From assembly GCF_031456835.1 (NCBI RefSeq), contig NZ_JAVDVK010000001.1:3348001-3412000 (forward strand): a stretch of 64,000 nt of DNA. Reading direction: 5' to 3'. Below are positions 1 to 64,000 of the stretch, in pieces. Position 1 is the first letter of the stretch, and each line of letters starts with the position of its first letter. Origin of the DNA: Leifsonia shinshuensis (GTDB lineage: Bacteria > Actinomycetota > Actinomycetes > Actinomycetales > Microbacteriaceae). The position numbers were made by a program, and so were the translations under genes. The notes below the pieces were generated by a model that did no database searches, had not been told where the DNA came from, and saw nothing but the letters and a program-made list of their open reading frames with translations.

Positions 1-351
1 ATTCACCAGGTTGCCGTCAGGATCGCGGAAAAGGGTGGACCTGTTCCCCCAGGGCATCGTGGTCGGCACGAGCACGATGTCCTCGATCACCTCGTGCAGT
101 CGAGCGAACTCCGCGTCGACGTCCGTCACGAGGAATTCGACGATGATCGTGTCGTTGCTGCCCGGTTTCGGGGCGTCGTCGCCGAGGATCGCGACGGTTG
201 CTGTGCTCGCGATCGCGAGGGTGCCGCCGGCCGTTCGGAACTCCGCGAAGACGGGAGCCGGACGCGCAGCGAGAGTTCCCGTGAGGGCTTCGTAGAAACG
301 AACGAGCCTGTCGACGTCGTGAGTGATGATGCGGATCGATGCGAGGTCCAT
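1..351 (-). CDS. VOC-fold (glyoxalase/bleomycin-resistance type) protein, cut by window edge
   Basis: The visible 117 codons begin MDLASIRIITHDVDRLVRFYEAL, the typical first beta-alpha unit of a vicinal-oxygen-chelate module, and end inside the FRDPDGN motif that normally closes the second module. The last few residues lie off the left edge, so full length should be about 125 aa. An AAAGGA ribosome site stands upstream of the ATG. Such single-domain proteins include dioxygenases, glutathione transferases and drug-binding proteins; the sequence does not say which. It follows a WYL-domain regulator on the same strand, a common pairing in which the regulator controls the VOC gene. Confidence 0.85.
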   Translation of the reverse strand, partial: MDLASIRIITHDVDRLVRFYEALTGTLAARPAPVFAEFRTAGGTLAIASTATVAILGDDAPKPGSNDTIIVEFLVTDVDAEFARLHEVIEDIVLVPTTMPWGNRSTLFRDPDGNLVN

Positions 352-426
352 GGTCTTCCTTTCGGCCGGCCGTTCGGCTCGACATGTTCAGGATGGGCCG
401 GACGCGCGACAACGTCCTGTCGGCGT

Positions 427-1134
427 TTAGGGCGTTTTTTCGCTCACGCCGACCATCCGGAGTTCTCCCTCGACGATGCCGAGATCCTCCACGCGCAGCG
501 GGCGCCGCGGTGGTCGCTCACCCGTAGGCTTCGCCTCGGTGATGCGGTCGCCTCGGAATGCGCGCACGCCGTCGCGCAGCCGGCACCAGGCGATCAAATA
601 CCAGTCGCTGCCCTTTCCGACGAATCCCATGGGTTCGACGTTTCGCGAGGTCGCGACGCCGTTGCGATCGGTATAGCTGATCTGTAGAACCTGGCCGGTT
701 CGCAGTGCGTCGGCCAGTTCGCGCGGCGCGTCATTCGGCCTGCGCTCGCCGAGCAGGTGGATGCGGGTCGCTAGCTCAGCCGTCTCTCTGAGGCTGCGAT
801 CGTCTGTGACGGCGACGACCTTACGGAGCGCCGACGTGGCCGCATCGCGGAATGGGCTGGTGGCCAGAGTGCCCAGAGCGACTATGACGGCGAGTGCCTC
901 GTCGACCGTCAACCCCAAGGGCGCCAGCGTGTGCCCGGGATCGAGGCAGTAGCCTCCGGTGCGGCCGGGTTCTGCCCAGATGGGGACCCCGCTCTGTTGC
1001 AACGCCGACAAGTCCCGCTCGATGGTCCGGGAGCTGACAGCGAACTTGTCGGCGAGCCACCGGGCACTCCTCGGGCGCGGAGCCACCGCCCTGAGCTCCT
1101 CGACGAGTGCGTAGAGACGGTCGGTGCGATTCAC
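427..1134 (-). CDS. WYL-domain helix-turn-helix transcriptional regulator (YafY/DeoR-like)
   Basis: The 235-residue protein has an N-terminal winged HTH (about residues 1-60; SARWLADKFAVSSRTIERD is the recognition region) and a C-terminal WYL domain around residues 140-200 in which the motif DWYLIAWC contains the signature residues. WYL regulators sense small ligands, sometimes nucleic acid, and usually act on neighbouring genes; the VOC gene downstream is the likeliest target. The start is GTG and overlaps the stop of the upstream oxidoreductase remnant as GTGA, so translation may be coupled to that fragment. Confidence 0.88.
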   Translation of the reverse strand: MNRTDRLYALVEELRAVAPRPRSARWLADKFAVSSRTIERDLSALQQSGVPIWAEPGRTGGYCLDPGHTLAPLGLTVDEALAVIVALGTLATSPFRDAATSALRKVVAVTDDRSLRETAELATRIHLLGERRPNDAPRELADALRTGQVLQISYTDRNGVATSRNVEPMGFVGKGSDWYLIAWCRLRDGVRAFRGDRITEAKPTGERPPRRPLRVEDLGIVEGELRMVGVSEKTP

Positions 1135-1481
1135 ATCTCGACCCTAGTTTCCACAATGTCGAGTCGCTGTGCGCGCGTCGGCAACAAGGCCGGCTCTAGT
1201 CGAGCGGGGAAGGTCAGCACGGCTTTGCCGCCGGGATGCACCGCTTCCCGGTCGACGTGCGCACGGGCGACCTCGCCGTACAGGTAGGTGCGCGTCACGG
1301 TGACCGTCAACCGTCCGGCGTCGAGCAACCGGGCGATCTCGTGCAGGGACCGCGAGTCCGGCTGCACGATGATGTGCGCCAAGCGGATGTTCGCCGCGGC
1401 GAAAGCGGCCGTGGTCTCTGCTGCGGGGGCGTCCGCGAACACGGAGGGCCGGGACGCACGCGCCCCGGCCCTCCGCCTCAC
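1131..1481 (-). pseudogene. C-terminal remnant of a quinone-oxidoreductase/MDR-type alcohol dehydrogenase
   Basis: This 116-codon frame carries a recognisable C-terminal third of an NADP-dependent MDR oxidoreductase: the segment IIVQPDSRSLHEIARLLDAG followed by an HPGGKAVLTF ending. The catalytic GroES-like domain and the Rossmann GxGxxG are absent; the frame opens with Arg/Ala-rich sequence and abuts the ABC substrate-binding gene. I read it as a deletion remnant. Its stop overlaps the GTG start of the WYL regulator, which may be why the fragment has kept an open frame. It could still be translated as a small protein, but no independent function is visible. Confidence 0.7.
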
Positions 1482-1482
1482 G

Positions 1483-2499
1483 TCACTGGTTGTCGAGCGG
1501 CAGTCCGGGAGGGTTCACCTCGGACGTCGGCAGGCCTTCGTTCGAGAGGTTGTACGCCTTCAGCCATTTCGCGTACTGGCCGGTCTCGATGAGGTGGTTG
1601 ATGGCGTCGGCGATCGGCTTGTCGAGGCCGCTGCCCTTCTTCACGGTTGCCGCGATGAGGCCCTGGAGGCTCGCGCCGGCGCCCGAGTAGGTGCCCGCGG
1701 TCCGGGTCGGGTTGGCCGACGACGCGCTCTGCGTGTTCTGGTACGCCGCGGTCGGGTTCGGGCCGAAGCTCGCGTCGATCTTGCCGGAGTTCAGGGCGAG
1801 CCACGTGGAGTTGGCGTCCGGGTAGTACTTGATGTCGAGGGTCTTGCCCTCGGCGGCCAGCTTCGTCTTCCACTCGAGCAGGATCTTCTCCTGGTTCGTG
1901 CCGGATGACACCGCGACCGTCTTCCCCGCGAGGGTGCGGTAGTCGTCCTCGAACTGCCAGGTGCTCTTCTTCAGCACAGTGAACGCCAGCTCGTCCTTGC
2001 GGTAGGAGGCGAAGTCGTACTTCTCCTTGCGCTGCTCCGTGTCCGTGATGTTCGAGAATCCGACATCGGTGGCGCCGGTGTCGATCCCGACGAACAGGTT
2101 GTCCCAGGTGGCGTTCTTGATCTCGGGCTTGAGGCCGAGCACCGCCGCGACGAGGCGGCCGAGGTCGGGCTCCGACCCGGTGAGGGTCTTCTGGTCGTCG
2201 CCGGTGAATGCGAGCGGCGGGAAGCCGGCGGGCAGGGCGCCGACGCCGATCACGAGGGTCCCCTTCGACTTCACGGAGGCGGGCAGCTCGTCCCGGACCT
2301 TCTCGACGGTCGCCACCTTCAGGGTGGTCTCGGTGCCCGCGCCGTTGGTGTGGGCACCGATGGTGACGGTGCCGGAGGCGGACCCGTCGGTCTCGGCTGA
2401 CGCCTGCCCCGAGCAGGCCGCGAGAGACACGACGAGGGCGGCCGACGCGAGGACGGCGCCTGCGGTGCCGAATCGTCGGCGGTGGGTGCGATGTGACAT
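1483..2499 (-). CDS. Polar amino-acid ABC transporter substrate-binding lipoprotein
   Basis: The 338-residue protein has an N-terminal signal ending in the lipobox LAAC (Cys at about residue 29), so it should be lipid-anchored outside the membrane. The body matches the family 3 solute-binding fold: KGTLVIGVGALPAGFPPLAF, then a DVGFSNITDTEQRKEKYDFA block and AVSSGTNQE in the second lobe. Family 3 proteins mostly bind polar amino acids or opines; the ligand cannot be read here. It is last in the order GNAT-permease-ATPase-SBP, 57 bp after the ATPase. A GAGGAG site precedes the ATG. Confidence 0.9.
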   Translation of the reverse strand: MSHRTHRRRFGTAGAVLASAALVVSLAACSGQASAETDGSASGTVTIGAHTNGAGTETTLKVATVEKVRDELPASVKSKGTLVIGVGALPAGFPPLAFTGDDQKTLTGSEPDLGRLVAAVLGLKPEIKNATWDNLFVGIDTGATDVGFSNITDTEQRKEKYDFASYRKDELAFTVLKKSTWQFEDDYRTLAGKTVAVSSGTNQEKILLEWKTKLAAEGKTLDIKYYPDANSTWLALNSGKIDASFGPNPTAAYQNTQSASSANPTRTAGTYSGAGASLQGLIAATVKKGSGLDKPIADAINHLIETGQYAKWLKAYNLSNEGLPTSEVNPPGLPLDNQ

Positions 2500-2556
2500 G
2501 GATGTTCTCCTCGGTGTGGGTGTTGCGAACGGGATGGTGCGAACGGCCCGGGATGC

Positions 2557-3315
2557 TCAGAGCACGCGGCTCAGGAACTCCCGGGTCCGCGGGTTGCGCG
2601 GCCGGTCGAGCACGTCGTCCGGTGCGCCTTCTTCCACGACGACGCCGTCGTCGAGGAAGACGATGCGGTCGGCGACCTGCCGGGCGAAGCCGATCTCGTG
2701 GGTGACGACCACGAGGGTGACGCCGCTGCCGGCGAGGGAGGCGATGACCTCGAGCACGTCGCCGACCAGCTCGGGGTCGAGGGCGGAAGTGGGCTCGTCG
2801 AAGAGCAGAACCTCGGGTTCGAGCGCCAGGGCGCGGGCGATCGCGACCCGCTGCTGCTGCCCGCCGGAGAGCTGCCGCGGGTAGGCGGCCGCCTTCTCGG
2901 AGAGGCCGACACGCTCGAGCAGGGCCAGGGCCCGCTCCCGGGCCCGCGCCGGCGGCGTCCCGAGCGCGATGGGCGCCTCGCTGATGTTCTCGACGATCGT
3001 CAGGTGCGGGAACAGGTTGAAGTTCTGGAAGACGAAACCGATCCGCGCACGCTGCTTCAGGATGTCGCGCTCGCTCCGCTCCTTCAGCCGCCCGCGGTGC
3101 AGGCGCACGCCGATCAGCTCGCCGCCGACGACGACATACCCTTCGTCCAGCGGTTCCAGGTGGTTGATCGCCCGCAGCAGCGTCGACTTGCCCGAACCGG
3201 AGGGGCCCAGGATGACGGTGACGGTTCCCGCCTCGATCGTCAGGTCGACGCCGCGCAGCACCGGCCGGTCGCCGAACGACTTGGTCGCGTTCGCGATCTC
3301 GATGCCCGCGGTCAT
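2557..3315 (-). CDS. Polar amino-acid ABC transporter ATP-binding protein
   Basis: At 252 residues this is a single nucleotide-binding domain of GlnQ/HisP type. Visible motifs are Walker A GPSGSGKS near residue 36, the Q-loop in FVFQNFNLFPH, the signature LSGGQQQR, Walker B VLLFDEPTSALDPE and the H-loop histidine in VVVTHEIGFA. It energises the permease whose stop codon overlaps its ATG as ATGA (3312-3315), so the two are translationally coupled. A longer upstream frame exists but overlaps the permease, so the MTAGIEIAN start is chosen. Confidence 0.95.
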   Translation of the reverse strand: MTAGIEIANATKSFGDRPVLRGVDLTIEAGTVTVILGPSGSGKSTLLRAINHLEPLDEGYVVVGGELIGVRLHRGRLKERSERDILKQRARIGFVFQNFNLFPHLTIVENISEAPIALGTPPARARERALALLERVGLSEKAAAYPRQLSGGQQQRVAIARALALEPEVLLFDEPTSALDPELVGDVLEVIASLAGSGVTLVVVTHEIGFARQVADRIVFLDDGVVVEEGAPDDVLDRPRNPRTREFLSRVL

Positions 3316-4295
3316 CGCCGGGCTCCGATCGCGGCGACGCGGCGGCGCAGGCGCTGCAGCGGCGTGGGCGGGAGCGTGCGCACCGCGCCCCGCGCGTAGT
3401 AGCGCTCGACGTAGTACTGGATCACCGACACGACGCTGGTGAGCACGAGGTACCAGATGGTCGCGACGACGAGCAGCGGGATGATGTCCGTCGGGTACGT
3501 GCTGCCCAGGTTCTGGACGACGCCGAACAGGTCGAGCAGCGACACATAGAAGAGGAGCGAACTGGCTTTCAGCAGGCCGATGATCTGGTTGACGTACGCC
3601 GGGACGATCGACCGGAGCGCCTGCGGCAGAACGATCCGCCGGAACTGCCGAGCCCGGGGGAGACCGAGCGCCTTCGCGGCCTCGTGCTGGCCGTGGTCGA
3701 CCGAGAGGACGCCCGCCCGCACGATCTCCGAGCTGTAGGCGATCTCGCTGAGGCTCAGGCCGATGACTCCGAGCGTCAGGTCCGAGAGCACGCTGACGGT
3801 CTTCACCTCGACCTGCGGACCGAAGGGGATGCCGATCCCGATCGTCGGGTACAGGTTGCCCAGGTTGTACAGGAAGATCAGCACCAGGATGAGCGGAACC
3901 GAGCGGAACAGCCACACGTAGAGCCAGCTGACCGAGCTCAGGACGGGGTTGGCCGAGAGCCGGCCGAGGGCCACGACGATGCCGCCCGCGAAGCTGACCA
4001 CGGCGGAGATCGCGGTCGCGGCGAGGGTGAGCTGCAGTCCGGTCAGGATGGCCGGGCTGAACAGCCACTTGCCGACCTTCGCCCACTCCCACGACGGGTT
4101 GGTGAACAGCGTCTGGCCCGCGTTCAGCAGCACGACGAGCACGAGCGCTGCGGCGACCCACCGGCCGGGATGCCGCAGCGGCAGCACCGGGCGTTCGGCG
4201 AGCCGCCGGAGGTCGATGCCGTCGGGCAGTGCCGCCTCGCGTGGGGTGGCTGCCGCCGGCCGCTCGACGGTCGCGGCGGTCGTCGCGGTGGTCAT
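3312..4295 (-). CDS. Polar amino-acid ABC transporter permease
   Basis: The 327-residue protein has about 70 mostly cytoplasmic N-terminal residues, a first membrane span near VAAALVLVVLLNAG, and then a His/Glu/Gln-type permease core with an SEIVRAGVLSVDHGQHEAAKALGL EAA loop that docks on the ATPase. One permease gene is present, so the pore is probably a homodimer. It overlaps the GNAT gene upstream by four bases and the ATPase downstream by four bases, a tight operon. The ligand is inferred only as a polar amino acid or similar. Confidence 0.92.
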   Translation of the reverse strand: MTTATTAATVERPAAATPREAALPDGIDLRRLAERPVLPLRHPGRWVAAALVLVVLLNAGQTLFTNPSWEWAKVGKWLFSPAILTGLQLTLAATAISAVVSFAGGIVVALGRLSANPVLSSVSWLYVWLFRSVPLILVLIFLYNLGNLYPTIGIGIPFGPQVEVKTVSVLSDLTLGVIGLSLSEIAYSSEIVRAGVLSVDHGQHEAAKALGLPRARQFRRIVLPQALRSIVPAYVNQIIGLLKASSLLFYVSLLDLFGVVQNLGSTYPTDIIPLLVVATIWYLVLTSVVSVIQYYVERYYARGAVRTLPPTPLQRLRRRVAAIGARR

Positions 4296-4801
4296 CGCTC
4301 CACCCCGAGGGTCTTCTCGAAGGCATGGATGCCGACCTCCTCCGGCGGCAGCGCCGTGTCGTAGAGCGGGCGGTAACCGGCCGCGAGGTACAGCGCCTTC
4401 GCCTCGGGCTGGCGCGGTCCGGTGGTGAGGTACACGCGGGTGTACCCGCGGCGGACGGCCTCCGACTCGAGCTCCGCGACCACCCGGCGGGCGAGGCCTT
4501 GCCGCCGGTGGGCGGAGCTCGTCCAGATGCGCTTCAGCTCGGCGGTGCGCTCGTCGTAGCGCTTGTACGCACCCCCGGCGATCGGCTCGCCGTCGCGGAG
4601 CAGCAGCACGAAAGCGCCACCAAGGGCGGCGGTGAACAGTTCGGCCGGATAGCGGCTCAGCTCGGTCGAGGCGCGCTCGCCGAAGAAGTCGCCGTAGCGG
4701 ATGTCGTACTCGTACTCGAGCTCGGCGAGCAGCGGGCGGGCCAGCTCGTCCGTGGCCTCGACATAGCGGAATTCGTCGGCGTCGACGTTCGTGACGGTCA
4801 C
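4292..4801 (-). CDS. GNAT family N-acetyltransferase
   Basis: The 169-residue protein has the GNAT acetyl-CoA site: beta4 KRIWTSSAHRRQGLARRVVAELE, with the R/Q-x-x-G-x-G/A pyrophosphate loop as RRQGLA, and the C-terminal AKALYLAAGYRPL helix-strand. I place the start at the GTG at 4801, because a GGAGG site sits five bases before it; a TTG four codons upstream would overlap that site. It is the first gene of the amino-acid importer operon, so it may acetylate the imported compound, a frequent pairing. Substrate unknown. Confidence 0.85.
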   Translation of the reverse strand: MTVTNVDADEFRYVEATDELARPLLAELEYEYDIRYGDFFGERASTELSRYPAELFTAALGGAFVLLLRDGEPIAGGAYKRYDERTAELKRIWTSSAHRRQGLARRVVAELESEAVRRGYTRVYLTTGPRQPEAKALYLAAGYRPLYDTALPPEEVGIHAFEKTLGVER

Positions 4802-4958
4802 CGATGCCTCCAATCGCGGGGTGGTGGGTGGATGTTGCGGATGACCGTAGAACCGGTCCGGACGATCGCGACAGCTTCGGTTACGGTTTGCGTCGCGGCG
4901 TGAAACACGGCGTCACGGTGGCTTGTCCGATCCCGCCAGGCCCGTGCAGGGTGGCGCG

Positions 4959-6878
4959 ATGTCCTCCGCTGCCTCCTCCCCGCGCCGTGCCTCGGTGGTG
5001 GTCGTCGGCGCCGGTCCGCGGGCCGCCGGCTGGCTGGAGCGCTTCGCCGCGGCGCGGTCCGTCGCCCCCGACCGGGTCCCGGTCGTGGTGCACCTCGTCG
5101 ATCCGTATCCGCCGGGCCCGGGCCGCATCTGGCGCCGTGAGCAGTCCGCTCTGCTGAAGCTCAACTCGATGGCCGAGGACGTCACCATGTTCACCGACGC
5201 CTCCTGCGCGGTCGAGGGACCGGTCGTCGCCGGGCCGTCGCTGCTGGAGTGGGCGGAGGGCGTCCGCGACGGGCGCGTGCCGGATGCCGAACCCGCCGAC
5301 CCGGAGGTGGCGGCCGAGCTCCGCAGGCTGTCGCGCGGAGACTTTCCGACCCGCCGGCTGCAGAGCCACTACCTGGACTGGTTCCTGCGACGCACCATCG
5401 CGTCCCTCGACGAGGATGCGGTGGTCGCCGCACACGCGTCGGAGGTCGTCGCGGTCGAGTCCGGCGTCGATGCCGAGCGCGTCCGCCTCGCCGACGGCAC
5501 GGTGTTGCGGGCGGACTCCGTCGTGTACGCCCTCGGCCACACCGGCAGCGAACCGTCCGGCGAATCGGCGGCGCTCGCCGCCTTCGCGGAGCGCCACGGC
5601 CTCCACTACCAGCCGCCCGCCTTCACGGCCGACGCCGACCTCTCGGCCCTGCGCCCCGGCCGTCCCGTCGCCGTCCGCGGGATGGGGCTCGCCGCCGTCG
5701 ACCTCGTCGTGCTCCTCACGGAGGGACGCGGCGGCCGCTTCGAGCGGGATCCCGGCGGCCTGCGCTACCGCCCGAGCGGGCGCGAGCCGCGCATCCTGAT
5801 CGGCTCGCGGCGCGGGGTGCCGTACCGCTCGAAGATCTCCTCGGCGCTCGTCGGCGAGCAGCCCGCGCTGCGGTACCTGACGCCCGAGGTGCTGGCTGCC
5901 CTCACCCGCGAGCCCGGCACGCTGGACTTCCGGCGCGACGTGTTCCCGCGCGTGGAGCGGGAACTCCTCCACGGCTACTACCGCGAGCTGTTCACCGGCC
6001 ATCCCGAGCGCACCCGGCTGCCCTGGGAGCGTTTCCGCGACCGCCTCGACACCGTGGACCTGCGGTCCGCCGTGTACGACGAGCTGGTGAGCTCCGCGCT
6101 TCCCGACCCGCGCGATCACCTCCACCTCGACGCCTTCGACCGGCCGCTCGACGGGCTGCGCTTCGCCGATCGCGCCGAGCTGCAGGACGCGTTGCGGGCC
6201 CACCTGCGCGACGACCTGCACCGCCGGACCGCCCCGGAGCACTCGGAGACCCTCGGGCTGTTCCTGGCCCTGCTGCACACCATGTTCGCGCTCGCGCCGA
6301 TCGGCGCCTCCGCCGCCTGGACGGAGGAGTCGCGCACCCGCGACCTGCACGGGTGGTGGCCCGCGTACTTCAGCTACGTCGCCTCCGGGCCGCCCGGTCA
6401 CCGCCTCGAGGAGCTGCTCGCGCTCTCCGAGGCCGGCATCGTCGAGTTCGCCGGCGCGCGCTTCGACGTGGACGCCGACGAGGACGCCGGAACGTTCCGC
6501 GTCTCCAGCGCGTCGGTCGACGGCTCCCGCCCCGTCGACGCCCTGGTCGACGCGTGGCTCCCGGCGACCGATGCGCAGCGTTCCGACAACCCGGCGCTGC
6601 GCGACCTCGCGCGCTCGGGCGACGGAGGTTTCCGGCACGGGATGCTGCGCGTCTCGCCGGCGGACGCGCGGGTCCTCGACGGCTCGGGCCGACCGCATCC
6701 GCGCCGCTGGGCGATCGGCCCGTTCACCGACGCGCCCTTCGCCGGTGCGTTCGCCCGGCCGGGAACCAACGCCCTCTCGTTCCGCGAGAACGACCGGGTC
6801 GCGCAGTCGGTGCTGGCCGAACTCTCCCTCGTCCGGGATGCGCGCCAGCTTTCTGAGGCATTGCCAACAATGTCCTGA
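4959..6878 (+). CDS. FAD/NAD(P)-binding protein (NAD_binding_9 type)
   Basis: The 639-residue protein begins with a dinucleotide-binding motif, VVVVGAGPRAAGWLERF (residues 11-27), followed by SALLKLNSMAEDVTMF, typical of the actinobacterial family with an N-terminal FAD/NAD(P)-binding domain (PF13454). A second nucleotide site may lie in RPVAVRGMGLAAVDLVVLL near residue 235. Relatives are annotated only as putative oxidoreductases or hydroxylases. It is divergent from the amino-acid importer operon across about 157 bp, which suggests shared control and action on the imported compound. The ATG at 4959 is preferred over a TTG at 4923 because the conserved N-terminus starts soon after it. Confidence 0.8.
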   Translation: MSSAASSPRRASVVVVGAGPRAAGWLERFAAARSVAPDRVPVVVHLVDPYPPGPGRIWRREQSALLKLNSMAEDVTMFTDASCAVEGPVVAGPSLLEWAEGVRDGRVPDAEPADPEVAAELRRLSRGDFPTRRLQSHYLDWFLRRTIASLDEDAVVAAHASEVVAVESGVDAERVRLADGTVLRADSVVYALGHTGSEPSGESAALAAFAERHGLHYQPPAFTADADLSALRPGRPVAVRGMGLAAVDLVVLLTEGRGGRFERDPGGLRYRPSGREPRILIGSRRGVPYRSKISSALVGEQPALRYLTPEVLAALTREPGTLDFRRDVFPRVERELLHGYYRELFTGHPERTRLPWERFRDRLDTVDLRSAVYDELVSSALPDPRDHLHLDAFDRPLDGLRFADRAELQDALRAHLRDDLHRRTAPEHSETLGLFLALLHTMFALAPIGASAAWTEESRTRDLHGWWPAYFSYVASGPPGHRLEELLALSEAGIVEFAGARFDVDADEDAGTFRVSSASVDGSRPVDALVDAWLPATDAQRSDNPALRDLARSGDGGFRHGMLRVSPADARVLDGSGRPHPRRWAIGPFTDAPFAGAFARPGTNALSFRENDRVAQSVLAELSLVRDARQLSEALPTMS

Positions 6879-6965
6879 AGGGATACCGTGAATGGCGCTC
6901 AAATGCAGCGGCCCAGCGGCCAGACGGCCAGCCGCCGCAGATCAGCATCGACGAAGGAGACCACA

Positions 6966-7478
6966 GTGACCGACCCCAACCAGCCCCCGAGCTACCCCGC
7001 CTCGTCGTCGCCCGCCCCGGGTGCCGGCGCGCCGGTGGCACCCCCGCAGCAGGTGAACATCGCGTTCTGGCTGTACATCGTCGGCGCCGCGCTCAGCCTC
7101 CTGTCGCTGATCGTCTCGCTGGTGACGATCGGTGCGTCGCGTGACGCGATCCAGCGCCAGATCGAGTCGCAGGGTCAGCAGGTCCCCAACGGCGCCGTGG
7201 ATGCGGCCGTCGGCATCGGCATCACCTTCGCGATCGTCTTCGGCATCCTGTACATCGCCGCCTACGTGCTGTTCGCGGTGTTCATGCGCCGCGGCGCCAA
7301 CTGGGCGCGCATCGTGCTCCTGGTGGTCACCGTCCTGTCGCTCTTCGGCATCCTCGACGGGTTCGGCCTGGGTGCCGCCCGCGTGGTGGTCGGCGTCATC
7401 GCGACCGTGCTGATCTTCCTGAAGCCGGCGAACGAGTACTTCGCCGCGGTCAAGGCCAGCAAGGCGCCGCGGGCGTAA
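6966..7478 (+). CDS. Small proline-rich N-terminal, four-helix membrane protein
   Basis: The 170-residue protein starts at a GTG at 6966 with a strong GAAGGAG site seven bases upstream. The first 30 residues are rich in Pro, Ala and Ser. Four hydrophobic segments follow: AFWLYIVGAALSLLSLIVSL, IGITFAIVFGILYIAAYVLF, IVLLVVTVLSLFGIL and RVVVGVIATVLIFL. The C-terminus ends AVKASKAPRA. I do not recognise a named family; the layout is common in actinobacterial uncharacterised membrane proteins. It is followed by a strong terminator. Confidence 0.75.
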   Translation: MTDPNQPPSYPASSSPAPGAGAPVAPPQQVNIAFWLYIVGAALSLLSLIVSLVTIGASRDAIQRQIESQGQQVPNGAVDAAVGIGITFAIVFGILYIAAYVLFAVFMRRGANWARIVLLVVTVLSLFGILDGFGLGAARVVVGVIATVLIFLKPANEYFAAVKASKAPRA

Positions 7479-7487
7479 CCAGCGACG

Positions 7488-7532
7488 ACAAGGGCCGGAC
7501 GGTTCGGGGACTCCCGACCGTCCGGCCCTTGT
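7488..7532 (+). terminator. Strong intrinsic terminator hairpin
   Basis: A perfect 16-bp inverted repeat (left arm begins ACAAGGGCCGGACGGT) with a 13-base loop begins ten bases after the membrane-protein stop. A short pyrimidine run but no long T tract follows, as is usual in high-GC actinobacteria. Confidence 0.85.
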
Positions 7533-7600
7533 CTCTGCCCGGCGGGGATGACGGGCCTGCGGGCTCCGTGCTACGCTGCCCCGGTCCGTGCAGCAGATCG

Positions 7601-7709
7601 AGGAGGTGATACCCATGAACGCTATGACGTGGGTGCTCCTCTCTGGGGACACGGTCGGGCGATAGGTCGTCCGGGGGCGCCCTTCCGGCACTCCCGAAAG
7701 GCACGACCA
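7601..7709 (+). promoter_or_regulatory. Structured leader controlling the downstream hydrolase (leader peptide plus predicted SD-masking hairpin)
   Basis: Three elements are stacked. AGGAGGTGAT (7601-7610) matches all ten bases of the usual bacterial anti-Shine-Dalgarno end and drives a 16-codon frame. The frame's TAG (7663-7665) runs into GGTCGT (7665-7670), which can pair with ACGACC (7703-7708) just before the hydrolase ATG. Inside, CTTCCGG (7682-7688) can pair with CCGAAAG (7694-7700) with one mismatch, burying the hydrolase AAAGG ribosome site. A ribosome on the leader should alter this fold. The pairings were found by eye, so the mechanism is inferred. Confidence 0.55.
7615..7665 (+). 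CDS. 16-residue leader peptide MNAMTWVLLSGDTVGR
   Basis: An ATG frame of 16 codons ends in TAG, 43 bases before the alpha/beta hydrolase start. Its ribosome site is the strongest in the window, with four bases between AGGAGGTGAT and ATG. The peptide has one Trp, no clustered rare residue and no signal sequence, so simple amino-acid attenuation is not obvious; nascent-chain sensing or translational coupling fits better. I do not recognise the peptide. Confidence 0.55.
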   Translation: MNAMTWVLLSGDTVGR

Positions 7710-8452
7710 TGACCTTCGACTTCACTTCTGAAACGCGCTCCGGCGCCGGCGTCGTCGAGCGCCGATTCACCCTCGACGGAATCCCGGGCATCCTCTGGAC
7801 GCCCACATCCGCGACACCGTCCGCTCCCGCTCCGCTGATCCTGCTCGGGCATCCCGGCGGCATCGACGGGATGTATCCGCGGCTCCTCGGCCGGGCGCAG
7901 CGCGCCGCGGCCGACGGTTTCGCCGCGCTCGCCATCGAGTTGCCGGGAAGCGGCGACCGGCCGCCGTCGGCGGGACTGGACCAGGCGCGCTCCGACCTGC
8001 GGCGGACGCTCGCCGCCGGCGACCCGGTCCCACCGGAGCTCGTCGACCGGCTGGTCCTGCCGCTGGTCGACGCGGCGGTGCCCGAGTGGCAGGCGGCGAT
8101 GGATGCGGCGCTCGCGCTCCCCGGGATCGGTGGGCCGGTCGGGTACTCCGGCGGCTTCATCTCGGTCGGGGTGCGGCTCGCGGTGACCGAGCCGCGGATC
8201 GTCGCGGCCGGTCTCTTCGCCGGCAGCTACGTCCCGGCGACGATCCTGGAGGAGGCGCGGCGGGTGACCATCCCGGTGCACGTCCTGCTGCAGTGGGACG
8301 ACGAGGGCAACGACCGGCAGGCCGCGCTCGACCTCTTCGACGCGTTCGGCTCGTCGCAGAAGACGCTGCAGGCGAACCTCGGCGGCCATCGCGGCGTCCC
8401 GGCGTTCGCCGGCGAGGACGCCGCCCGCTTCTTCGCCCGGCACCTGCGGTGA
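7709..8452 (+). CDS. Alpha/beta hydrolase (dienelactone-hydrolase-like esterase)
   Basis: The 247-residue single-domain hydrolase has an oxyanion-region LILLGHPGGIDGMYPRLL, the nucleophile elbow GYSGG (Ser near residue 149), a probable acid in LQWDDEGND and the catalytic His in GGHRGVP near the C-terminus. No signal peptide is present, so it acts in the cytoplasm. Substrate unknown. Expression is probably controlled by the leader peptide and hairpin immediately upstream, which is uncommon for a simple hydrolase. A hairpin terminator follows the stop. Confidence 0.85.
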   Translation: MTFDFTSETRSGAGVVERRFTLDGIPGILWTPTSATPSAPAPLILLGHPGGIDGMYPRLLGRAQRAAADGFAALAIELPGSGDRPPSAGLDQARSDLRRTLAAGDPVPPELVDRLVLPLVDAAVPEWQAAMDAALALPGIGGPVGYSGGFISVGVRLAVTEPRIVAAGLFAGSYVPATILEEARRVTIPVHVLLQWDDEGNDRQAALDLFDAFGSSQKTLQANLGGHRGVPAFAGEDAARFFARHLR

Positions 8453-8456
8453 CGCG

Positions 8457-8490
8457 ATCGGGCCACCCGTCGGAAGGCGGGTGGCCCGAT
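8457..8490. terminator. Bidirectional terminator between convergent genes
   Basis: A perfect 13-bp inverted repeat (ATCGGGCCACCCG and its complement) with an 8-base loop fills the 39-bp gap between the hydrolase stop and the GntR stop. It can end transcription from both sides. Confidence 0.85.
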
Positions 8491-8491
8491 C

Positions 8492-9124
8492 TCAGCTTCC
8501 CAGCGCGTGTACTCGCTGGGTGGCCCGGACGGCGTGAGCCAGACCGCGGGTCGTCACCGCCCAACGGAGGGCGTCGTACCCCTCGGCCAATCGGTCACTG
8601 TTCTCGGGGGACATCGGACCGGCGAGCCGGGACTTGTGCACGAGCCCGGGCGCCGTGGTGGCGTAAGCCCGCCGGAGCGCTTGATTCGGGCACGCGTCCA
8701 CGAACACCTGCCAGAGTTCGGCGGAGGATGTGTCGTGTTCGGGGAGGTCGCCATCTGCGGCGGCCGACCGTGCTCGGTCTACGAGGTCGACGATCGCGGC
8801 CTCCGCGACCGGCGACAACTCCGGAAGTGTGCACTCGATCGCACCAGCGCGCAGGAGACCGAGCGTATACAGGTGCTCGTCGATCCGGTCCGAGTCGACA
8901 ACGGCGACGCGCGCGGCATACTGGCCCACCTCCAGGAGGCCTTCCATCTCCAGGGCCACCATGGCCGGGTGGACCGGCGTCACCGGGACACCCAGCCAGC
9001 TCGCCACCTCCGCTACGGCCACTTCCTCGCCCGGTTGAAGCGTCCCGTCCAGGATCCCTTCCCGCAACCGGTCACGGATGAAGTCTCGTGCTCGCACATG
9101 GAACCCTCCACGATCGACGGTCAT
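8492..9124 (-). CDS. GntR/FadR-type transcriptional regulator
   Basis: The 210-residue protein has an N-terminal winged helix (residues 10-75: ARDFIRDRLREGILDGTLQPGEEVAVAEVASWLGVPVTPV), close to the GntR signature, and an all-helical C-terminal half like an FCD ligand domain, though the metal-binding residues are not clear. The conserved Arg of the usual SRTPVREAL helix is replaced by PVTPVHPA, a noticeable deviation. The start is the ATG at 9124, with GGAGG nine bases upstream; an earlier TTG is less likely. Its target is unknown: the hydrolase is convergent and DUF4190 is divergent. Confidence 0.8.
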   Translation of the reverse strand: MTVDRGGFHVRARDFIRDRLREGILDGTLQPGEEVAVAEVASWLGVPVTPVHPAMVALEMEGLLEVGQYAARVAVVDSDRIDEHLYTLGLLRAGAIECTLPELSPVAEAAIVDLVDRARSAAADGDLPEHDTSSAELWQVFVDACPNQALRRAYATTAPGLVHKSRLAGPMSPENSDRLAEGYDALRWAVTTRGLAHAVRATQRVHALGS

Positions 9125-9300
9125 CGGCCCGTTCCTCCGCAACGTATCGGTGCTGGTATGTCAGCACGAACGCTACTCAATCGCGCGTAATGCATGCGAA
9201 TTGCGGACAGGTGGCCCGTTCGCGTCACGTACGGTGCGCCTCTGCGTCTTCCTACGTAGGAGCTCTCCGCCCGACCCCTTCGCACGAACGAAAGTGATCC

Positions 9301-9987
9301 ATGCTCGACGAATCCACCACCCCACCGGCGCCCGGCGCCCCGGCGGCACCCGCGGCCCCGGCCTCTGAACCCGCATACCCGGCAGCGCCTCCGAAGTGGA
9401 ACGTGCTCGCGATCGTGGCCTTCATCCTGTCCTTCATCGGCGGCCTGCTCGGCATCATCCTCGGCGTCGTGTCGCTTCAGAAGGTCTCCCGCACGGGCGA
9501 GCGCGGCCGTGGCCTGGCGATCAGCGCCATCGTGATAGGCGCCGTGAACATCGTGGTCGGCATCATCACCTGGGGGCTCGTCGCCGCTCTGGTCGCGGCC
9601 GCCCACACCTCCGCCGGGTCGACGCTCGAGCGATCGCTTCCCTCGGCGCTGACGACCAGTGCGCAGTGCCAGGTCCTCGCCGACGCCGTCACCGAGTCCC
9701 GCACCGCACTGAGCGACCTGTCGACGCTCGCGGCGGATCCGCCCAAAGCCGTCTCCGCGCTCCGCGAGTTCTCCGCCGATTGGAAGACCGCTGCCGCGAC
9801 CGTGCCCGACGCCGACGTGCGCGCATCGGCGACCGCGGCCTCCCGCAGCCTGGATGCTCTGATCGCCTACGTCGCTCCGGTCGCCGAAGACCCGGCCGCC
9901 GTGGTGAACCTCGACGAGAAGGAACTCCGCCGCCTGAGCAGCGAGCTGGGCAGCGCCTTCAACGCCGTCGACGCGAGCTGCGGCTGA
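9301..9987 (+). CDS. DUF4190-type membrane protein with extracytoplasmic domain
   Basis: The 228-residue protein has a Pro/Ala-rich N-terminus (residues 1-32), then the DUF4190 layout: a first span VLAIVAFILSFIGGLLGIILGVVSL, a short basic loop KVSRTGERGRGLA, and a second span ISAIVIGAVNIVVGIITWGLVAALVAA. Residues 110-228 form a helical, probably external domain with two Cys (SAQCQVL and the C-terminal DASCG) that could form a disulfide. Function unknown. It ends at a bidirectional hairpin shared with the convergent hydrolase. Confidence 0.8.
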   Translation: MLDESTTPPAPGAPAAPAAPASEPAYPAAPPKWNVLAIVAFILSFIGGLLGIILGVVSLQKVSRTGERGRGLAISAIVIGAVNIVVGIITWGLVAALVAAAHTSAGSTLERSLPSALTTSAQCQVLADAVTESRTALSDLSTLAADPPKAVSALREFSADWKTAAATVPDADVRASATAASRSLDALIAYVAPVAEDPAAVVNLDEKELRRLSSELGSAFNAVDASCG

Positions 9988-10011
9988 CCCCAGCAGTTCG
10001 CTGCCCACACG

Positions 10012-10055
10012 ACGACGTCGCCGCTTCCGCATTCCGCGAGAACCGGCGACGTCGT
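10012..10055. terminator. Bidirectional terminator between convergent genes
   Basis: A 12-bp perfect inverted repeat (ACGACGTCGCCG and its complement) with a 20-base loop separates the DUF4190 gene from the haloperoxidase-like gene. Confidence 0.75.
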
Positions 10056-10062
10056 CTTCCCG

Positions 10063-10887
10063 CTACGACTGCAGCCACTCCAGCAGGTCGGCGTTGATCG
10101 TGTCGGCCTGCGTGGTCGGCATGCCGTGCGGGAAGCCGGGGTACGACTTGAGCGTCCCGTTCTGAACGAGCTTCGCCGACAGGGGGCCGGAGTCGGCGTA
10201 GGGGACGATCTGGTCGTCCTCGCCGTGCATGACGAGCACCGGAACCGAGATCTTCTTCAGGTCCTCGGTGAAATCCGTCTGCGAGAAAGCGACGATCCCG
10301 TCGTAGTGCGCCTTCGCGCCACCCATCATCCCCTGCCGCCACCAGTTCTCGATGATGGCCTCGGACGACTCGACTCCTGGCCGGTTGAACCCGTAGAACG
10401 GGCCCGACGGCAGGGCGCGGTAGAACTCGGACCGGTTCTTCGCGAGCTGCGCCTGCAGGTCGTCGAACACGCTCTTCGGCAGACCACCGGGATTGTTCTC
10501 GGTCTGCACCATGATCGGCGGCACGGCACTGATCAGCACCGCCCGGGCCACCCGGTCCTCGCCATAGGTCGCGATGTAGTGCGCGACCTCGCCGCCTCCG
10601 GTGGAGTGGCCGACGTGGATGGCGTCGTGCAGGTCGAGCGCCTCCACCACCGCGCGGAGGTCGGCGGCGTAGTGGTCCATGTCGTGACCGTCGCCGCTCT
10701 GAGTGGAACGGCCGTGGCCGCGCCGGTCGTGGGCGACCACACGGTAGCCGTGCTGCAGGAAGAACAGCAGCTGCGTGTCCCAGTCGTCGGCGGACAGCGG
10801 CCAGCCGTGACTGAAGACGATCGGTTGACCCGTTCCCCAGTCCTTGTAGAAGATCTCGATTCCGTCGGATGTGGTGACAGTGCCCAT
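10063..10887 (-). CDS. Alpha/beta hydrolase, cofactor-free haloperoxidase/esterase type
   Basis: The 274-residue protein is full length for the non-haem chloroperoxidase/arylesterase family. It shows the oxyanion motif FSHGWPLSADDWDTQ, the nucleophile elbow GHSTGGGE (Ser near residue 95), the acid in MHGEDDQIVPY and the His in YPGFPHGMP. Members hydrolyse esters and can form peracids from acetate and peroxide; the natural substrate is unknown. The ATG has a GGAGGG site. It stands alone on its strand, apparently with its own promoter in the 115 bp before it. Confidence 0.92.
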   Translation of the reverse strand: MGTVTTSDGIEIFYKDWGTGQPIVFSHGWPLSADDWDTQLLFFLQHGYRVVAHDRRGHGRSTQSGDGHDMDHYAADLRAVVEALDLHDAIHVGHSTGGGEVAHYIATYGEDRVARAVLISAVPPIMVQTENNPGGLPKSVFDDLQAQLAKNRSEFYRALPSGPFYGFNRPGVESSEAIIENWWRQGMMGGAKAHYDGIVAFSQTDFTEDLKKISVPVLVMHGEDDQIVPYADSGPLSAKLVQNGTLKSYPGFPHGMPTTQADTINADLLEWLQS

Positions 10888-11002
10888 GGTTCCCTCCAGG
10901 AATGGCGAAGCGATGCTGTGGGGGATGGTGCTGCGGAACAGGTCGGCGCACGTCCAACCTAACCGTCGCTACCGTTCGAGGACCAGGGTCGTTCAGGTGC
11001 GA

Positions 11003-12916
11003 TCAGTGGGCGGCTGTCACCGGCAGGAACACGCGCATGGTGCTCGGACCGCGGTTTGCCCAGCGGTGGTACGGGATGAGCCGGGCCGTCGCCGTCGTGA
11101 CCGTCTCGTCGCTCTCCGCGTCACCGTACGGCCAGGATGCATCCCGGGGCTCGGCGATCGCGATCGCGACGGTCGCGCCGTCCGGAAGGTAGCCGAGCGG
11201 CACGCCGGCGTCGAGCGCGATCCGGCTCACGTCGACGCCCGAGGGGAGGTCCGTCGACTCGGCGCACAGCACGAGCGGTCCGCGCTCGACGGCCACGGTC
11301 CCGCGCAGCGCGTCGATCCGCGCGTCCGGGTAGGTGAGCCGCGGCTCCATCGGCAGGTCGAGGTGGATGCGGTCGCCGCTCACGAAGTGCGCCCGGGCGC
11401 GCGCGTAGCCGTCCACGACGGGCAGTTCCTCGCCCCGGAAGCGCGCGACCGCGCCGGCGGCCCAGCCCGGGATGCGCACCCGCACCTCGACCTCGCCCTC
11501 CGACTCCGCGTCGATCTCGATCGAGCCCGCGTACGGATAACCGCCGGTCCGGACGGCCAGCCGGACCGCGCCGGTCTCTACGGTCGTCTCCACTTCCGCA
11601 TCCGCCAGCAGGTGGAGCTGCACGCCGTCGTCCGTCGCGGTGGCGACGTACGACGAGACGCTCGCGAGGGTCCGCGCCACGTTCGTCGGACAGCACGAGA
11701 CCTCGAACCACGGCGCCCGCATGCTGGATTCGGCGCGCTCGCTGACCTCGTCCTCGTCGGGCTCGCTGCCGGCAACGCGCTGGTGCAGGGTGTTCGCGTA
11801 GTAGAAGGCGCGACCGTCCTCGCGCGGCGAGACGAGCACCGCGTTCAGCAGCGTGCGCTCGATGAGGTCGGCGTAGCGCGCGTCACCGGTCTGCAGGAGC
11901 AGGCGCCAGCTGAACATGACGGATCCGATGGCCGCGCAGGTCTCCGCGTACGCCCGGTCGGCGGGCAGCTCGAAGTCGCTCCCGAACTCCTCGTTCTGGT
12001 GGTGCGAGCCGATGCCGCCGGTGACGTACGTGCGGTGGGCGACCGTGTTGTCCCACTGGCGCCGCAGGGCGTCGAGGAGTTCCGCGTCGCCGGACTCGGT
12101 GGCGACGTCGACGGCGCCGGCGGACAGGTACATCGCCCGCACCGCGTGGCCGCGGAGCACGTCCGCGCGGCGGACGGGCACATCGTCCAGGAAGTACTCG
12201 CTGCCCTGGAACAGCGTCGTCTTCAGCGTCCGGCGTCCTCGCCTCTCGACGAACAGGCCGGCGAGCTCGATGTACCGCGGCTCGCGGAGCGCGCGGCCGA
12301 GCTCGACCAGAGCCGTCTCGATCTCGGGATGCCCGCAGATCGCGTCCCGGCCCTCCGGACCGAATTCCGTGTAGACGTGGTCGGCGAGCCGGCGGGCGAC
12401 CGCCACGAGGGTGTCATCGTGACCGGTGCGGTAGCGGGCGACCGCCGCCTGGAAGAGGTGGCCGAAGCAGTACAGCTCGTGCCCCCACTCCAGGTCCGAG
12501 TAGCGCGGGGGCTGACCGGGACGACCGAAGGAGGTGTGCAGGTAGCCGTCCGGCTCCTGGGCGGCCGCGACCCGCTCGACGAGCTCCCGGTAGACGGTCT
12601 CGAGCGGACCGTCCGGCGTCCGGCCCAGCTCCCACGCCATCGCCTCGAGCAGCTTGTAGACCTCCGAGTCGACGAACTCGATGCCGTCGTGGTGCTCGGC
12701 GACGGTTCCGTCCGCGGCGCGGTCGAAGTTGCCCACCCAGCCGATACGTTCCATCCAGGTCAGGCAGTGGCCGATGATCGACCCGGCGTTGAGCTCCTGC
12801 TTCTCGCCCCAGAAGCCGCCGGCGATGCGGACCTCCGAGGGGCCGAGCGGACGCAGGAGGGACGCGCTGGGGTTCACGGGACCGCCGAGGCGCGTGCGGT
12901 CGAGGGTGTCGGTCAT
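11003..12916 (-). CDS. GH127 beta-L-arabinofuranosidase (DUF1680 family)
   Basis: The 637-residue protein matches GH127, retaining enzymes that use a zinc-bound cysteine as nucleophile. In the Bifidobacterium HypBA1 enzyme the key residues are E322, E338, C340, C417 and C418. Here the same pattern is visible as E309, E325, C327 (AETCAAIG) and C408-C409 (SCCPTN). The N-terminal (alpha/alpha)6 barrel is followed by beta-rich domains. No signal peptide is present, so it acts on imported oligosaccharides. It is the last gene of the LacI-CUT1 operon and overlaps the GH63-like gene by ATGA. Confidence 0.9.
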   Translation of the reverse strand: MTDTLDRTRLGGPVNPSASLLRPLGPSEVRIAGGFWGEKQELNAGSIIGHCLTWMERIGWVGNFDRAADGTVAEHHDGIEFVDSEVYKLLEAMAWELGRTPDGPLETVYRELVERVAAAQEPDGYLHTSFGRPGQPPRYSDLEWGHELYCFGHLFQAAVARYRTGHDDTLVAVARRLADHVYTEFGPEGRDAICGHPEIETALVELGRALREPRYIELAGLFVERRGRRTLKTTLFQGSEYFLDDVPVRRADVLRGHAVRAMYLSAGAVDVATESGDAELLDALRRQWDNTVAHRTYVTGGIGSHHQNEEFGSDFELPADRAYAETCAAIGSVMFSWRLLLQTGDARYADLIERTLLNAVLVSPREDGRAFYYANTLHQRVAGSEPDEDEVSERAESSMRAPWFEVSCCPTNVARTLASVSSYVATATDDGVQLHLLADAEVETTVETGAVRLAVRTGGYPYAGSIEIDAESEGEVEVRVRIPGWAAGAVARFRGEELPVVDGYARARAHFVSGDRIHLDLPMEPRLTYPDARIDALRGTVAVERGPLVLCAESTDLPSGVDVSRIALDAGVPLGYLPDGATVAIAIAEPRDASWPYGDAESDETVTTATARLIPYHRWANRGPSTMRVFLPVTAAH

Positions 12917-14634
12917 TCTGCTCCAGCCAGGATCGCGGATTCCGCGCGGGCCAGCGCGTCGGAACGGAGGGTGAGGTAGGCGCTCGCCGTCCAGCTGTAG
13001 GCGCGGTCGCGCAAGCCGGCGCCGGTGCGCGCGTCGAAGTTCTCTGCGAAGCCCGAGGTGTCGCAGAGCGCGGCGAACGAGCGGGCGATGCGGTCCGCCA
13101 GCTCGCGGTGGCCGGCGCGCCGCAGGCCGTCCTCGATGAGCATCGTGGACGGCGCCCAGATGGGTCCGCGCCAGTAGCCGTCGTCCTCATAGAGCGGCGA
13201 GTCGACCGGCTCGGTGGCAGGACCCCACTCGGTGAGGTGCCGGGTGATGGATGCGGCCAGCCGGTCGGCGACGTCCTCCGGCAGCTGCTCCCCGAGCACG
13301 ATCGGGAGAGAGTTCAGGAGACTGGTCGCGGGGGCCGGATCTCCGGTCGCCACGGAGCGGGCGATGAAGCCCGAGCCGGTCCAGAACTCACGGAACAGGG
13401 CGGTGCGCACCTCGCTCTCGGCCTCGATCCACTCCGACGCGGGTAGCCCGAGCTCCTCGGACAACTGCGCGAGCACCCCCAGCTGCAGCACGAGGAAGGC
13501 CGCCAGGTCGGGCGATTCGATCACGCCGCCGTGGTCGAAGGTGGTCGAGTTGTCCCAGCCGCTGTCGTTCCCGTGCTGGTAATAGGGGAGCGCGTGGCCC
13601 GGCGCACGGCGCTGGCGCAGCCAGAAGCGGGTCCACGCGGCGAGGCCGGCGTGCACCTCCTCGAGCTGCGCCCGCTCGAAGGGTCGCGGCGCCCGTGCGC
13701 GCAGCTGCGCGAAAGCCCAGCCGTGGATGGGCGGCTTGACGAAGTTGTAGAGCACCTCGGAGTGCGTGATCGAGTCGGGCAGCGCGCCGGTGGCGTCCCG
13801 GTGGTCGAAGGGGAGCAGGAACTGGTCGAGCGCCGCCTGCGGGTCGCCGGCGGCCAGGGCGATCGCATTGAAGCAGTGGTCCCAGCTCCAGACCTTGTCC
13901 ATCCAGTGCTTGGACATCAGCACCGCCTCCCGCGTCACGAAGCCCGCAGGGGAGACCGTGGCGGACCACATCACGTAGCAGGCCTTCACGTCCACGCTGA
14001 AGGGCGTGCCGGTGAGGAGGCGCTCGCTGTACGCGTGGAACTCCGCCCGGCGCGCCTCGACGACGGCGTCGAAGGAGGCGACCGATGCGACCGCGGGCGC
14101 GCTCGTCTCGAGCTCCTCGACGAGCACCTCCCAGTCGTCGTCCGAGCCGAAGGCGATGGCGCGGGGCGTCACGCCGACGCGTTCGGCGCCGACCACCTCC
14201 GGCTCACCGCGGAGCACCGTGAAGCGGTACCGGCGACCGGACTCGTAACTGGTGAGGGTCGGGGAGCCGTCCAGCGGATCCACGAACAGATAGGCGCCGG
14301 TGAACGGCGTCAGCTCGTCGGGGGCGACGAAGGCGAGGCCCAGGCCGCGACCGCGGAACCGGATGCCGGCGTCGTCGAACGCCGCCTCGACCAAACCGCC
14401 GTCGGCGCTCCAGGTAAGCACGCCCGGCGTCGCCCGGACGTCCGTGGCAGCGGGACGTCCATCCCTCCGGGGCTCCAGCCGGAGCACCGCGTGCATCCCG
14501 CCGGTGTGCGTCACCAGGTGGAGGTCGTCCGCGACGGTGTGCAGGGCGACGACGCGCGACAGGTCCAGCCACGCGCCGCGGCGCGAGAACGGGATCTCCG
14601 CGATGTCGAACGAGAAGTCGTCGAAGGCGCTCAT
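12913..14634 (-). CDS. GH63/MGH1-like glycoside hydrolase (amylo-alpha-1,6-glucosidase superfamily)
   Basis: The 573-residue protein has an N-terminal beta domain (about 1-190) and an (alpha/alpha)6 barrel with the GH63-like block SKHWMDKVWSWDHCFNAIAL near residue 250, HGNDSGWDNST near residue 375, and DDGYWRGPIWAPSTMLI near the end. The Asp in WSWDHC and the Asp residues of GNDSGWDNS are likely active-site groups. Family members cut alpha-gluco- or alpha-mannosides; specificity here is unknown. It lacks a signal peptide. It begins two bases after the permease stop, inside the CUT1 importer operon. Confidence 0.8.
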   Translation of the reverse strand: MSAFDDFSFDIAEIPFSRRGAWLDLSRVVALHTVADDLHLVTHTGGMHAVLRLEPRRDGRPAATDVRATPGVLTWSADGGLVEAAFDDAGIRFRGRGLGLAFVAPDELTPFTGAYLFVDPLDGSPTLTSYESGRRYRFTVLRGEPEVVGAERVGVTPRAIAFGSDDDWEVLVEELETSAPAVASVASFDAVVEARRAEFHAYSERLLTGTPFSVDVKACYVMWSATVSPAGFVTREAVLMSKHWMDKVWSWDHCFNAIALAAGDPQAALDQFLLPFDHRDATGALPDSITHSEVLYNFVKPPIHGWAFAQLRARAPRPFERAQLEEVHAGLAAWTRFWLRQRRAPGHALPYYQHGNDSGWDNSTTFDHGGVIESPDLAAFLVLQLGVLAQLSEELGLPASEWIEAESEVRTALFREFWTGSGFIARSVATGDPAPATSLLNSLPIVLGEQLPEDVADRLAASITRHLTEWGPATEPVDSPLYEDDGYWRGPIWAPSTMLIEDGLRRAGHRELADRIARSFAALCDTSGFAENFDARTGAGLRDRAYSWTASAYLTLRSDALARAESAILAGAE

Positions 14635-14636
14635 CC

Positions 14637-15455
14637 TCAGTCCTTCACCGCCCCGGCGGTCACGCCCGCAGCGACGTACTTCTGCGCGATGACGAGAAGC
14701 ACAGCCGCCGGGATGGACGCCACCACGGCGGTCGCCATGATCGCGTTCCACTCCTGGTTGTTGTTGCCGATGTACTTGTAGATGCCGAGGGTGATCGTCT
14801 GCAACGCACCGCCGCTGTTCAGCGTCGACGAGAAGATGAAGTCGGACCAGGCCCAGAGGAACGCGAACAGCGAGACCGTCACGATGGAGTTGCGGCTCAC
14901 CGGCAGCACGATCGAGCGGAACGTGCGCCACGTTCCGGCGCCGTCGATCTTCGCCGCGCTCATCAGCTCGTCGGGGATGCCGGCCATGAAGGCCGAGAAG
15001 ATCAGCACGCCGAACGGCACCGCGATGGTGGAGTCCGCGATGATCAGTCCCCACAGCGTGTTCAGGATGCCGAGGTTCAGGTAGATCGCGTAGAACCCCA
15101 TCGCCATGATGATCCCGGGGATCATCTGGGCGATCAGCAGCACGAAGTTGAGCGCACCGCGGCCGCGCGGCCGCAGCTTGGCGAGCGAGTACGCGGCCGG
15201 CGCCGCCAGGGCGACCGTCAGGATCACGGTGCCGAGCCCGATCAGGAGGCTCGTGCCGAGGTACGGCAGCTGCTGGCTGATCACGGCCTGGTAGCCCTCG
15301 AATGTGGCGTGAATCGGGAACAGGTTCGGCGGGCTCTTGCGCATCTCGGTCGTGGGGGTGAGCGAGACGTTGATCATCCAGTAGACCGGGAACAGCATCA
15401 CGAGGGTGAGCACGACGCCCACGACGGTCTTCCACCAGGGTCGCCGGCCGTTCAT
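14637..15455 (-). CDS. Carbohydrate ABC transporter permease (MalG-type, CUT1)
   Basis: The 272-residue protein has six predicted spans, a periplasmic loop between spans 1 and 2, and the EAA loop DELMSAAKIDGAGTWRTFRSIVLP that contacts the ATPase. It pairs with the permease gene upstream, which it overlaps by ATGA (15452-15455). No ATPase gene lies in the operon, which is normal for actinobacterial CUT1 systems that share one MsiK-type ATPase encoded elsewhere. Confidence 0.93.
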   Translation of the reverse strand: MNGRRPWWKTVVGVVLTLVMLFPVYWMINVSLTPTTEMRKSPPNLFPIHATFEGYQAVISQQLPYLGTSLLIGLGTVILTVALAAPAAYSLAKLRPRGRGALNFVLLIAQMIPGIIMAMGFYAIYLNLGILNTLWGLIIADSTIAVPFGVLIFSAFMAGIPDELMSAAKIDGAGTWRTFRSIVLPVSRNSIVTVSLFAFLWAWSDFIFSSTLNSGGALQTITLGIYKYIGNNNQEWNAIMATAVVASIPAAVLLVIAQKYVAAGVTAGAVKD

Positions 15456-16435
15456 GCGATGTCCTGCTTTCGCTGCGTGCGGATGTAGATGATCCCGAAG
15501 ACCAGGGCGATGATGATCAGCACGTTGCCGACCGCCGCCGCCGGGCTGAAGTCCGGGAGCGTGGACGCGAAGCCGAGCTGGTACGACCAGGTCGCGAGCG
15601 TCGTGGACGACGTTCCGGGGCCGCCGCGCGTCATGATCCAGATGATGTCGAACACCTTCAGCGTGTAGACGAGGCCGAGCAGCAGGGTGATCGCCGAGAC
15701 CGGCCGGAGCAGCGGGAAGGTGACCTTCCAGAACTTCTGCCAGCCGTTCGCGCCGTCGAGCGAGGCCGCCTCGTAGAGGTCCGACGGGATGTTCTGCAGG
15801 CCCGAGTAGAGGATCACCAGGTTGAAGGGGATGCCGATCCAGATGTTGGCGATGGTGACGCTGGTGAGCGCCCAGTCGGGGGAGGTCAGCCAGTTGATGC
15901 CCGGGAGGCCGAACGCCTCGAGGGCGGCGTTCACGACGCCCGAGTCGCTGTTCAGCATCCACGACCAGGTGGACGCCGACACGATCAGCGGGAGCAGCCA
16001 GGGCACCAGGAACAGGGCTCGCAGCGTGGCCGAGAGCCGGAAGTTCTGGTGGAAGAAGACGGCGAGGGCCATGCCGATCGTGAACTGGAACGCGATCGAG
16101 ACGACGGTGAACAACGCCGTGTGCAGGATGGCCGGCCCGAACGTCGGGCTCTGGAACACCTTGACGTAGTTGTCCAGCCCGACGAACGGGGCGCCGCCCT
16201 GCACGAAGGACCGGACGGTGTAGTCCCGCACGCTCAGCTCGATGTTGCGGTAGAGCGGGAACGCGTAGAACACGATCAGGTAGATCACCACGGGAGCGAG
16301 GAAAGCCCAGGCGGCCCACTGGCCGGACCGTCTCCGGCCCGACCGCCGGGTGCGCGCCCGCGGCGGGGCGGCCGTGCCGGCCGCCCCGCCTGTGCCCCGC
16401 ACCGATTCGTGCAGCGCTGTCTGTGTCGTCGTCAT
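15452..16435 (-). CDS. Carbohydrate ABC transporter permease (MalF-type, CUT1)
   Basis: The 327-residue protein has a 40-residue Arg-rich cytoplasmic tail, then six spans beginning with WAAWAFLAPVVIYLIVFYAF. The EAA loop is SDLYEAASLDGANGWQKFWKVTFP. Together with the MalG-type partner it forms the membrane channel for the sugar delivered by the lipoprotein encoded just upstream (25-bp gap). Substrate inferred from neighbours as an arabinofuranosyl or related plant oligosaccharide. Confidence 0.93.
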   Translation of the reverse strand: MTTTQTALHESVRGTGGAAGTAAPPRARTRRSGRRRSGQWAAWAFLAPVVIYLIVFYAFPLYRNIELSVRDYTVRSFVQGGAPFVGLDNYVKVFQSPTFGPAILHTALFTVVSIAFQFTIGMALAVFFHQNFRLSATLRALFLVPWLLPLIVSASTWSWMLNSDSGVVNAALEAFGLPGINWLTSPDWALTSVTIANIWIGIPFNLVILYSGLQNIPSDLYEAASLDGANGWQKFWKVTFPLLRPVSAITLLLGLVYTLKVFDIIWIMTRGGPGTSSTTLATWSYQLGFASTLPDFSPAAAVGNVLIIIALVFGIIYIRTQRKQDIA

Positions 16436-16460
16436 GTCTCGGTACTTTCGGGGAGGTGCG

Positions 16461-17717
16461 TTACTTGGTGGCGGCCTCTGCCGCGCTCTGCGCGGCCTTC
16501 AGCGCCGCCTCGGGGGACTGCGAACCGCTGAGAGCGTTCTGCACGGCGCCCCACAGCTGCTGCGAGATCTTCGGGTACTTCGTGCCCAGGTTGTCGCTGG
16601 TGCGGCCCTTGGCGGCGGCCACCGCATCCACCCACGGCTTCAGCTCGGGGTTCGCGGCGACCTGCTCCTTCTGGGCGGCCTCGGTCGGCGCGATGTACGA
16701 GAGGGTCGTGTCGGTCTTCACGAAGCTCTTCGTGCTCGTCAGGCACTCGGCGATCTTCTTCGAGGTGGCGTACCGGGCGGTGTCCTTCTGGACGGGGAGC
16801 GTCATGAACTCGCCGCCCGTCGGAGCGGGGGCCGCGCTGCCGTCGGCCCCGGGGATCGTCAGGATGCCGTAGTCGATGCCGGCCTTCTTGACGTTCCCGA
16901 GCTGCCAGGTGCCGTTCTCGCCGAACGCGAAGTCGCCGGTCGCGAACTCCTGCCACGACGTGGTCTGGGTGTTGTTGATCACCGAGTTGGGCGCGTAGCC
17001 CTTCTTGACCCAGTCCGTCCAGAGCGTCAGCGCCTGGGTCGCCTTGGCGGAGTCGAGGTGCTTCAGATCCGCGCCGGATCCCCAGAACCAGGGCAGGAAC
17101 TGGAAGCTCCCCTCCTCGGTGCCGATCGCCGAGAAGGTGATGCCCTTCTTGCCGGCGGCGGTGACCTTGGCCAGGGCGTCGGTGAGGCTGCTCCAGTCCT
17201 TCACGGTGGAGATGTCGACACCGGCGGCGTTGAGCACGCTCTTGTTGTAGTAGAGCGCCAGGGTGTTCGCGCCGATCGGCACGCCGTACGTCTTCCCGTC
17301 GAGCTGCCCGGCGGCGAGGATGTTCTTCTGGATGTCGCCGGTGTCGAGCTTGTTCTCGGACGTACTGGTGAGGATGCCGGCCTCGGCCAGCGTCGAAACC
17401 ACGGGGTTGTCGACGAGCAGCAGGTCGGGGGAGCTGCCCTGCTGTCCGGCCAGCAGCGCCTTGTTCGTCAGGTCGCTGGTGTCGTAGCCGGTGCGCTTGA
17501 CGGTGACGCCGGCCTCCGTGCCGCACTGCTCGACCAGCTTCGTCCAGTCGGCCGAGGCGTCGAACTGCGGGTACGGGTCCCAGAACGTGTAGGTGCCGCC
17601 GGCGCTGCTGCCGGAGCCGGAGCCCGAGCCGGAGCCCGAGCAGGCCGCGACGCCGCCGATGACGGCTGCGGCGAGAACCGCCGCGCCCACCAGGCGGGCG
17701 CTCTTGTGTGCGATCAC
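16461..17717 (-). CDS. Sugar ABC transporter substrate-binding lipoprotein (CUT1)
   Basis: The 418-residue family 1 extracellular binding protein has a signal ending in the lipobox VAAC (Cys near residue 26), followed by a Gly/Ser linker. Typical features are GGTYTFWDPYPQFD at the start of the mature domain and the hinge block PVVSTLAEAGILTS. The start is GTG with an AAGGAGG site. It lies 85 bp after the LacI gene and just before the two permeases, so it is probably cotranscribed with the repressor. Confidence 0.93.
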   Translation of the reverse strand: MIAHKSARLVGAAVLAAAVIGGVAACSGSGSGSGSGSSAGGTYTFWDPYPQFDASADWTKLVEQCGTEAGVTVKRTGYDTSDLTNKALLAGQQGSSPDLLLVDNPVVSTLAEAGILTSTSENKLDTGDIQKNILAAGQLDGKTYGVPIGANTLALYYNKSVLNAAGVDISTVKDWSSLTDALAKVTAAGKKGITFSAIGTEEGSFQFLPWFWGSGADLKHLDSAKATQALTLWTDWVKKGYAPNSVINNTQTTSWQEFATGDFAFGENGTWQLGNVKKAGIDYGILTIPGADGSAAPAPTGGEFMTLPVQKDTARYATSKKIAECLTSTKSFVKTDTTLSYIAPTEAAQKEQVAANPELKPWVDAVAAAKGRTSDNLGTKYPKISQQLWGAVQNALSGSQSPEAALKAAQSAAEAATK

Positions 17718-17802
17718 AGTATTCCTCCTTGAATCGTGCAGTGCTGATGTGTCGTCTGCGGGGAGCGCCCTGCGGTGTGCGGCGCTGCGTGTGGTCTCGG
17801 GT

Positions 17803-18810
17803 TCATCGGGTGCTCCCGCGGATGGTGAGCTCCGGTGCGATGAACCTCGTCACCGGAGCTCCAGCGAGCTCGGGCGACGTGATCCGGCGCACCAGTTGCC
17901 GGACCGCGTTCTGGCCCAGCTGATCGGGCGAGCTCTCCACCGCCGTGTAGGGCAGGGAGAACGCTCGACCGAAGTCTTTGGAGTAGAGGCTGACCACGGA
18001 CAGGTCGGCGGGCACCCGGGTGCCGCGGGCGGCGAGCACGGAGGGGAGCGCAGCGATCGTGGCGTCGTTGTGGACGATCAGCGCCGTCGCGGTGGGCCGC
18101 GCATCCAGGATCGCGTTGACGCTCTGGCCGATGGCCGGCTGCTGCGCCTCGCCGAAGTACGGGTGCATCTGGATGCCGTAGCGGGCCGCCCGCTCGAGGG
18201 CCGCATCCCGGAACCGCCAGCCGTACGCTCCGCCGCGCTCGAACACATGCTTGGGAGGCGACACCACGATGATCTCGCGGTGGCCGAGCCCGTACAGGTG
18301 GTCGACGAGGATGCGCGCCGACTCCCCGAAGTCGAGGTCGAAGACGTCGAGGCCCTCGGTGCGCTTGGGAAGGCCGACCAGGGCTCCCGGCTGCGAGGCG
18401 GCACGGAGCGTGTCGAGGCGCGGGTCGTCGTGGACGACGTCGAGCAGGACGACGCCGTCGACCATCCCGGCGCTCGTCACCCGGCGGAGTGCGGCCGTGG
18501 CGTCGATCTCGGTGACCAGCAGGATGTCGTAGCCGAACTCGCGGGCGGTGTCCGACACCGGGAGCACGTACTGGAGCATCGCGGGGGCGAACTCGTCCTG
18601 GTGGAACTGCGTGAGCAGCCCGATCACCATGGTCTGCGACGTGGCGAGGGCGCGGGCGCCCGCGTTGGCGGTGAATCCGAGGGCCGAGATCGCTTCGTCA
18701 ATGCGCGCCCGGGTGGACGGCGAGATGGACCGCTTGCCCGAAAGCGCGTACGAGACGGTGCTCGGGGACACGCCCGCGTGGCGGGCGACGTCTGTGATCG
18801 TGATCGCCAC
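17803..18810 (-). CDS. LacI-family repressor of the CUT1/GH127 operon
   Basis: The 335-residue protein has an N-terminal HTH (ITDVARHAGVSPSTVSYALSGKR) with hinge helix ANAGARALA, then a periplasmic-binding-like sensor domain (residues 60-335). The GTG at 18810 is chosen because GAGGAGG sits five bases before it; another GTG two codons upstream overlaps that site. The promoter just upstream carries two TCGAANCGGTTCGA-type palindromes, one on each side, so it very likely represses itself and the importer/hydrolase genes downstream. It is closely similar to the LacI gene at 19413. Confidence 0.92.
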   Translation of the reverse strand: MAITITDVARHAGVSPSTVSYALSGKRSISPSTRARIDEAISALGFTANAGARALATSQTMVIGLLTQFHQDEFAPAMLQYVLPVSDTAREFGYDILLVTEIDATAALRRVTSAGMVDGVVLLDVVHDDPRLDTLRAASQPGALVGLPKRTEGLDVFDLDFGESARILVDHLYGLGHREIIVVSPPKHVFERGGAYGWRFRDAALERAARYGIQMHPYFGEAQQPAIGQSVNAILDARPTATALIVHNDATIAALPSVLAARGTRVPADLSVVSLYSKDFGRAFSLPYTAVESSPDQLGQNAVRQLVRRITSPELAGAPVTRFIAPELTIRGSTR

Positions 18811-18834
18811 GGGCACCTCCTCAGGCCGTCATCG

Positions 18835-18894
18835 TCGAACCGGTTCGATCACTGTAGCGCCCTGTCGCGCCCGCCACAAGTCGAAGCGGTTCGA
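18835..18894 (-). promoter_or_regulatory. Promoter with paired LacI operators
   Basis: On the minus strand a -35-like TTGTGG (18874-18879) and a -10-like TACAGT (18851-18856) are 17 bp apart. The palindromes TCGAACCGGTTCGA (18835-18848, perfect) and TCGAAGCGGTTCGA on the plus strand (18881-18894) flank it, one just downstream of -10 and one just upstream of -35. The central CG and palindromic form fit LacI-family sites. The same motif recurs before the LacI paralogue at 19413. Confidence 0.75.
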
Positions 18895-18942
18895 TTGGGG
18901 GATGGGGCCCGTCCTGCGCGCTACCGCGGTGGGCGGTGCTGC

Positions 18943-19379
18943 GATTTGGCACAAATCATGGGAATCTGGCCGCCAAAACCGCGATTTGGCACAAATCTCG
19001 CGGCAAAGGGCGCGTGAGGCGGGGGTCGGTGCGACATTCGTGACGACTGTCGCCTCTGCGGTTACGTCACGCGACATTCGTGACGAATGTCGCCTCCGCG
19101 CCTGCACAACGCGACGTTCGTCACGAATGTCGCCTGAGCGCGCGGCTGAGCGGACCTTCGTGGCAAATGCCGCTGTAACGGAGGGCATCGGTGCGGCTCG
19201 CCGTGGCGGCATTCGTGACGAAAGTCGCGTATGCGCCTGCCTTACGCGACATTCGTGACGAAAGTCGCGTATGCGCCTGCCTTACGCGACATTCGTGACG
19301 AATGTCGGCGGGGGCGCGGGCGACGATTCGTGCCGAATCACGGGCAGCTTCGCCGCAAAGCCGCGATTCGACACGAATC
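18943..19379. repeat. Array of eleven short palindromes at mostly 40-bp steps
   Basis: Units start near 18943, 18983, 19031, 19071, 19111, 19151, 19206, 19246, 19286, 19325 and 19365. The core is a palindrome such as GACATTCGTnACGAATGTC, with variants GATTTGGCACAAATC (first two) and GATTCG-nnn-CGAATC (last two). Measured at the TTCG/TTTG core, spacings are 40, 52, 40, 40, 40, 55, 40, 40, 35 and 40. Arms change in parallel, so pairing is kept. The 40 bp at 19211-19250 are repeated exactly at 19251-19290. It occupies most of the 596-bp gap between two LacI genes. No open frame with coding character is seen. Confidence 0.9.
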
Positions 19380-19412
19380 GCGCCCGGCGCAAAGCGCGCG
19401 GCCGCGCCGCGC

Positions 19413-20429
19413 TCAGGCGACGGGGCGCGTGCTGCCGCGGTCGACCAGTTCCGGCTCGATGAAGCGGACGCGCGGCTCCCCGGCCTCCTCGGGCGAGTGG
19501 ATGCGGCGGATGAGCTGGCGCACCGCCTCCTGCCCGAGACGGTCCGGGGAGGTCTCGGCGGCGGTGTAGGGCAGTGAGAAGGCCTGGCCGAACTCCTGCG
19601 AGAAGACGCCGACCACCGAGAGGTCGTCGGGCACGCGCATCCCCCGCTTGTCGAGGTATGCGGGGAGTGCGGCGATCGTCGCGTCGTTGTGGACCATCAG
19701 TGCGGTGGCGTGGGGGGATGCGGCCAGCGCCGCATCCAGGGAGTCCGTAATCCCCGGCTGCCGCGAGTCGCCCTCGTGGGCGACGAGACGGATCCCGTAG
19801 CGGGCGGCGCGTTCGACGGCGGCGTCGCGGAAGCGCCAGGCGTAGGAGCCGCCGCGCTCGTAGACGTGGCGCGGAGGCGTGATGAGCACGATGTCGCGGT
19901 GCCCGAGGTCGGCGAGGTGGTCGACCACGATCCGCGCAGCCTCTCCGAAGTCGAGGTCGTAGGAGTCGAATCCCTCGCCGTTGCGGGCGTAGCCGATCAG
20001 CACGGCGGGCTGCGGCGCCTCCCGCAGCGGCTCCAGCCGGGAGTCGTCGTAGGTGACGTCGAGCAGCACGACGCCGTCGATCATCGCCGACGACGTGGTG
20101 CGGCGCACGGCGTTGACGCGGTCGGCGTCCGTCACCATCAGCAGGTCGTAGCCGTGCTCGCGCGCGGTGGTGGAGACGGGGAGCACGTACTGCAGCATCG
20201 CGGGGGCGAACTCGTCCTCCTGGAACTGCAGGTACAGCCCGAGCACGTTCGTCTGCGCGGTAGCCAGGGCGCGCGCGCCGGCGTTCGGGGTGAAGCCGAG
20301 CTCGTCGATGGCGGCCTGGATGCGCGTCCTGGTCTCCTCGGAGATGGCGCGTTTTCCGGACAGCGCGTACGAGACGGTGCTGCGCGAGACGCCGGCGACG
20401 CGGGCGACGTCGCCGATGGTCGCTGCCAT
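19413..20429 (-). CDS. LacI-family transcriptional regulator, paralogue of the upstream repressor
   Basis: The 338-residue protein has the HTH IGDVARVAGVSRSTVSYALSGKR and the hinge ANAGARALATAQT, and aligns along its whole length with the LacI at 17803 (shared blocks include the HTH end, QYVLPVS-TAREHGYDLL-, VVDHL, AVERAARYGI and VHNDATIAALP). The ATG has a GAGGAGG site. The near-identical recognition helix fits the finding that the same TCGAANCGGTTCG motif lies upstream of both genes, so the two repressors may cross-regulate. No transporter or enzyme gene adjoins it on its strand, so its own target is unclear. Confidence 0.92.
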   Translation of the reverse strand: MAATIGDVARVAGVSRSTVSYALSGKRAISEETRTRIQAAIDELGFTPNAGARALATAQTNVLGLYLQFQEDEFAPAMLQYVLPVSTTAREHGYDLLMVTDADRVNAVRRTTSSAMIDGVVLLDVTYDDSRLEPLREAPQPAVLIGYARNGEGFDSYDLDFGEAARIVVDHLADLGHRDIVLITPPRHVYERGGSYAWRFRDAAVERAARYGIRLVAHEGDSRQPGITDSLDAALAASPHATALMVHNDATIAALPAYLDKRGMRVPDDLSVVGVFSQEFGQAFSLPYTAAETSPDRLGQEAVRQLIRRIHSPEEAGEPRVRFIEPELVDRGSTRPVA

Positions 20430-20536
20430 GCTTCCTCCTCGCTGTGGGCGCTGCGGGCGACCCCCGCATCACAGGATCGTCCCCGTGATTCTGTCACGCG
20501 GCACCTCGCGGGGGCGCGCTGCGCGGCCGCAATACG

Positions 20537-20709
20537 TCGAATCGGTTCGCCCGCCGGGCCCCGAGGGATGCGGCGCGCCAGTGCCCGCGCCCGGCTGCGG
20601 CCTCTCGGCACGTTCGCGGCTGTTCGCCACACCGCAACCGTTCCAAACGGGCGCAGTTACGCTCAAGGGGCGTACGAGCGCGTGGTCGAATCGGTTCGAC
20701 AGAAGAGAC
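20537..20709. promoter_or_regulatory. Two LacI-type operators upstream of the LacI paralogue
   Basis: TCGAATCGGTTCGC (20537-20550) and TCGAATCGGTTCGA (20696-20709) lie in the 309-bp gap upstream of the LacI start at 20429. They match the pair flanking the other LacI promoter except at the central base or an end base. They are 159 bp apart, so looping is possible. No clear -35/-10 pair could be fixed. The rest of the gap shows nothing else. Confidence 0.65.
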
Positions 20710-20738
20710 CGCCCGACGAAACCACCCGCGCCGACCAC

Positions 20739-21092
20739 CTACCGCGCAGCCCCGCCCCTCCCGGTCCGACCCCGCGGGCTCGGCGGCACGTCGAGGCTGC
20801 CCTCGTCGAGGAGCTGCAGCCCCAGCGGTGTGGACGCCGACACCACCAGCGCGCTCACCCAGTCCGCGTTGATCTCCGGGAACCGACTGCCGGAGTACTT
20901 GAAGTGCAGGTCGGTGTGCGGCCCGATCCAGACCGCGCTGCGGCCGTCGCCGACGCTTTCGTTGTCGCGCCAGTTCAGCATGAACGACTCCTGGCGGCGG
21001 AGCTTCGTGGCCACGGCGAGCTGCAGGTGGGCGAGCACGCGGTCCTCGAAGGCAATGGCCAGCCGCCCGGCGCCGTAGAAGAGGGTTCCCAT
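20739..21092 (-). CDS. DUF7882-like small protein (Microbacteriaceae)
   Basis: The 117-residue protein begins MGTLFYGAGRLAIAFEDRVLAHLQLAV and contains LRRQESFMLNWRD and AVWIGPHTDLHFKYSG. This pattern (MGxLxY, DRxLAHL, KLRRxExFxxSW, WIxPxxxLxF) is a small family I know chiefly from Microbacteriaceae, sometimes mislabelled as DNA ligase in databases. Function unknown; no catalytic motif is visible. A paralogue lies at 38768. It follows the 21111 gene by 18 bp, so the two form a small operon. The last 15 residues are Arg/Gly-rich and probably disordered. Confidence 0.75.
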   Translation of the reverse strand: MGTLFYGAGRLAIAFEDRVLAHLQLAVATKLRRQESFMLNWRDNESVGDGRSAVWIGPHTDLHFKYSGSRFPEINADWVSALVVSASTPLGLQLLDEGSLDVPPSPRGRTGRGGAAR

Positions 21093-21110
21093 CGTCCCGG
21101 CTCCTCGTAG

Positions 21111-21440
21111 CTAGTCCGGGTAGTGCTCGCTCGAGAACTCGGGGTTCTCCTCGAACACCGGTCGCGACGGTTGCAGCCGTGCCGTCTTGTCGCGCATCGA
21201 CTCCGTGGCCTCCGCGTCCGTCAGATCGACGCCGCGGTCGAGAGCCGGGGCCGCGAACAGCTGACTGGCCGGTCCGATGAGCAGCCGGGTGCGGCCCTGC
21301 ATCCCCTCGTCGGAGAGGGCGGGCACCGTCACCAGGTCCGATTTGCCCACATCCGCCAGGGCTCGCGCGTACTGGACGAGTGCGTCGCAGACATCGTCGT
21401 CGAGGAAGATGTGCCCCCCGGCGTAATACAACTTCTCCAT
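21111..21440 (-). CDS. Hypothetical protein, first gene of a two-gene unit
   Basis: The 109-residue protein starts MEKLYYAGGHIFLDDDVCDALVQYA and has a central GRTRLLIGPASQLFA block. The mix of charged helix and short strands looks like a folded cytoplasmic protein. Its opening, xLYYAGG, recalls the MGxLxYG start of the gene that follows, so the two may be distant relatives. The ribosome site is weak. I do not recognise a function. Confidence 0.65.
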   Translation of the reverse strand: MEKLYYAGGHIFLDDDVCDALVQYARALADVGKSDLVTVPALSDEGMQGRTRLLIGPASQLFAAPALDRGVDLTDAEATESMRDKTARLQPSRPVFEENPEFSSEHYPD

Positions 21441-21482
21441 ATCCCATGATTTCCACCGATCCGCACACTTTTCCAGCCCCTA

Positions 21483-21508
21483 GTGCATCCGAATGGCCTC
21501 CGGATGCA
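21483..21508 (+). promoter_or_regulatory. Putative ECF-sigma promoter / palindrome before DUF4397 gene
   Basis: GTGCATCCGA (21483-21492) is identical to the 10-mer upstream of the other DUF4397 gene (24697-24706, minus strand), and both lie 67-72 bases before the start codon. Here it is also the left half of TGCATCC-n11-GGATGCA. GCATCC resembles the CCATCC -35 element reported for mycobacterial SigK; the -10 is not clear. Confidence 0.45.
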
Positions 21509-21564
21509 GAAAGCATCACGGGAGGATCCGTTCGGCTCCTCCGACAGGACGAAGGGGTTCCCTG

Positions 21565-22296
21565 ATGAAGAGAAAGTGGTGGTGGCGTTTCGGCGCCGTG
21601 GCCGTGGCGGCAGCGCTGACGCTGGTCGGTGTCACGCCGGCGAACGCAGCACCCGCGCCGGCCTGGCGGTCGTTCGGGATCGCGCAGGTCTCCGTGTTCC
21701 ACGGCGTGCCGAACACGCCGGTGGATGTCTACGTCGACGGCCTCCGGGTCCTCAACGACTTCCAGCCGGGCACGGTCACCGGTCCCTACCTCCTGCCGTC
21801 GGGCACGTACCGCCTGGCCATCACGGCGGCGGATGCGCGCAACGACCGCAACCCGGTGATCGGCCCGGTGTCGGTGACCTTCAACCGCAACACCAGCTAC
21901 ACGGTCGCCGCTCACCTGACCGCGTCCGGGGCGCCGACGGCGACGGTGTTCACCAACGACATCTCGACGACTCCCTACGGGACCGGACGGCTCGTCGTCC
22001 GGCACACCGCGGCCGCTCCGGCCGTGGACGTCCTGGCCGGTGGGACGCCCGTGATCCGTGGGCTCACCAATCCGAACCAGGCCGCGCTCGTCCTTCCGCA
22101 GGGCTCCGTGAACGCCGCCGTCGCGCTGGCCGGAACCACCCAGCCGGTGATCGGCCCGGCGGCCGTGCCGGTGAAGGCGCGGACCGACACGATCGTCTAC
22201 GCCTGGGGCAGCGCCGCGGCGGGGAATCTGACCGTGGCCGTGCAGTCGCTGCGTCAGGGCGGCCTGCTCACCGTCCCCTGGATGATTCACCGATGA
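21565..22296 (+). CDS. Secreted DUF4397 domain protein
   Basis: The 243-residue protein has a Sec signal peptide (MKRKWWWRFGAVAVAAALTL, cleavage after ANA near residue 28). Two DUF4397 repeats follow: VSVFHGVPNTPVDVYVDGLR-VLNDFQPGT and RLVVRHTAAAPAVDVLAGGTPVIRGLTNPNQ. These are beta-sandwich modules of extracellular proteins with no known catalysis. Unlike its paralogue at 23775 it has no C-terminal membrane anchor, so it should be released or held by other contacts. The start is the ATG at 21565, not an upstream frame that would precede the signal. It is likely under the SigK-like sigma factor at 25541. Confidence 0.88.
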   Translation: MKRKWWWRFGAVAVAAALTLVGVTPANAAPAPAWRSFGIAQVSVFHGVPNTPVDVYVDGLRVLNDFQPGTVTGPYLLPSGTYRLAITAADARNDRNPVIGPVSVTFNRNTSYTVAAHLTASGAPTATVFTNDISTTPYGTGRLVVRHTAAAPAVDVLAGGTPVIRGLTNPNQAALVLPQGSVNAAVALAGTTQPVIGPAAVPVKARTDTIVYAWGSAAAGNLTVAVQSLRQGGLLTVPWMIHR

Positions 22297-22366
22297 CCCG
22301 TGACGGGGTCGCGTGCGGCGGAGGCCCGCGGCCCCGTCACGCCCGGGGGAGGAGGACCGGACTGCG

Positions 22367-22813
22367 ATGCGCGTCGTAGAGCGACATGTGGGAGCGACGG
22401 TCCACGCCTTCTTCGACGGCCGCTGGTCCCTCTTCCTCGCCGGCCGGGTCTCCACCCGGGGCCGCGAGGATTTCCGCCGCCGGTTGAGCGGTCCGGTCGA
22501 GGTGAAGCGAGAGTTCTGCACACCGGTCGACGGGCTGAGCGACGGCGAGCTGTACGACCTGCTGGTGTCCCTCGGTGCGCCGGACGGTTGCGTCCTGGTC
22601 AAGGACGGCCTGGTCGAGGACGAGCTCACCAGCCTCCGCTCGGCACTCCGGCGCGTGTGCGTCAGCCGCGAGGGCGCGCTGATCTCGTGCATCCCGGGCC
22701 GCCTGGCGTTCCTGCAGTGCGACTGCGGGAGCACCCGGCTGCTTCTGCGTGCCGTTCCCCGGCCGCAGAGCGCGAACGAACCATCTACCCATGACGAGGG
22801 GACGAACCGATGA
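22367..22813 (+). CDS. Hypothetical cytoplasmic protein
   Basis: The 148-residue protein begins MRVVERHVGATVHAFFDGRW with a GGAGGAGG site upstream. It has an alpha/beta composition, several Cys (FCTPVD, RRVCVS, SCIPG, QCDCGS) and no signal or membrane segment. The CxC pair near residue 120 and the earlier Cys residues could bind metal, but no known motif is complete. It overlaps the next gene by ATGA, so both are made together. I do not recognise the family. Confidence 0.65.
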   Translation: MRVVERHVGATVHAFFDGRWSLFLAGRVSTRGREDFRRRLSGPVEVKREFCTPVDGLSDGELYDLLVSLGAPDGCVLVKDGLVEDELTSLRSALRRVCVSREGALISCIPGRLAFLQCDCGSTRLLLRAVPRPQSANEPSTHDEGTNR

Positions 22814-22998
22814 ACTGGACTGCGGACGACATCGCGGCCGCACTCGGCGATCTCGCCGAGGCGCTGAGCACCGCGCCGACGGCCGAGCAGGTCGCCCGGC
22901 TGACCGCTCAGCTCAGCCGGCGGGAGCGCGCCGTGCTGGCGCTCTTCTTCGAGCGCCTGGCCGACCTGGAGAGCGGCAGCGAAGCACTGGCCAGCTGA
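22810..22998 (+). CDS. Small helical hypothetical protein, coupled to the preceding gene
   Basis: The 62-residue protein starts MNWTADDIAAALGDLAEAL and is almost wholly helical: an acidic amphipathic helix, then TAEQVARLTAQLSRRERAVLALFFERLADLE. It resembles a helical-hairpin adaptor or small partner protein; this is inference. Its ATG overlaps the preceding stop. A 15-bp tandem repeat in another frame begins 18 bases after its stop and would encode an acidic tail only after a frameshift. Confidence 0.6.
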   Translation: MNWTADDIAAALGDLAEALSTAPTAEQVARLTAQLSRRERAVLALFFERLADLESGSEALAS

Positions 22999-23015
22999 CC
23001 GGCGCCTCCGCCGCG

Positions 23016-23075
23016 GACGACGACGCCGCGTACGACGACGGCACGTACGACGACGGCGCGTGCGACGACGAATGG
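23016..23075 (+). repeat. 15-bp tandem repeat, about four copies
   Basis: Imperfect copies of TACGACGACGGCACG run at 15-bp steps between the small helical gene and the sortase stop. In one frame they read AYDDGTYDDGACDD, an acidic repeat in the frame shifted from the 22810 gene. No start codon serves that frame directly. Confidence 0.7.
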
Positions 23076-23100
23076 ATGCGCTCAGCGCGCCAGGCGCCCG

Positions 23101-23778
23101 TCACCCGTCGATCGGCGTGGCCGTGACGATGACGTTGTCGCGGTAGTGGCCGGTCGACTCGTCGAAGGTGCCGCCGCAGGTGATGAGCACCAGCCGCGCG
23201 GGTCCCGTCGCGACGAAGAAGCTGGTCAGCGAGCCGGGCGCCTTCTGCGGCTGGGCTTTGCCGTCCACGCGGAACGTCCGCATCCCTGCGTCGCCCCGCA
23301 GCTCGACGACCGTGCCTGCGCTCGCATCCGTGAGCTTGCTGAACGGTCCGATGCCGTCCCACGCGTCGATGTGGGCCACCACGACGATCGAGCCGGACCG
23401 GTCGAGCATCCCCGACGAGTAGCGGTACCAGCCGGCGGTGTGGGATGCGGACGGGATGCTGACGTCGCCGCCGGGGGCGAGCCCGACGGGCTCGACCGGC
23501 ATGTCGATGCCGAGGGAGGGCACGCTCACCCGCGACGGCGGCTCAGCCGGAGCACCCTGCGGGGCGGCCCGGCTGTCGATGTCGGTGCGGGGGACGCTGT
23601 CGGGGATGCCGGGCACCGGTGTGGCCGTGGCGCTCGCCGACGGCGTGGGGGCGGCGGCGCTCCGGGTGGCGGCGCGGTCTTCGGGCGACCCCGCCGCGCA
23701 TCCCGAGAGGGACACCAGCGCGAGGGCGGCGCCGAGTACGGCAGCCGCCCTCGCGTGGTGAGGGGATGGGTGCATCAT
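23101..23778 (-). CDS. Class F sortase
   Basis: The 225-residue protein has an N-terminal hydrophobic segment ending in the lipobox-like LSGC (Cys near residue 27), a Thr/Pro/Ser/Ala linker (30-75), and a sortase barrel with the catalytic His in VVVAHIDAW, Cys in LVLITCGG and Arg in GHYRDN. Class F enzymes are common in actinobacteria; many cut LPxTG-like signals, and their physiological substrates are poorly known. Its ATG overlaps the stop of the anchored DUF4397 gene, so that protein is a likely partner, although no LPxTG motif is visible in it. Confidence 0.9.
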   Translation of the reverse strand: MMHPSPHHARAAAVLGAALALVSLSGCAAGSPEDRAATRSAAAPTPSASATATPVPGIPDSVPRTDIDSRAAPQGAPAEPPSRVSVPSLGIDMPVEPVGLAPGGDVSIPSASHTAGWYRYSSGMLDRSGSIVVVAHIDAWDGIGPFSKLTDASAGTVVELRGDAGMRTFRVDGKAQPQKAPGSLTSFFVATGPARLVLITCGGTFDESTGHYRDNVIVTATPIDG

Positions 23779-24629
23779 CCCCGGGCGGACTCCGCACGCT
23801 TCCGCCGGACGACCAGCCCGCCGGTCAGTGCTCCTCCGAGGAGCAGCGCCAGGGCGCCGATCCAGAGGGCGGTCTGCTGTGTGGCGGCTGCCTGCTCGGC
23901 GCGGAAGGCCGCACCGGTGGTTCCCGCCTGCACACCGTTCGGCGGAGTCCCCAGCCCGTCGACGGTCTGGATCATGAGGGCGAGGTTCTTGTCGGTGGCG
24001 CTCCCGTAGGCGTACACGATGGTGTTCGTGCCGTCCTTGACCGTCACGTCGGCCGGCCCGATGAGCGCGGGGTCGGTCGTGCCGGCGGCGGTCACGGAGG
24101 CCGAGACGGTCGTCGCGGGCAGGTCGAGCTTCTGCTCGTTCGGGTTGGTCAGGTTGCTGACGATCGGCTTGCCGCCGACCACCACATCCACCGCGGGGGC
24201 CGCTGCCACGTGACGGACCGTGAGGCGTCCCTGTCCGGCCGCCGTCGCCGACGTGTCGTTGGTGAACAGCGTCGCCGTCGGCTTGCCCGACGCGTCGAGG
24301 TGCGCGACCGCCGAGAAGTCGCCCCCGGCGGTGAGCGGCAGGTCGATCGGGCCGATGACCGGGCTGTCCGTCGCGGATGCCGCGCCGACCTTGGTGATCG
24401 AGACGCTGTACGTCCCGGCGGGCAGGGTCAGCGGGCCGGCCATGGTGCCCGGCTGGAAGTTCTTAATGGTGTCCGTGCCGTTCACCCAGACATCGACCGG
24501 TGTGCCGGGCACTCCGTGGATGACGGAGAGCTGGGCGTCGGACCCGGCTGCCGTCGCGGGCGCTGCGCCGACGGCCCACGCCAGCGCGGCGACCACCACG
24601 GCGGTTGCGGATAGTGCTCTGATCTTCAT
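23775..24629 (-). CDS. Membrane-anchored DUF4397 domain protein
   Basis: The 284-residue protein has a signal peptide (ALSATAVVVAALAWAVGAAPATA), two DUF4397 modules (LSVIHGVPGTPVDVWVNGTD and LTVRHVAAAPAVDVVVGGKP), a short linker and a C-terminal span (ALWIGALALLLGGALTGGLVV) followed by RRKRAESARG. This is the layout of a cell-wall protein, but the sorting motif before the span is missing. It is paralogous to the secreted protein at 21565. A GAGGAGG site precedes the ATG, and the sortase gene is coupled to its stop. Confidence 0.88.
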   Translation of the reverse strand: MKIRALSATAVVVAALAWAVGAAPATAAGSDAQLSVIHGVPGTPVDVWVNGTDTIKNFQPGTMAGPLTLPAGTYSVSITKVGAASATDSPVIGPIDLPLTAGGDFSAVAHLDASGKPTATLFTNDTSATAAGQGRLTVRHVAAAPAVDVVVGGKPIVSNLTNPNEQKLDLPATTVSASVTAAGTTDPALIGPADVTVKDGTNTIVYAYGSATDKNLALMIQTVDGLGTPPNGVQAGTTGAAFRAEQAAATQQTALWIGALALLLGGALTGGLVVRRKRAESARG

Positions 24630-24696
24630 CGATCCTCCTCGGTAGGGCGGGCGTCGTTTCGCGCCGCATGCCCATACCTTCCGGATGAGAGGGAGA

Positions 24697-24706
24697 TCGG
24701 ATGCAC
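24697..24706 (-). promoter_or_regulatory. Shared 10-mer, putative ECF-sigma -35 region
   Basis: GTGCATCCGA on the minus strand, 67 bases before the DUF4397/sortase start at 24629, repeats exactly the 10-mer at 21483-21492. The GCATCC core resembles the mycobacterial SigK -35 box. A -10 could not be set with confidence. Confidence 0.45.
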
Positions 24707-24771
24707 CCGGCCGGGATCTGCCAGGAAGACCGGAGGTAGCCCGGCCCGGTCGGAGAGCCGTGCCGCTGTCG

Positions 24772-25551
24772 TCAGCCGGTCGCCGAGAGCCTTCCGCGGA
24801 CGATGCTGTCGCCCGAGTGCGCCGGGTCGCCGTTGAGGGGCTGCTGGGAGATGTCGACCACGGGGTAGTCCGCCGCGGCGATGTTCGGGGGCATCACGAA
24901 CCGCCCGCTGCCGCCGTCCAGCAGTCCGACGCTGATCGACTTGGTGAGGTCAGAGTTCATCAGCCAGACCTCGCGGAAGTCCGACCCGTCGGAGTCGACC
25001 GCCGGCGAGTCCAGCTTCACGGCCAGCACAGTCGTTCCGTCCGGCTCGCGTTCCATCGTCGCCTTCCCGTTCGACGTCGACCAGGCGGGGAGGCCGGCGA
25101 GCGTCGCCTGCGCCTCGACCTGAGGCGCGGCGGGGCGGACGAAGACGAACACGGCGACGAGAGCTGCGACCACGAGCACGGCGGCGGAGGCGACCAGCGC
25201 CGGCCAGCGGCGGCGGCCGCGGCGCCCTCTGCGGGGGACGACGTCGCCGGAACGGCCGCCGGGCGTCGCCGAGGATGTCGAAGCAGGCACCGTCGATCGG
25301 TCGACGGAGGTCTCGATGAGGGGCGGTTCGAGGGTCAGCTGCGCGCTGATCCGCTCCCACACCTGAGGAGACGGGTCCTGGAGCGGGAAGTCGACCGGCC
25401 CGTTCTCGCGGGCGGCCCGCGTGACGCGGGTCAGCCGGTCGAGCTCGCTGCGGCACTCGGCGCAGTTGAGCACGTGCTCGACGTCGGCCTCGTCGACGTC
25501 CGGGTCGCCGAGTGCCAGCATCGCGAGCACATCGGGATCGCTATGCGTCAT
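24772..25551 (-). CDS. Anti-sigma factor (RskA-like, zinc-binding)
   Basis: The 259-residue protein has an N-terminal zinc-binding anti-sigma domain with H26-xxx-C30-xx-C33 (EHVLNCAECRSEL), a cytoplasmic linker rich in Thr/Ser/Arg, one membrane span (WPALVASAAVLVVAALVAVFVFV, about residue 130) and an external RskA-type domain (WSTSNGKATMEREPDGTTVLAV, then VWLMNSDLTKSISVG). Family members bind an ECF sigma factor and release it after regulated proteolysis. It overlaps the sigma gene by 11 bases, the usual pairing. Confidence 0.9.
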   Translation of the reverse strand: MTHSDPDVLAMLALGDPDVDEADVEHVLNCAECRSELDRLTRVTRAARENGPVDFPLQDPSPQVWERISAQLTLEPPLIETSVDRSTVPASTSSATPGGRSGDVVPRRGRRGRRRWPALVASAAVLVVAALVAVFVFVRPAAPQVEAQATLAGLPAWSTSNGKATMEREPDGTTVLAVKLDSPAVDSDGSDFREVWLMNSDLTKSISVGLLDGGSGRFVMPPNIAAADYPVVDISQQPLNGDPAHSGDSIVRGRLSATG

Positions 25552-26083
25552 CGGCGTCCTCCAATCGTGCTCGGAGCCTGAGCAGGCTGCGCCGGATGTG
25601 ACTCTTGACCGTACCCAGCGGAAGGTCCAGTTTGGCTGCGATCTGGCTATGGGTGAGCCGGTCGTAGAAGGCCAGGCGCATGATCTGCTGCGGGATGGGC
25701 TCGAGCAGCTCGAGCTCCTGACTCATCGTGACGCTGTCGGCGATCTCGTCCGTCCAGGTCAGCGACTGCAGGTAGACGCTCTCCATCAGGGCCTGCAGTT
25801 CGCGTTGCCGCTTCGCGCGGGCCTCGTAGGCGTCCACGATCTTGTGGCGGGTGATCGCCATCAGCCAGGTGCTGAGCTTGGCGCGCTCCGGGTCGAAGCC
25901 GGCCCGTCCCTGCCAGGCGGCGACGAACACCTGCTGCGTGACGTCCTCGGCGTCGGCGACATCGCCGAGCGAGCGCAGCGCGAGCGTGTAGACCAGCCGG
26001 CCCCAGCGCTGGTACAGCCGCTCGATCGCGTTCACGTCACCGGTCTGGAGGCCGGTGATCAGTGAACGCTCGGTGTCATCCAC
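25541..26083 (-). CDS. ECF RNA polymerase sigma factor (SigK-like)
   Basis: The 180-residue protein has sigma region 2 (LYQRWGRLVYTLALRSLGDVADAEDVTQQVFVAAW, residues 20-54) and region 4 with the HTH LTHSQIAAKLDLPLGTVKSHIRRSLLRLR near residue 160. Length and absence of extra domains fit group 19/SigK-type ECF factors, which work with RskA-type membrane anti-sigma factors. The start is GTG. The two nearby DUF4397 genes with a common upstream 10-mer are its probable targets, recalling mycobacterial SigK control of secreted surface proteins. Confidence 0.9.
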   Translation of the reverse strand: MDDTERSLITGLQTGDVNAIERLYQRWGRLVYTLALRSLGDVADAEDVTQQVFVAAWQGRAGFDPERAKLSTWLMAITRHKIVDAYEARAKRQRELQALMESVYLQSLTWTDEIADSVTMSQELELLEPIPQQIMRLAFYDRLTHSQIAAKLDLPLGTVKSHIRRSLLRLRARLEDADDA

Positions 26084-26181
26084 AGGCTCATCATCGCTCC
26101 CCGGGGGCGCACGCGCCAGGGAGGCGGACGCGATCCACAGCGATCACGCGGACTGGCACCGTCACGGATAGCCTGGAGCGC

Positions 26182-28434
26182 ATGCGCCCCGAGCTCATCC
26201 ATCTCACCGCCGCCGGTGTCAGCGTCCTGCTCGACCTCCGTGGGGGCCAGCTGCCGACCATCCCGCACTGGGGAGCGGCGCTCGGGCCGGTGGATGCTGC
26301 GGAGGCCGCCGCCATCGCGGTGAGCGACGTGCGGCCGGTGGCCCCGAATGCGCCCGACGAACCGGCGCGGGTCGCCATCCTGCCCGAGCAGCGCACCGGG
26401 TGGCTCGGCCGGCCGGGTCTCAGCGGCAGCCGTGACGGCGCCGACTGGTCGCCGTACTTCCGGGTGGCGGAGGTGACCGTCGGCGACGGCGAGTCCGGGC
26501 TGGACGGCGAGCTCCTCACCCTGCCCGCAGGCGGAGGCGTGTCCATCGTCGCCCGGGATGCGACCGCGGCTCTGCAGCTCACGCTCGACGTCGAACTGTC
26601 GGCGGCCGGGGTGCTGCGGTCGGCTGCCACGCTCCGGAACGACGGCGACACCTACCGCCTCGACGACCTCGGGATCGCGTACCCGATCCCGGCCCGCGCC
26701 CGCGAAGTGCTCGACTTCGCCGGACGCTGGGCCAAGGAGCGCACGCCGCAACGGCGTCCGCTCACGGTCGGCGCGCACGTGCGGGAGGGACGGCGGGGCC
26801 GCACCGGCTCGGATGCCGCGACCCTGCTCATCGCCGGCGAGCCCGGGTTCGGTTTCGCCCAGGGCGAGGTCTGGGGAGTCCACACCGCGTTCAGCGGCAA
26901 CCACCGCCACTACGCCGAGCGCCTGTCCGGCGGCGAGCAGGTCATCGGCGGCGGCGAGCTGCTGCTGCCGGGCGAGATCCGACTGGGCCGCGGCGAGAGC
27001 TACCGCACTCCGTGGGTTTACGGCGTCTACGGCGACGGGCTCGACGACCAGGCGCATCGGCTGCACCGTCACCTGCGTGCGCGGGCGCAGCATCCACGTC
27101 GCCCGCGTCCGGTCACGCTCAACGTGTGGGAGGCCGTCTACTTCGACCACGACCTCGCCAAGCTCACCGCGCTCGCCGACCGCGCCGCATCGGTCGGGAT
27201 CGAGCGCTTCGTGCTCGACGACGGCTGGTTCCGGCACCGGCGGAACGACCACGCCGGCCTCGGCGACTGGTACGTGGACGAGGACGTCTGGCCGGACGGT
27301 CTCACGCCGCTGATCGACCACGTGCGCGGTCTCGGTATGGAGTTCGGCCTCTGGTTCGAGCCCGAGATGGTGAATCCCGACTCCGACCTGGCGCGCGCGC
27401 ATCCCGAGTGGATCATGCAGACCGGCGGCCGGCTGCCCGTGGAGTCCCGGCACCAGCAGGTGCTGAATCTCGGCATCCCCGAGGCGTACGCGTACGTCCG
27501 CGACCGCATGGCCGACATCCTCGCAACGAACGACATCGCCTACATCAAGTGGGACCACAACCGCGACCTGGTGGATGCGGGGACCGCCCCCGGCGGCGCA
27601 CCCGGCGTGCACGAGCAGACCCTGGCCGCCTACCGGCTGATGGCCGAGCTGAAGGAGCGCTTCCCCGGCCTCGAGATCGAATCGTGCAGCTCCGGCGGCT
27701 CGCGGGTGGACCTCGGCGTGATCGAGCACACCGACCGGGTGTGGGTCTCGGACTGCATCGACCCCCTGGAGCGGCAGGGCATGATGCGGTGGACCCAGCA
27801 GCTCCTCCCGCCGGAGCTCCTCGGCGCCCACGTCGCGTCGGCGTACTCGCACACCACCCACCGCCACCACGACCTCGGCTTCCGCGCCGGCTCGGCCCTC
27901 TTCGGGCACTTCGGCGTCGAGTGGGACCTGACGTCCGCATCCGACGCCGACCTCGCCCAGCTGGGGGAGTGGATCGCGTTCCACCGCGAGCACCGCGACC
28001 TCCTGCACCACGGCGACCTGGTGCGCATGGACGAGCTCGACCCCACCTTCTGGGTGAGCGGAGTCGTCTCGCCGGATCAGCGCCGTGCCCTGTTCTCCCT
28101 CGCCTTCCTGGGCCGGTCGGACGCGGCCCCGCTCGGCCGGTTCACGCTGCGCGGGCTGGACGATGAGACCCGCTACCGCGTGGTGCCGCTGACCCTCGGC
28201 GACCCCGCCGGCAGCCAGGGGGTGCCCCCGTGGTTCTTCGCAGGACGTGACGACACCCCGACGGCGGCGGACGGCGTCACGCCGCTCTCCCGCCCGCTCG
28301 GTGGCCGTGCCGGCCGTGACACCCCCGCTCCCACGGGGATCGAGCTGAGCGGGCGAGCCCTCCGCCGCACCGGCCTTCAGGCGCCGCTCTCGTTCCCGGA
28401 CCGCGTCTGGCTGCTGAGCGTGGAGGCCGTCTGA
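26182..28434 (+). CDS. Alpha-galactosidase, GH36
   Basis: The 750-residue enzyme has the GH36 layout: N-terminal beta domain (1-300), TIM barrel (310-620) and C-terminal beta domain. Barrel motifs are FVLDDGWFRHRRND, FGLWFEPEMVN, the nucleophile D458 in YIKWDHNR and the likely acid/base D524 in RVWVSDCID; CSSGGSRVD also lines the site. It hydrolyses alpha-1,6-galactosides such as raffinose and melibiose. No signal peptide is present, so substrates must be imported. The ATG follows a GGAG site. It is divergent from the sigma factor; no adjacent transporter is seen. Confidence 0.93.
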   Translation: MRPELIHLTAAGVSVLLDLRGGQLPTIPHWGAALGPVDAAEAAAIAVSDVRPVAPNAPDEPARVAILPEQRTGWLGRPGLSGSRDGADWSPYFRVAEVTVGDGESGLDGELLTLPAGGGVSIVARDATAALQLTLDVELSAAGVLRSAATLRNDGDTYRLDDLGIAYPIPARAREVLDFAGRWAKERTPQRRPLTVGAHVREGRRGRTGSDAATLLIAGEPGFGFAQGEVWGVHTAFSGNHRHYAERLSGGEQVIGGGELLLPGEIRLGRGESYRTPWVYGVYGDGLDDQAHRLHRHLRARAQHPRRPRPVTLNVWEAVYFDHDLAKLTALADRAASVGIERFVLDDGWFRHRRNDHAGLGDWYVDEDVWPDGLTPLIDHVRGLGMEFGLWFEPEMVNPDSDLARAHPEWIMQTGGRLPVESRHQQVLNLGIPEAYAYVRDRMADILATNDIAYIKWDHNRDLVDAGTAPGGAPGVHEQTLAAYRLMAELKERFPGLEIESCSSGGSRVDLGVIEHTDRVWVSDCIDPLERQGMMRWTQQLLPPELLGAHVASAYSHTTHRHHDLGFRAGSALFGHFGVEWDLTSASDADLAQLGEWIAFHREHRDLLHHGDLVRMDELDPTFWVSGVVSPDQRRALFSLAFLGRSDAAPLGRFTLRGLDDETRYRVVPLTLGDPAGSQGVPPWFFAGRDDTPTAADGVTPLSRPLGGRAGRDTPAPTGIELSGRALRRTGLQAPLSFPDRVWLLSVEAV

Positions 28435-28445
28435 CCCGGCGTACG

Positions 28446-28910
28446 GTGGCGGAGGTGCAGACGTTCCTGCCCTATCCGTCGTTCGCCCGCAGCGTCCGCG
28501 TGCTGGACCGCGCCCGGATGGGCAAGCAGCGCGTCGAGGCGCTGCAGGTGCTGCGCGCCATCACCGTGCCCGGATACGGCTGGCGCCACCACCCGGTGGC
28601 GAAGATGTGGCGCGGCTACCTGCCCGCGCTCACGAAGTACGCCCTCGAGTCGACGGACGCCTGGATCGAGCTGGGCCACGCCGACACCGTGCGCCCGCAG
28701 GTGCTGGCGTTCGCCCCCGAGGTGGCGGACCTCCCGCAGGACGAGCTCGACCTGCCCCCGTGGATCGGCGACCCGGCGTTCCACCTGAGCCACCAGTCCA
28801 ACCTGGTGCGCAAGGACCCCGAGTTCTACCGCCCGCTCTTCCCCGACGTCCCCGACGACCTCCCCTACATCTGGCCCGGCCCCACCCGCGAGGCCGACCT
28901 CCTGCCGTAA
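28446..28910 (+). CDS. MSMEG_6728-like protein, pyrimidine-dimer glycosylase fold (PF03013)
   Basis: The 154-residue protein begins MAEVQTFLPYPSFARSVRVLDRARMGKQRVEALQVL and contains HPVAKMWRGYLPALTKYALE and HLSHQSNLVRKDPEFYRPLF. These are hallmarks of an actinobacterial family related to T4 endonuclease V, often labelled pyrimidine dimer DNA glycosylase. Catalysis in T4 EndoV uses the N-terminal Thr amine; here Thr is internal (VQTFLPY), so activity is uncertain. GTG start. It follows the galactosidase by 11 bp, probably without functional link, and ends at a hairpin. Confidence 0.75.
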   Translation: MAEVQTFLPYPSFARSVRVLDRARMGKQRVEALQVLRAITVPGYGWRHHPVAKMWRGYLPALTKYALESTDAWIELGHADTVRPQVLAFAPEVADLPQDELDLPPWIGDPAFHLSHQSNLVRKDPEFYRPLFPDVPDDLPYIWPGPTREADLLP

Positions 28911-28921
28911 CGGCACGGCCC

Positions 28922-28949
28922 GTTAGCGCGCGGCGCCTCCGCGCGCAAC
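28922..28949 (+). terminator. Intrinsic terminator
   Basis: GTTAGCGCGCGG pairs with CCGCGCGCAAC across a 5-base loop with one bulged A, followed by CTTT. It closes the galactosidase unit before the importer cassette. Confidence 0.7.
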
Positions 28950-29074
28950 CTTTATGACGCTCGTTGAGCATCGCTACCGAATGTGACGGCCGGGGATGCG
29001 TCGTGTCCGGTGCGGTTCTAACGTCGGCGAGGCACCCATCACCCGTCTCCGCAGCCCGATGTGAAGGACACAGC

Positions 29075-30232
29075 ATGAAGACTCTCCTCCGGGGCGCCGC
29101 ACTCGCGTCCGTCGCCGCCCTCGCCGTCACCGGCCTCGCCGCCTGCGCCGGCGGCTCCGCAGCCTCCGGCGACTCGTCCTCGAAGAGCCCCGTCTACTTC
29201 GGCGTCTCGTCCGCCACCACCGGCCAGTACGCCCAGTACGGCGAGCAGTTCAAGGAAGCGTTCGACCTCGCTGTCGAGCAGGTCAACGCGAAGGGCGGCA
29301 TCAACGGCCACCCCGTCCAGCTCAAGTACGAGGACTCGCAGTCCGACCCCAAGCAGTCGGTCGCCGTCGCCCAGAAGTTCGTCGGCGACGACAGCGTCAG
29401 CCTCGTGTTCGGCGACTACTCGTCGGCAGCGTCCATCCCGGCCTCGCCGATCTACACCGCCGGGAAGCTGGTGCAGTACGGCTTCAACAACTCCAACCCC
29501 GACTTCACCGCCAAGGGCACCCAGTACCAGTGGTCCACCTCGATCACCACGAGCGCGACCTACACCTGGACCGCCGACTACATCAAGAAGCAGGGCATCG
29601 ACTCCGTCGGCGTCAGCTACCTGAACACGGCCGACTGGGGCATCCCCGCGTTCAACGCCTTCAAGGCGGAGGCGAAGAAAGTCGGACTCAAGATCACCGA
29701 CGCCGAGGGCGTCCTGGACACCTCCGACGACTACCGTCCGTCGCTGACCAAGGCGGTCGCGGGCAAGCCCAAGGCCTTCGTGCACATCGGCTACGGCCCC
29801 GACGCCGCCAAGATCGTCACGCAGCTGCGGGCGATCGGCTACGACGGGACCTTCTACGGCGGCCAGGACGAGCAGTCGTTCGACGGCACGAAGGATGCGG
29901 AGGGCGCGATCAACGGCGCCGAGTTCCTGTCCTCGAACCCGGCGCCCGAGGTGCAGGCGTTCGTGAAGGCCTTCAAGAAGAAATACCCGCAGGAGGCCGA
30001 GGTCACCGGCTTCGAGGCCGGCGCCTACGACGCGCTCAACGTCGCCGTCGCTGCCGCGAAGATCGGCGGGACGGACCGCGCAGGCATCCTCGCCGGGTTC
30101 AAGAAGGTGAAGGATGTGCCGAGCGTCGTTTACGGGAAGATCACCTTCGACCAGTCCACGCGCCGCGTGGCCTCGCCCCAGCTGACCCCGAGCATCCTGC
30201 GCGACGGGAAGTGGGTCGCGTACAACGGCTGA
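29075..30232 (+). CDS. Branched-chain amino-acid-type ABC substrate-binding lipoprotein
   Basis: The 385-residue protein has a lipoprotein signal (lipobox LAAC, Cys near residue 26) and a type I periplasmic fold of the LivJ/Peripla_BP_6 class: VYFGVSSATTGQYAQYGEQFKEAF, then NAKGGINGHPVQLKYEDSQSDP and GFEAGAYDALNVAV near the end. Related proteins bind Leu/Ile/Val but also amides, urea and aromatic acids. It is the first gene of a seven-gene cassette ending in a luciferase-like monooxygenase and two AhpD/CMD proteins, so the ligand is probably a compound those enzymes oxidise. AAGGA site before the ATG. Confidence 0.92.
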   Translation: MKTLLRGAALASVAALAVTGLAACAGGSAASGDSSSKSPVYFGVSSATTGQYAQYGEQFKEAFDLAVEQVNAKGGINGHPVQLKYEDSQSDPKQSVAVAQKFVGDDSVSLVFGDYSSAASIPASPIYTAGKLVQYGFNNSNPDFTAKGTQYQWSTSITTSATYTWTADYIKKQGIDSVGVSYLNTADWGIPAFNAFKAEAKKVGLKITDAEGVLDTSDDYRPSLTKAVAGKPKAFVHIGYGPDAAKIVTQLRAIGYDGTFYGGQDEQSFDGTKDAEGAINGAEFLSSNPAPEVQAFVKAFKKKYPQEAEVTGFEAGAYDALNVAVAAAKIGGTDRAGILAGFKKVKDVPSVVYGKITFDQSTRRVASPQLTPSILRDGKWVAYNG

Positions 30233-30253
30233 CCCGCCGTCCACACGCACATC

Positions 30254-32056
30254 ATGCTCGACACTCTGATCGCCGGCCTGCTCCGAGGGAACGTCTACGC
30301 CCTCGGAGCGGTCGGCATCTCGCTCGTCTTCGGCGTCATGAACGTCGTCAACTTCGCCCAGTTCTCCTTCTTCGGCCTGGGCGCGATGCTGTCGTGGTTC
30401 TTCATCGTCAAGCTCGGGCTGCCGTTCTGGCTGGCGCTCGTCGCCGTGCTGGTGGTGTGCGGTCTGCTCGGGCTGCTGATCAACGTCACCGTGGTGCGTC
30501 CGCTGGCGAAGTTCCTGCCGCTCGCGGCGATGCTCTCCACCTATGCCATCTCGCTGATCCTCGACAACGCGTCGCAGATCGCGTTCACGGCGCAGTTCCG
30601 CGTGTTCCCGGATGTGCTGCCCACGTCGAACCTGCACATCGGCAACATGCGGTTCGGCACCTCCGACCTGGTCATGCTGGGCACCACGGCCGTGATCATG
30701 GTCGTGATGACGCTCTTCCTGAAGTACGGGAAGATCGGCCGGGCGATCCGCGCCACCGCGCAGGACCAGGAGGCCGCCCTGCAGATGGGCATCCCGGTCG
30801 GCCAGGTGCAGCACGTGTCGTTCGTGATCGCCTCCGCGCTGGGCGGACTGGCCGGAGTGTTCATCGCCCTCTACGTCGGCGTCGCGAATCCGAACTCCGG
30901 CCTGGATGTCGGGCTCACGGCGTTCGTCGCGGCGACGCTCGGCGGTCTCGGGTCGCTCGCCGGCGCGGTGATCGGCGGCTTCGTGCTCGGCATCCTGGAG
31001 GCGTTCGGCATCCACTTCTTCGGCGACACCGCGCGCGAGATCGTGGTCTTCGTCATCCTGATCGTGGTGCTCATCGTGCGCCCGGGCGGCCTGCTCGGCA
31101 AGGTTCCGCTGATCTCGACGGAGCCACTGACCGGCACGTTCCTCGGCAAGGGGCGCCCGATCCGCATCCCGCGCTGGGTGTGGCTCGTGGCCTTCGTGGT
31201 CGCGGGCGTCGCCGTCCCGCTGTTCGGGAACGGCTACCTGCTGACCACCGGGACGCAGGTGCTCATCTACGCGATCATCGCCGCGGGCTTCACGGTCACC
31301 GCCGGACAGGCGGGCGTGCTCGCTCTCGGACAGGCGGGCCCGATCGCGATCGGCGCGTACGCGTCGGCGCTGCTCACCCTGTACGTGCACGTCCCGTTCT
31401 GGGTCGCGCTCCCGCTGGCGGGCATCGCGGCGGCGGTCGTCGCGTCCATCCTCGCCTCGCCGATCTGGGGCGTGAAGGGCCACTACATCTCGATCGCGAC
31501 GCTCGGTCTCGGCATCGCCATCGTCGCCGTGATCCAGCTGGTGCTACCGCAGGGGCTCTACAACATCCCGGTCCCGGAGTGGTTCGGGACGCCGCTGAAC
31601 ACCCCGCAGGCGTACTACCTGATCGACTTCGTGGTGCTGGCGTTCACGCTGCTCGTCATGTGGCGGCTGCGCTCGTCGCACCTCGGGAAGGTCATCTCGT
31701 CGGTGGGCTCCGACGAGGTCGCGGCGCTGGCGTCCGGCGTCCGCGGGCGCAACTACAAGGCGCTCGCCTTCGCGGTCTCCGGCTTCTTCGCCGGGATCGG
31801 CGGTTCGCTGCTCGCCCACCAGTACACGTACATCGACCCGACGATCTTCACCATGCTGATGTCGCTGCTGGTCGTGACCATCGTCATCCTGGGCGGCATC
31901 AACCTTCCGTACGGCGCCGTCGTCGGCGCCATCGTGCTGATCGGTGCGATGGAGCTGCTCCGGTTCACGCCGGAGCTGCGCATCATCGTCTACGGCCTGG
32001 TCCTCATCCTCGTGGTGCGGTTCCGGCCGGGAGGGGTCCTGGTGAGGAACGCATGA
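30254..32056 (+). CDS. Fused LivH-LivM ABC transporter permease
   Basis: At 600 residues it is double the usual length. Residues 1-285 match LivH (LLRGNVYALGAVGISLVFGVMNVVNFA; LRATAQDQEAALQMGI-type coupling loop), and residues 305-600 match LivM (VLIYAIIAAGFTVTAGQAGVLALGQAG; SSVGSDEVAALASGV coupling loop). A basic linker (GTFLGKGRPIRIPRW) joins them. In most bacteria these are separate genes; the fusion would fix a 1:1 ratio in the pore. It lies 21 bp after the binding protein and overlaps the ATPase gene by ATGA. Confidence 0.93.
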   Translation: MLDTLIAGLLRGNVYALGAVGISLVFGVMNVVNFAQFSFFGLGAMLSWFFIVKLGLPFWLALVAVLVVCGLLGLLINVTVVRPLAKFLPLAAMLSTYAISLILDNASQIAFTAQFRVFPDVLPTSNLHIGNMRFGTSDLVMLGTTAVIMVVMTLFLKYGKIGRAIRATAQDQEAALQMGIPVGQVQHVSFVIASALGGLAGVFIALYVGVANPNSGLDVGLTAFVAATLGGLGSLAGAVIGGFVLGILEAFGIHFFGDTAREIVVFVILIVVLIVRPGGLLGKVPLISTEPLTGTFLGKGRPIRIPRWVWLVAFVVAGVAVPLFGNGYLLTTGTQVLIYAIIAAGFTVTAGQAGVLALGQAGPIAIGAYASALLTLYVHVPFWVALPLAGIAAAVVASILASPIWGVKGHYISIATLGLGIAIVAVIQLVLPQGLYNIPVPEWFGTPLNTPQAYYLIDFVVLAFTLLVMWRLRSSHLGKVISSVGSDEVAALASGVRGRNYKALAFAVSGFFAGIGGSLLAHQYTYIDPTIFTMLMSLLVVTIVILGGINLPYGAVVGAIVLIGAMELLRFTPELRIIVYGLVLILVVRFRPGGVLVRNA

Positions 32057-32910
32057 GCGACGTGCTGCTGGACGTGCGCGACCTGGAGCGTCACTTCGAG
32101 GGCCTGGCCGCGGTCGACGGGATCTCGTTCACGGTCGGACGCGGCGAGGTCGTGTCGATCATCGGGCCGAACGGCTCGGGGAAGACCACGACGCTGAACC
32201 TCGTGACCGGCGCCCTCCGGCCGAACGGCGGGACCATCGCGCTGGACGGCGAGCGGATCGACCGCGCGGACAGCGCGAAGATCGCCGAGCACGGGATCGC
32301 GCGGACCTTCCAGAACGGGCGGGTCTTCGCGACGCTGTCGGTCGCCGACAACATCGAGGTCGGCCTCCACTCGACCCTCCGGGCGAACCGGCCGTTCCGG
32401 AGGCTCTCGAACCTCTTCCTGCTGCGCTGGGTCCCGCTGCTCGCGGAGCTGTACATCGCGATCGTCGGCACTCCCGCCTCCCGCCGGGAGCAGCGCAGGA
32501 TCGACGAGGTGATCGCAGCCGAGATCGACCGCTTCGAGGCGCGCCTCGGGCCCCGCCGCGACGACCCGGCGTACTCGCTCAGCTACGCCAACCGGCGTCG
32601 CACGGAGATCGCCCGCGCGCTCGCCCTCGACCCCAAGCTGCTCGTGCTCGACGAGCCGACCGCCGGTATGAACCAGTCCGAGACCGCCGAGGTGCTCCAG
32701 CAGCTGCTCGAGCTGAAGGCGGCGGGGCAGACCATCCTGCTGGTGGAGCACAAGCTCGACCTCGTGATGACCGTGTCCGACCGCGTGATCGTGATGGACG
32801 GCGGCCGCATCATCGCGCAGGGCCGGCCGGAAGAGGTCCGCCGCGACACGGCGGTCGTCGAGGCGTACCTGGGCCGCCGCCGCGGGCTCGGAGGGGTGGA
32901 CCTGGTATGA
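32053..32910 (+). CDS. ABC transporter ATP-binding protein (LivG-type)
   Basis: The 285-residue ATPase has Walker A GPNGSGKTT (near residue 40), the LivG-specific ARTFQNGRVFATLSVADNIEVG, Walker B LLVLDEPTAGMNQSE and the H-loop in LLVEHKLDLV. The usual LSGG signature is replaced by LSYANRRR, typical of LivG relatives that carry LSYGxxR. A 50-residue insert (RPFRRLSNLFLLRWVPLLAEL) lengthens the helical domain. Start and stop both overlap neighbours by four bases. It pairs with the LivF-type ATPase. Confidence 0.92.
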   Translation: MSDVLLDVRDLERHFEGLAAVDGISFTVGRGEVVSIIGPNGSGKTTTLNLVTGALRPNGGTIALDGERIDRADSAKIAEHGIARTFQNGRVFATLSVADNIEVGLHSTLRANRPFRRLSNLFLLRWVPLLAELYIAIVGTPASRREQRRIDEVIAAEIDRFEARLGPRRDDPAYSLSYANRRRTEIARALALDPKLLVLDEPTAGMNQSETAEVLQQLLELKAAGQTILLVEHKLDLVMTVSDRVIVMDGGRIIAQGRPEEVRRDTAVVEAYLGRRRGLGGVDLV

Positions 32911-33629
32911 CCGAGCTGCTCGCCCTCGACGACGTGAACGTCTACTACGGACCGTTCCACGCCCTCCGCGGCAACACCCTGACCGTGGGGGAGGGGGAGA
33001 TCGTCTCGCTGCTCGGCGGCAACGCGAGCGGCAAGTCCACGACGATGAAGACCATCCTGGGCCTGGTGCGGCCGCGCACGGGCACGGTCCGGTTCGCCGG
33101 GGAGGACATCACGCAGGCCTCCACCCGCCGCCGGGTGCGGGCGGGGATCGCCTCGGTGCCCGAAGCGCGTCGCGTGTTCCCCGAGATGACCGTGGACGAG
33201 AACCTGATCGCGGGCGCCTACACCCGCCGCGACAAGGCGGGCATCGCCGAGGACCTCGACCGGATGCGCACCCACTTCCCGCGGCTCGCCGAGCGTCGCA
33301 AGCAGCAGGCGGGGACGCTGTCCGGCGGCGAGCAGCAGATGCTCGCGTTCGCCCGGGCCCTGATGAGCCGGCCGCGACTCGTCTGCATGGACGAGCCGAC
33401 GATGGGCCTCTCGCCGAAGCTGGTCGACCAGGTGCTCGACGAGATCGTGCGCATCAACCGCGAGCTCGGCGTGGCCGTGCTGTTCGTCGAGCAGCAGGCC
33501 GAGCTCGCGCTGTCGATCGCTTCGCGCGGGTACGTGCTGGCGACCGGCGCGATCGTGCTGCAGGGGACCGCGCGCGAGCTGCTCGACGACCCGCAGATCC
33601 AAGAGGCGTACCTCGGAAAGGCAGTGTAG
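32907..33629 (+). CDS. ABC transporter ATP-binding protein (LivF-type)
   Basis: The 240-residue ATPase has a Walker A written GGNASGKST in place of GxNGAGKT, an EARRVFPEMTVDENL block, signature LSGGEQQM, Walker B LVCMDEPTMGLSP and the switch region in LFVEQQAELAL where the usual His is Gln, as in other LivF proteins. It forms the second nucleotide site with the LivG-type protein. ATGA overlap upstream; the monooxygenase starts 3 bp after its stop. Confidence 0.93.
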   Translation: MTELLALDDVNVYYGPFHALRGNTLTVGEGEIVSLLGGNASGKSTTMKTILGLVRPRTGTVRFAGEDITQASTRRRVRAGIASVPEARRVFPEMTVDENLIAGAYTRRDKAGIAEDLDRMRTHFPRLAERRKQQAGTLSGGEQQMLAFARALMSRPRLVCMDEPTMGLSPKLVDQVLDEIVRINRELGVAVLFVEQQAELALSIASRGYVLATGAIVLQGTARELLDDPQIQEAYLGKAV

Positions 33630-33632
33630 ACA

Positions 33633-34658
33633 GTGACCACCCCTTCGAGCGGACGGACGCGGCTCGGATTCTTCACCCGGCTCCTCGACGACGGCACCGC
33701 GCAGCAGCGGTACCGCAACGCGCTCGACCAATTCGTCCGCGCCGAGGAGCTCGGGTTCGATTCCGTGTGGGTGGCGCAGCACCACTTCCATGAGGACGAG
33801 GGCGGCCTCCCGTCCCCGTTCGTGCTGCTCGCGCAGGCGGCGGCGCGCACCTCGCGCATCCGGCTCGCAACGGGGATCGTGACGTTGCCGCTCGAGGCGC
33901 CGCTGCGGGTGGCGGAGGATGCGGCGGTGCTGCAGCTGCTGTCGGACGGCCGGGTGGAGCTGGGCATCGGCTCCGGCGGAACGCCCTCGTCGTTCCCGCC
34001 CTTCGGGTACGACTCGGCGGACCGCGCGGCCATCTACGACCGCCACCGCGGAATCCTCGAGGACGCCCTCCGCGGCGACGTTCTCACCACGGACGGCGGC
34101 ACGCTGTACCCGTCCGCCCCGGACCTCCTCGGCGTGATCTGGGAGGCGACGTTCTCCGCGGCCGGCGCCGAGCGGATCGGTCGCCGGGGCAACGGACTCA
34201 TGCTCTCCCGCACCCAGCCGCGCCCGCAGTGGGACGGGCCGTCGTCGCCCGAGCTGCAGGAGGCCATCGTGGATGCGTACCTCGCCGCCCTGCCGAACGG
34301 TACCGCCCCGCGCATCCTGGCCTCCCGGTCGGCGCTCGTCGTCGACACCGAGGAGGAGGCGGCGCGCTGGATCCAGCGCGGCATCGAGCGCAGCGCCGGC
34401 TACCTGCGGTCGCAGCGCATCGAGGTGCCGGACGGCGTGTCCGACACCGAGCTGCTGGCCTGGCTCGACGTGCACGTGGGGACGCCGGAGCAGGTGCTGG
34501 CCTCACTGCGGACGGACACCGTGCTCCGTCGCGCCACCGACGTCGCGTTCCAGCCGCATCCCATCGACCCGTCGCACGACGCGGTGCTGCGATCGCTGGA
34601 ACTCCTCGCGACGCGCGTCGCGCCCGAACTCCTCGGCTGGTCGCCCGAGCGCCCCTGA
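33633..34658 (+). CDS. Luciferase-like FMN-dependent monooxygenase (KPN_01858-type)
   Basis: The 341-residue protein has the bacterial luciferase TIM barrel: LGFFTRLLDDG at the start, LGFDSVWVAQHHFHEDEGG, IRLATGIVTLPLEAPLRVAEDAAVLQLLSDGRVELGIGSGG, and a C-terminal VGTPEQVLASL. It would use reduced flavin and O2 to oxidise a small organic compound. The gene order, monooxygenase followed by the two alkylhydroperoxidase-fold proteins, matches a conserved gene set defined in protein-family collections as KPN_01858 with Avi_7170 and Avi_7169; its substrate is unknown. GTG start. Confidence 0.88.
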   Translation: MTTPSSGRTRLGFFTRLLDDGTAQQRYRNALDQFVRAEELGFDSVWVAQHHFHEDEGGLPSPFVLLAQAAARTSRIRLATGIVTLPLEAPLRVAEDAAVLQLLSDGRVELGIGSGGTPSSFPPFGYDSADRAAIYDRHRGILEDALRGDVLTTDGGTLYPSAPDLLGVIWEATFSAAGAERIGRRGNGLMLSRTQPRPQWDGPSSPELQEAIVDAYLAALPNGTAPRILASRSALVVDTEEEAARWIQRGIERSAGYLRSQRIEVPDGVSDTELLAWLDVHVGTPEQVLASLRTDTVLRRATDVAFQPHPIDPSHDAVLRSLELLATRVAPELLGWSPERP

Positions 34659-34687
34659 CCCGACCGTCCCCGATCGAAAGGATCACC

Positions 34688-35272
34688 ATGACCGACGTCA
34701 TCGACCGGCTCGTCGGCATCGCCCCCGGCGACGCCCTCGACACCCTTCGCGACCAGCGGCCCAGCGCCCGGGCGAACGCCCAGGCCAGCTACGACGCGCT
34801 GTTCCACGCGGACGAGCTGGCGCACGTGGCCCAGCGGGAACGCCTCGCCGTCGCCTACTGGACCGTGGCGCTGTCCCAGTCGCCGACGTCCGCGTACTAC
34901 CGCGACCTGCTGGCCGCCGAGGACGCGCCTCTGCTGCAGGCGCTGGAGTCGGCGCTGCCCGGCGCGGTGACCAGCGGCCCCTACGGCTCGTACCCGGAGG
35001 GACCGCTGAGCGTCGAGGATGTCGCCGGCCCGATCTGGCAGCCGGATGCGGCACTCGCGGCCGCCGTCGGGGACAGGCTCGCCGCCGCGCTCGCCCACAC
35101 GCACCTCCTGGTCTACCGGCCGCGGGACTCGTCGCCGGCCGCGATCCAGGCCCTGCTCGACGCCGGGTGGTCGGTCGACGGGATCGTCACGCTGTCGCAG
35201 CTCGTCGCCTTCCTCAGCTTCCAGCTCCGCGTGGTCGCGGGCCTCACCGTCTTGAAAGGAGAGCTCGCATGA
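34688..35272 (+). CDS. CMD-domain protein, Avi_7170 type
   Basis: The 194-residue protein is helical and resembles carboxymuconolactone-decarboxylase/AhpD-fold proteins: LFHADELAHVAQRERLAVAYWTVALSQSPTSAYY in the first half and LLDAGWSVDGIVTLSQLVAFLSFQLRVVAGL in the second. The catalytic CxxC of AhpD is absent, so it may be a structural or non-redox partner of the next protein. It lies 29 bp after the monooxygenase, and its end overlaps the next gene by ATGA. Confidence 0.8.
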   Translation: MTDVIDRLVGIAPGDALDTLRDQRPSARANAQASYDALFHADELAHVAQRERLAVAYWTVALSQSPTSAYYRDLLAAEDAPLLQALESALPGAVTSGPYGSYPEGPLSVEDVAGPIWQPDAALAAAVGDRLAAALAHTHLLVYRPRDSSPAAIQALLDAGWSVDGIVTLSQLVAFLSFQLRVVAGLTVLKGELA

Positions 35273-35880
35273 GCGAGACCGTCATCCAGCACACGTTCGA
35301 GGCGCCCAACGTATTCACGCAGGAGGAGCTCGGCTGGGAGGCGTGGCTCCCGCCGCTGCCGCTCGAGGAGCTGACGGACCGGCACTACGACGGCCTGGTC
35401 GACCGCGGGCGCGCCAACAGCCCGTACTTCCGCCTGCTGGTGCGCGACCCCGACATCCTGGGGGCGCGGACGCGCACGGACAACGACATCTTCTACAACG
35501 AGAAGGGCGGCCTGACGCGGGCACTTCGTGAGCTGTCCGCCACGGCCGCCTCGCGCACCAACGGCTGCATCTTCTGCGCGTCCGTCCACTCGCGCTTCGC
35601 CAGCCACAAGTCGAAGCGGCCCGAGGACGTGCAGCGCCTCCTCGACGAGGGAACCTCGGCGCGGCAGGACGACCCGCAGTGGCGCGCCGTCATCGACGCC
35701 TCGGTCGCGCTGACGCGCATCCCGGACGAGTTCGGTCCGGAGCACGTGCGCGCGCTGCGTGACGCCGGGCTGGACGACGTGGCGATCATCGACGCCATCA
35801 ACGGCGCCGCCTTCTTCAACTGGGCGAACCGCCTGATGCTGTCGCTGGGGGAGCCGACGCCTCCTGCCGAGAAGCGCTAG
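35269..35880 (+). CDS. Alkylhydroperoxidase-domain protein, Avi_7169 type
   Basis: The 203-residue protein has the AhpD core with an intact redox motif in NGCIFCASVHSRFASHK (Cys pair near residues 100-103, His five residues on), preceded by RALRELSATAASRT. AhpD-fold proteins reduce peroxides or act as decarboxylases. With a flavin monooxygenase alongside, a role in handling a peroxy intermediate or peroxide by-product is plausible. It ends the cassette; the next gene is convergent 18 bp away with no clear hairpin between. Confidence 0.85.
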   Translation: MSETVIQHTFEAPNVFTQEELGWEAWLPPLPLEELTDRHYDGLVDRGRANSPYFRLLVRDPDILGARTRTDNDIFYNEKGGLTRALRELSATAASRTNGCIFCASVHSRFASHKSKRPEDVQRLLDEGTSARQDDPQWRAVIDASVALTRIPDEFGPEHVRALRDAGLDDVAIIDAINGAAFFNWANRLMLSLGEPTPPAEKR

Positions 35881-35898
35881 GCGCGGCTCCCGCAGCGG

Positions 35899-36354
35899 TC
35901 AAGCGGCGAGCTGCGCCGCCGCCGTGAACAGCGGGGCCGCGACGTGCTCGCCCTGGCCGACGCACACGTAGAAGACGAACTCGACGGGGGCGGCGACGGC
36001 GACGATCGCGCTGACGTCGCTCCACGGGTCGTCGGGCAGGTCGGCGACCCGCCCCATCTCGAGCGCACGGCGCTCGGCGTCGCGCGCCGAACCCTGCACG
36101 GTGAAGAACGCGTCGAGGGCGTCCTCGTCGTCGGCGTCCGCCAGCCAGCCCACGAGCGGGGTGGCGGTGCGGTCGCTGACCGGGACGGACTCGAACAGGG
36201 CCTCGGCCATGACCTCGAGCGAGGCGCTGGTCTGGACGAGGCGCGGCTGCGGCGGCAGCGCGCGAGAGGTGATGGCGATCCAGCCGCCCGCCGGAACATC
36301 GTTCAAAGCGGTGAGTAGCTGGCCGGAAATGACAGGACTGAGCTTTCGCAACAT
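35899..36354 (-). CDS. Hypothetical protein
   Basis: The 151-residue protein starts MLRKLSPVISGQLLTALNDVPAGGWIAITSRALPP and is rich in acidic residues and short hydrophobic strands (LVGWLADADDEDALDAFFTVQG, VEFVFYVCVGQGEHVAAPLF). No signal peptide, membrane span or known motif is seen. I choose the ATG at 36354 because codons upstream lose coding character. It may be a small alpha/beta ligand- or partner-binding protein, but I cannot name it. Confidence 0.65.
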   Translation of the reverse strand: MLRKLSPVISGQLLTALNDVPAGGWIAITSRALPPQPRLVQTSASLEVMAEALFESVPVSDRTATPLVGWLADADDEDALDAFFTVQGSARDAERRALEMGRVADLPDDPWSDVSAIVAVAAPVEFVFYVCVGQGEHVAAPLFTAAAQLAA

Positions 36355-36527
36355 GGAAGTTCGGGTACTTTCCACACGGCGTCCGCGCGCGCGGGCACGG
36401 TTCCCCCCAACGCGCCACCGAACGCAACCAATATACGGGTAAGGTGCGTCGCCCCCTGCGGGGTGACGAGGTGGCACAACGCCCGCCGGAGTTTCGGGTT
36501 CCAGCGGGTTGTCCCCAGCATAGGACC

Positions 36528-36549
36528 GTGTCCGCGAAAGTGCGGACAC
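36528..36549 (-). terminator. Hairpin downstream of the desaturase unit
   Basis: GTGTCCGC pairs with GCGGACAC across a 6-base loop, 47 bases beyond the stop of the 48-residue gene. The rest of 36355-36596 shows no gene. Confidence 0.6.
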
Positions 36550-36596
36550 CCATACGGGGGTCAAAACAGGGGAAATTCTGATCCCTGGCGGACGGG

Positions 36597-36743
36597 TCAG
36601 GCGTGCAGGACCGAGCGGTCGACGACCGCCGGCCCATCCGCCTCCTCGGCCGCGGCCTCGGCGTCGGCGAGTTCGAAGAACACGCCGACGACCTCCGGGG
36701 TCAAGTCGTCCGGGAGTACGACCGCGTAGACGGGGACGTTCAC
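36597..36743 (-). CDS. 48-residue protein coupled to the desaturase
   Basis: A GTG at 36743 overlaps the desaturase stop as GTGA. The frame has 48 codons: VNVPVYAVVLPDDLTPEVVG, then VFFELADAEAAAEEADGP and a short basic end. Predicted as strand-turn-helix, acidic and soluble. The start-stop overlap, the balanced amino-acid use and the following hairpin support a real gene. I know no family for it; a small partner or regulator of the desaturase is possible. Confidence 0.55.
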   Translation of the reverse strand: MNVPVYAVVLPDDLTPEVVGVFFELADAEAAAEEADGPAVVDRSVLHA

Positions 36744-37834
36744 GCTCGCCGGAACTGCTGCGCCGCCGGGCAGTCGAAGGGATCCCGCGCGGCGAGGCCG
36801 ACGCGGTTGAGGTACCGGACGACGATGCGGTACGAGTTCACGAGGCCGGTCTCGGTGTACGGGATGTCGTGCGCGGCGCAGTGCTCGCGCACGAGGACGC
36901 GGGCGCGGGCCAGGTGCGGACGCGGCATGCTCGGGAACAGGTGGTGCTCGACCTGGTGGTTGAGGCCGCCCATGAGGGCGCTCATCGACCAGCCGCCGCG
37001 GATGTTGCGCGAGGTGAGGACCTGCTTGTTCAGGAAGTCGACCCGGGTCCCCGCGGGGAGGATCGGCATGCCCTTGTGGTTGGGGGCGAACGACGCGCCC
37101 ATGTAGAGGCCGAAGACGGCGAGCTGCACGCCGAGGAAGGCGAACGCCATGCCCAGCGGGAGCATCAGGAAGACGATGCCCACATACACGCTCAGGCGGA
37201 CCGCGATCGCGACCAGCTCACCGGTGCGACGCTCGACCGGCCCACGGGCCAGGAGCGATCGCACGGACGTGATGTGGAGGTTGACGCCCTCCAGCAGGAG
37301 GAGGGGGAAGAAGAGGTAGCCCTGGCGCCGGGTGATGGCGGCCATCAGGCCGCGCTGCCGTGCGGCGTCCTCCTCGACGAAGGAGATGGTGTCGAACGCG
37401 ATGTCGGGGTCTTTGCCGACCGTGTTCGGATTGGCGTGGTGGCGCGTGTGCTTCGTCATCCACCACTGGTAGCTCATGCCGACCAGCCAGGTGACGATGA
37501 AGCGTCCCGCCCGATCGTTGGTCGGGCCGGAGGAGAAGACCTGGCGGTGCGAGGCCTCGTGGCCGAGGAAGGCGAGCTGGGTGAAGAGCAGGCCGAAGAC
37601 CGCGGCGATCAGCAGCTGGAACCAGGAGTCGCCCAGGAGGACGAACCCGACGCCGGCGCCGATGAGCCCTGCCACGAGCAGCGCGAACACCGTGATGTAG
37701 AAACCGCGGCGACGCTCGAGCAGACCCTCGGCGCGGACGCGGCCGAGCAGCTCGTTGTAGGTGCTGGTGACAGAGGGTCGGTCTCCCGTTCGCGCTTGCG
37801 TGCGTCGCACGGGACCGAGGGTGGCAGTGGTCAT
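36740..37834 (-). CDS. Membrane fatty-acid (acyl-CoA/lipid) desaturase
   Basis: The 364-residue di-iron desaturase has the three histidine boxes: HEASH (92-96), HTRHH (129-133) and HQVEHH near residue 313, the last of the front-end QxxHH type. Hydrophobic pairs flank them (YITVFALLVAGLIGAGVGFVLL; LSVYVGIVFLMLPLGMAFAFLGVQL). It would insert a double bond into membrane acyl chains, lowering melting point. A cold-shock gene lies just upstream on the same strand, which fits a cold-adaptation role. The basic N-terminal 25 residues are probably cytoplasmic. Confidence 0.92.
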   Translation of the reverse strand: MTTATLGPVRRTQARTGDRPSVTSTYNELLGRVRAEGLLERRRGFYITVFALLVAGLIGAGVGFVLLGDSWFQLLIAAVFGLLFTQLAFLGHEASHRQVFSSGPTNDRAGRFIVTWLVGMSYQWWMTKHTRHHANPNTVGKDPDIAFDTISFVEEDAARQRGLMAAITRRQGYLFFPLLLLEGVNLHITSVRSLLARGPVERRTGELVAIAVRLSVYVGIVFLMLPLGMAFAFLGVQLAVFGLYMGASFAPNHKGMPILPAGTRVDFLNKQVLTSRNIRGGWSMSALMGGLNHQVEHHLFPSMPRPHLARARVLVREHCAAHDIPYTETGLVNSYRIVVRYLNRVGLAARDPFDCPAAQQFRRA

Positions 37835-37933
37835 GTATTCCTCCGCTGTGTCGAGCCGACTTCACAGCCGAGGTATGGGCAAAACGCCCGAGATGATGCA
37901 AGCGTATGCTCGCTTGCTGGGTGTTGGCGGCGA

Positions 37934-37961
37934 GGTGCCCGACCGTTTCCGGCCGGGCACC
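37934..37961 (-). terminator. Terminator of the cold-shock gene
   Basis: GGTGCCCG pairs with CGGGCACC across a 12-base loop, starting 7 bases after the cold-shock stop on the minus strand. Confidence 0.7.
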
Positions 37962-37968
37962 GCGGCCA

Positions 37969-38175
37969 TCAGAGAGGGCGGATGTTCGCAGCCTGGGGAC
38001 CCTTGGGTCCCTGGGCCACGTCATACTCGACCTTCTGGTTCTCGTCGAGGTTGCGGAAGCCGCCGGTGGAGGCGATCTCGCTGTAGTGGGCGAAGACGTC
38101 GGCGCTGCCGTCATCCGGGGCGATGAAGCCGAAGCCCTTTTCCGAGTTGAACCATTTGACGGTGCCTTGAGCCAT
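37969..38175 (-). CDS. cspA: Cold-shock protein (CspA family)
   Basis: The 68-residue single cold-shock domain starts [20 protein letters not shown]. It has RNP1 (KGFGFI) and RNP2 (VFAHY), the aromatic nucleic-acid-binding surface, and ends [10 protein letters not shown]. It binds single-stranded RNA or DNA and loosens mRNA structure. An AAGGA site precedes the ATG. An open frame continues in phase for over 100 codons upstream, part of which looks coding. A near copy is at 47317, differing mainly at FGF/YGF and STGG/AQG. Confidence 0.96.
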
Positions 38176-38481
38176 CGTTTTTTCCTTTTTCATGTTGTGG
38201 GAGCCGGATGATCGGCTCCGCTCGCCGCGCCCGATCGGGCGTGGACGTCGTGGGCCGCCGCGGAGTGTGCGGCGGTCGGTCGTGGGGTGTCGCAGCAGAG
38301 CCTGGGCTCCGGCGATCGTGGGTGCTGTGCCGAGGTTGAGCGAACGGCCGTCGAGGACGCGGAACGCACCCTCTTCGAGGAGGGCGACGCCGGCGTATTC
38401 GTCGTCGGCCGTGGCGACCCAGACGGTGTCGTCAGCTCGGCGCCAGACCAGTGCGGCCTGGGGCCGCGAGTCGGTGATGAT
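38176..38481 (-). CDS. Probable small protein with ATC start, open in frame into the cold-shock gene
   Basis: From 38481 the frame reads [18 protein letters not shown], then [19 protein letters not shown] and [12 protein letters not shown]. It looks like small Microbacteriaceae proteins that begin MTI-TDTRP and carry a WVA-R-GEYAG core. An AAAGGA site stands six bases before ATC, and no ATG, GTG or TTG lies at the expected place. No stop separates it from the cold-shock ATG, so a 170-residue fusion is possible; alternatively the last 40 codons are just the leader of the cold-shock mRNA. The rest of the gap to 38767 holds nothing else I can name. Confidence 0.4.
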
Positions 38482-38767
38482 GGTGAGTCCTTTCGCCCCG
38501 GTCGGGGCGGACGATCGCTGCTCCCGGTCGGTACGCGGGAGGACGGGGATCGTGGTGATGAGAAGGGGTGAGCGTGTCGTTCGGGCCGGCACATCGATGT
38601 GAGAAGACGGCCCCGCACGCGACACCCGGATGGGAAACCGGTTCTGATGCGGGACCATCTCGTCACACGATCAGAAACGCATGATCAGATCCGGCGGACG
38701 AGGACACTCGAACGCGCGAACCGCCCCCAGACTACACGGGATTGCCGTCCGTGCACCCGGAAGTCTC

Positions 38768-39088
38768 TCAGGCGGGCGCCGGTTCGGTCGCGAACGACTG
38801 CTGTTCGGTCTCGACGACGAGACCGCGGGAGCTGCCGGCCGACTCCGCGAGGAGGGCGAGCCACTCCCGGTTGAGCGCGGGTGTGCGGGACCCGTCGAAG
38901 TGGAAGCGCAGGCTGCTGGCCGGGTGGATCCAGATGCTGGTCCGCCCGCCGCCGGCGGAGCTCCTGTCCCTCCAGGACATGGCGAAGCTCTGCCCGTGCC
39001 GGAGCTTGTTGACGATGACGACGTGCAGGTGCGCGAGCGTACGGTCGTCGATCTCGAACTCGTGGTTCTCGTAACTGAGGAAGCCGAT
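38768..39088 (-). CDS. DUF7882-like small protein with apparent ATC start
   Basis: The frame gives 106 residues: IGFLSYENHEFEIDDRTLAH, then LRHGQSFAMSWRD and SIWIHPASSLRFHFDG. It matches the paralogue at 20739, whose first residues are MGTLFY. Aligning them puts the start at ATC (39088), with AGGAGG eight bases upstream, exactly where ATG would be expected. GTG codons farther upstream in frame would add 36 residues or fewer of unconserved sequence. Function unknown. Its C-terminal third is probably flexible. Confidence 0.7.
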   Translation of the reverse strand: MGFLSYENHEFEIDDRTLAHLHVVIVNKLRHGQSFAMSWRDRSSAGGGRTSIWIHPASSLRFHFDGSRTPALNREWLALLAESAGSSRGLVVETEQQSFATEPAPA

Positions 39089-39299
39089 AGTGGTGCCCTC
39101 CTGGATCGGTCCGGATGGTGGCGAAGCAGTCGCTGCCGAACGAGCCTTCACATCAACCGGAGGGTGTTCCACTAGTCTGGCCGCGCCCACCGACACCGCG
39201 CGACCCGGCCGGGCCGATTGCCAGGAGGTACGGATGGGGCTCCCAACAATGCCTTCATAGGGGGCGCATTCTTTGACACTGCGATTTCTCCCCGGGGAG

Positions 39300-39372
39300 G
39301 ATTGACCATCGTGGCGGGGTCACGCCGACCGGCCGATCATGCAAGAAACCCCCCGCTGCGCGAGGGGTTTCT
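39300..39372 (+). ncRNA. Candidate AbiF-type RNA upstream of the Abi/HEPN gene
   Basis: A very stable hairpin at 39344-39372 (AGAAACCCC pairing GGGGTTTCT, with a further CGC/GCG inside a three-base loop and one C/A mismatch) ends five bases before the Abi ATG. A smaller hairpin (GGCG/CGCC, 39313-39326) precedes it. TTGACA at 39273-39278 is a consensus -35, but the -10 region is poor, so the 5' end is a guess. Published covariance searches describe an abiF RNA motif found upstream of PF07751 genes; position and architecture agree. Upstream, 39234-39260 is an 8-codon frame with AGGAGGT before it. Confidence 0.45.
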
Positions 39373-39377
39373 GAGAT

Positions 39378-39992
39378 ATGCACGCCAGTCCAAGCCCGGC
39401 GCTCGAGAGCACGCTACAGGCCCGCACGCCGCCTCGTCAACCGCCGCTGCACCGGCTGGCCGGAAGGGCGAGACTGGCGACGTATCTCTCCGCAGCAGGG
39501 GGAGATCCTCGCCGTGCGACCGACCTTTATCTGTGGGCGAGTCACGTATCGGGCGCCTTGCACGCGCAGCTCTCCTTCGTCGAGATCGCGGTCCGCAACG
39601 CGATCGACGAGCGGCTCGCGGAATGGAATGCGGCGAGTGACGTCGTCGCTCAGCTGATGTTCGGCACCTGGGTCAAGATCGTCCGGCCCCTGTCGCCGAC
39701 CGAGTCTCCCTCACGGCAGCAGTTCCTCTGGGCCGCGGCGGTGTCGCACGCGTTCCCCCACGCTCCATCCGGTGACGACAGCCGCGTTGCCATCGGAGAT
39801 CAACTCGACCGCCTGCGCCGCCTCCGGAACCGGGTCGCGCATCACGACAACTTGCTCGACGTCGCGCTGAAGCACCGGCTCAACGGCATGCTGTCGTTGC
39901 TCGCCAGCCTCCATCCGGACTATCCGCCACTGGCGGTCGCGCGCAGCACGCTGCGGCAGTTGATCGGCGACGATCCCCGCCGTACCTGGTAG
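39378..39992 (+). CDS. Abi family protein (AbiD/AbiF-like HEPN ribonuclease)
   Basis: The 204-residue protein has the Abi_2 layout: helical LYLWASHVSGALHAQLSFVEIAVRNAIDE, then FGTWVKIVRPL and the HEPN catalytic motif R150-NRVA-H155 (LRRLRNRVAHHDNLL). HEPN domains of this type cut RNA and cause abortive infection or act as toxins. No protein antitoxin gene adjoins it; a structured RNA directly upstream may fill that role, as reported for AbiF systems proposed as ancestors of Cas13. There is no ribosome site between the hairpin and the ATG, so translation may be limited by the RNA fold. Confidence 0.8.
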   Translation: MHASPSPALESTLQARTPPRQPPLHRLAGRARLATYLSAAGGDPRRATDLYLWASHVSGALHAQLSFVEIAVRNAIDERLAEWNAASDVVAQLMFGTWVKIVRPLSPTESPSRQQFLWAAAVSHAFPHAPSGDDSRVAIGDQLDRLRRLRNRVAHHDNLLDVALKHRLNGMLSLLASLHPDYPPLAVARSTLRQLIGDDPRRTW

Positions 39993-40070
39993 GCGGCGGG
40001 CGCCCGATTCGGGGGTTCCCGCCGCCGGATGCGAACCTGGTAGGGGCGGGACGCCCGGTGAGGAGACACG

Positions 40071-40790
40071 ATGAACGCGCAAACCGGACGGCGGCGGGAC
40101 CTGACGCTGATGCTCATGCTCGCGCTCACCTTCTCGACGGGGATCGTCGATGCGGTCGGGTACCTGGGGCTCGACAAGGTGTTCGCCGGCAACATGACGG
40201 GCAACGTGGTCGTGCTCGGCATGGCCCTCGCGGGCGCCGAGGGGCTGCCCTGGGTGGGACCGCTCATCGCACTGTTCGCGTTCATGGCCGGGGCGGCGAT
40301 CGGCGGCCGGACGCTGCGGCGGGAGTCCACCGGCTGGAACACCCGCACGAGCTGGTCGTTCACCGCGGTCGCGGTCGCTCTGGCCGCCCTCACGCTGACG
40401 ACCGTGGTCACGGGCGGCGTACCGCCTGCGCCCTGGGAGCTCGCGATCACCACGCTGCTGGCCGCCACCATGGGCTTCCAGGCCGCCGTCGCGCGTCACC
40501 TCGCCGTGAAGGACGTGACCACCGTCGTCGTGACGTCCACCCTGACCGGACTCGCCGCCGATTCCCGGCTCGCCGGCGGGTCCGGTCAGCCGTGGGCGCG
40601 CCGCGCCGGTGCGGTCGCGCTGATCGCGCTCGGTGCGCTGGTCGGCGCGGCGCTGCTGCGCATCCACATCGCGGTGCCGCTGGGGCTCGCCGCGGTGATC
40701 AGCGCGGGCGCGGCCGTGCTCGGCCACGTTGCCGCGCACGAGTCGCGGGAGCTCAGCGAACAGCGTCGGACGGCGCGCCCTCGCGTGTGA
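40071..40790 (+). CDS. YoaK/DUF1275 family membrane protein
   Basis: The 239-residue protein has six hydrophobic segments beginning with LTLMLMLALTFSTGIVDAVGYLGLDKVFAGNMTGNVVVLGMAL, whose GxxDAxxYL and F-x-NMTGN motifs define DUF1275. Members are putative transporters or permeases of unknown substrate. A GGAGA site precedes the ATG. Its 3' end overlaps the convergent amine permease by 38 bases, so the last dozen codons are used on both strands. Confidence 0.88.
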   Translation: MNAQTGRRRDLTLMLMLALTFSTGIVDAVGYLGLDKVFAGNMTGNVVVLGMALAGAEGLPWVGPLIALFAFMAGAAIGGRTLRRESTGWNTRTSWSFTAVAVALAALTLTTVVTGGVPPAPWELAITTLLAATMGFQAAVARHLAVKDVTTVVVTSTLTGLAADSRLAGGSGQPWARRAGAVALIALGALVGAALLRIHIAVPLGLAAVISAGAAVLGHVAAHESRELSEQRRTARPRV

Positions 40791-42168
40791 TGATCGCGGC
40801 GTCGCCGTCCTCGTCCAGCTTCACGCCCAGCGGCTTGCGGAACGCCCGGGTCACGACGAGCAGCGTGATGATGCCGATGCCCAGCCAGACGATGCCGTAG
40901 GTCAGTGCGTCCAGGTGCAGGTTGGCCCAGAGCACGCCGGTCAACAGCATCCCGACGCCCGGGAGCACGATGTTGCGCACGATCTGGCGGGCTCCGCGGC
41001 GTTCCTTCCGCCGCAGGGCGAAGTGGATGATGACCGTCGCGTTGACGACGGTGAACGCGATGAGCGCGCCGAAGTTGATCATCGACGAGACGAATTCGAG
41101 CGTGAAGGCTGCGGCCAGCAGGGAGACCGCGCCGACCAGCACCACGGCCGTGGCGGGCGTCCGGAACCGCGGGTGGATGTAGGAGAGCGTCCGCGAGACG
41201 CGGCCGTTGCCGTTCCGCGCCATCACGTAGATCATCCGCGAGACGCTGGCGTGCGAGGCGAGGCTGGAGGCGACCGCCGCGGCCACCGCGGCGGAGATGA
41301 ACAGGATCTGGAACAGCAATCCGCCGGTCTTCAGAGCGATCTCGGGGAGGGTGTCGTCGGTGAAGTGGAAGCCGGCGAGGGTCGGGAACCGCGACTGCGC
41401 GAACCAGGCGGCGACGAAGAAGATCGCACCGCCGATCAGCAGCGCGAGCACGATCGCGCGCGGCACCGTGCGGGTGTCCTTCGCCTCCTCGGTGTACATG
41501 GTGATGGCGTCGAAGCCGATGAACGAGAAGCAGACGACCGTCGCGCCGCCGATGACCGCGCCCAGGTGCACACCCGAGTGGAGCAGCGGCGTCAGGCTGA
41601 ACGGCGTGCCGTTGCCCGCGCCGGCGTTGAGTGCGGTCCACGTGAGCACCACGAACACGGCGATCAGCACGATCTGGAACACGACCAGGATGCCGTTCAC
41701 GCGCGAGGTCGACGACATGCTGAACAGGTTCATCGCGGTGATGACGGCCACGTAGCCGACCACCCAGATCCACCCCGGCACCGCGGGGAAGAACGACTCC
41801 AGATACAGCCGCACGATGAGGGCGTTCACCAGGGGCAGCAGCAGGTAGTCGAGCAGCGACGACCAGCCGACGAGGAAGCCGACGTTCGGGTGGATGGTCT
41901 CCGACGCGTACGTGTAGGCCGAACCCGCCGAGGGGAACACCCGCGTCATGCGTCCGTAGCTGATCGCGGTGAAGACCATCGCGACGAGGGCGACCAGGTA
42001 CGCGGACGGGACGACCCCGTTCGTCTCGCCCGTGACGATTCCGAATGTGTCGAAGACCGTCATGGGTGTCATGTAGCCGAGGCCAAGTCCGACGATCGCC
42101 CAGAGGCCCAGCGATCGCCGCAGGGACGTGGATCGCCGCAGGGAGGTGGATGCGGGGGTGGTGGACAC
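40753..42168 (-). CDS. APC-superfamily amine/amino-acid permease (putrescine importer-like)
   Basis: The 471-residue permease has twelve predicted spans, starting with LGLWAIVGLGLGYMTPMTVFDTFGIVTGETNG and including the span 3 block LVGWSSLLDYLLLPLVNALIVRLYL. These resemble PuuP/PlaP-type putrescine importers more than typical amino-acid permeases. It is divergent from a putrescine-oxidase-like gene, which supports import of a diamine or monoamine. The N-terminus carries a repeated TSLRRS from an 18-bp duplication. The last residues (EDGDAAIITREGAPSDAVR) are cytoplasmic and overlap the YoaK gene. Confidence 0.88.
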   Translation of the reverse strand: MSTTPASTSLRRSTSLRRSLGLWAIVGLGLGYMTPMTVFDTFGIVTGETNGVVPSAYLVALVAMVFTAISYGRMTRVFPSAGSAYTYASETIHPNVGFLVGWSSLLDYLLLPLVNALIVRLYLESFFPAVPGWIWVVGYVAVITAMNLFSMSSTSRVNGILVVFQIVLIAVFVVLTWTALNAGAGNGTPFSLTPLLHSGVHLGAVIGGATVVCFSFIGFDAITMYTEEAKDTRTVPRAIVLALLIGGAIFFVAAWFAQSRFPTLAGFHFTDDTLPEIALKTGGLLFQILFISAAVAAAVASSLASHASVSRMIYVMARNGNGRVSRTLSYIHPRFRTPATAVVLVGAVSLLAAAFTLEFVSSMINFGALIAFTVVNATVIIHFALRRKERRGARQIVRNIVLPGVGMLLTGVLWANLHLDALTYGIVWLGIGIITLLVVTRAFRKPLGVKLDEDGDAAIITREGAPSDAVR

Positions 42169-42252
42169 GCGAGCTCCTTCGCTCTATCGGGATCGCGCCA
42201 TCCTAAACCCGGCGAAGTGCGAAATCCGAATCCAGCGCAACGGATCACAGGG

Positions 42253-42301
42253 GTGAAACGGGGATTTCACTAACAATCCAGTCGCGAAACTCCCATTTCG
42301 C
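42253..42301. promoter_or_regulatory. Twin 18-bp inverted repeats in the amine permease/oxidase divergent region
   Basis: GTGAAACGGGGATTTCAC (42253-42270) and GCGAAACTCCCATTTCGC (42284-42301) share the form GNGAAA-n6-TTTCNC and are 31 bp apart, about three helical turns. A partial copy (GCGAAATCC) lies at 42219. They suit a dimeric repressor controlling both genes; no regulator gene adjoins them. Confidence 0.6.
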
Positions 42302-42357
42302 AGACGATTCCGGTAGTGTGCCCTTCGTTCACCCCAACCTCCACGGAGCTGATACCC

Positions 42358-43719
42358 ATGAGCAGCATCGAACGCGACGTCGTCGTCATCGGCGCGGGCG
42401 CCTCTGGCCTGACGGCCGCCACGGAACTGACCAAGGCGGGCCTCACGGTCGCCGTCCTGGAGGCCCGCGACCGCGTCGGCGGACGACTGTGGACCGACGA
42501 CATCGACGGCGCGACCCTCGAGATCGGCGGCCAGTGGGTCTCCCCGGATCAGGATGCGCTGATCGAGACGCTGGCCGACCTGGGGCTCGAGACGTACTCC
42601 CGGTACCGCGACGGGATCAACATCTACCTCGGTGAGAACGGCGAGCGCCGCACCTTCGAGGGCGACATCTTCCCGGTCGCGCAGTCCACCGAGAAGGAGA
42701 TCGTCGCCCTCATCGACCGGTTGGATGCGCTGGTCGCCGAGATCGACCCGGAGCGCCCGTGGGCGCACCCGCGCGCCAAGGAGCTGGACGAGATCTCGTT
42801 CCGCCGGTGGCTGGAGACGCAGACCGACGACGAGGAGGCGCGCAAGAACATCGGCATGTTCATCGCCGGCGCGATGCTCACGAAGCCGGCGCACGCGTTC
42901 TCGGCGCTGCAGGCGTTGCTGATGGCGGCAAGCGCGGGCAGCTTCTCGAACCTGGTCGACGCCGACTTCATCCTCGACAAGCGGGTCAAGGGCGGGCTGC
43001 AGCAGGTGCCGCTGCTCCTGGCCGAGCGGCTGGGCGACGACGTGCACCTGAACGCGCCGGTCCGCACGCTCCGCTGGGACGAGAACGGCGTGACCGCGAT
43101 CGCCGACGGCGTCGAGGTGCACGCGCGGTTCGCCATCCTGGCCGTCCCGCCGGTACTCATCAGCCGTATCTCGTACGAGCCGCCGCTGCCGCGCCGCCAG
43201 CAGCAGCTTCACCAGCACCTGTCGATGGGCTTCGTCATCAAGGTGCACGCCGTGTACGAGACGCCGTTCTGGCGCGACCTCGGCTACAGCGGCACCGCCT
43301 TCAGCCCCTACGAGCTGGTGCACGAGGCGTACGACAACAGCTACGACGGCGATCCGCGTGGCACGCTCGTCGGCTTCGTCTCGGACGAGAACGCCGACGG
43401 CGTCTTCGAGCTGAGCCCCGAGGAGCGCAAGCAGCGCATCCTCGAGTCGCTGTCGCACTACTACGGCGAGCAGGCGCTGAACCCGGTCGTGTACTACGAG
43501 AGCGACTGGGGCAGCGAGGAGTGGACGCGCGGCGCGTACGCCGCGAGCTTCGACATGGGCGGCCTCGCCCGGTACGGCGCCGACCTGCGCAAGCCGGTCG
43601 GACCCATCCACTTCTCCTGCAGCGACATGGCGGGCAAGGGCTACCAGCACGTCGACGGTGCGATCCGGGTGGGTCGCGAGACGGCGGCGGCGATCCTCGC
43701 GGCGGTGGTCCCGGCCTGA
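42358..43719 (+). CDS. FAD amine oxidase, putrescine-oxidase-like
   Basis: The 453-residue flavoenzyme has the dinucleotide motif VVVIGAGASGLTAATELTKAG (8-28), VLEARDRVGGRLWTDDI, a substrate-domain core (GGLQQVPLLLAERLGDDVHLNAPV) and the C-terminal FAD block HFSCSDMAGKGYQHVDGAIRVGRETAAAI. It resembles bacterial putrescine oxidase and monoamine oxidase, which convert amines to aldehydes plus H2O2 and ammonia. The flavin-linking Cys of eukaryotic MAO is not evident, so FAD is probably non-covalent. The ATG at 42358 is chosen over an upstream start. Confidence 0.9.
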   Translation: MSSIERDVVVIGAGASGLTAATELTKAGLTVAVLEARDRVGGRLWTDDIDGATLEIGGQWVSPDQDALIETLADLGLETYSRYRDGINIYLGENGERRTFEGDIFPVAQSTEKEIVALIDRLDALVAEIDPERPWAHPRAKELDEISFRRWLETQTDDEEARKNIGMFIAGAMLTKPAHAFSALQALLMAASAGSFSNLVDADFILDKRVKGGLQQVPLLLAERLGDDVHLNAPVRTLRWDENGVTAIADGVEVHARFAILAVPPVLISRISYEPPLPRRQQQLHQHLSMGFVIKVHAVYETPFWRDLGYSGTAFSPYELVHEAYDNSYDGDPRGTLVGFVSDENADGVFELSPEERKQRILESLSHYYGEQALNPVVYYESDWGSEEWTRGAYAASFDMGGLARYGADLRKPVGPIHFSCSDMAGKGYQHVDGAIRVGRETAAAILAAVVPA

Positions 43720-43739
43720 CCGCGGGATAGATTCGGAGC

Positions 43740-44078
43740 ATGCCCGCTCCGGATCCCGTGCGCTCCTGCACCAGCCGCCGCAACGGCGTCCGCTGCACCC
43801 GCCCGCTCGGTCACCCCGGGCTGCACCGCCGTCAGGGCGCGATGTGGTCGGACGCCGGCGCGGACCCGCTGCACTGCCCCGGCTCCGGCGAGCCGGGCGC
43901 ACCGGCGGCGACACTCGACGACGGCTTCCCAGGCGGGCGGGCGCTCTGCCCGCAGTGCCTCCGATTCGTCCCGCTGGACGCGGACGGCGGCCTGGTCGAG
44001 CACGATACGTCCGACCCCGACGAGACCGACGACGAACGGGCGCACGCCCGCGAGTGGTTCAACACCCACGGCTGGTGA
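43740..44078 (+). CDS. Small Cys-rich hypothetical protein
   Basis: The 112-residue protein contains SCTSRRNGVRCTRPLGHPGLHRR, with a Cys-x7-Cys-x5-H-x3-H spacing, then LHCPGSGEP and ALCPQCLRF with a CxxC. This suggests one or two structural zinc sites. The C-terminus is acidic. It begins 20 bp after the amine oxidase and ends just before the GNAT gene, so may be cotranscribed with them. Function unknown. Confidence 0.65.
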   Translation: MPAPDPVRSCTSRRNGVRCTRPLGHPGLHRRQGAMWSDAGADPLHCPGSGEPGAPAATLDDGFPGGRALCPQCLRFVPLDADGGLVEHDTSDPDETDDERAHAREWFNTHGW

Positions 44079-44080
44079 GC

Positions 44081-44584
44081 ATGAGTCCGCAGATCACAGT
44101 CAGGCCGGCCCGTCTCGGGGATGTCGAGCGGATGGCGACGGTCCACGTCGAGACCTGGCGCGAGACGTATCGAGGGTTGATGCCCGACTCCATCTTGGAC
44201 GACCCGGAGTTCGTACAGCGGCGGCGCCACTTCTGGACTACGGTGCTCTCCGATCCTCGATTCTCCGCCCACACCACGGCGGTCGCAGTGCGGTCGGGCG
44301 ACCTGGTGGGCCTGGCGATGTCCGGGCCGGCGCGCGACCCTGACGCAGGCGGGGCGAGGCAGCTGTTCGTCCTGTACACCTTCGCGGCGGTTCACGGCAC
44401 AGGAGCGGGAGCCGCGCTGCTGGACGCCGTGGTCGATCCGTCGCAATCGGCGTTCCTGTGGGTGGCGGACCCGAATCCTCGGGCACAGGCTTTCTACCGC
44501 AAACACGGATTCCGGGCCGACGGGACGGTCAAGACCGAGGACGGCGTCCGCGAGATCCGGATGGTCCGGTCGCCGACTGACTAA
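44081..44584 (+). CDS. GNAT family N-acetyltransferase
   Basis: The 167-residue protein shows the GNAT fold: VRPARLGDVERMATVHVETWRETYRGLMPD at the start, QLFVLYTFAAVHGTGAGAALLDAVVD as the acetyl-CoA loop region (HGTGAG in place of the usual RGxGxG), and NPRAQAFYRKHGFRADG near the end. The first block is typical of enzymes near the spermidine/aminoglycoside acetyltransferase branch. With an amine oxidase nearby, a small amine substrate is possible but unproven. It starts two bases after the preceding stop. Confidence 0.88.
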   Translation: MSPQITVRPARLGDVERMATVHVETWRETYRGLMPDSILDDPEFVQRRRHFWTTVLSDPRFSAHTTAVAVRSGDLVGLAMSGPARDPDAGGARQLFVLYTFAAVHGTGAGAALLDAVVDPSQSAFLWVADPNPRAQAFYRKHGFRADGTVKTEDGVREIRMVRSPTD

Positions 44585-44643
44585 AGCCGCCGGATGGCCG
44601 GGGGTGAGCCCGCACGGCTGCCGCCCGCCCCTACGATGTCAGC

Positions 44644-45264
44644 GTGCTCGATCATCACGAGGTCGTTCGCCTCTACGGTCCCTGGGTGCGCCGCACGCCG
44701 AGCGATGCGACGGCCCGGTTCGCGGGCTACAGCGGGCGGTGGTGGGTCGCCGGGGGCTGGGCGATCGATGCCTTCGTGGGCTCGGATCGCGAGCACGGTG
44801 ACCTCGACATCGGGATACCCCGGGGGTCGGCTGCGGAGTTCGTCGACTTCGTCTCGCCCGGGCTGGATGTCTGGGCGGCGGCGGGAAGTCTGACGCCCGT
44901 CTTCCGCGGATCCGAGCTGCGACTGCCCGAATCGGTCGGCAACCTGTGGTTGCGGGCGAGTGGGGCAGACCCCTGGGAATACGACGTGATGCTGGAATCC
45001 GTCGAAGGTGCCACGTGGATGTACAAGCGTGACGTCCGCATCGCACGGCCGCTCGACGAGTGCCTGTGGGCGCACCGGGGTGTGACCTATCTCCGGCCGG
45101 AGGTGCAACTGCTCCTGAAGGCCGGGAATGTGCGAGCGAAGGACGAGGAGGACTTCGAGCGCTGTCTTCCCGTGCTCGCTGCGGCCGATCTCCGCTGGCT
45201 GGGCGATGCGCTCCGCACCGCGCATCCCGACCACCCGTGGATCGACCGCCTCGATCAGCGGTAG
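44644..45264 (+). CDS. Nucleotidyltransferase-fold protein, aminoglycoside adenylyltransferase-like
   Basis: The 206-residue protein has the minimal nucleotidyltransferase motif: WWVAGGWAIDAFVGSDREHGDLDIGIPR (residues 32-59), with the GG-W and Asp-x-Asp typical of ANT(2'')-Ia and LnuA relatives. A second-half motif PEVQLLLKAGNVRAKDEEDFE gives the third acidic residue and conserved Lys. Some relatives inactivate aminoglycosides or lincosamides by adenylation; many chromosomal ones have no known substrate. Resistance should not be assumed. GTG start with a weak ribosome site. Confidence 0.75.
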   Translation: MLDHHEVVRLYGPWVRRTPSDATARFAGYSGRWWVAGGWAIDAFVGSDREHGDLDIGIPRGSAAEFVDFVSPGLDVWAAAGSLTPVFRGSELRLPESVGNLWLRASGADPWEYDVMLESVEGATWMYKRDVRIARPLDECLWAHRGVTYLRPEVQLLLKAGNVRAKDEEDFERCLPVLAAADLRWLGDALRTAHPDHPWIDRLDQR

Positions 45265-45285
45265 GGCTGCTAGGTGGGCCCGGCG

Positions 45286-47259
45286 TCAGATCTCGACGTC
45301 GCTGCCCATCGTGACCGTGCGGAGGGCCGGCAGGCCGAAGCGTGCGGCCGGGTCGGCGGCGTTGTGCGCCAGGCCGACGAACAGCGACCGGCGCCACGGC
45401 ACCATGCTGTTCCTGCGCGTCGTGCGGATGGCGCCGCGCGAGATGAAGTAGGACGCCTGCTTGAAGTTGGCCGCATCCAGGGGCAGGGCTCCCGCACGGC
45501 AGGCGGCACGGAGGGCGCGGGGGATGTCCGGCTTGTCCGAGAAGCCGAAGCGGATGCTGAGGTGCTCGATGCCGTCGTCGGCGTAGCCGAGGTCGTCGTA
45601 GGCGAAGGCCTCCGCGGGCGGGACGTGCGGCACCTGCGCGGTCGAGATCGACACGATGATCACGTGCTCGTGAAGGATGTGGTTGTGCTTCACGTTGGCG
45701 CGGAGAGCGAGCGGGGTCGTGTCCTTGTTCGGGTGCGGGAAGATCGCGATGCCCGGGACGCGGGGGAGGTTCTGCTTGCGCACCTCCTCGATGAAGTCGG
45801 CGAGCGACCCCTCCTTGCGCTTCCGGTCCTGCTGCACGAGCTGCCGTCCGCGGCGCCACGTCGTCATCACCAGGATGACCGCGGCCGCGATCAGCAGCGG
45901 CACCCAGCCGCCGTTGACGATCTTGGAGAGGTTGCCGGCGAGGAAGGCCAGCTCCAGCCCGCCGAACGCGACCGCGGCGAGGATGATCTTCCACGGCGCC
46001 CAGTTCCACAGCGGGCGCGCGACGAGGAGCAGCAGAGCGGTGTCGACGACGAGCGCGCCGGTGACCGAGATGCCGTACGCCGTGGACAGCCGGTCGGAGG
46101 AGCCGAAGGCGAGCATGATCGCCATGACCCCGATGAACAGCAGGGTGTTGATCGCCGGGAGATAGATCTGACCGCCCTCGCGCTTGGAGGTCTGCCGGAT
46201 CGTCAGCGGCGGGAGCAGTCCCAGCTGCACCGCCTGGCGTGTGAGCGAGAAGGCGCCGGAGATGACGGCCTGGCTGGCGATGACCGTGGCGGCCGTCGCG
46301 AGCACCACCACGGGGAGTCGACCCCACTCCGGGATGAGGAGGAAGAAGGGATTGGCGCGTGCGGCCGGATTGTGAAGGATCAGCGCCGCCTGGCCGAGGT
46401 AGTTGATCGTCAGCGCAGGGAAGACCAGGAAGAACCAGGCGCGACGGATGGGGGAGCGGCCGAAGTGCCCCATGTCGGCGTAGAGCGCCTCGGCGCCGGT
46501 GATCACCAGCACCACCGCGCCCAGCGCGATGAACGAGATCGTCGGGTGCGCGACGATGAAGCCGATGGCGTACGTCGGCGAGAGCCCGAGCAGCACGGCG
46601 GGGTACTGGATCACCATGGCGAGCCCGGCGGCGGCCAGCACGGCGAACCACAGCACCATGACGGGGCCGAAGAGCACGCCGACGCGTCCGGTGCCGTAGC
46701 GCTGCACCACGAAGAGCGCGATGAGGATGACCGCGGCGATGGGGATCACCATGTGCGAGACCGCGGGAAGGGTGACGTGCAGACCTTCGACCGCGGAGAG
46801 GACGCTGATCGCGGGAGTGATGATCGAGTCGCCGTAGAACAGCGAGACGCCGACGATGCCGACCACGAGCAGGATGCCCGCCTTCTTCGCCTTGCCGGCG
46901 TAGAGGCGCTGCGCGAGCGCGGCCAGGGCCATGACGCCGCCTTCGCCGTCGTTGTCCGCGCGCATCAGGATGCCGAGGTACTTGATCGACACGATGATCG
47001 TGATGCTCCAGAACATCAGCGAGATCACGCCGAAGACGTCGTCCTGCACGGGACGCACGGCGCCTCCGTCGAGGAGGAACACCGTCTTGAGTGCGTACAG
47101 CGGACTGGTGCCGATGTCACCGAAGACCACGCCGAGCGCGGCCAGGGCGGCACCGAAGACGACCTTCTGCCCGCGGCCGGTCCCATGACCGGTCCCGTGG
47201 CCACCGCCCGCGGCGGCGGCCTTTCTCGGACCTACACGCACATCACCCACGTGCGTCAC
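45286..47259 (-). CDS. kup: Kup potassium uptake permease
   Basis: The 657-residue protein has a Gly/His-rich N-tail, then the KUP signature LAALGVVFGDIGTSPLYALKTVF and twelve predicted spans (residues 30-450), followed by a cytoplasmic domain of about 200 residues. Motifs GDSIITPAISVLSAVEGL and VPLLIAAAVILVMTTWRRGR are typical. It imports K+ with protons at low osmotic-stress levels. GTG start. It lies 57 bp after the cold-shock gene, separated by a hairpin, so is probably transcribed separately. Confidence 0.95.
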   Translation of the reverse strand: MTHVGDVRVGPRKAAAAGGGHGTGHGTGRGQKVVFGAALAALGVVFGDIGTSPLYALKTVFLLDGGAVRPVQDDVFGVISLMFWSITIIVSIKYLGILMRADNDGEGGVMALAALAQRLYAGKAKKAGILLVVGIVGVSLFYGDSIITPAISVLSAVEGLHVTLPAVSHMVIPIAAVILIALFVVQRYGTGRVGVLFGPVMVLWFAVLAAAGLAMVIQYPAVLLGLSPTYAIGFIVAHPTISFIALGAVVLVITGAEALYADMGHFGRSPIRRAWFFLVFPALTINYLGQAALILHNPAARANPFFLLIPEWGRLPVVVLATAATVIASQAVISGAFSLTRQAVQLGLLPPLTIRQTSKREGGQIYLPAINTLLFIGVMAIMLAFGSSDRLSTAYGISVTGALVVDTALLLLVARPLWNWAPWKIILAAVAFGGLELAFLAGNLSKIVNGGWVPLLIAAAVILVMTTWRRGRQLVQQDRKRKEGSLADFIEEVRKQNLPRVPGIAIFPHPNKDTTPLALRANVKHNHILHEHVIIVSISTAQVPHVPPAEAFAYDDLGYADDGIEHLSIRFGFSDKPDIPRALRAACRAGALPLDAANFKQASYFISRGAIRTTRRNSMVPWRRSLFVGLAHNAADPAARFGLPALRTVTMGSDVEI

Positions 47260-47286
47260 CGTACCCCGGAGACGCGACGGACGCGG

Positions 47287-47306
47287 GCCCGGCCGGAGAG
47301 CCGGGC
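47287..47306 (-). terminator. Terminator of the second cold-shock gene
   Basis: GCCCGGC pairs with GCCGGGC across six bases, starting 10 bases after the cold-shock stop on the minus strand. Confidence 0.6.
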
Positions 47307-47316
47307 ACCGGAACCG

Positions 47317-47520
47317 TCAGAGCGGGCGGATGTTGGCGGCCTGCGGACCTTTGGGGCCCTGGGCCAGGTCGTACTCGACCTTCTGGTTCTCTTCGAGGTT
47401 GCGGAAGCCCTGAGCGGCGATCTCGCTGTAGTGAGCGAAGACGTCGGCGCTGCCGTCATCCGGGGCGATGAAGCCGTACCCCTTCTCCGAGTTGAACCAT
47501 TTGACGGTGCCTTGTGCCAT
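47317..47520 (-). CDS. Cold-shock protein (CspA family), second copy
   Basis: The 67-residue domain starts [20 protein letters not shown], with RNP1 KGYGFI and RNP2 VFAHY. It differs from the copy at 37969 by YGF for FGF, by one residue deleted in the STGG/AQG loop, and in a few charge-neutral places. An AAGGAAGA site precedes the ATG. Unlike the other copy, the upstream sequence (47521-47622) is short and shows no coding frame. Confidence 0.96.
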
Positions 47521-47622
47521 CGTTCTTCTTCCTTTCACGCCCGATGCAGAAGCTCTTTCAGGCGCCGGACGCTCTCATCGTACACGCGCGCGCCCCGCGC
47601 GCGCGTTCCATGTCGAACCGCG

Positions 47623-48273
47623 TCATCCCCGCGTTCGGCGGGCGACCGCCCGCTGCAGCGTCCCGGGCTCCAGCCCCAGGGTCCACTCGGCCACGTCGGA
47701 CACGAAGCGGACATGCGCCGGGTGCGTGAGGTCGCCGGTGCTGTTGACGTAGGAGCCCCCTCCGTCGACGGCGATGAGGATGCGGATGCTCGCGGCCTCC
47801 GCATCCACCGGCGCGAACTCGCCTGTCCGGATGCCGTCCTCGATGATGGCGCGCAGCCGGGAGCGGTCGAGGGCGTCCTGCTCGACCAGGGTCTCGTCGA
47901 GGGACGGGGTGAACCGGGAGAGGTGCCGGGCGTTGAGCCAGAGCCGCGCGAGCGGCAGGGACGCCCCGCTGCGGATGTGCTCGACGAAGTGCGCCAGCCG
48001 GTGGGTCGCATCGCCCTCGGTGGGGAAGAAGCGCTCCCGCTCGATGGTCGCGGCGCGCGCGAACGCCTCGTCGACGAGGTCTTCGGCCGCCGGGAAGTAG
48101 TGCGAGATCAGGCCGGGGCGGACGCCGAGGCGGGTGGCGACCGCGCGCAGGGTGATCCGCTCCAGCCCCTCGTCGAGGGCGATCGCGGCCGCCGCCGCGA
48201 GGATCTCCTCGCGGCGCTCCTCCGGCTGCTTCCGGGTGCGGGGAGGCGGCGCGCTTGACTCCATGGTCCCCAT
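47623..48273 (-). CDS. TetR-family repressor of the NCS1 permease/amidohydrolase unit
   Basis: The 216-residue protein has a TetR HTH at residues 18-65 (RREEILAAAAAIALDEGLERITLRAVATRLGVRPGLISHYF) and a helical ligand domain. LISHYF rather than LYYHF places it near the BetI/AcrR-like branch. It is divergent from the permease across 75 bp that hold two matching 16-bp operators, so it very likely represses both itself and the permease. Two ATG codons (48273, 48264) could start it; neither ribosome site is strong. Confidence 0.9.
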   Translation of the reverse strand: MGTMESSAPPPRTRKQPEERREEILAAAAAIALDEGLERITLRAVATRLGVRPGLISHYFPAAEDLVDEAFARAATIERERFFPTEGDATHRLAHFVEHIRSGASLPLARLWLNARHLSRFTPSLDETLVEQDALDRSRLRAIIEDGIRTGEFAPVDAEAASIRILIAVDGGGSYVNSTGDLTHPAHVRFVSDVAEWTLGLEPGTLQRAVARRTRG

Positions 48274-48277
48274 GCTA

Positions 48278-48316
48278 TTGAATGTCTGACCAACACCCTA
48301 TTGGGCACATGACCAA
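48278..48316. promoter_or_regulatory. Paired TetR operators
   Basis: TTGAATGTCTGACCAA (48278-48293) and TTGGGCACATGACCAA (48301-48316) share TTGR-n8-CCAA and lie 23 bp apart in the divergent TetR/permease region. The second is a cleaner palindrome (TTGG...CCAA). The first covers the 5' side of the TetR gene. Confidence 0.6.
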
Positions 48317-48348
48317 CAGCAAGGAAGCCGTTGGCGAGAGAGGAACCC

Positions 48349-49815
48349 ATGTCCGAAGCGCGGACCGGCACCGAACAGTTCGTCGACGCCTCCACCCAGC
48401 CGGAGACCCGGGGGATCGAGGTCATCGGCGACGCCGAGCGTCACGGCCGCGCCCGCGACCTCTTCTTCGTCTGGGCTGCTCCCGGCGTCAGCATCCTGAA
48501 CTTCACCATCGGCGCGACCCTGATCCTGCTGGGCCTCGAGATCTGGCAGGCGGTCGCCGTCATCCTGGCAGCCTCCCTGCTCTGGGTGTTCCCGGGTGCG
48601 ATCGCCGCGAGCGGGCCGGCGGCGGGCACCTCGGGGTCGGTCATCACGCGCGCGATGTACGGGATCGTCGGCAACAAGCTGTTCGTGGCGTTCGTCGGCT
48701 GGTTCATCGGCGCGGTGTTCCTGTCGCTCACCTGGCTCGCCTCCAGTTTCATGGGCGCGGACCTGCTGCGCCGGGTCGGCCTGGACGACCCGGTCTGGGT
48801 CCCGATCGGCGTCACCATCGTGGTGTCGGCCGTCACGATCCTCGTGGCGATCTTCGGGCACGGGCTGATCCTGCGGATCTACCCGGCGATGGCCATCGTG
48901 CTGTTCGTCATCTTCGTGCTGGTCGCCGCGTTCGTCCTGCCGACGGTCGACTGGGGCTACCATCCGCAGGAGCCGCTCTCCGGGGCCGGGCTCTGGTCGG
49001 CGGTCTCGATCGGCTTCACGATCCTCGCGTCCACGCCGCTGTCGTTCATCAACAGCCCGGACATCGCGCGCTACCTGCCGCGCTCCACGAAGCCGACGCA
49101 CATCGCGGCGGCGACCGCGCTCGGGGGAGCGGTGCCGTTCATCGTCTTCACCATCGTCGGAGTGCTCCTGGCCACCGGGCTCAAGGCGTCCGCCTTCGAC
49201 GCGGGCATCGATCGTGCGCTGTTCGACCTGCTGCCGGTGTGGATGGGGCCGCTCCTGGTGGTCGGCGTCATCGTGAACACGATCGCGCTCAACGCCATGA
49301 CCACCTACTCGTCGAGCATGGCGCTGCAGGCCATCGGGTTCCGGCTGCGCCGAATCCCGGCCGCGATCATCGTCGGGCTGGTGGGCACCGCGCTGACGAT
49401 CTACCTGGTGCTGTCGTCGAGCCTGCTGGAGGCGGCGAACCTGCTGCTGCAGTTCCTCGTGATCGTGTCCGGCCCGGCGATGGCGATCTACGTCGTCGAC
49501 GTCGTGCGGCGGCGCAACGTCTACGACGGCGTCGACCTGTTCGACGATCGGCGCGGCGGGCGGTTCTGGTACACCGGCGGGTGGAGCATCCCGGGCATCA
49601 CGGCGCTGCTGCTGGGCGGCCTCATCACGGCGCTGTGCCTCTCGACCGATGTCTGGGCGGGCCCGATCGCGCAGGCGCTGGGCTTCATCGACCTCTCGGT
49701 GCCGCTCGGGATGGCCGTGGCCGCCCTCGCGTACGCACTGCTCAACCGCATCCCCGCATTCGACGGCGACGCTGCGCTGAGCGCTCCCGTCGCAGGAAAG
49801 GAGGGACGGCTGTGA
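48349..49815 (+). CDS. NCS1-family purine/cytosine-type permease
   Basis: The 488-residue protein begins with a cytoplasmic tail, then RARDLFFVWAAPGVSILNFTIGATLILLGLEIWQAV, the NCS1 signature region, and about twelve spans. GTSGSVITRAMYGIVGNK and INSPDIARYLPRSTKPTH are conserved family blocks. NCS1 carriers take up cytosine, purines, allantoin, hydantoins or thiamine by cation symport. The GTGA overlap with the amidohydrolase gene suggests a substrate with a hydrolysable amide or cyclic amide. Confidence 0.9.
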   Translation: MSEARTGTEQFVDASTQPETRGIEVIGDAERHGRARDLFFVWAAPGVSILNFTIGATLILLGLEIWQAVAVILAASLLWVFPGAIAASGPAAGTSGSVITRAMYGIVGNKLFVAFVGWFIGAVFLSLTWLASSFMGADLLRRVGLDDPVWVPIGVTIVVSAVTILVAIFGHGLILRIYPAMAIVLFVIFVLVAAFVLPTVDWGYHPQEPLSGAGLWSAVSIGFTILASTPLSFINSPDIARYLPRSTKPTHIAAATALGGAVPFIVFTIVGVLLATGLKASAFDAGIDRALFDLLPVWMGPLLVVGVIVNTIALNAMTTYSSSMALQAIGFRLRRIPAAIIVGLVGTALTIYLVLSSSLLEAANLLLQFLVIVSGPAMAIYVVDVVRRRNVYDGVDLFDDRRGGRFWYTGGWSIPGITALLLGGLITALCLSTDVWAGPIAQALGFIDLSVPLGMAVAALAYALLNRIPAFDGDAALSAPVAGKEGRL

Positions 49816-51494
49816 CCGACCCCGAGACCACCACCCTGTTCCGGAACGGCCGCGTCTTCACCGCGGAACCGGACCCCGCATCGACCTGGGCCGACGCGTT
49901 CGCGGTGACCGGCGCGACGATCTCGTGGGTGGGCCGGGACGGCGACGAGGAGCCGGCGGCCGACCGCGTCGTGGACCTCGGCGGCCGCCTGGTGCTTCCG
50001 GGGTTCACGGACGCGCACACCCACCTGCTGATGATGGGGTCGGCGCTGGGCCAGGTGTACCTGACGGACGCGCGGAGCCTGGACGACATCCGGCAGTCCC
50101 TCCTGGAGGCCCGCGCCGCGGACCCGGAGGCGCGCGAGCTCCGCGGGCGCGGCTGGCTGTTCGACGCCGTCCCGGGCGGCGCGCCGACCGCGGCCATGAT
50201 CGACGCGGTGATCGACGACATCCCGGTCTACCTGGATGCGAACGACTACCACTCCTGCTGGGTCAACACCGCCGCGCTCGCCGAGCTGGGCATCACGAGC
50301 GACACCCCCGACCCGATCGGCGGTGAGATCGTGCGCGACGCCGAGGGCGAGGCGACCGGTCTGCTGCTGGAGACGGCCGCGACGCAGTACGCCTGGGCCC
50401 AGCGGGACGCCTCCGCCACCGACGCGGACCGTGACGCGGACGTGGAGCGCACCCTCGCGGCCTACGTCGCGACCGGTGTCACGGGCGCCGTCGACATGGC
50501 CCTCGACGAGTTCGGGCTGGCGGCGCTCCGGCGGGCGCAGGAGCGCCGGGGCGGCGAGCTGCCGGTCCGCGTCGCGGCCCACTGGCTGGTGACCAACACG
50601 GGCGACGACGCGGCCAACCTCGCGCAGGTGGAGCACGCCGCCCGCCTGGCCGCGGAGCCCGGGACCCCGTGGCTGCGGGTCGTCGGCATCAAGCTCATCC
50701 TCGACGGCGTGATCGACGCGTGCACCGCGGCGATGCGCCAGCCGTACGCGGATGGTTCCAACGCCGACCCGATCTGGCCGCTGGAGCGGCTCGCGCCGGT
50801 GGTCGCGGCGGCCGACGCCGCGGGGCTGCAGATCGCCATGCACGCGATCGGCGACTTCGCGAGCGGGATCGCCCTCGACGCGATCGAGGCGGCCGTCGCT
50901 CAGAACGGCGACCGCCCGCGACGGCACCGTATCGAGCACCTGGAGTACGCGGCGCCCGGGACGGCCGAGCGGATGGCGCGCCTCGGCGTCACCGCGTCGA
51001 TGCAGCCCGTCCACGCCGACCCGGCCATCTTCGACAACTGGGTCGCGATGCTCGGCGACGAGCGGGTGGAGCGCGCCTTCCCGTGGCCGGAGTACGAGGA
51101 CGCCGGCGCTCTCCTCGCCTTCTCGACCGACTCCCCGACGGCGCCGCACCTGGCGCTCGCCAACATGTACGTCGCGTCGACCCGCGCCTCGGCGCTGGTT
51201 CCGTCCATCCCGGCCGCGCAGCCGCAGCACGCTCTGCCCCTCGACCGGGCGATCGCGCACGCCACCCGGGATGCGGCCGCATCGGTGGGCGACGGCGACT
51301 GGCGGGGGCGCATCGCTGCCGGCCAGGCCGCCGACCTGGTCGTGCTGGATGCGGACGTGTTCGCGGGGCCGCCGTCCTCCCTCCTGGAGGCGCGGGTGGT
51401 CGAGACGATCCTCGCGGGCCGGACGACCTACTCGGCGGAGCCGGAGACGACGGCGTCGTCCTCGAGGTCGATGGAGAACTCCGGCGGACGGTGA
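49812..51494 (+). CDS. Amidohydrolase (YtcJ-like, Amidohydro_3)
   Basis: The 560-residue metal-dependent hydrolase has the HxH motif in LPGFTDAHTHLLMMG, later metal ligands in IAMHAIGDFASG and RRHRIEHLEYA, and the catalytic Asp in LLAFSTDSPTAP. This is the long YtcJ-type family, which includes exoenzyme regulators and formamide-like hydrolases of unsettled substrate. GTG start, four-base overlap with the permease. The last 20 residues (AEPETTASSSRSMENSGGR) extend past the family end and overlap the convergent gene by 67 bases, so an upstream stop has probably been lost. Confidence 0.9.
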   Translation: MTDPETTTLFRNGRVFTAEPDPASTWADAFAVTGATISWVGRDGDEEPAADRVVDLGGRLVLPGFTDAHTHLLMMGSALGQVYLTDARSLDDIRQSLLEARAADPEARELRGRGWLFDAVPGGAPTAAMIDAVIDDIPVYLDANDYHSCWVNTAALAELGITSDTPDPIGGEIVRDAEGEATGLLLETAATQYAWAQRDASATDADRDADVERTLAAYVATGVTGAVDMALDEFGLAALRRAQERRGGELPVRVAAHWLVTNTGDDAANLAQVEHAARLAAEPGTPWLRVVGIKLILDGVIDACTAAMRQPYADGSNADPIWPLERLAPVVAAADAAGLQIAMHAIGDFASGIALDAIEAAVAQNGDRPRRHRIEHLEYAAPGTAERMARLGVTASMQPVHADPAIFDNWVAMLGDERVERAFPWPEYEDAGALLAFSTDSPTAPHLALANMYVASTRASALVPSIPAAQPQHALPLDRAIAHATRDAAASVGDGDWRGRIAAGQAADLVVLDADVFAGPPSSLLEARVVETILAGRTTYSAEPETTASSSRSMENSGGR

Positions 51495-51721
51495 TCGCGC
51501 AGGTCTCCCAGCACCGACTGCGTGTAGGTGTACGTGGAGGCCGCCGGCCACGGCGACGAGTCGCTCAGCAGGTAGACGTCGAACGCCGGCATGCCGGCCA
51601 GGGAGCCGGGCCGGCGGATGGCGGCAGGCGGCACCTCGCCGCAGACCGGCAGCGTGCGTTGGAAGTCGCGCCACGGGTGCTGGGGGTGCACGAACGCGGC
51701 GCGCCAGGTCTCTTCGCTCAT
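51428..51721 (-). CDS. Hypothetical protein, 97 residues
   Basis: The protein starts MSEETWRAAFVHPQHPWRDFQRTLPV and contains MPAFDVYLLSDSSPWPAASTYTYTQSVLGDLRDH. It has no signal or membrane segment, and I know no family; the layout resembles other small Microbacteriaceae-specific proteins. The 3' 67 bases overlap the amidohydrolase on the other strand. The gap after its start (51722-51878) holds no other gene. Confidence 0.6.
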   Translation of the reverse strand: MSEETWRAAFVHPQHPWRDFQRTLPVCGEVPPAAIRRPGSLAGMPAFDVYLLSDSSPWPAASTYTYTQSVLGDLRDHRPPEFSIDLEDDAVVSGSAE

Positions 51722-51878
51722 GGGATGCCCTCGGGACGGGTAGCGCGGGCGCCGCGTCCCTCGGTCGGCGGCGCCGGTGTCGGGTCCGGGATCGCCATCG
51801 GGACGGGCGTGACCGTTATATCGCATCCGTCGCAGCCCGGCCTCGCGGCGTGCGGGCGCTTGCCCGGGTCCGCTCGCC

Positions 51879-52907
51879 TCACGGGCGGCTCGGCGGCGCG
51901 GTGCTCTGCCGCACCACGAGTTCCGGCACCGCGTACTCCGTCGCCCCCGGGGACTCGTCGCCCTCGATCTGGGCGAGCAGCACGTCGATCGCCTGCGCCC
52001 CGAGCAGGCCGAAGTCCTGACGGATGGTGGTCAGCGGGGGAGCGAAGTGCTTGGCCTCCGGGATGTCGTCGAACCCGACGATGCTCATGTCGTGCGGCAC
52101 GGACAGCCCGAGCTGGGCGGCGGCGTGCATGAGACCCAGGGCCATCTGGTCGTTGGAGGCGAAGATCGCCGTGAAGTCCGGGTGGTTTAGGATCCGGAGC
52201 CCGACCTCGTACCCCAGGTCGGCGGACCAGTCACCGAGGACCGGGGCGGTCACCGCCAGATCGTGCTCGTCGAGCTCGGCGAGGAAGCCGTTCATGCGGT
52301 CCTCCGCCTCGTTCCAGTCCTGCGGCCCGGCGAGATGGCGGATGCGCGTGTGGCCGAGCTCGATCAGGTGCCGGGTGGCGAGACGGGCGCCCGCGACCTG
52401 GTCGAAGGCGGCGACACGACCCTCGCCCGCGTCCTTCCAGTGCAGGCTCACGAACGGGATGCGCACGGCGACGCGCTGCAGCGCCTCGTGCGCCCGCTGC
52501 TGCGGGGCGATCACCACGACGCCGTCGACACCCTGGGCCGCGAAGGCGTCGAGCGCCTCCGAGATCGTGGCGTCGTCCTCCCGTGCCAGCGTCGCCGACA
52601 GGATGGCGTACCCACGCGCACGGGCGGCCTCGTCGATCGCCGTGGCCGCGGTGAACGGGCCGTAGTGCGACCGGGCGGAGACGAGCAGGCCGATGGTCTT
52701 GGACCGGGAGGTGGCGAGCGCCCGGGCGGCGCTGTTCGGGCGCCACGAGTTCTCCTCGATCACCTTGCGCACCTGCGCCTCGGTGGACGGCTTGATGTAG
52801 CGCTCGCCGTTGAGGACGCGCGACACCGTCTGCCGCGACACACCGGCCAGCCGGGCGATGTCCCGGATGGAGAGGGCGCGCTGCTCGTCGGGTCCGCGTC
52901 TGTCCAT
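51879..52907 (-). CDS. LacI-family repressor of the arabinose regulon
   Basis: The 342-residue protein has the HTH IRDIARLAGVSRQTVSRVLNGERYI and hinge NSAARALATSRSK, with a sugar-binding type sensor domain. The recognition helix (QTVSR) differs from the STVSY type of the other two LacI proteins here, fitting its different operator. It is divergent from chvE-mmsA-mmsB, with an operator TGGGACCGGTCACA between, and a near-identical operator precedes araB 10.8 kb away. I start at the ATG at 52907; upstream in-frame ATGs add unconserved residues. Confidence 0.9.
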   Translation of the reverse strand: MDRRGPDEQRALSIRDIARLAGVSRQTVSRVLNGERYIKPSTEAQVRKVIEENSWRPNSAARALATSRSKTIGLLVSARSHYGPFTAATAIDEAARARGYAILSATLAREDDATISEALDAFAAQGVDGVVVIAPQQRAHEALQRVAVRIPFVSLHWKDAGEGRVAAFDQVAGARLATRHLIELGHTRIRHLAGPQDWNEAEDRMNGFLAELDEHDLAVTAPVLGDWSADLGYEVGLRILNHPDFTAIFASNDQMALGLMHAAAQLGLSVPHDMSIVGFDDIPEAKHFAPPLTTIRQDFGLLGAQAIDVLLAQIEGDESPGATEYAVPELVVRQSTAPPSRP

Positions 52908-52981
52908 GGATCCTGTCTCGTCGTCGGGGGCGGCAGCACTGCCACCCGGGAACGTGCTCATCATATTTTTCTGCGAAGCAC

Positions 52982-53036
52982 TTGACTGCCGACGGCTTCC
53001 GGTCATAGCGTCTAACCCGTTCTGGGACCGGTCACA
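52982..53036 (+). promoter_or_regulatory. chvE promoter and arabinose LacI operator
   Basis: TTGACT (52982-52987), 18-bp spacer, TAGCGT (53006-53011), then 11 bases to the palindrome-like TGGGACCGGTCACA (53023-53036). The araB promoter has the same spacing and a perfect form of the same operator. The rest of the 312-bp gap shows no gene. Confidence 0.7.
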
Positions 53037-53219
53037 TATATCGGCTCGGGCACCAGCATACGACGAGGGAGTCGCAATGACAGCAGCCGGATCGCACGGG
53101 AGCGACGGCCGCCGCATGACCCCGTCGAACGCTGATCGCCGGAGGCGTGACAGTTCCGAGCCCGGCGAACCGGGGCGCACTGGGCGCGCCGGTCGCCTCA
53201 CCGCTCGAAGGGAATCACA

Positions 53220-54344
53220 GTGAAGTTCAGGAAAGTCGCACTCGCCGCCGCCGCACTCGGCGTCGCGGTCGCACTCGCCGCCTGCTCCGGAGGCCGCGGA
53301 GGCGGCAGCGGATCCGGCACGGAGGACAACAAGGGCGCGCTCGTGGGCGTCGCCATGCCGACCAAGGTGTCCGAGCGCTGGATCGCCGACGGCAACGCGG
53401 TCAAGTCGGACCTCGAGAAGAACGGCTACAAGGTCGACCTCGAGTACGCCAACAACGACATCCCGACCCAGGTGCAGCAGGTCAACACGATGATCACCAA
53501 GGGCGCGAAGGTGCTGATCATCGCCTCCATCGACGGAGGGTCGCTCACCGACCAGCTGGACGCCGCGGCCAAGGCCGGCATCAAGGTGATCTCGTACGAC
53601 CGCCTCCTCACCGGTGACAAGAACGTCGACTACTACGTCTCCTTCGACAACTACAAGGTCGGCGTCTACCAGGCGAAGTCGCTGCTCACCGGCCTCGGAG
53701 TGCTCGACGCCGACGGCAAGCCGACCGGCCAGAAGGGCCCGTTCAACATCGAGGTCTTCGCGGGCAGCCCGGACGACAACAACGCGACGTTCTTCTACAA
53801 CGGCGCGATGGACACGCTGAAGCCGTACATCTCGGACGGCACCCTGGTCGTCAAGAGCGGCCAGACCAACTTCAACCAGGTCGCCATCCTGCGCTGGGAC
53901 CCGGCGACCGCCAAGGCCCGCATGCAGGACCTCGTCGCCAAGTCGTACTCGACCGGCGCCGCGGTGCAGGGCGTCCTCTCGCCGTACGACGGTCTCTCCG
54001 ACGGCATCCTGAGCGCGCTCGAGGGTGCGGGCTACGGGTCGGGCGGCAAGAAGCTCCCGATCATCACGGGCCAGGACGCCGAGGTCGCCAGCGTGAAGCA
54101 GATCATCGCGGGCACCCAGTACTCGACCATCTACAAGGACACCCGCCAGCTGGCGAACGAGGCCGCGAAGATGGCGAACGACCTGCTCTCCGGCAAGAAG
54201 CCCGAGGTGAACGACACCAAGAGCTACGACAACAAGGTCAAGGTCGTCCCGAGCTACCTGTTCCAGCCGGTCGTCGTGACCAAGGACAACTACCAGAAGA
54301 TCCTGGTCGACAGCGGCTACTACAAGGAATCCGACCTCAAGTAG
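53220..54344 (+). CDS. chvE: Multiple-sugar ABC substrate-binding lipoprotein (ChvE-type)
   Basis: The 374-residue protein has a lipobox LAAC (Cys near residue 22), then a type I sugar-binding fold: [53 protein letters not shown] and [16 protein letters not shown]. ChvE-type proteins bind arabinose, galactose, glucose and xylose. It is followed by the dual ATPase and permease and is divergent from the arabinose LacI, so L-arabinose is the expected main ligand. A hairpin after the stop probably raises its level relative to the other two genes. Confidence 0.92.
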
Positions 54345-54356
54345 GCCGGGCCGACG

Positions 54357-54394
54357 GTCCGGGCGGGCGCGCGCTTCAGGCGGCCCGCCCGGAC
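54357..54394 (+). terminator. Intra-operon hairpin, partial terminator
   Basis: GTCCGGGCGGGC pairs perfectly with GCCCGCCCGGAC across 14 bases in the chvE-mmsA gap. Such hairpins protect the binding-protein mRNA end and reduce read-through to the ATPase. Confidence 0.7.
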
Positions 54395-54416
54395 CTCCAT
54401 GCGAGCAAGGGAGACC

Positions 54417-55957
<1,541 letters not shown>

Positions 55958-55961
<4 letters not shown>

Positions 55962-57133
55962 AACCGCTCACCAAAGCCCTGAACTACCTGACCGGGCAGC
56001 TGCGCCAGATCGGTCTGTTCATCACCCTGATCGCCATCGTCGTGTTCTTCCAGATCGCGACGGGCGGCATCACGCTGGCGCCGATCAACGTCTCGAACCT
56101 GATCGTGCAGAACAGCTACATCCTGATCCTGGCGATCGGCATGGTGATGGTGATCATCGCGGGCCACATCGACCTCTCCGTCGGCAGTGTGGTGGCGTTC
56201 ATCGGAGCCATGGCCGGCGTCTTCATCTCGAACTGGCACCTGCCGTGGCCGCTCGCCATCGTGTTCTGCCTCGTGCTCGGCGCGCTCGTCGGCGCCTGGC
56301 AGGGGTTCTGGATCGCGTATTTCGGCATCCCCGCGTTCATCGTCACGCTGGCCGGCATGCTCGCGTTCCGCGGGGCCGCGCAGATCGCGCTCGGCAACCA
56401 GCAGATCTCGTTCTTCCCGAAGGAGTTCCGGGCGATCGGCTCGGGCTTCCTGCCCGCGTTCGGCACGACCGGGTACGAGCCGCTGACGATGATCCTCGGC
56501 GTGCTCGCGAGCATCGCCATCCTGGCCTCGTCGATCCGGCAGCGGGCGGTGCGCCGCAAGTACGACCTCGAGGACGAGCCGCTGTGGTGGTTCGTCGTCA
56601 AGCTGGTGTTCCTGGTGGCACTGGTGCTCGTGATGACCGTCCTGCTCGCCAGCTACAACGGCACCCCGATCGTGCTGATCATCCTGGCGGTGCTGGTGGT
56701 CGGCTACTCGGCGATCATGAACCGCTCGGTGTTCGGCCGTCACATCTACGCCATCGGCGGCAACCTCGCCGCGGCCGCGCTCTCGGGTGTGAAGACCAAG
56801 CGCGTCACGTTCCTGCTGTTCGTCAACATGGGCGTGCTCTCCGCGGTCGCCGGCCTCGTGTTCACCGCCGGCCTCAACCTGGCGAGCCCGAGCGCCGGAA
56901 CCGGCTTCGAGCTGGATGCGATCTCGGCCGTCTTCATCGGAGGCGCGGCCGTGACCGGCGGCATCGGCACGGTCACCGGCGCGATCATCGGTGGTCTGAT
57001 CATCGGTGTGCTGAACAACGGCATGTCGATCCTCGGCATCGACAGCGACTACCAGCTGCTGATCAAGGGCCTCGTGCTGCTCGCCGCGGTGGCCTTCGAC
57101 GTGTACAACAAGCGCCGCTCGGTCGGGGCCTGA
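55958..57133 (+). CDS. mmsB: Multiple-sugar ABC transporter permease
   Basis: The 391-residue permease has the RbsC/XylH signature [22 protein letters not shown] and [21 protein letters not shown] coupling region, with about ten spans. A charged internal loop ([19 protein letters not shown]) between spans makes it longer than RbsC (about 320), typical of the MmsB subtype. It works as a homodimer with MmsA and ChvE. A 14-bp perfect hairpin ends the operon. Confidence 0.94.
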
Positions 57134-57139
57134 CCCTCC

Positions 57140-57176
57140 GCGCCGGCCGGGGCTGCCTCCGCGCCCCGGCCGGCGC
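57140..57176 (+). terminator. Strong terminator of chvE-mmsA-mmsB
   Basis: GCGCCGGCCGGGGC pairs perfectly with GCCCCGGCCGGCGC across nine bases, starting 7 bases after the mmsB stop. Confidence 0.85.
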
Positions 57177-57201
57177 TACCCTTCCGGTGGAAGGGACCGC
57201 A

Positions 57202-57981
57202 ATGACGTTCCACGACCTGCACCACGGCGACGAACCGCTACTGCTCCCCAACGCGTGGGACATCGGCTCGGCGCTCGGCTTCGCGGCCGCCGGGTTCCCG
57301 GCGATCGGCACGACGAGCTTCGGCGTGAACGCGGCGACCGGGCATCCCGACGCCGAGGGGGCGAGCCGGGAGGCGACGGTAGCCCTGGTCCGGCGCCTCG
57401 CCGTCCTGCCGGTGTACGTGACGGCCGACATCGAGGACGGGTTCAGCGACGACCCGGCGGAGGTCGCGGATCTGGTGGCCGGGCTCGGCGTCGCCGGGGT
57501 GAACCTCGAGGACTCCCGGGGAGGACGGCTGGTCGACCCGGCCTTCCCCGCGGCCAAGATCGCGGCCATCAAGGCGGCCGCGCCCGACGTCTTCGTCAAC
57601 GCCCGCGTCGACTCGTACTGGTTCCACGAGGACGACACCGTCGACGCGGTTGCCGCGCGGGCGGCAGCGTACGCCGAAGCCGGTGCCGACGGCGTGTTCG
57701 TGCCGGGGGCCGCCGATCCCGCGACGATCTCGCAGCTGGCGGCATCCAGCCCGCTGCCGCTCAACGTGCTGGTGGTGCCGGGGATGACCGTGGCGGAGCT
57801 GGGAGGGCTCGGCGTGCGCCGGGTCAGCACCGGGTCGCTGCCGTACCGGGTCGCCGTCGACGCGGCGGTGGAGGTGGCGGTCGCGGCACGCGAGGGACGG
57901 CCGATGCCGGGCGCGACGTCCTACGCCGACTCGCAGGAACGGCTGCTCGAGTTCGCCCGTCTGGAGCGAGCCGCCCACTGA
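57202..57981 (+). CDS. Isocitrate lyase/PEP mutase-superfamily protein
   Basis: The 259-residue protein has LLLPNAWDIGSALGFAAAGFPAIGTTSFGV at the start, metal-ligand motif TADIEDGFSDD and GVNLEDSRGG, then VNARVDSYWF. This is the oxaloacetase/PEP-mutase branch that lacks the KKCGH lyase motif, so C-C or P-C bond cleavage of an unknown oxo-acid is possible. AAGGGA site before the ATG. It follows the importer terminator by 25 bp and may share read-through. Confidence 0.85.
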   Translation: MTFHDLHHGDEPLLLPNAWDIGSALGFAAAGFPAIGTTSFGVNAATGHPDAEGASREATVALVRRLAVLPVYVTADIEDGFSDDPAEVADLVAGLGVAGVNLEDSRGGRLVDPAFPAAKIAAIKAAAPDVFVNARVDSYWFHEDDTVDAVAARAAAYAEAGADGVFVPGAADPATISQLAASSPLPLNVLVVPGMTVAELGGLGVRRVSTGSLPYRVAVDAAVEVAVAAREGRPMPGATSYADSQERLLEFARLERAAH

Positions 57982-58143
57982 GGGCCGGGCCGCTACCTCG
58001 CGCCGCCACCCCTCTATACACTGAGAACGTCCGGCGGCGTCGATCGCCGGTGCTCGAAAAATGGGCACGAAGCCGCCCGCGGGGCCGCGACGGCGAGACA
58101 CATACGGAATCGTTCAGCTCCGTTCGTCTCGAAAGGCTTCGCC

Positions 58144-59796
58144 ATGCCCTCCGTCTCCGCCCACGTCGCCGCCACCCTCGCCCGCCACATCGACCACGTG
58201 TTCGGTGTGATGGGGAACGGGAACGCCCACTTCCTCGACGCGCTCGAGCGCCAGCGCGGCGGCGAGTACTGCGCCATGCGGCACGAGGCCGGGGCAGTGG
58301 TCGCCGCCGACGCGTACTTCCGCGCATCCGGCCGGCTCGCCGCCGCCACGGCCACCTACGGCGCCGGCTTCACCAACACGCTCACCGCGCTCGCGGAGGC
58401 GGTGCAGGCGCACATCCCGCTCATCCTCGTCGTCGGGGATGAGCCGACGTCCGGGCCTCGGCCCTGGGACGTCGACCAGATCGCGCTGGCCGCCGCGGTC
58501 GGCGCACGCACCTACACGGTGGGACGGGCGGATGCCGCGGCAACCGCGGCCATCGCCGTGGAGCACGCGCTGACCTATCGCGTTCCGACCGTGATCGCGA
58601 TCCCGTACGACGTCGCGACCCGCGACGCCGGGCCGGTGCCGGAGGCGCCCGAGCCGGTGGTCCCCGCCCCGCAGGCGCCGGTCGACCCCTTCTCCCGTGC
58701 GGGGATCGAGGCGGCCGCCGACGCGCTCGCCGCCGCCGAGCGTCCGCTGCTCCTCGCCGGCCGGGGCGCGTGGATCTCGGGGGCCGGCCGGGCCCTCGGT
58801 GCGCTCGCCGACGCGACCGGCGCGCTCACCGCATCCACCGCCCTCGGCCGCGGCGTATTCCCGGACGACCGCTACGACCTCGGTGTCACCGGCGGCTTCG
58901 GCGCCGAGGGGGCCATGGAGCTGATCCGCTCGGCCGACGTGGCCGTGGTGTTCGGCGCGTCCCTCAACCAGTTCACGATGCGGTTCGGCGAGCTGTTCGC
59001 GCCGGGCACGCGCATCATCCAGGTCGACACCCGTCCGGCGGCGACGCATCCCCACGTCGGCTCGTACCTGCGCGGCGACGCGCGCCTGGTCGCGGAGGCC
59101 ATGGCCGAGCGCCTGACGGAGACCGGTGCGTCACCGTCCGGCTGGCGCGAATCTGTCGATCCGGCCGCGCATCGGGCGCACCCGCGCGGCGACGGGCTCG
59201 CCGCCGACGGCCGGCTCGACCCGCGCACGGCCGCCGCGCGGATCGGTGAGCTGCTGCCCGAGGACCGGGTGGTCGTCTCCGACGGCGGGCACTTCATCGG
59301 GTGGGCCAACATGTACTGGCCGGTCGCCTCGCCCGACCGGATGATCATGGTCGGCACGGCGTACCAGTCGATCGGCCTCGGCTGGCCGAGCGTCCCCGGC
59401 GCCGCGCTCGCGCATCCCGAGTCGACGATCGTGCTGACCACCGGCGACGGCGGCGGCCTGATGGCGCTCGCCGACCTCGAGTCGGCGGTCCGTGTTGCAC
59501 GGGGACGCGGGATGGCCGTGGTCTGGAACGACGCCGCCTACGGCGCCGAGGTGAACCTGTACGGGCTGAAGGGGCTCGCGCAGGGGCCGATGCGGATCCC
59601 CGAGGTCGACTTCGCCGCGCTGGGCCGTGCGGTCGGCGCCGAGGGCGTCGTCATCCGCACCCCCGAGGACCTCGACGTTCTCGCCGACTGGACAGCGCGC
59701 CCCGCCGACGAGCGCCCGTTCCTCGTCCTCGACCTCCGCATCTCCGGCGACGTCATCGCCCCCTACCAGCACGAGATCATCCGCGTGAACTCCTGA
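58144..59796 (+). CDS. Thiamine-pyrophosphate enzyme (acetolactate synthase-like)
   Basis: The 550-residue enzyme has the three-domain TPP layout: catalytic Glu in CAMRHEAGAVVAADAYFRASG (near residue 48), central domain about 190-320, and C-terminal TPP/Mg motif TTGDGGGLMALADLESAVR ending in WNDAAYG. It belongs to the acetolactate synthase / benzoylformate decarboxylase class; the substrate is not evident. It does not lie beside an ilvN regulatory gene, so a biosynthetic AHAS is unlikely. The 162-bp leader before it (57982-58143) shows no gene. Confidence 0.88.
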   Translation: MPSVSAHVAATLARHIDHVFGVMGNGNAHFLDALERQRGGEYCAMRHEAGAVVAADAYFRASGRLAAATATYGAGFTNTLTALAEAVQAHIPLILVVGDEPTSGPRPWDVDQIALAAAVGARTYTVGRADAAATAAIAVEHALTYRVPTVIAIPYDVATRDAGPVPEAPEPVVPAPQAPVDPFSRAGIEAAADALAAAERPLLLAGRGAWISGAGRALGALADATGALTASTALGRGVFPDDRYDLGVTGGFGAEGAMELIRSADVAVVFGASLNQFTMRFGELFAPGTRIIQVDTRPAATHPHVGSYLRGDARLVAEAMAERLTETGASPSGWRESVDPAAHRAHPRGDGLAADGRLDPRTAAARIGELLPEDRVVVSDGGHFIGWANMYWPVASPDRMIMVGTAYQSIGLGWPSVPGAALAHPESTIVLTTGDGGGLMALADLESAVRVARGRGMAVVWNDAAYGAEVNLYGLKGLAQGPMRIPEVDFAALGRAVGAEGVVIRTPEDLDVLADWTARPADERPFLVLDLRISGDVIAPYQHEIIRVNS

Positions 59797-59830
59797 CCCT
59801 GCGCCCTGCGCACCCCGGCCCCTCCGCCCT

Positions 59831-59896
59831 CCGTCGAGTACACGAAAAGTGCACGCCCGCACGGCGTTTCGCGTGCACTATTCGTGTACTCGACGG
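59831..59896. terminator. 26-bp near-perfect inverted repeat between convergent genes
   Basis: Arms 59831-59856 and 59871-59896 match at 25 of 26 bases with a 14-base loop. It lies between the TPP-enzyme stop and the araA stop, so can end both transcripts. The arm contains ACGAA/TTCGT, as in the palindrome array at 18943-19379. Confidence 0.8.
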
Positions 59897-59942
59897 GGGA
59901 TGGGATGGGCGCGGAGCGCGGGGCGCGGAGCGCGAGCGCGGG

Positions 59943-61460
59943 TCAGAGGCCGCGGGCGAGGCGGTAGTAGGCGGCGTTCCAGGCGAGCTCGCGCTGGAAG
60001 TCGCGCAGCGTGGTCGTCTCGTCGATGATCAGGAGCTCGGTGCGCGCCATCCGGGCGAAATCCGCGAACGCGTCCACGCCGACCGCCGTGCTCATCACCG
60101 TATGGTGCGCGGCGCCGGCCTCGAGCCACGCCGTCGCCGACGTGGTGAAGTCGGGGGCCGGCTTCCACACCGCGCGACCGACCGGCAGCTTCGGCAGGGG
60201 AGCGGTCGGCTCGACCACCTCGACGACGTTCGCCACCAGGCGGAACCGGTCGCGCATGTCCGACAGCGCGACGACGACCGCGGGACCCGGGTCCGCCGTG
60301 AAGACGAGCCGCACGGGGTCGTCCTTGCCGCCGATACCCAGCGGGTGCACCTCCAGGGTCGGCCGTGCGCTCGTGAGCGACGGAGCGACCTCGAGCATGT
60401 GGGCGCCGAGGATGCGCTCGTCGCCCGGCGTGAGGTCGTACGTGTAGTCCTCCATGAGGGATGCGCCGCCCGGCAGGCCCGCGCCCATGACGTTCGCGGC
60501 CCGCACCAGCACGGCGGTCTTCCAGTCGCCCTCGGCGCCGAAGCCGTAGCCCTCGGCCATCAGCCGTTGCACGGCCAGACCCGGCAGCTGCTTCAGCGCG
60601 CCGAGGTCTTCGAAGCTGGTGGTGAAGGCGCCGAAGCCGCCCTCCTCGAGGAACGACCGCAGGCCCAGCTCGATCGCGGCGCCGTCGCGCAGCGACTGGT
60701 GCCGCTCGCCGCCCCGGCGGAGCTCGGGGACGACGTCGTAGAGCTCCTCGTACTCGGCGACCAGCGCATCCACGTCGGAGTCCGACGCGGCGGCGACGGC
60801 CTCGGCGAGCTCGTTGACACCCCACGTGTTCACCTGCACGCCGAACACCAGCTCGGCCTCGGTCTTGTCGCCCTCGGTGACGGCGACGAAGCGCATGTTG
60901 TCGCCGAAGCGGGCGAGCTTCAGCGAGTGGGTGGCCGCCCAGCCGGCTGCAGCGCGCATCCACGTGCCGATGCGTGCCGTCACGGCGGGGTCGCTGACGT
61001 GGCCGACGACGGTCGTGCGCGGGACGCTCAGCCGGGTCTGGATGTAGCCGAACTCGCGGTCGCCGTGCGCCGCCTGGTTGAGGTTCATGAAGTCGAAGTC
61101 GATCTCGCCCCAGGGCAGCTCGACGTTCGCCTGCGTGTGGAAGTGGAGCAGCGGCTTCTGCAGCGCGTCGAGGCCCGAGATCCACATCTTCGCGGGGCTG
61201 AAGGTGTGCATCCACGCGACCAGGCCGATCACGGCGTCGTCCGCGTTGGCCTCCAGCATGACGCGGCGGATGGCGTCGGAGTCGGTGAGCACCGGCTTCC
61301 ACACCACGCGCACCGGCACGTCGGATCCGGCGCCCAGCTGGTCGGCGATCGCCCGGGACTGCTCGGCGACCTGCGCGAGGGTCTCCGGCCCGTAGAGGTG
61401 CTGGCTGCCCGTGAGGAACCAGACCTCGTAGTGGTCGAGGGAGGTGGTGAGCTTCGGCAT
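59943..61460 (-). CDS. araA: L-arabinose isomerase
   Basis: The 505-residue enzyme converts L-arabinose to L-ribulose. Family residues are visible: first Glu in [11 protein letters not shown], second in [10 protein letters not shown], His in ILGAHMLEV and His in [11 protein letters not shown], the Mn2+ and substrate site. The N-terminus [17 protein letters not shown] is diagnostic. Its ATG shares one base with the araD stop (TGATG). It is last in araB-araD-araA. Cytoplasmic, about the expected length of 500. Confidence 0.97.
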
Positions 61461-62161
61461 CAGGCGGATCCTTCCGGGGACTGTCCGTAGACGTTCTGGT
61501 AGCGATCGAAGAGGCGGTCGATCGCCTCGGCGGGGATGGGGACGAGGGGGCCGCCCTGCTTGGCGATGTGGACGGTGCGGGCGACGTCCTCCGCCATCAC
61601 GGCGGCCTTGACGGCGTCGCGCGCGTCGCGGCCGATCGTGAACACGCCGTGGTTCTGCATCAGGACGGCGCGGCTGCGGTGACCGCTCAGGGTCGCGACG
61701 ATGCCGCGGCCGATCGAGTCGTCGCCGATGATCGCGAACGGGCCGACCGGGATGTCGCCGCCGAACTCGTCCGCCATCGCGGTGATGACGCACGGGATGG
61801 GCTCGGCGCGCGCCGCCCACGCGGTCGCGTAGGTGGAGTGGGTGTGCACGACTCCGCCGACCTCCGGCATCTCGCGGTACACGTAGGCGTGCGCCGCGGT
61901 GTCGGAGGAGGGGGACCGGTCGCTGCCGTGGGACCCGGGGACGACCTCCCCGTCGAGCGTGCAGAGGATCATGTTCTCGGGCGTCAGGTCGTCGTAGTCG
62001 ACGCCGCTCGGCTTGATGACGAAGAGGTCCTCGCCGGGTACGCGCTCGGAGACGTTGCCGCCGGTCCAGACGACGAGTCCGTAGCGGACCAGTTCGGAGT
62101 GCAGCGCGGCGACGCGCTCGCGGACCGCGCGGACGGTCGGGGTCTCGAGATCGCTGGTCAT
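61460..62161 (-). CDS. araD: L-ribulose-5-phosphate 4-epimerase
   Basis: The 233-residue class II aldolase-fold enzyme converts L-ribulose-5-phosphate to D-xylulose-5-phosphate. The zinc ligands are seen as [11 protein letters not shown] (His pair) and MQNHGVFT (third His). WTGGNVSER and [11 protein letters not shown] bind phosphate. It overlaps araB by ATGA and araA by one base. The product enters the pentose phosphate pathway. Confidence 0.96.
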
Positions 62162-63807
62162 GCGGTGGCTCCTTCCACGGGCAGGGCGTCGACGGCGGCG
62201 CGCTCCACGGCGAGGCCGGTCTGGTACCGCTCCAGGAAGCGCGCGAAGCCGGCGACGTCGTCGGGATGCGGGGTGGTGGTCTCGGCGACGGATCCGCCGA
62301 ACACCTTGGTGCGGAGGTACGTGTCGAGGTCGGCCGGGGCGGCGTCGTCGGCGGCGCGGTTCGCGGTGCCGGCGGCTGCGCGGTAGGCGGCGAGCACCGC
62401 GATGCCCCAGGCACCGCCCTCGGAGGCCGTCTCCGCCACCGAGACCGGAGCGTCGATCGCGCCCGCCAGGAACCGCTGCGCGACGCCCGCCGTGCGGAAC
62501 ATGCCGCCGTGGGCATACATCCGGTCGAGGGTCACCCCCTCGTCGGAGAGGACGCGCATCCCGAGGGCCAGCGTGCCGAAGACGCTGTACAACTGGGCGC
62601 GGACGAAGTTGGCGAGGGTGAGCCGGCTGTCCGGCGTGCGGACGACCAGCGGGCGTCCCTCGGGGAGGTCGGCGATGGGCTCGCCGGCCAGGTGGTTGTA
62701 GGCGACGAGGCCGCCCGCGTCCGGGGCGCCGGACAGGGCTTCCCGGAACAGCGTCTCGTACACCGCGTCGGTCGAGAGCGGAGTACCGGCAGCCTCGGCG
62801 AACCGGCCGAACATCCCGGCCCACGCCGCGAGCTCGCTCGCACCGTTGTTGCAGTGCACCATCGCGACGAGGTCGCCGGCCGGGGTGGTCACCAGGTCGA
62901 GCTCGTGGTGGACGGCGGAGAGCGGACGCTCCAGCACGACCATCGCGAAGATGCTCGTGCCGGCGGAGACATTACCGGTGCGCGGCGCGACGGAGGAGGT
63001 CGCGACCATACCGGTGCCCGCGTCGCCCTCCGGCGGGCAGAACGGGACGCCCGGCTGCAGCCGTCCGGTCGGGTCGAGCAGCGCGGCGCCGTCGGCGGTG
63101 AGCGCGCCCGCGTCGTCGCCCGCGACGAGCACCTCGGGGAGCAAGGACGGGAGGTCGATGCCATGGGCGGAGTCGAGGCCCGCGTAGCGGCGCAGGAGTT
63201 CGGCGTCGTAGGTGCGGGTGGCCGGATCGATCGGGAACATGCCCGACGCGTCGCCGACGCCCAGCACGGTGCGGCCGGTCAGCTTCCAGTGCACGTAACC
63301 GGCCAGCGTGGTGAAGAACGCGAGGTCCGGGATGTGCGGCTCGGCGTCGATCACGGCCTGGTGCAGGTGGGCGATGGACCAGCGCAACGGGATGTTGACG
63401 CCGAAGGCGGCGGTGAGCTCTGCCGCTGCCGGCCCCGTACTGGTGTTGCGCCAGGTGCGGAAGGGGACGAGGAGCTCGCCGTCGGCGTCGAACGGGAGGT
63501 ACCCGTGCATCATGGCCGAGACCCCGATCGCGCCGAACGACGTCGGCGCGACGCCGTGGCGCGCTTCGGCGTCGGCGATCAGGCCGGCGTACGCCTCCTG
63601 CAGCCCGGTCCAGACGGCGTCGAGGGAGTAGGTCCAGCGGCGGTCGACGTACTCGTTCTCCCACTCGTGCGTGCCGACGGCGAGGACGACCGACGGGTCG
63701 TCCGCATCCACCAGGCAGGCCTTGATGCGCGTCGAGCCGAGCTCGATGCCGAGGGCGGTGCGTCCCGACGCGATGGCGTCGCGGAGGCGGGTTTCCGGCG
63801 CGGTCAT
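62158..63807 (-). CDS. araB: L-ribulokinase (FGGY family)
   Basis: The 549-residue FGGY kinase phosphorylates L-ribulose. It has the N-terminal phosphate-loop block [17 protein letters not shown], a central TWRNTST substrate loop and the C-terminal [28 protein letters not shown] with ATP-site [13 protein letters not shown]. Position as first gene of araBDA gives the assignment; without it a generic FGGY sugar kinase would be the call. A LacI-type operator lies 18 bases before the ATG. Confidence 0.92.
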
Positions 63808-63824
63808 GCTGCTCCTCACGTCAT

Positions 63825-63879
63825 TGTGACCGGTCACATCACACGGACGAGCATACGTTGCGCTGCCCGGAGGCTGCAA
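63825..63879 (-). promoter_or_regulatory. araB promoter and arabinose LacI operator
   Basis: On the minus strand TTGCAG (63874-63879), 18-bp spacer, TATGCT (63850-63855), 11 bases, then the perfect palindrome TGTGACCGGTCACA (63825-63838). This is the same spacing as the chvE promoter and a one-base variant of its operator. Confidence 0.75.
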
Positions 63880-64000
63880 CCCGGGGCCCGCAGCCGGGGC
63901 ACGCATCCCGTCGCCCCGCGCCCGCGCGCCCCGCCCCCGCGCCGAGCGAACGCCGCCCGCGCGCCCCCGCGCTCCCGCGCCGCGCGAACTGTGAGTTGAT
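63880..64000. other. Right-edge sequence with no recognisable gene
   Basis: The last 121 bases are extremely GC-rich (CCCGCGC runs) and show no frame with a ribosome site. It may be the upstream region or far end of a gene beyond the window. Confidence 0.5.

Follow-up and report, generated by a model that had tools for sequence, protein, structure and literature searches.

A palindrome array in Leifsonia as a probable cluster of REPIN-like elements partnered by an AbiEi-EDxHD nuclease

The palindrome array between two LacI-family genes

The stretch of DNA analysed here, a window of 64,000 nucleotides, comes from a genome that named records place in the genus Leifsonia. Eleven short palindromes occupy positions 18943-19379 of the window, in the gap between two genes for LacI-family regulators (Table 1). 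Both genes lie on the minus strand, which puts the array 3' of one and 5' of the other. Recomputed core centres gave successive core-to-core steps of 40, 52, 40, 40, 40, 55, 40, 40, 35 and 40 bp. This confirms a sequence-only reading of the same DNA, which had described eleven palindromes with seven of ten steps at exactly 40 bp and one exactly duplicated 40-bp unit. The palindrome centred at 19162 is degenerate, with pairing at 5 of its 10 arm positions. A scan of the window at 9/10 core letters found zero cores outside the array, and codon-shuffled windows scanned in the same way contained 0-3 scattered cores each (20 shuffles). At a looser 8/10 core letters, ten cores appeared outside the array.

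Table 1. Coordinates, within the 64,000-nucleotide window, of the palindromic elements and the flanking genes
Feature	Position	Strand	Remarks
LacI-family regulator gene, flanking, outside the element	17803..18816	-	Pfam LacI, E 1.2e-14
Doublet 1, subfamily A (ATTTG core)	18939..19001		Centres 18950 and 18990, 40 bp apart
Doublet 2, subfamily B (ATTCG core)	19031..19093		Centres 19042 and 19082
Doublet 3, subfamily B, second half degenerate	19111..19173		Centres 19122 and 19162
Doublet 4, subfamily B	19206..19268		Centres 19217 and 19257; 40-bp unit 19210-19249 repeated exactly at 19250-19289
Extra subfamily B palindrome	19286..19308		Centre 19297, 40 bp past 19257
Last doublet, GATTCG core	19321..19383		Centres 19332 and 19372
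LacI-family regulator gene, flanking, outside the element	19413..20429	-	3' end faces the array; Pfam LacI, E 5.8e-18

The same LacI gene pair was found in 12 relatives. Clear palindromes are present between the genes in four of these (G257, G265, G266 and G268, the last with 20-bp steps) and none is clear in the other eight. The location of the array between two LacI genes is thus incidental. Other features of this region and of the window were also seen. Two LacI-operator-like palindromes (TCGAANCGGTTCGA) lie upstream of the first LacI gene, at 18834-18849 and 18880-18895, and sites like them can be seen in each of the 12 syntenic relatives. The LacI gap of G125 (L080, G125:C17:9900-13100) holds a different element of ~55 bp with an inverted repeat (TCTGTAACGAATGCGGGTGCTCG...), in three copies. 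Near the end of the window, positions 63907-63989 carry a GC-rich tandem repeat of short period.

To define the repeating unit we read it at 25 places in the genome (24 fetched stretches and the window), plus 8 more. The true repeating unit proved to be a pair of palindromes, or doublet, whose centres are separated by exactly 40 bp; a 17-nt spacer lies between the two, and the whole measures ~57 bp. At the places read in the own genome, 78 of 121 core-to-core steps of up to 130 bp are exactly 40 bp, the next commonest being 35, 36 and 34, while the distance from doublet to doublet is variable and most often 33-36. The 40-bp phasing described from the sequence is therefore real, but as a step within a doublet and not as an array-wide pitch. 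The sequence-only reading had taken the pitch as near four helical turns, so that one face of the DNA could carry a protein array, perhaps as a nucleoid or segregation site. With 10.5 bp to a turn, a 40-bp pitch makes 3.8 turns, which is not an integral number.

Each half-palindrome has the core ATTYG-NNN-CRAAT, and the genome contains two subfamilies, A (ATTTG/CAAAT) and B (ATTCG/CGAAT). The loops are usually inverted (TGC/GCA) in subfamily A, but not throughout subfamily B. Arm cores are constant across units and spacers drift; the most conserved part of the element is the common AT-rich core, in a GC-rich host genome. The covariation of arms that the sequence-only reading proposed stands between subfamilies, where the arms differ together, but within each subfamily it hardly exceeds a shuffle. 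Outer-arm pairing in the own genome was 0.61 against 0.60 and 0.63 against 0.65 in column shuffles for type A, and 0.59 against 0.54 and 0.58 against 0.51 for type B, so that covariation is not significant in either. By eye, the 17-nt spacer seemed to hold a conserved middle stem (TTAT/ATAA, TTCT/AGAA), but we do not claim one, as its pairing in this genome is at shuffle level (0.45 against 0.42 overall). An Rfam scan returned only microRNA-type and sRNA models, all below gathering scores.

Copies across the genome and the genus

A search of the own genome with the core 17-mer, allowing up to 3 mismatches, gave 82 forward and 89 reverse matches, compared with 1 and 0 for a control. Exact cores number at least 157, made up of 85 GATTYG-NNN-CRAATC and 72 CATTYG-NNN-CRAATG, two mutually exclusive patterns; this dispersal shows that the array is not a one-off tandem duplication. 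Gene context, taken from a simple codon-usage gene caller, was examined for 37 arrays. In a first set, 28 of 28 were intergenic (14 convergent, 14 codirectional, 0 divergent). Nine further arrays comprised 4 convergent, 3 codirectional and 1 divergent, and one that overlaps the 3' end of a nuclease gene described below, bringing the totals to 18 convergent, 17 codirectional, 1 divergent and 1 overlapping. The distance from an array to a stop codon is often no more than tens of bp. All 11 arrays examined in the relative G226 are intergenic, one of them divergent.

With 157 exact cores and 36 of 37 arrays intergenic, the palindromes belong among repetitive extragenic palindromes (REPs), and with two inverted copies at a fixed spacing they correspond to REPINs. 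The REP-like option raised from the sequence was thus right in kind, as the palindromes are dispersed, intergenic and of high copy across the genus. A CRISPR array, which had already been discounted because the repeat arms vary and the spacer is only 17 nt, and a simple tandem satellite are both ruled out by anatomy and dispersal. As a general account the satellite option fails, but single exact 40-bp gains or losses do occur. This can be seen in G249 and G260: over about 120 kb aligned, six doublet positions are common to both genomes and the only change seen is a 40-bp gain or loss. One orthologous array differs between them by an exact 40-bp unit together with paired changes in both arms. 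The six shared positions suggest that element movement is not fast, and neither G249/G260 (~120 kb) nor G265/G266 yielded a clean, recent insertion of one element.

Type-B cores number at least 6 in 23 of 28 genus genomes (range 6 to 337), with G125 carrying hundreds of cores. The remaining five (G251, G252, G259, G261 and G271) have zero type-B and 0-1 type-A cores. A control pattern gave 0 in 27 of the genomes and 1 in G226, and 244 other genomes of the family contain 0-3 type-B cores, like the control. The sequence-only reading had proposed looking for a REP-associated transposase. A search for the Y1/RAYT transposase (PF01797) found none in the 28 genus genomes, the own genome included, and a control search was positive in 5 of 14 named genomes; the same check led instead to a different partner gene.

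A nuclease gene flanked by the palindromes

Doublets ~1 kb apart in the own genome, G249 and G250 had been considered as the ends of an autonomous element but turned out to mark one orthologous locus. Its order is an AMP-binding enzyme, a gene of ~1 kb encoding ~300 residues, an epimerase and peptide deformylase. The ~300-residue protein is predicted to have an AbiEi-like middle domain and a C-terminal nuclease of the EDxHD/Vsr fold, with the catalytic E, D, H and D invariant, and its structure model matches the fold of the homing endonuclease I-Bth0305I. In Foldseek, only a mitoribosome protein, of low TM-score, matched at E<=0.001. The nuclease family is of the PF18741/PF04480 type, common and uncharacterised; MTES_1575 is named as a Vsr-type nuclease domain in PMC3710099.

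We fetched the locus from 26 species and found palindrome cores on both sides of the gene in 23. The flanking cores are doublets or trios of 20-bp pitch, with a single core on one side in G262 and G125. Palindromes of 20-bp pitch, in which two steps span the usual 40 bp, were seen at the nuclease or LacI locus in five species (L121, L124, L126, L127 and L081); they are a half-period form of the Leifsonia element. An orthologous element position at the nuclease locus can belong to subfamily A in one species and to B in another. In G259 and G261, gene and palindromes are both absent and the two neighbour genes are 12-18 bp apart. G252 has an apparently intact nuclease gene but neither Leifsonia-type palindromes nor a matched pair beside it. 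The gene of G264 and that of G253 are each split across two reading frames, yet the repeats persist in both genomes. Among these 26 species, which are not independent of one another, palindromes occur at the locus only where the gene is present, and the three that lack them (G252, G259 and G261) also lack the repeats genome-wide.

Nuclease homologues are present in 168 of 249 genomes of the family, several per genome. We scored the best left/right palindrome pair at each locus, requiring pairing of >=14/24 and an identity of >=0.65. The family sample consisted of 30 loci, 4 named loci, the paralogue L209 of the own genome and the paralogue L229 of G028, taken from a sampled stretch; L162, a contig end at which the two "flanks" overlap, was excluded, so that 35 loci were counted and not 36. 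The Leifsonia locus itself accounts for four of the 35, and three of these score. At many loci a ~57-bp palindrome lies on each side of the gene, the two being alike within a locus and differing between lineages. Matched pairs were found at 25 of the 35 loci and at 15 of 20 further loci, picked from the match list before their flanks were seen, giving 40 of 55 against 0 of 315 control genes; 15 of the 55 have no matched pair. The controls were genes of 200-500 residues from stretches of G252 and G028, and at >=0.6 they yield 3 of 315. A stricter picker at an identity of >=0.6 gave 24 of 36 loci (23 of 35 without L162) against 0 of 315. These ordinary genes replaced an earlier left-right control with cross-paired flanks, which the presence of close relatives had made unusable: its 99th percentile stood at 120 bits, and 1 of 34 loci exceeded this. 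Separately, L209 (G000:C1:1581500-1585500), the second nuclease paralogue of the own genome, has its own palindrome three times on one side and once on the other.

At the level of the phylum, homologues occur in 88 of 296 genomes. A matched pair is present at 14 of 29 loci at >=0.6 (13 at >=0.65) and absent from 15. Of these 14, one is a locus already present in the family-level set (L261 = L173) and eleven come from eight families other than this one. Comparison of genomes shows the pairing of gene and palindrome, which we regard as nearly certain.

The palindromes also follow the proteins. Mean palindrome identity is 0.63 between genomes whose proteins are >=55% identical (15 pairs), compared with 0.47 for paralogues within one genome (19 pairs) and 0.44 for distant pairs (485 pairs). 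A dispersed family in G028 has the ends CGAGCACAGG and 4 copies in 400 kb, and the same ends are found on both palindromes flanking the paralogue L232; a single dispersed copy of CGACTTGAGGC matches the right flank of the paralogue L233. This sample contained 18 palindromes at threshold against 7 in a codon-shuffled control. Outside Leifsonia, most dispersed copies were observed in a single sampled genome. Dispersed palindromes of other kinds occur in G252, one family having four members in 360 kb, and the G252 palindrome TCGTGCG..CGCACGA has 0 copies in 360 kb. Around L206, L207, L195, L205 and L194 of G252 we noted several dispersed ~57-bp palindrome families (TCGAGTCGGGGATTAATCACGC, CGAGTCCGAACTTGTTGC, TCGTTTGCCACTTGTGGTGG), with Leifsonia-type repeats absent.

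Elements picked solely by their 9-bp ends, CGAGAGTGC and GCACTCTCG, numbered 30 in 11 of 249 genomes, with 0 for the control. Their length is 57 bp in 24, 56 bp in 4 and 58 bp in 2. Interior pairing of the 24 57-bp elements was 0.72, whereas 2000 half-swaps gave a mean of 0.48 and a maximum of 0.60; the symmetry is kept as the sequence changes. In Leifsonia, the ~57-bp length holds the two half-palindromes 40 bp apart.

Interpretation and relation to known systems

We propose, with a probability of roughly 0.6, that the array is a cluster of REPIN-like elements whose partner is an AbiEi-EDxHD nuclease in place of a RAYT, encoded elsewhere in the genome between two copies of the element. Judged from sequence, a functional interaction of nuclease and palindrome is very probable, while spread of the elements driven by the nuclease is about an even bet. 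A dimer would bind the ~57-bp element with its AbiEi-like parts on the two half-palindromes, an arrangement that would account for the 40-bp (or 20+20) geometry being fixed. The nuclease may then cut at or beside the element, whether this is in duplex, cruciform or single-stranded form, and units could be copied, added or removed as the break is repaired. Copies would build up at tolerated spots, mostly downstream of genes, and may be homogenised in step with the species' own nuclease. There are two precedents: AbiEi binds 23-bp inverted repeats at its own promoter (PMC7319586), and I-Bth0305I, an EDxHD enzyme, forms a dimer on a target almost 60 bp long (PMC3943268).

The AbiEi precedent could also be taken to mean that the palindromes are operators of the nuclease gene, under AbiEi-type autoregulation, and that the dispersed copies act as decoys or belong to a wider regulon, maintained through selection for the sequence that the protein binds. 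The AbiEi-like domain of the protein model and the constant arm cores with drifting spacers are consistent with this. However, the palindromes flank the gene on both sides, its 3' end included, the arrays are mostly downstream of genes and so ill-suited to promoter control, and congeners contain anything from 0 to 337 exact cores; we consider this explanation unlikely. That placement, intergenic, between convergent genes in 18 of 37 arrays and often tens of bp from a stop codon, would instead suit bidirectional terminators or stabilisers of mRNA 3' ends, multiplied by ordinary duplication, with the nuclease a passenger that tolerates such sites. Yet the best-conserved part is an AT-rich core and not a stable GC stem with a T run, and terminators do not predict lineage-specific palindromes flanking a nuclease gene, and we regard this reading as improbable.

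A homing-type origin was also weighed. The nuclease gene would at some time have inserted into a palindromic target, the palindromes would be the site that it recognises, by now protected, and the dispersed copies would be older targets spread by other means. The fold match to I-Bth0305I with its target of nearly 60 bp (PMC3943268) and the occurrence of a filled and an empty site between one gene pair argue in favour of homing. Homing genes, however, usually split their site, whereas intact palindromes lie on both sides of this gene, and one species (G125) carries hundreds of cores, so that we regard homing as improbable. The Leifsonia nuclease further differs from EDxHD homing endonucleases such as I-Bth0305I in lying outside an intron or intein and in its fusion to an AbiEi-like domain. 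It is likewise unlike AbiEi of the AbiE type IV toxin-antitoxin systems, in having a C-terminal nuclease and no AbiEii (DUF1814) toxin gene among the neighbours identified at the Leifsonia locus, which places it outside AbiE toxin-antitoxin systems.

The elements share several traits with REP/REPIN-RAYT systems as described in PMC3733652: short extragenic palindromes in two inverted halves, a fixed spacer length, a high copy number, intergenic sites that are for the most part convergent or codirectional, and a dedicated gene flanked by the element. In contrast to those systems, Leifsonia has no Y1 transposase in any of the 28 genus genomes, the enzyme is an EDxHD/Vsr-fold nuclease, and the length of the actinobacterial element stays close to 57 bp across lineages. 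The same source describes CGTC-tagged REPs, recorded mainly from alpha-Proteobacteria, which are palindromic, often form head-to-head dimers and apparently lack a dedicated transposase. The Leifsonia elements resemble these as palindromic head-to-head dimers. By eye, neither a GTAG nor a CGTC tag was seen beside the stems of the own-genome units that we read. A search of the PMC literature found nothing linking AbiEi-EDxHD, DUF559 or MTES_1575-type proteins to palindromic repeats.

More tentatively, and with somewhat less than even confidence, these systems may form a class across Actinomycetota, in which AbiEi-EDxHD nucleases each have their own ~57-bp palindrome bracketing the gene and sometimes, as in Leifsonia, hundreds of dispersed cores. 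The nuclease would cut the element and repair would copy it, in a REPIN-like manner without an HUH transposase, and the elements could be selfish or domesticated. REP-like repeats for which no transposase is known are an open question; CGTC-tagged REPs apparently lack one according to PMC3733652. Here, a repeat family without a RAYT points, by gene neighbourhood alone, to a common and uncharacterised nuclease family of the PF18741/PF04480 type, and each member of that family gains a concrete, lineage-specific candidate target.
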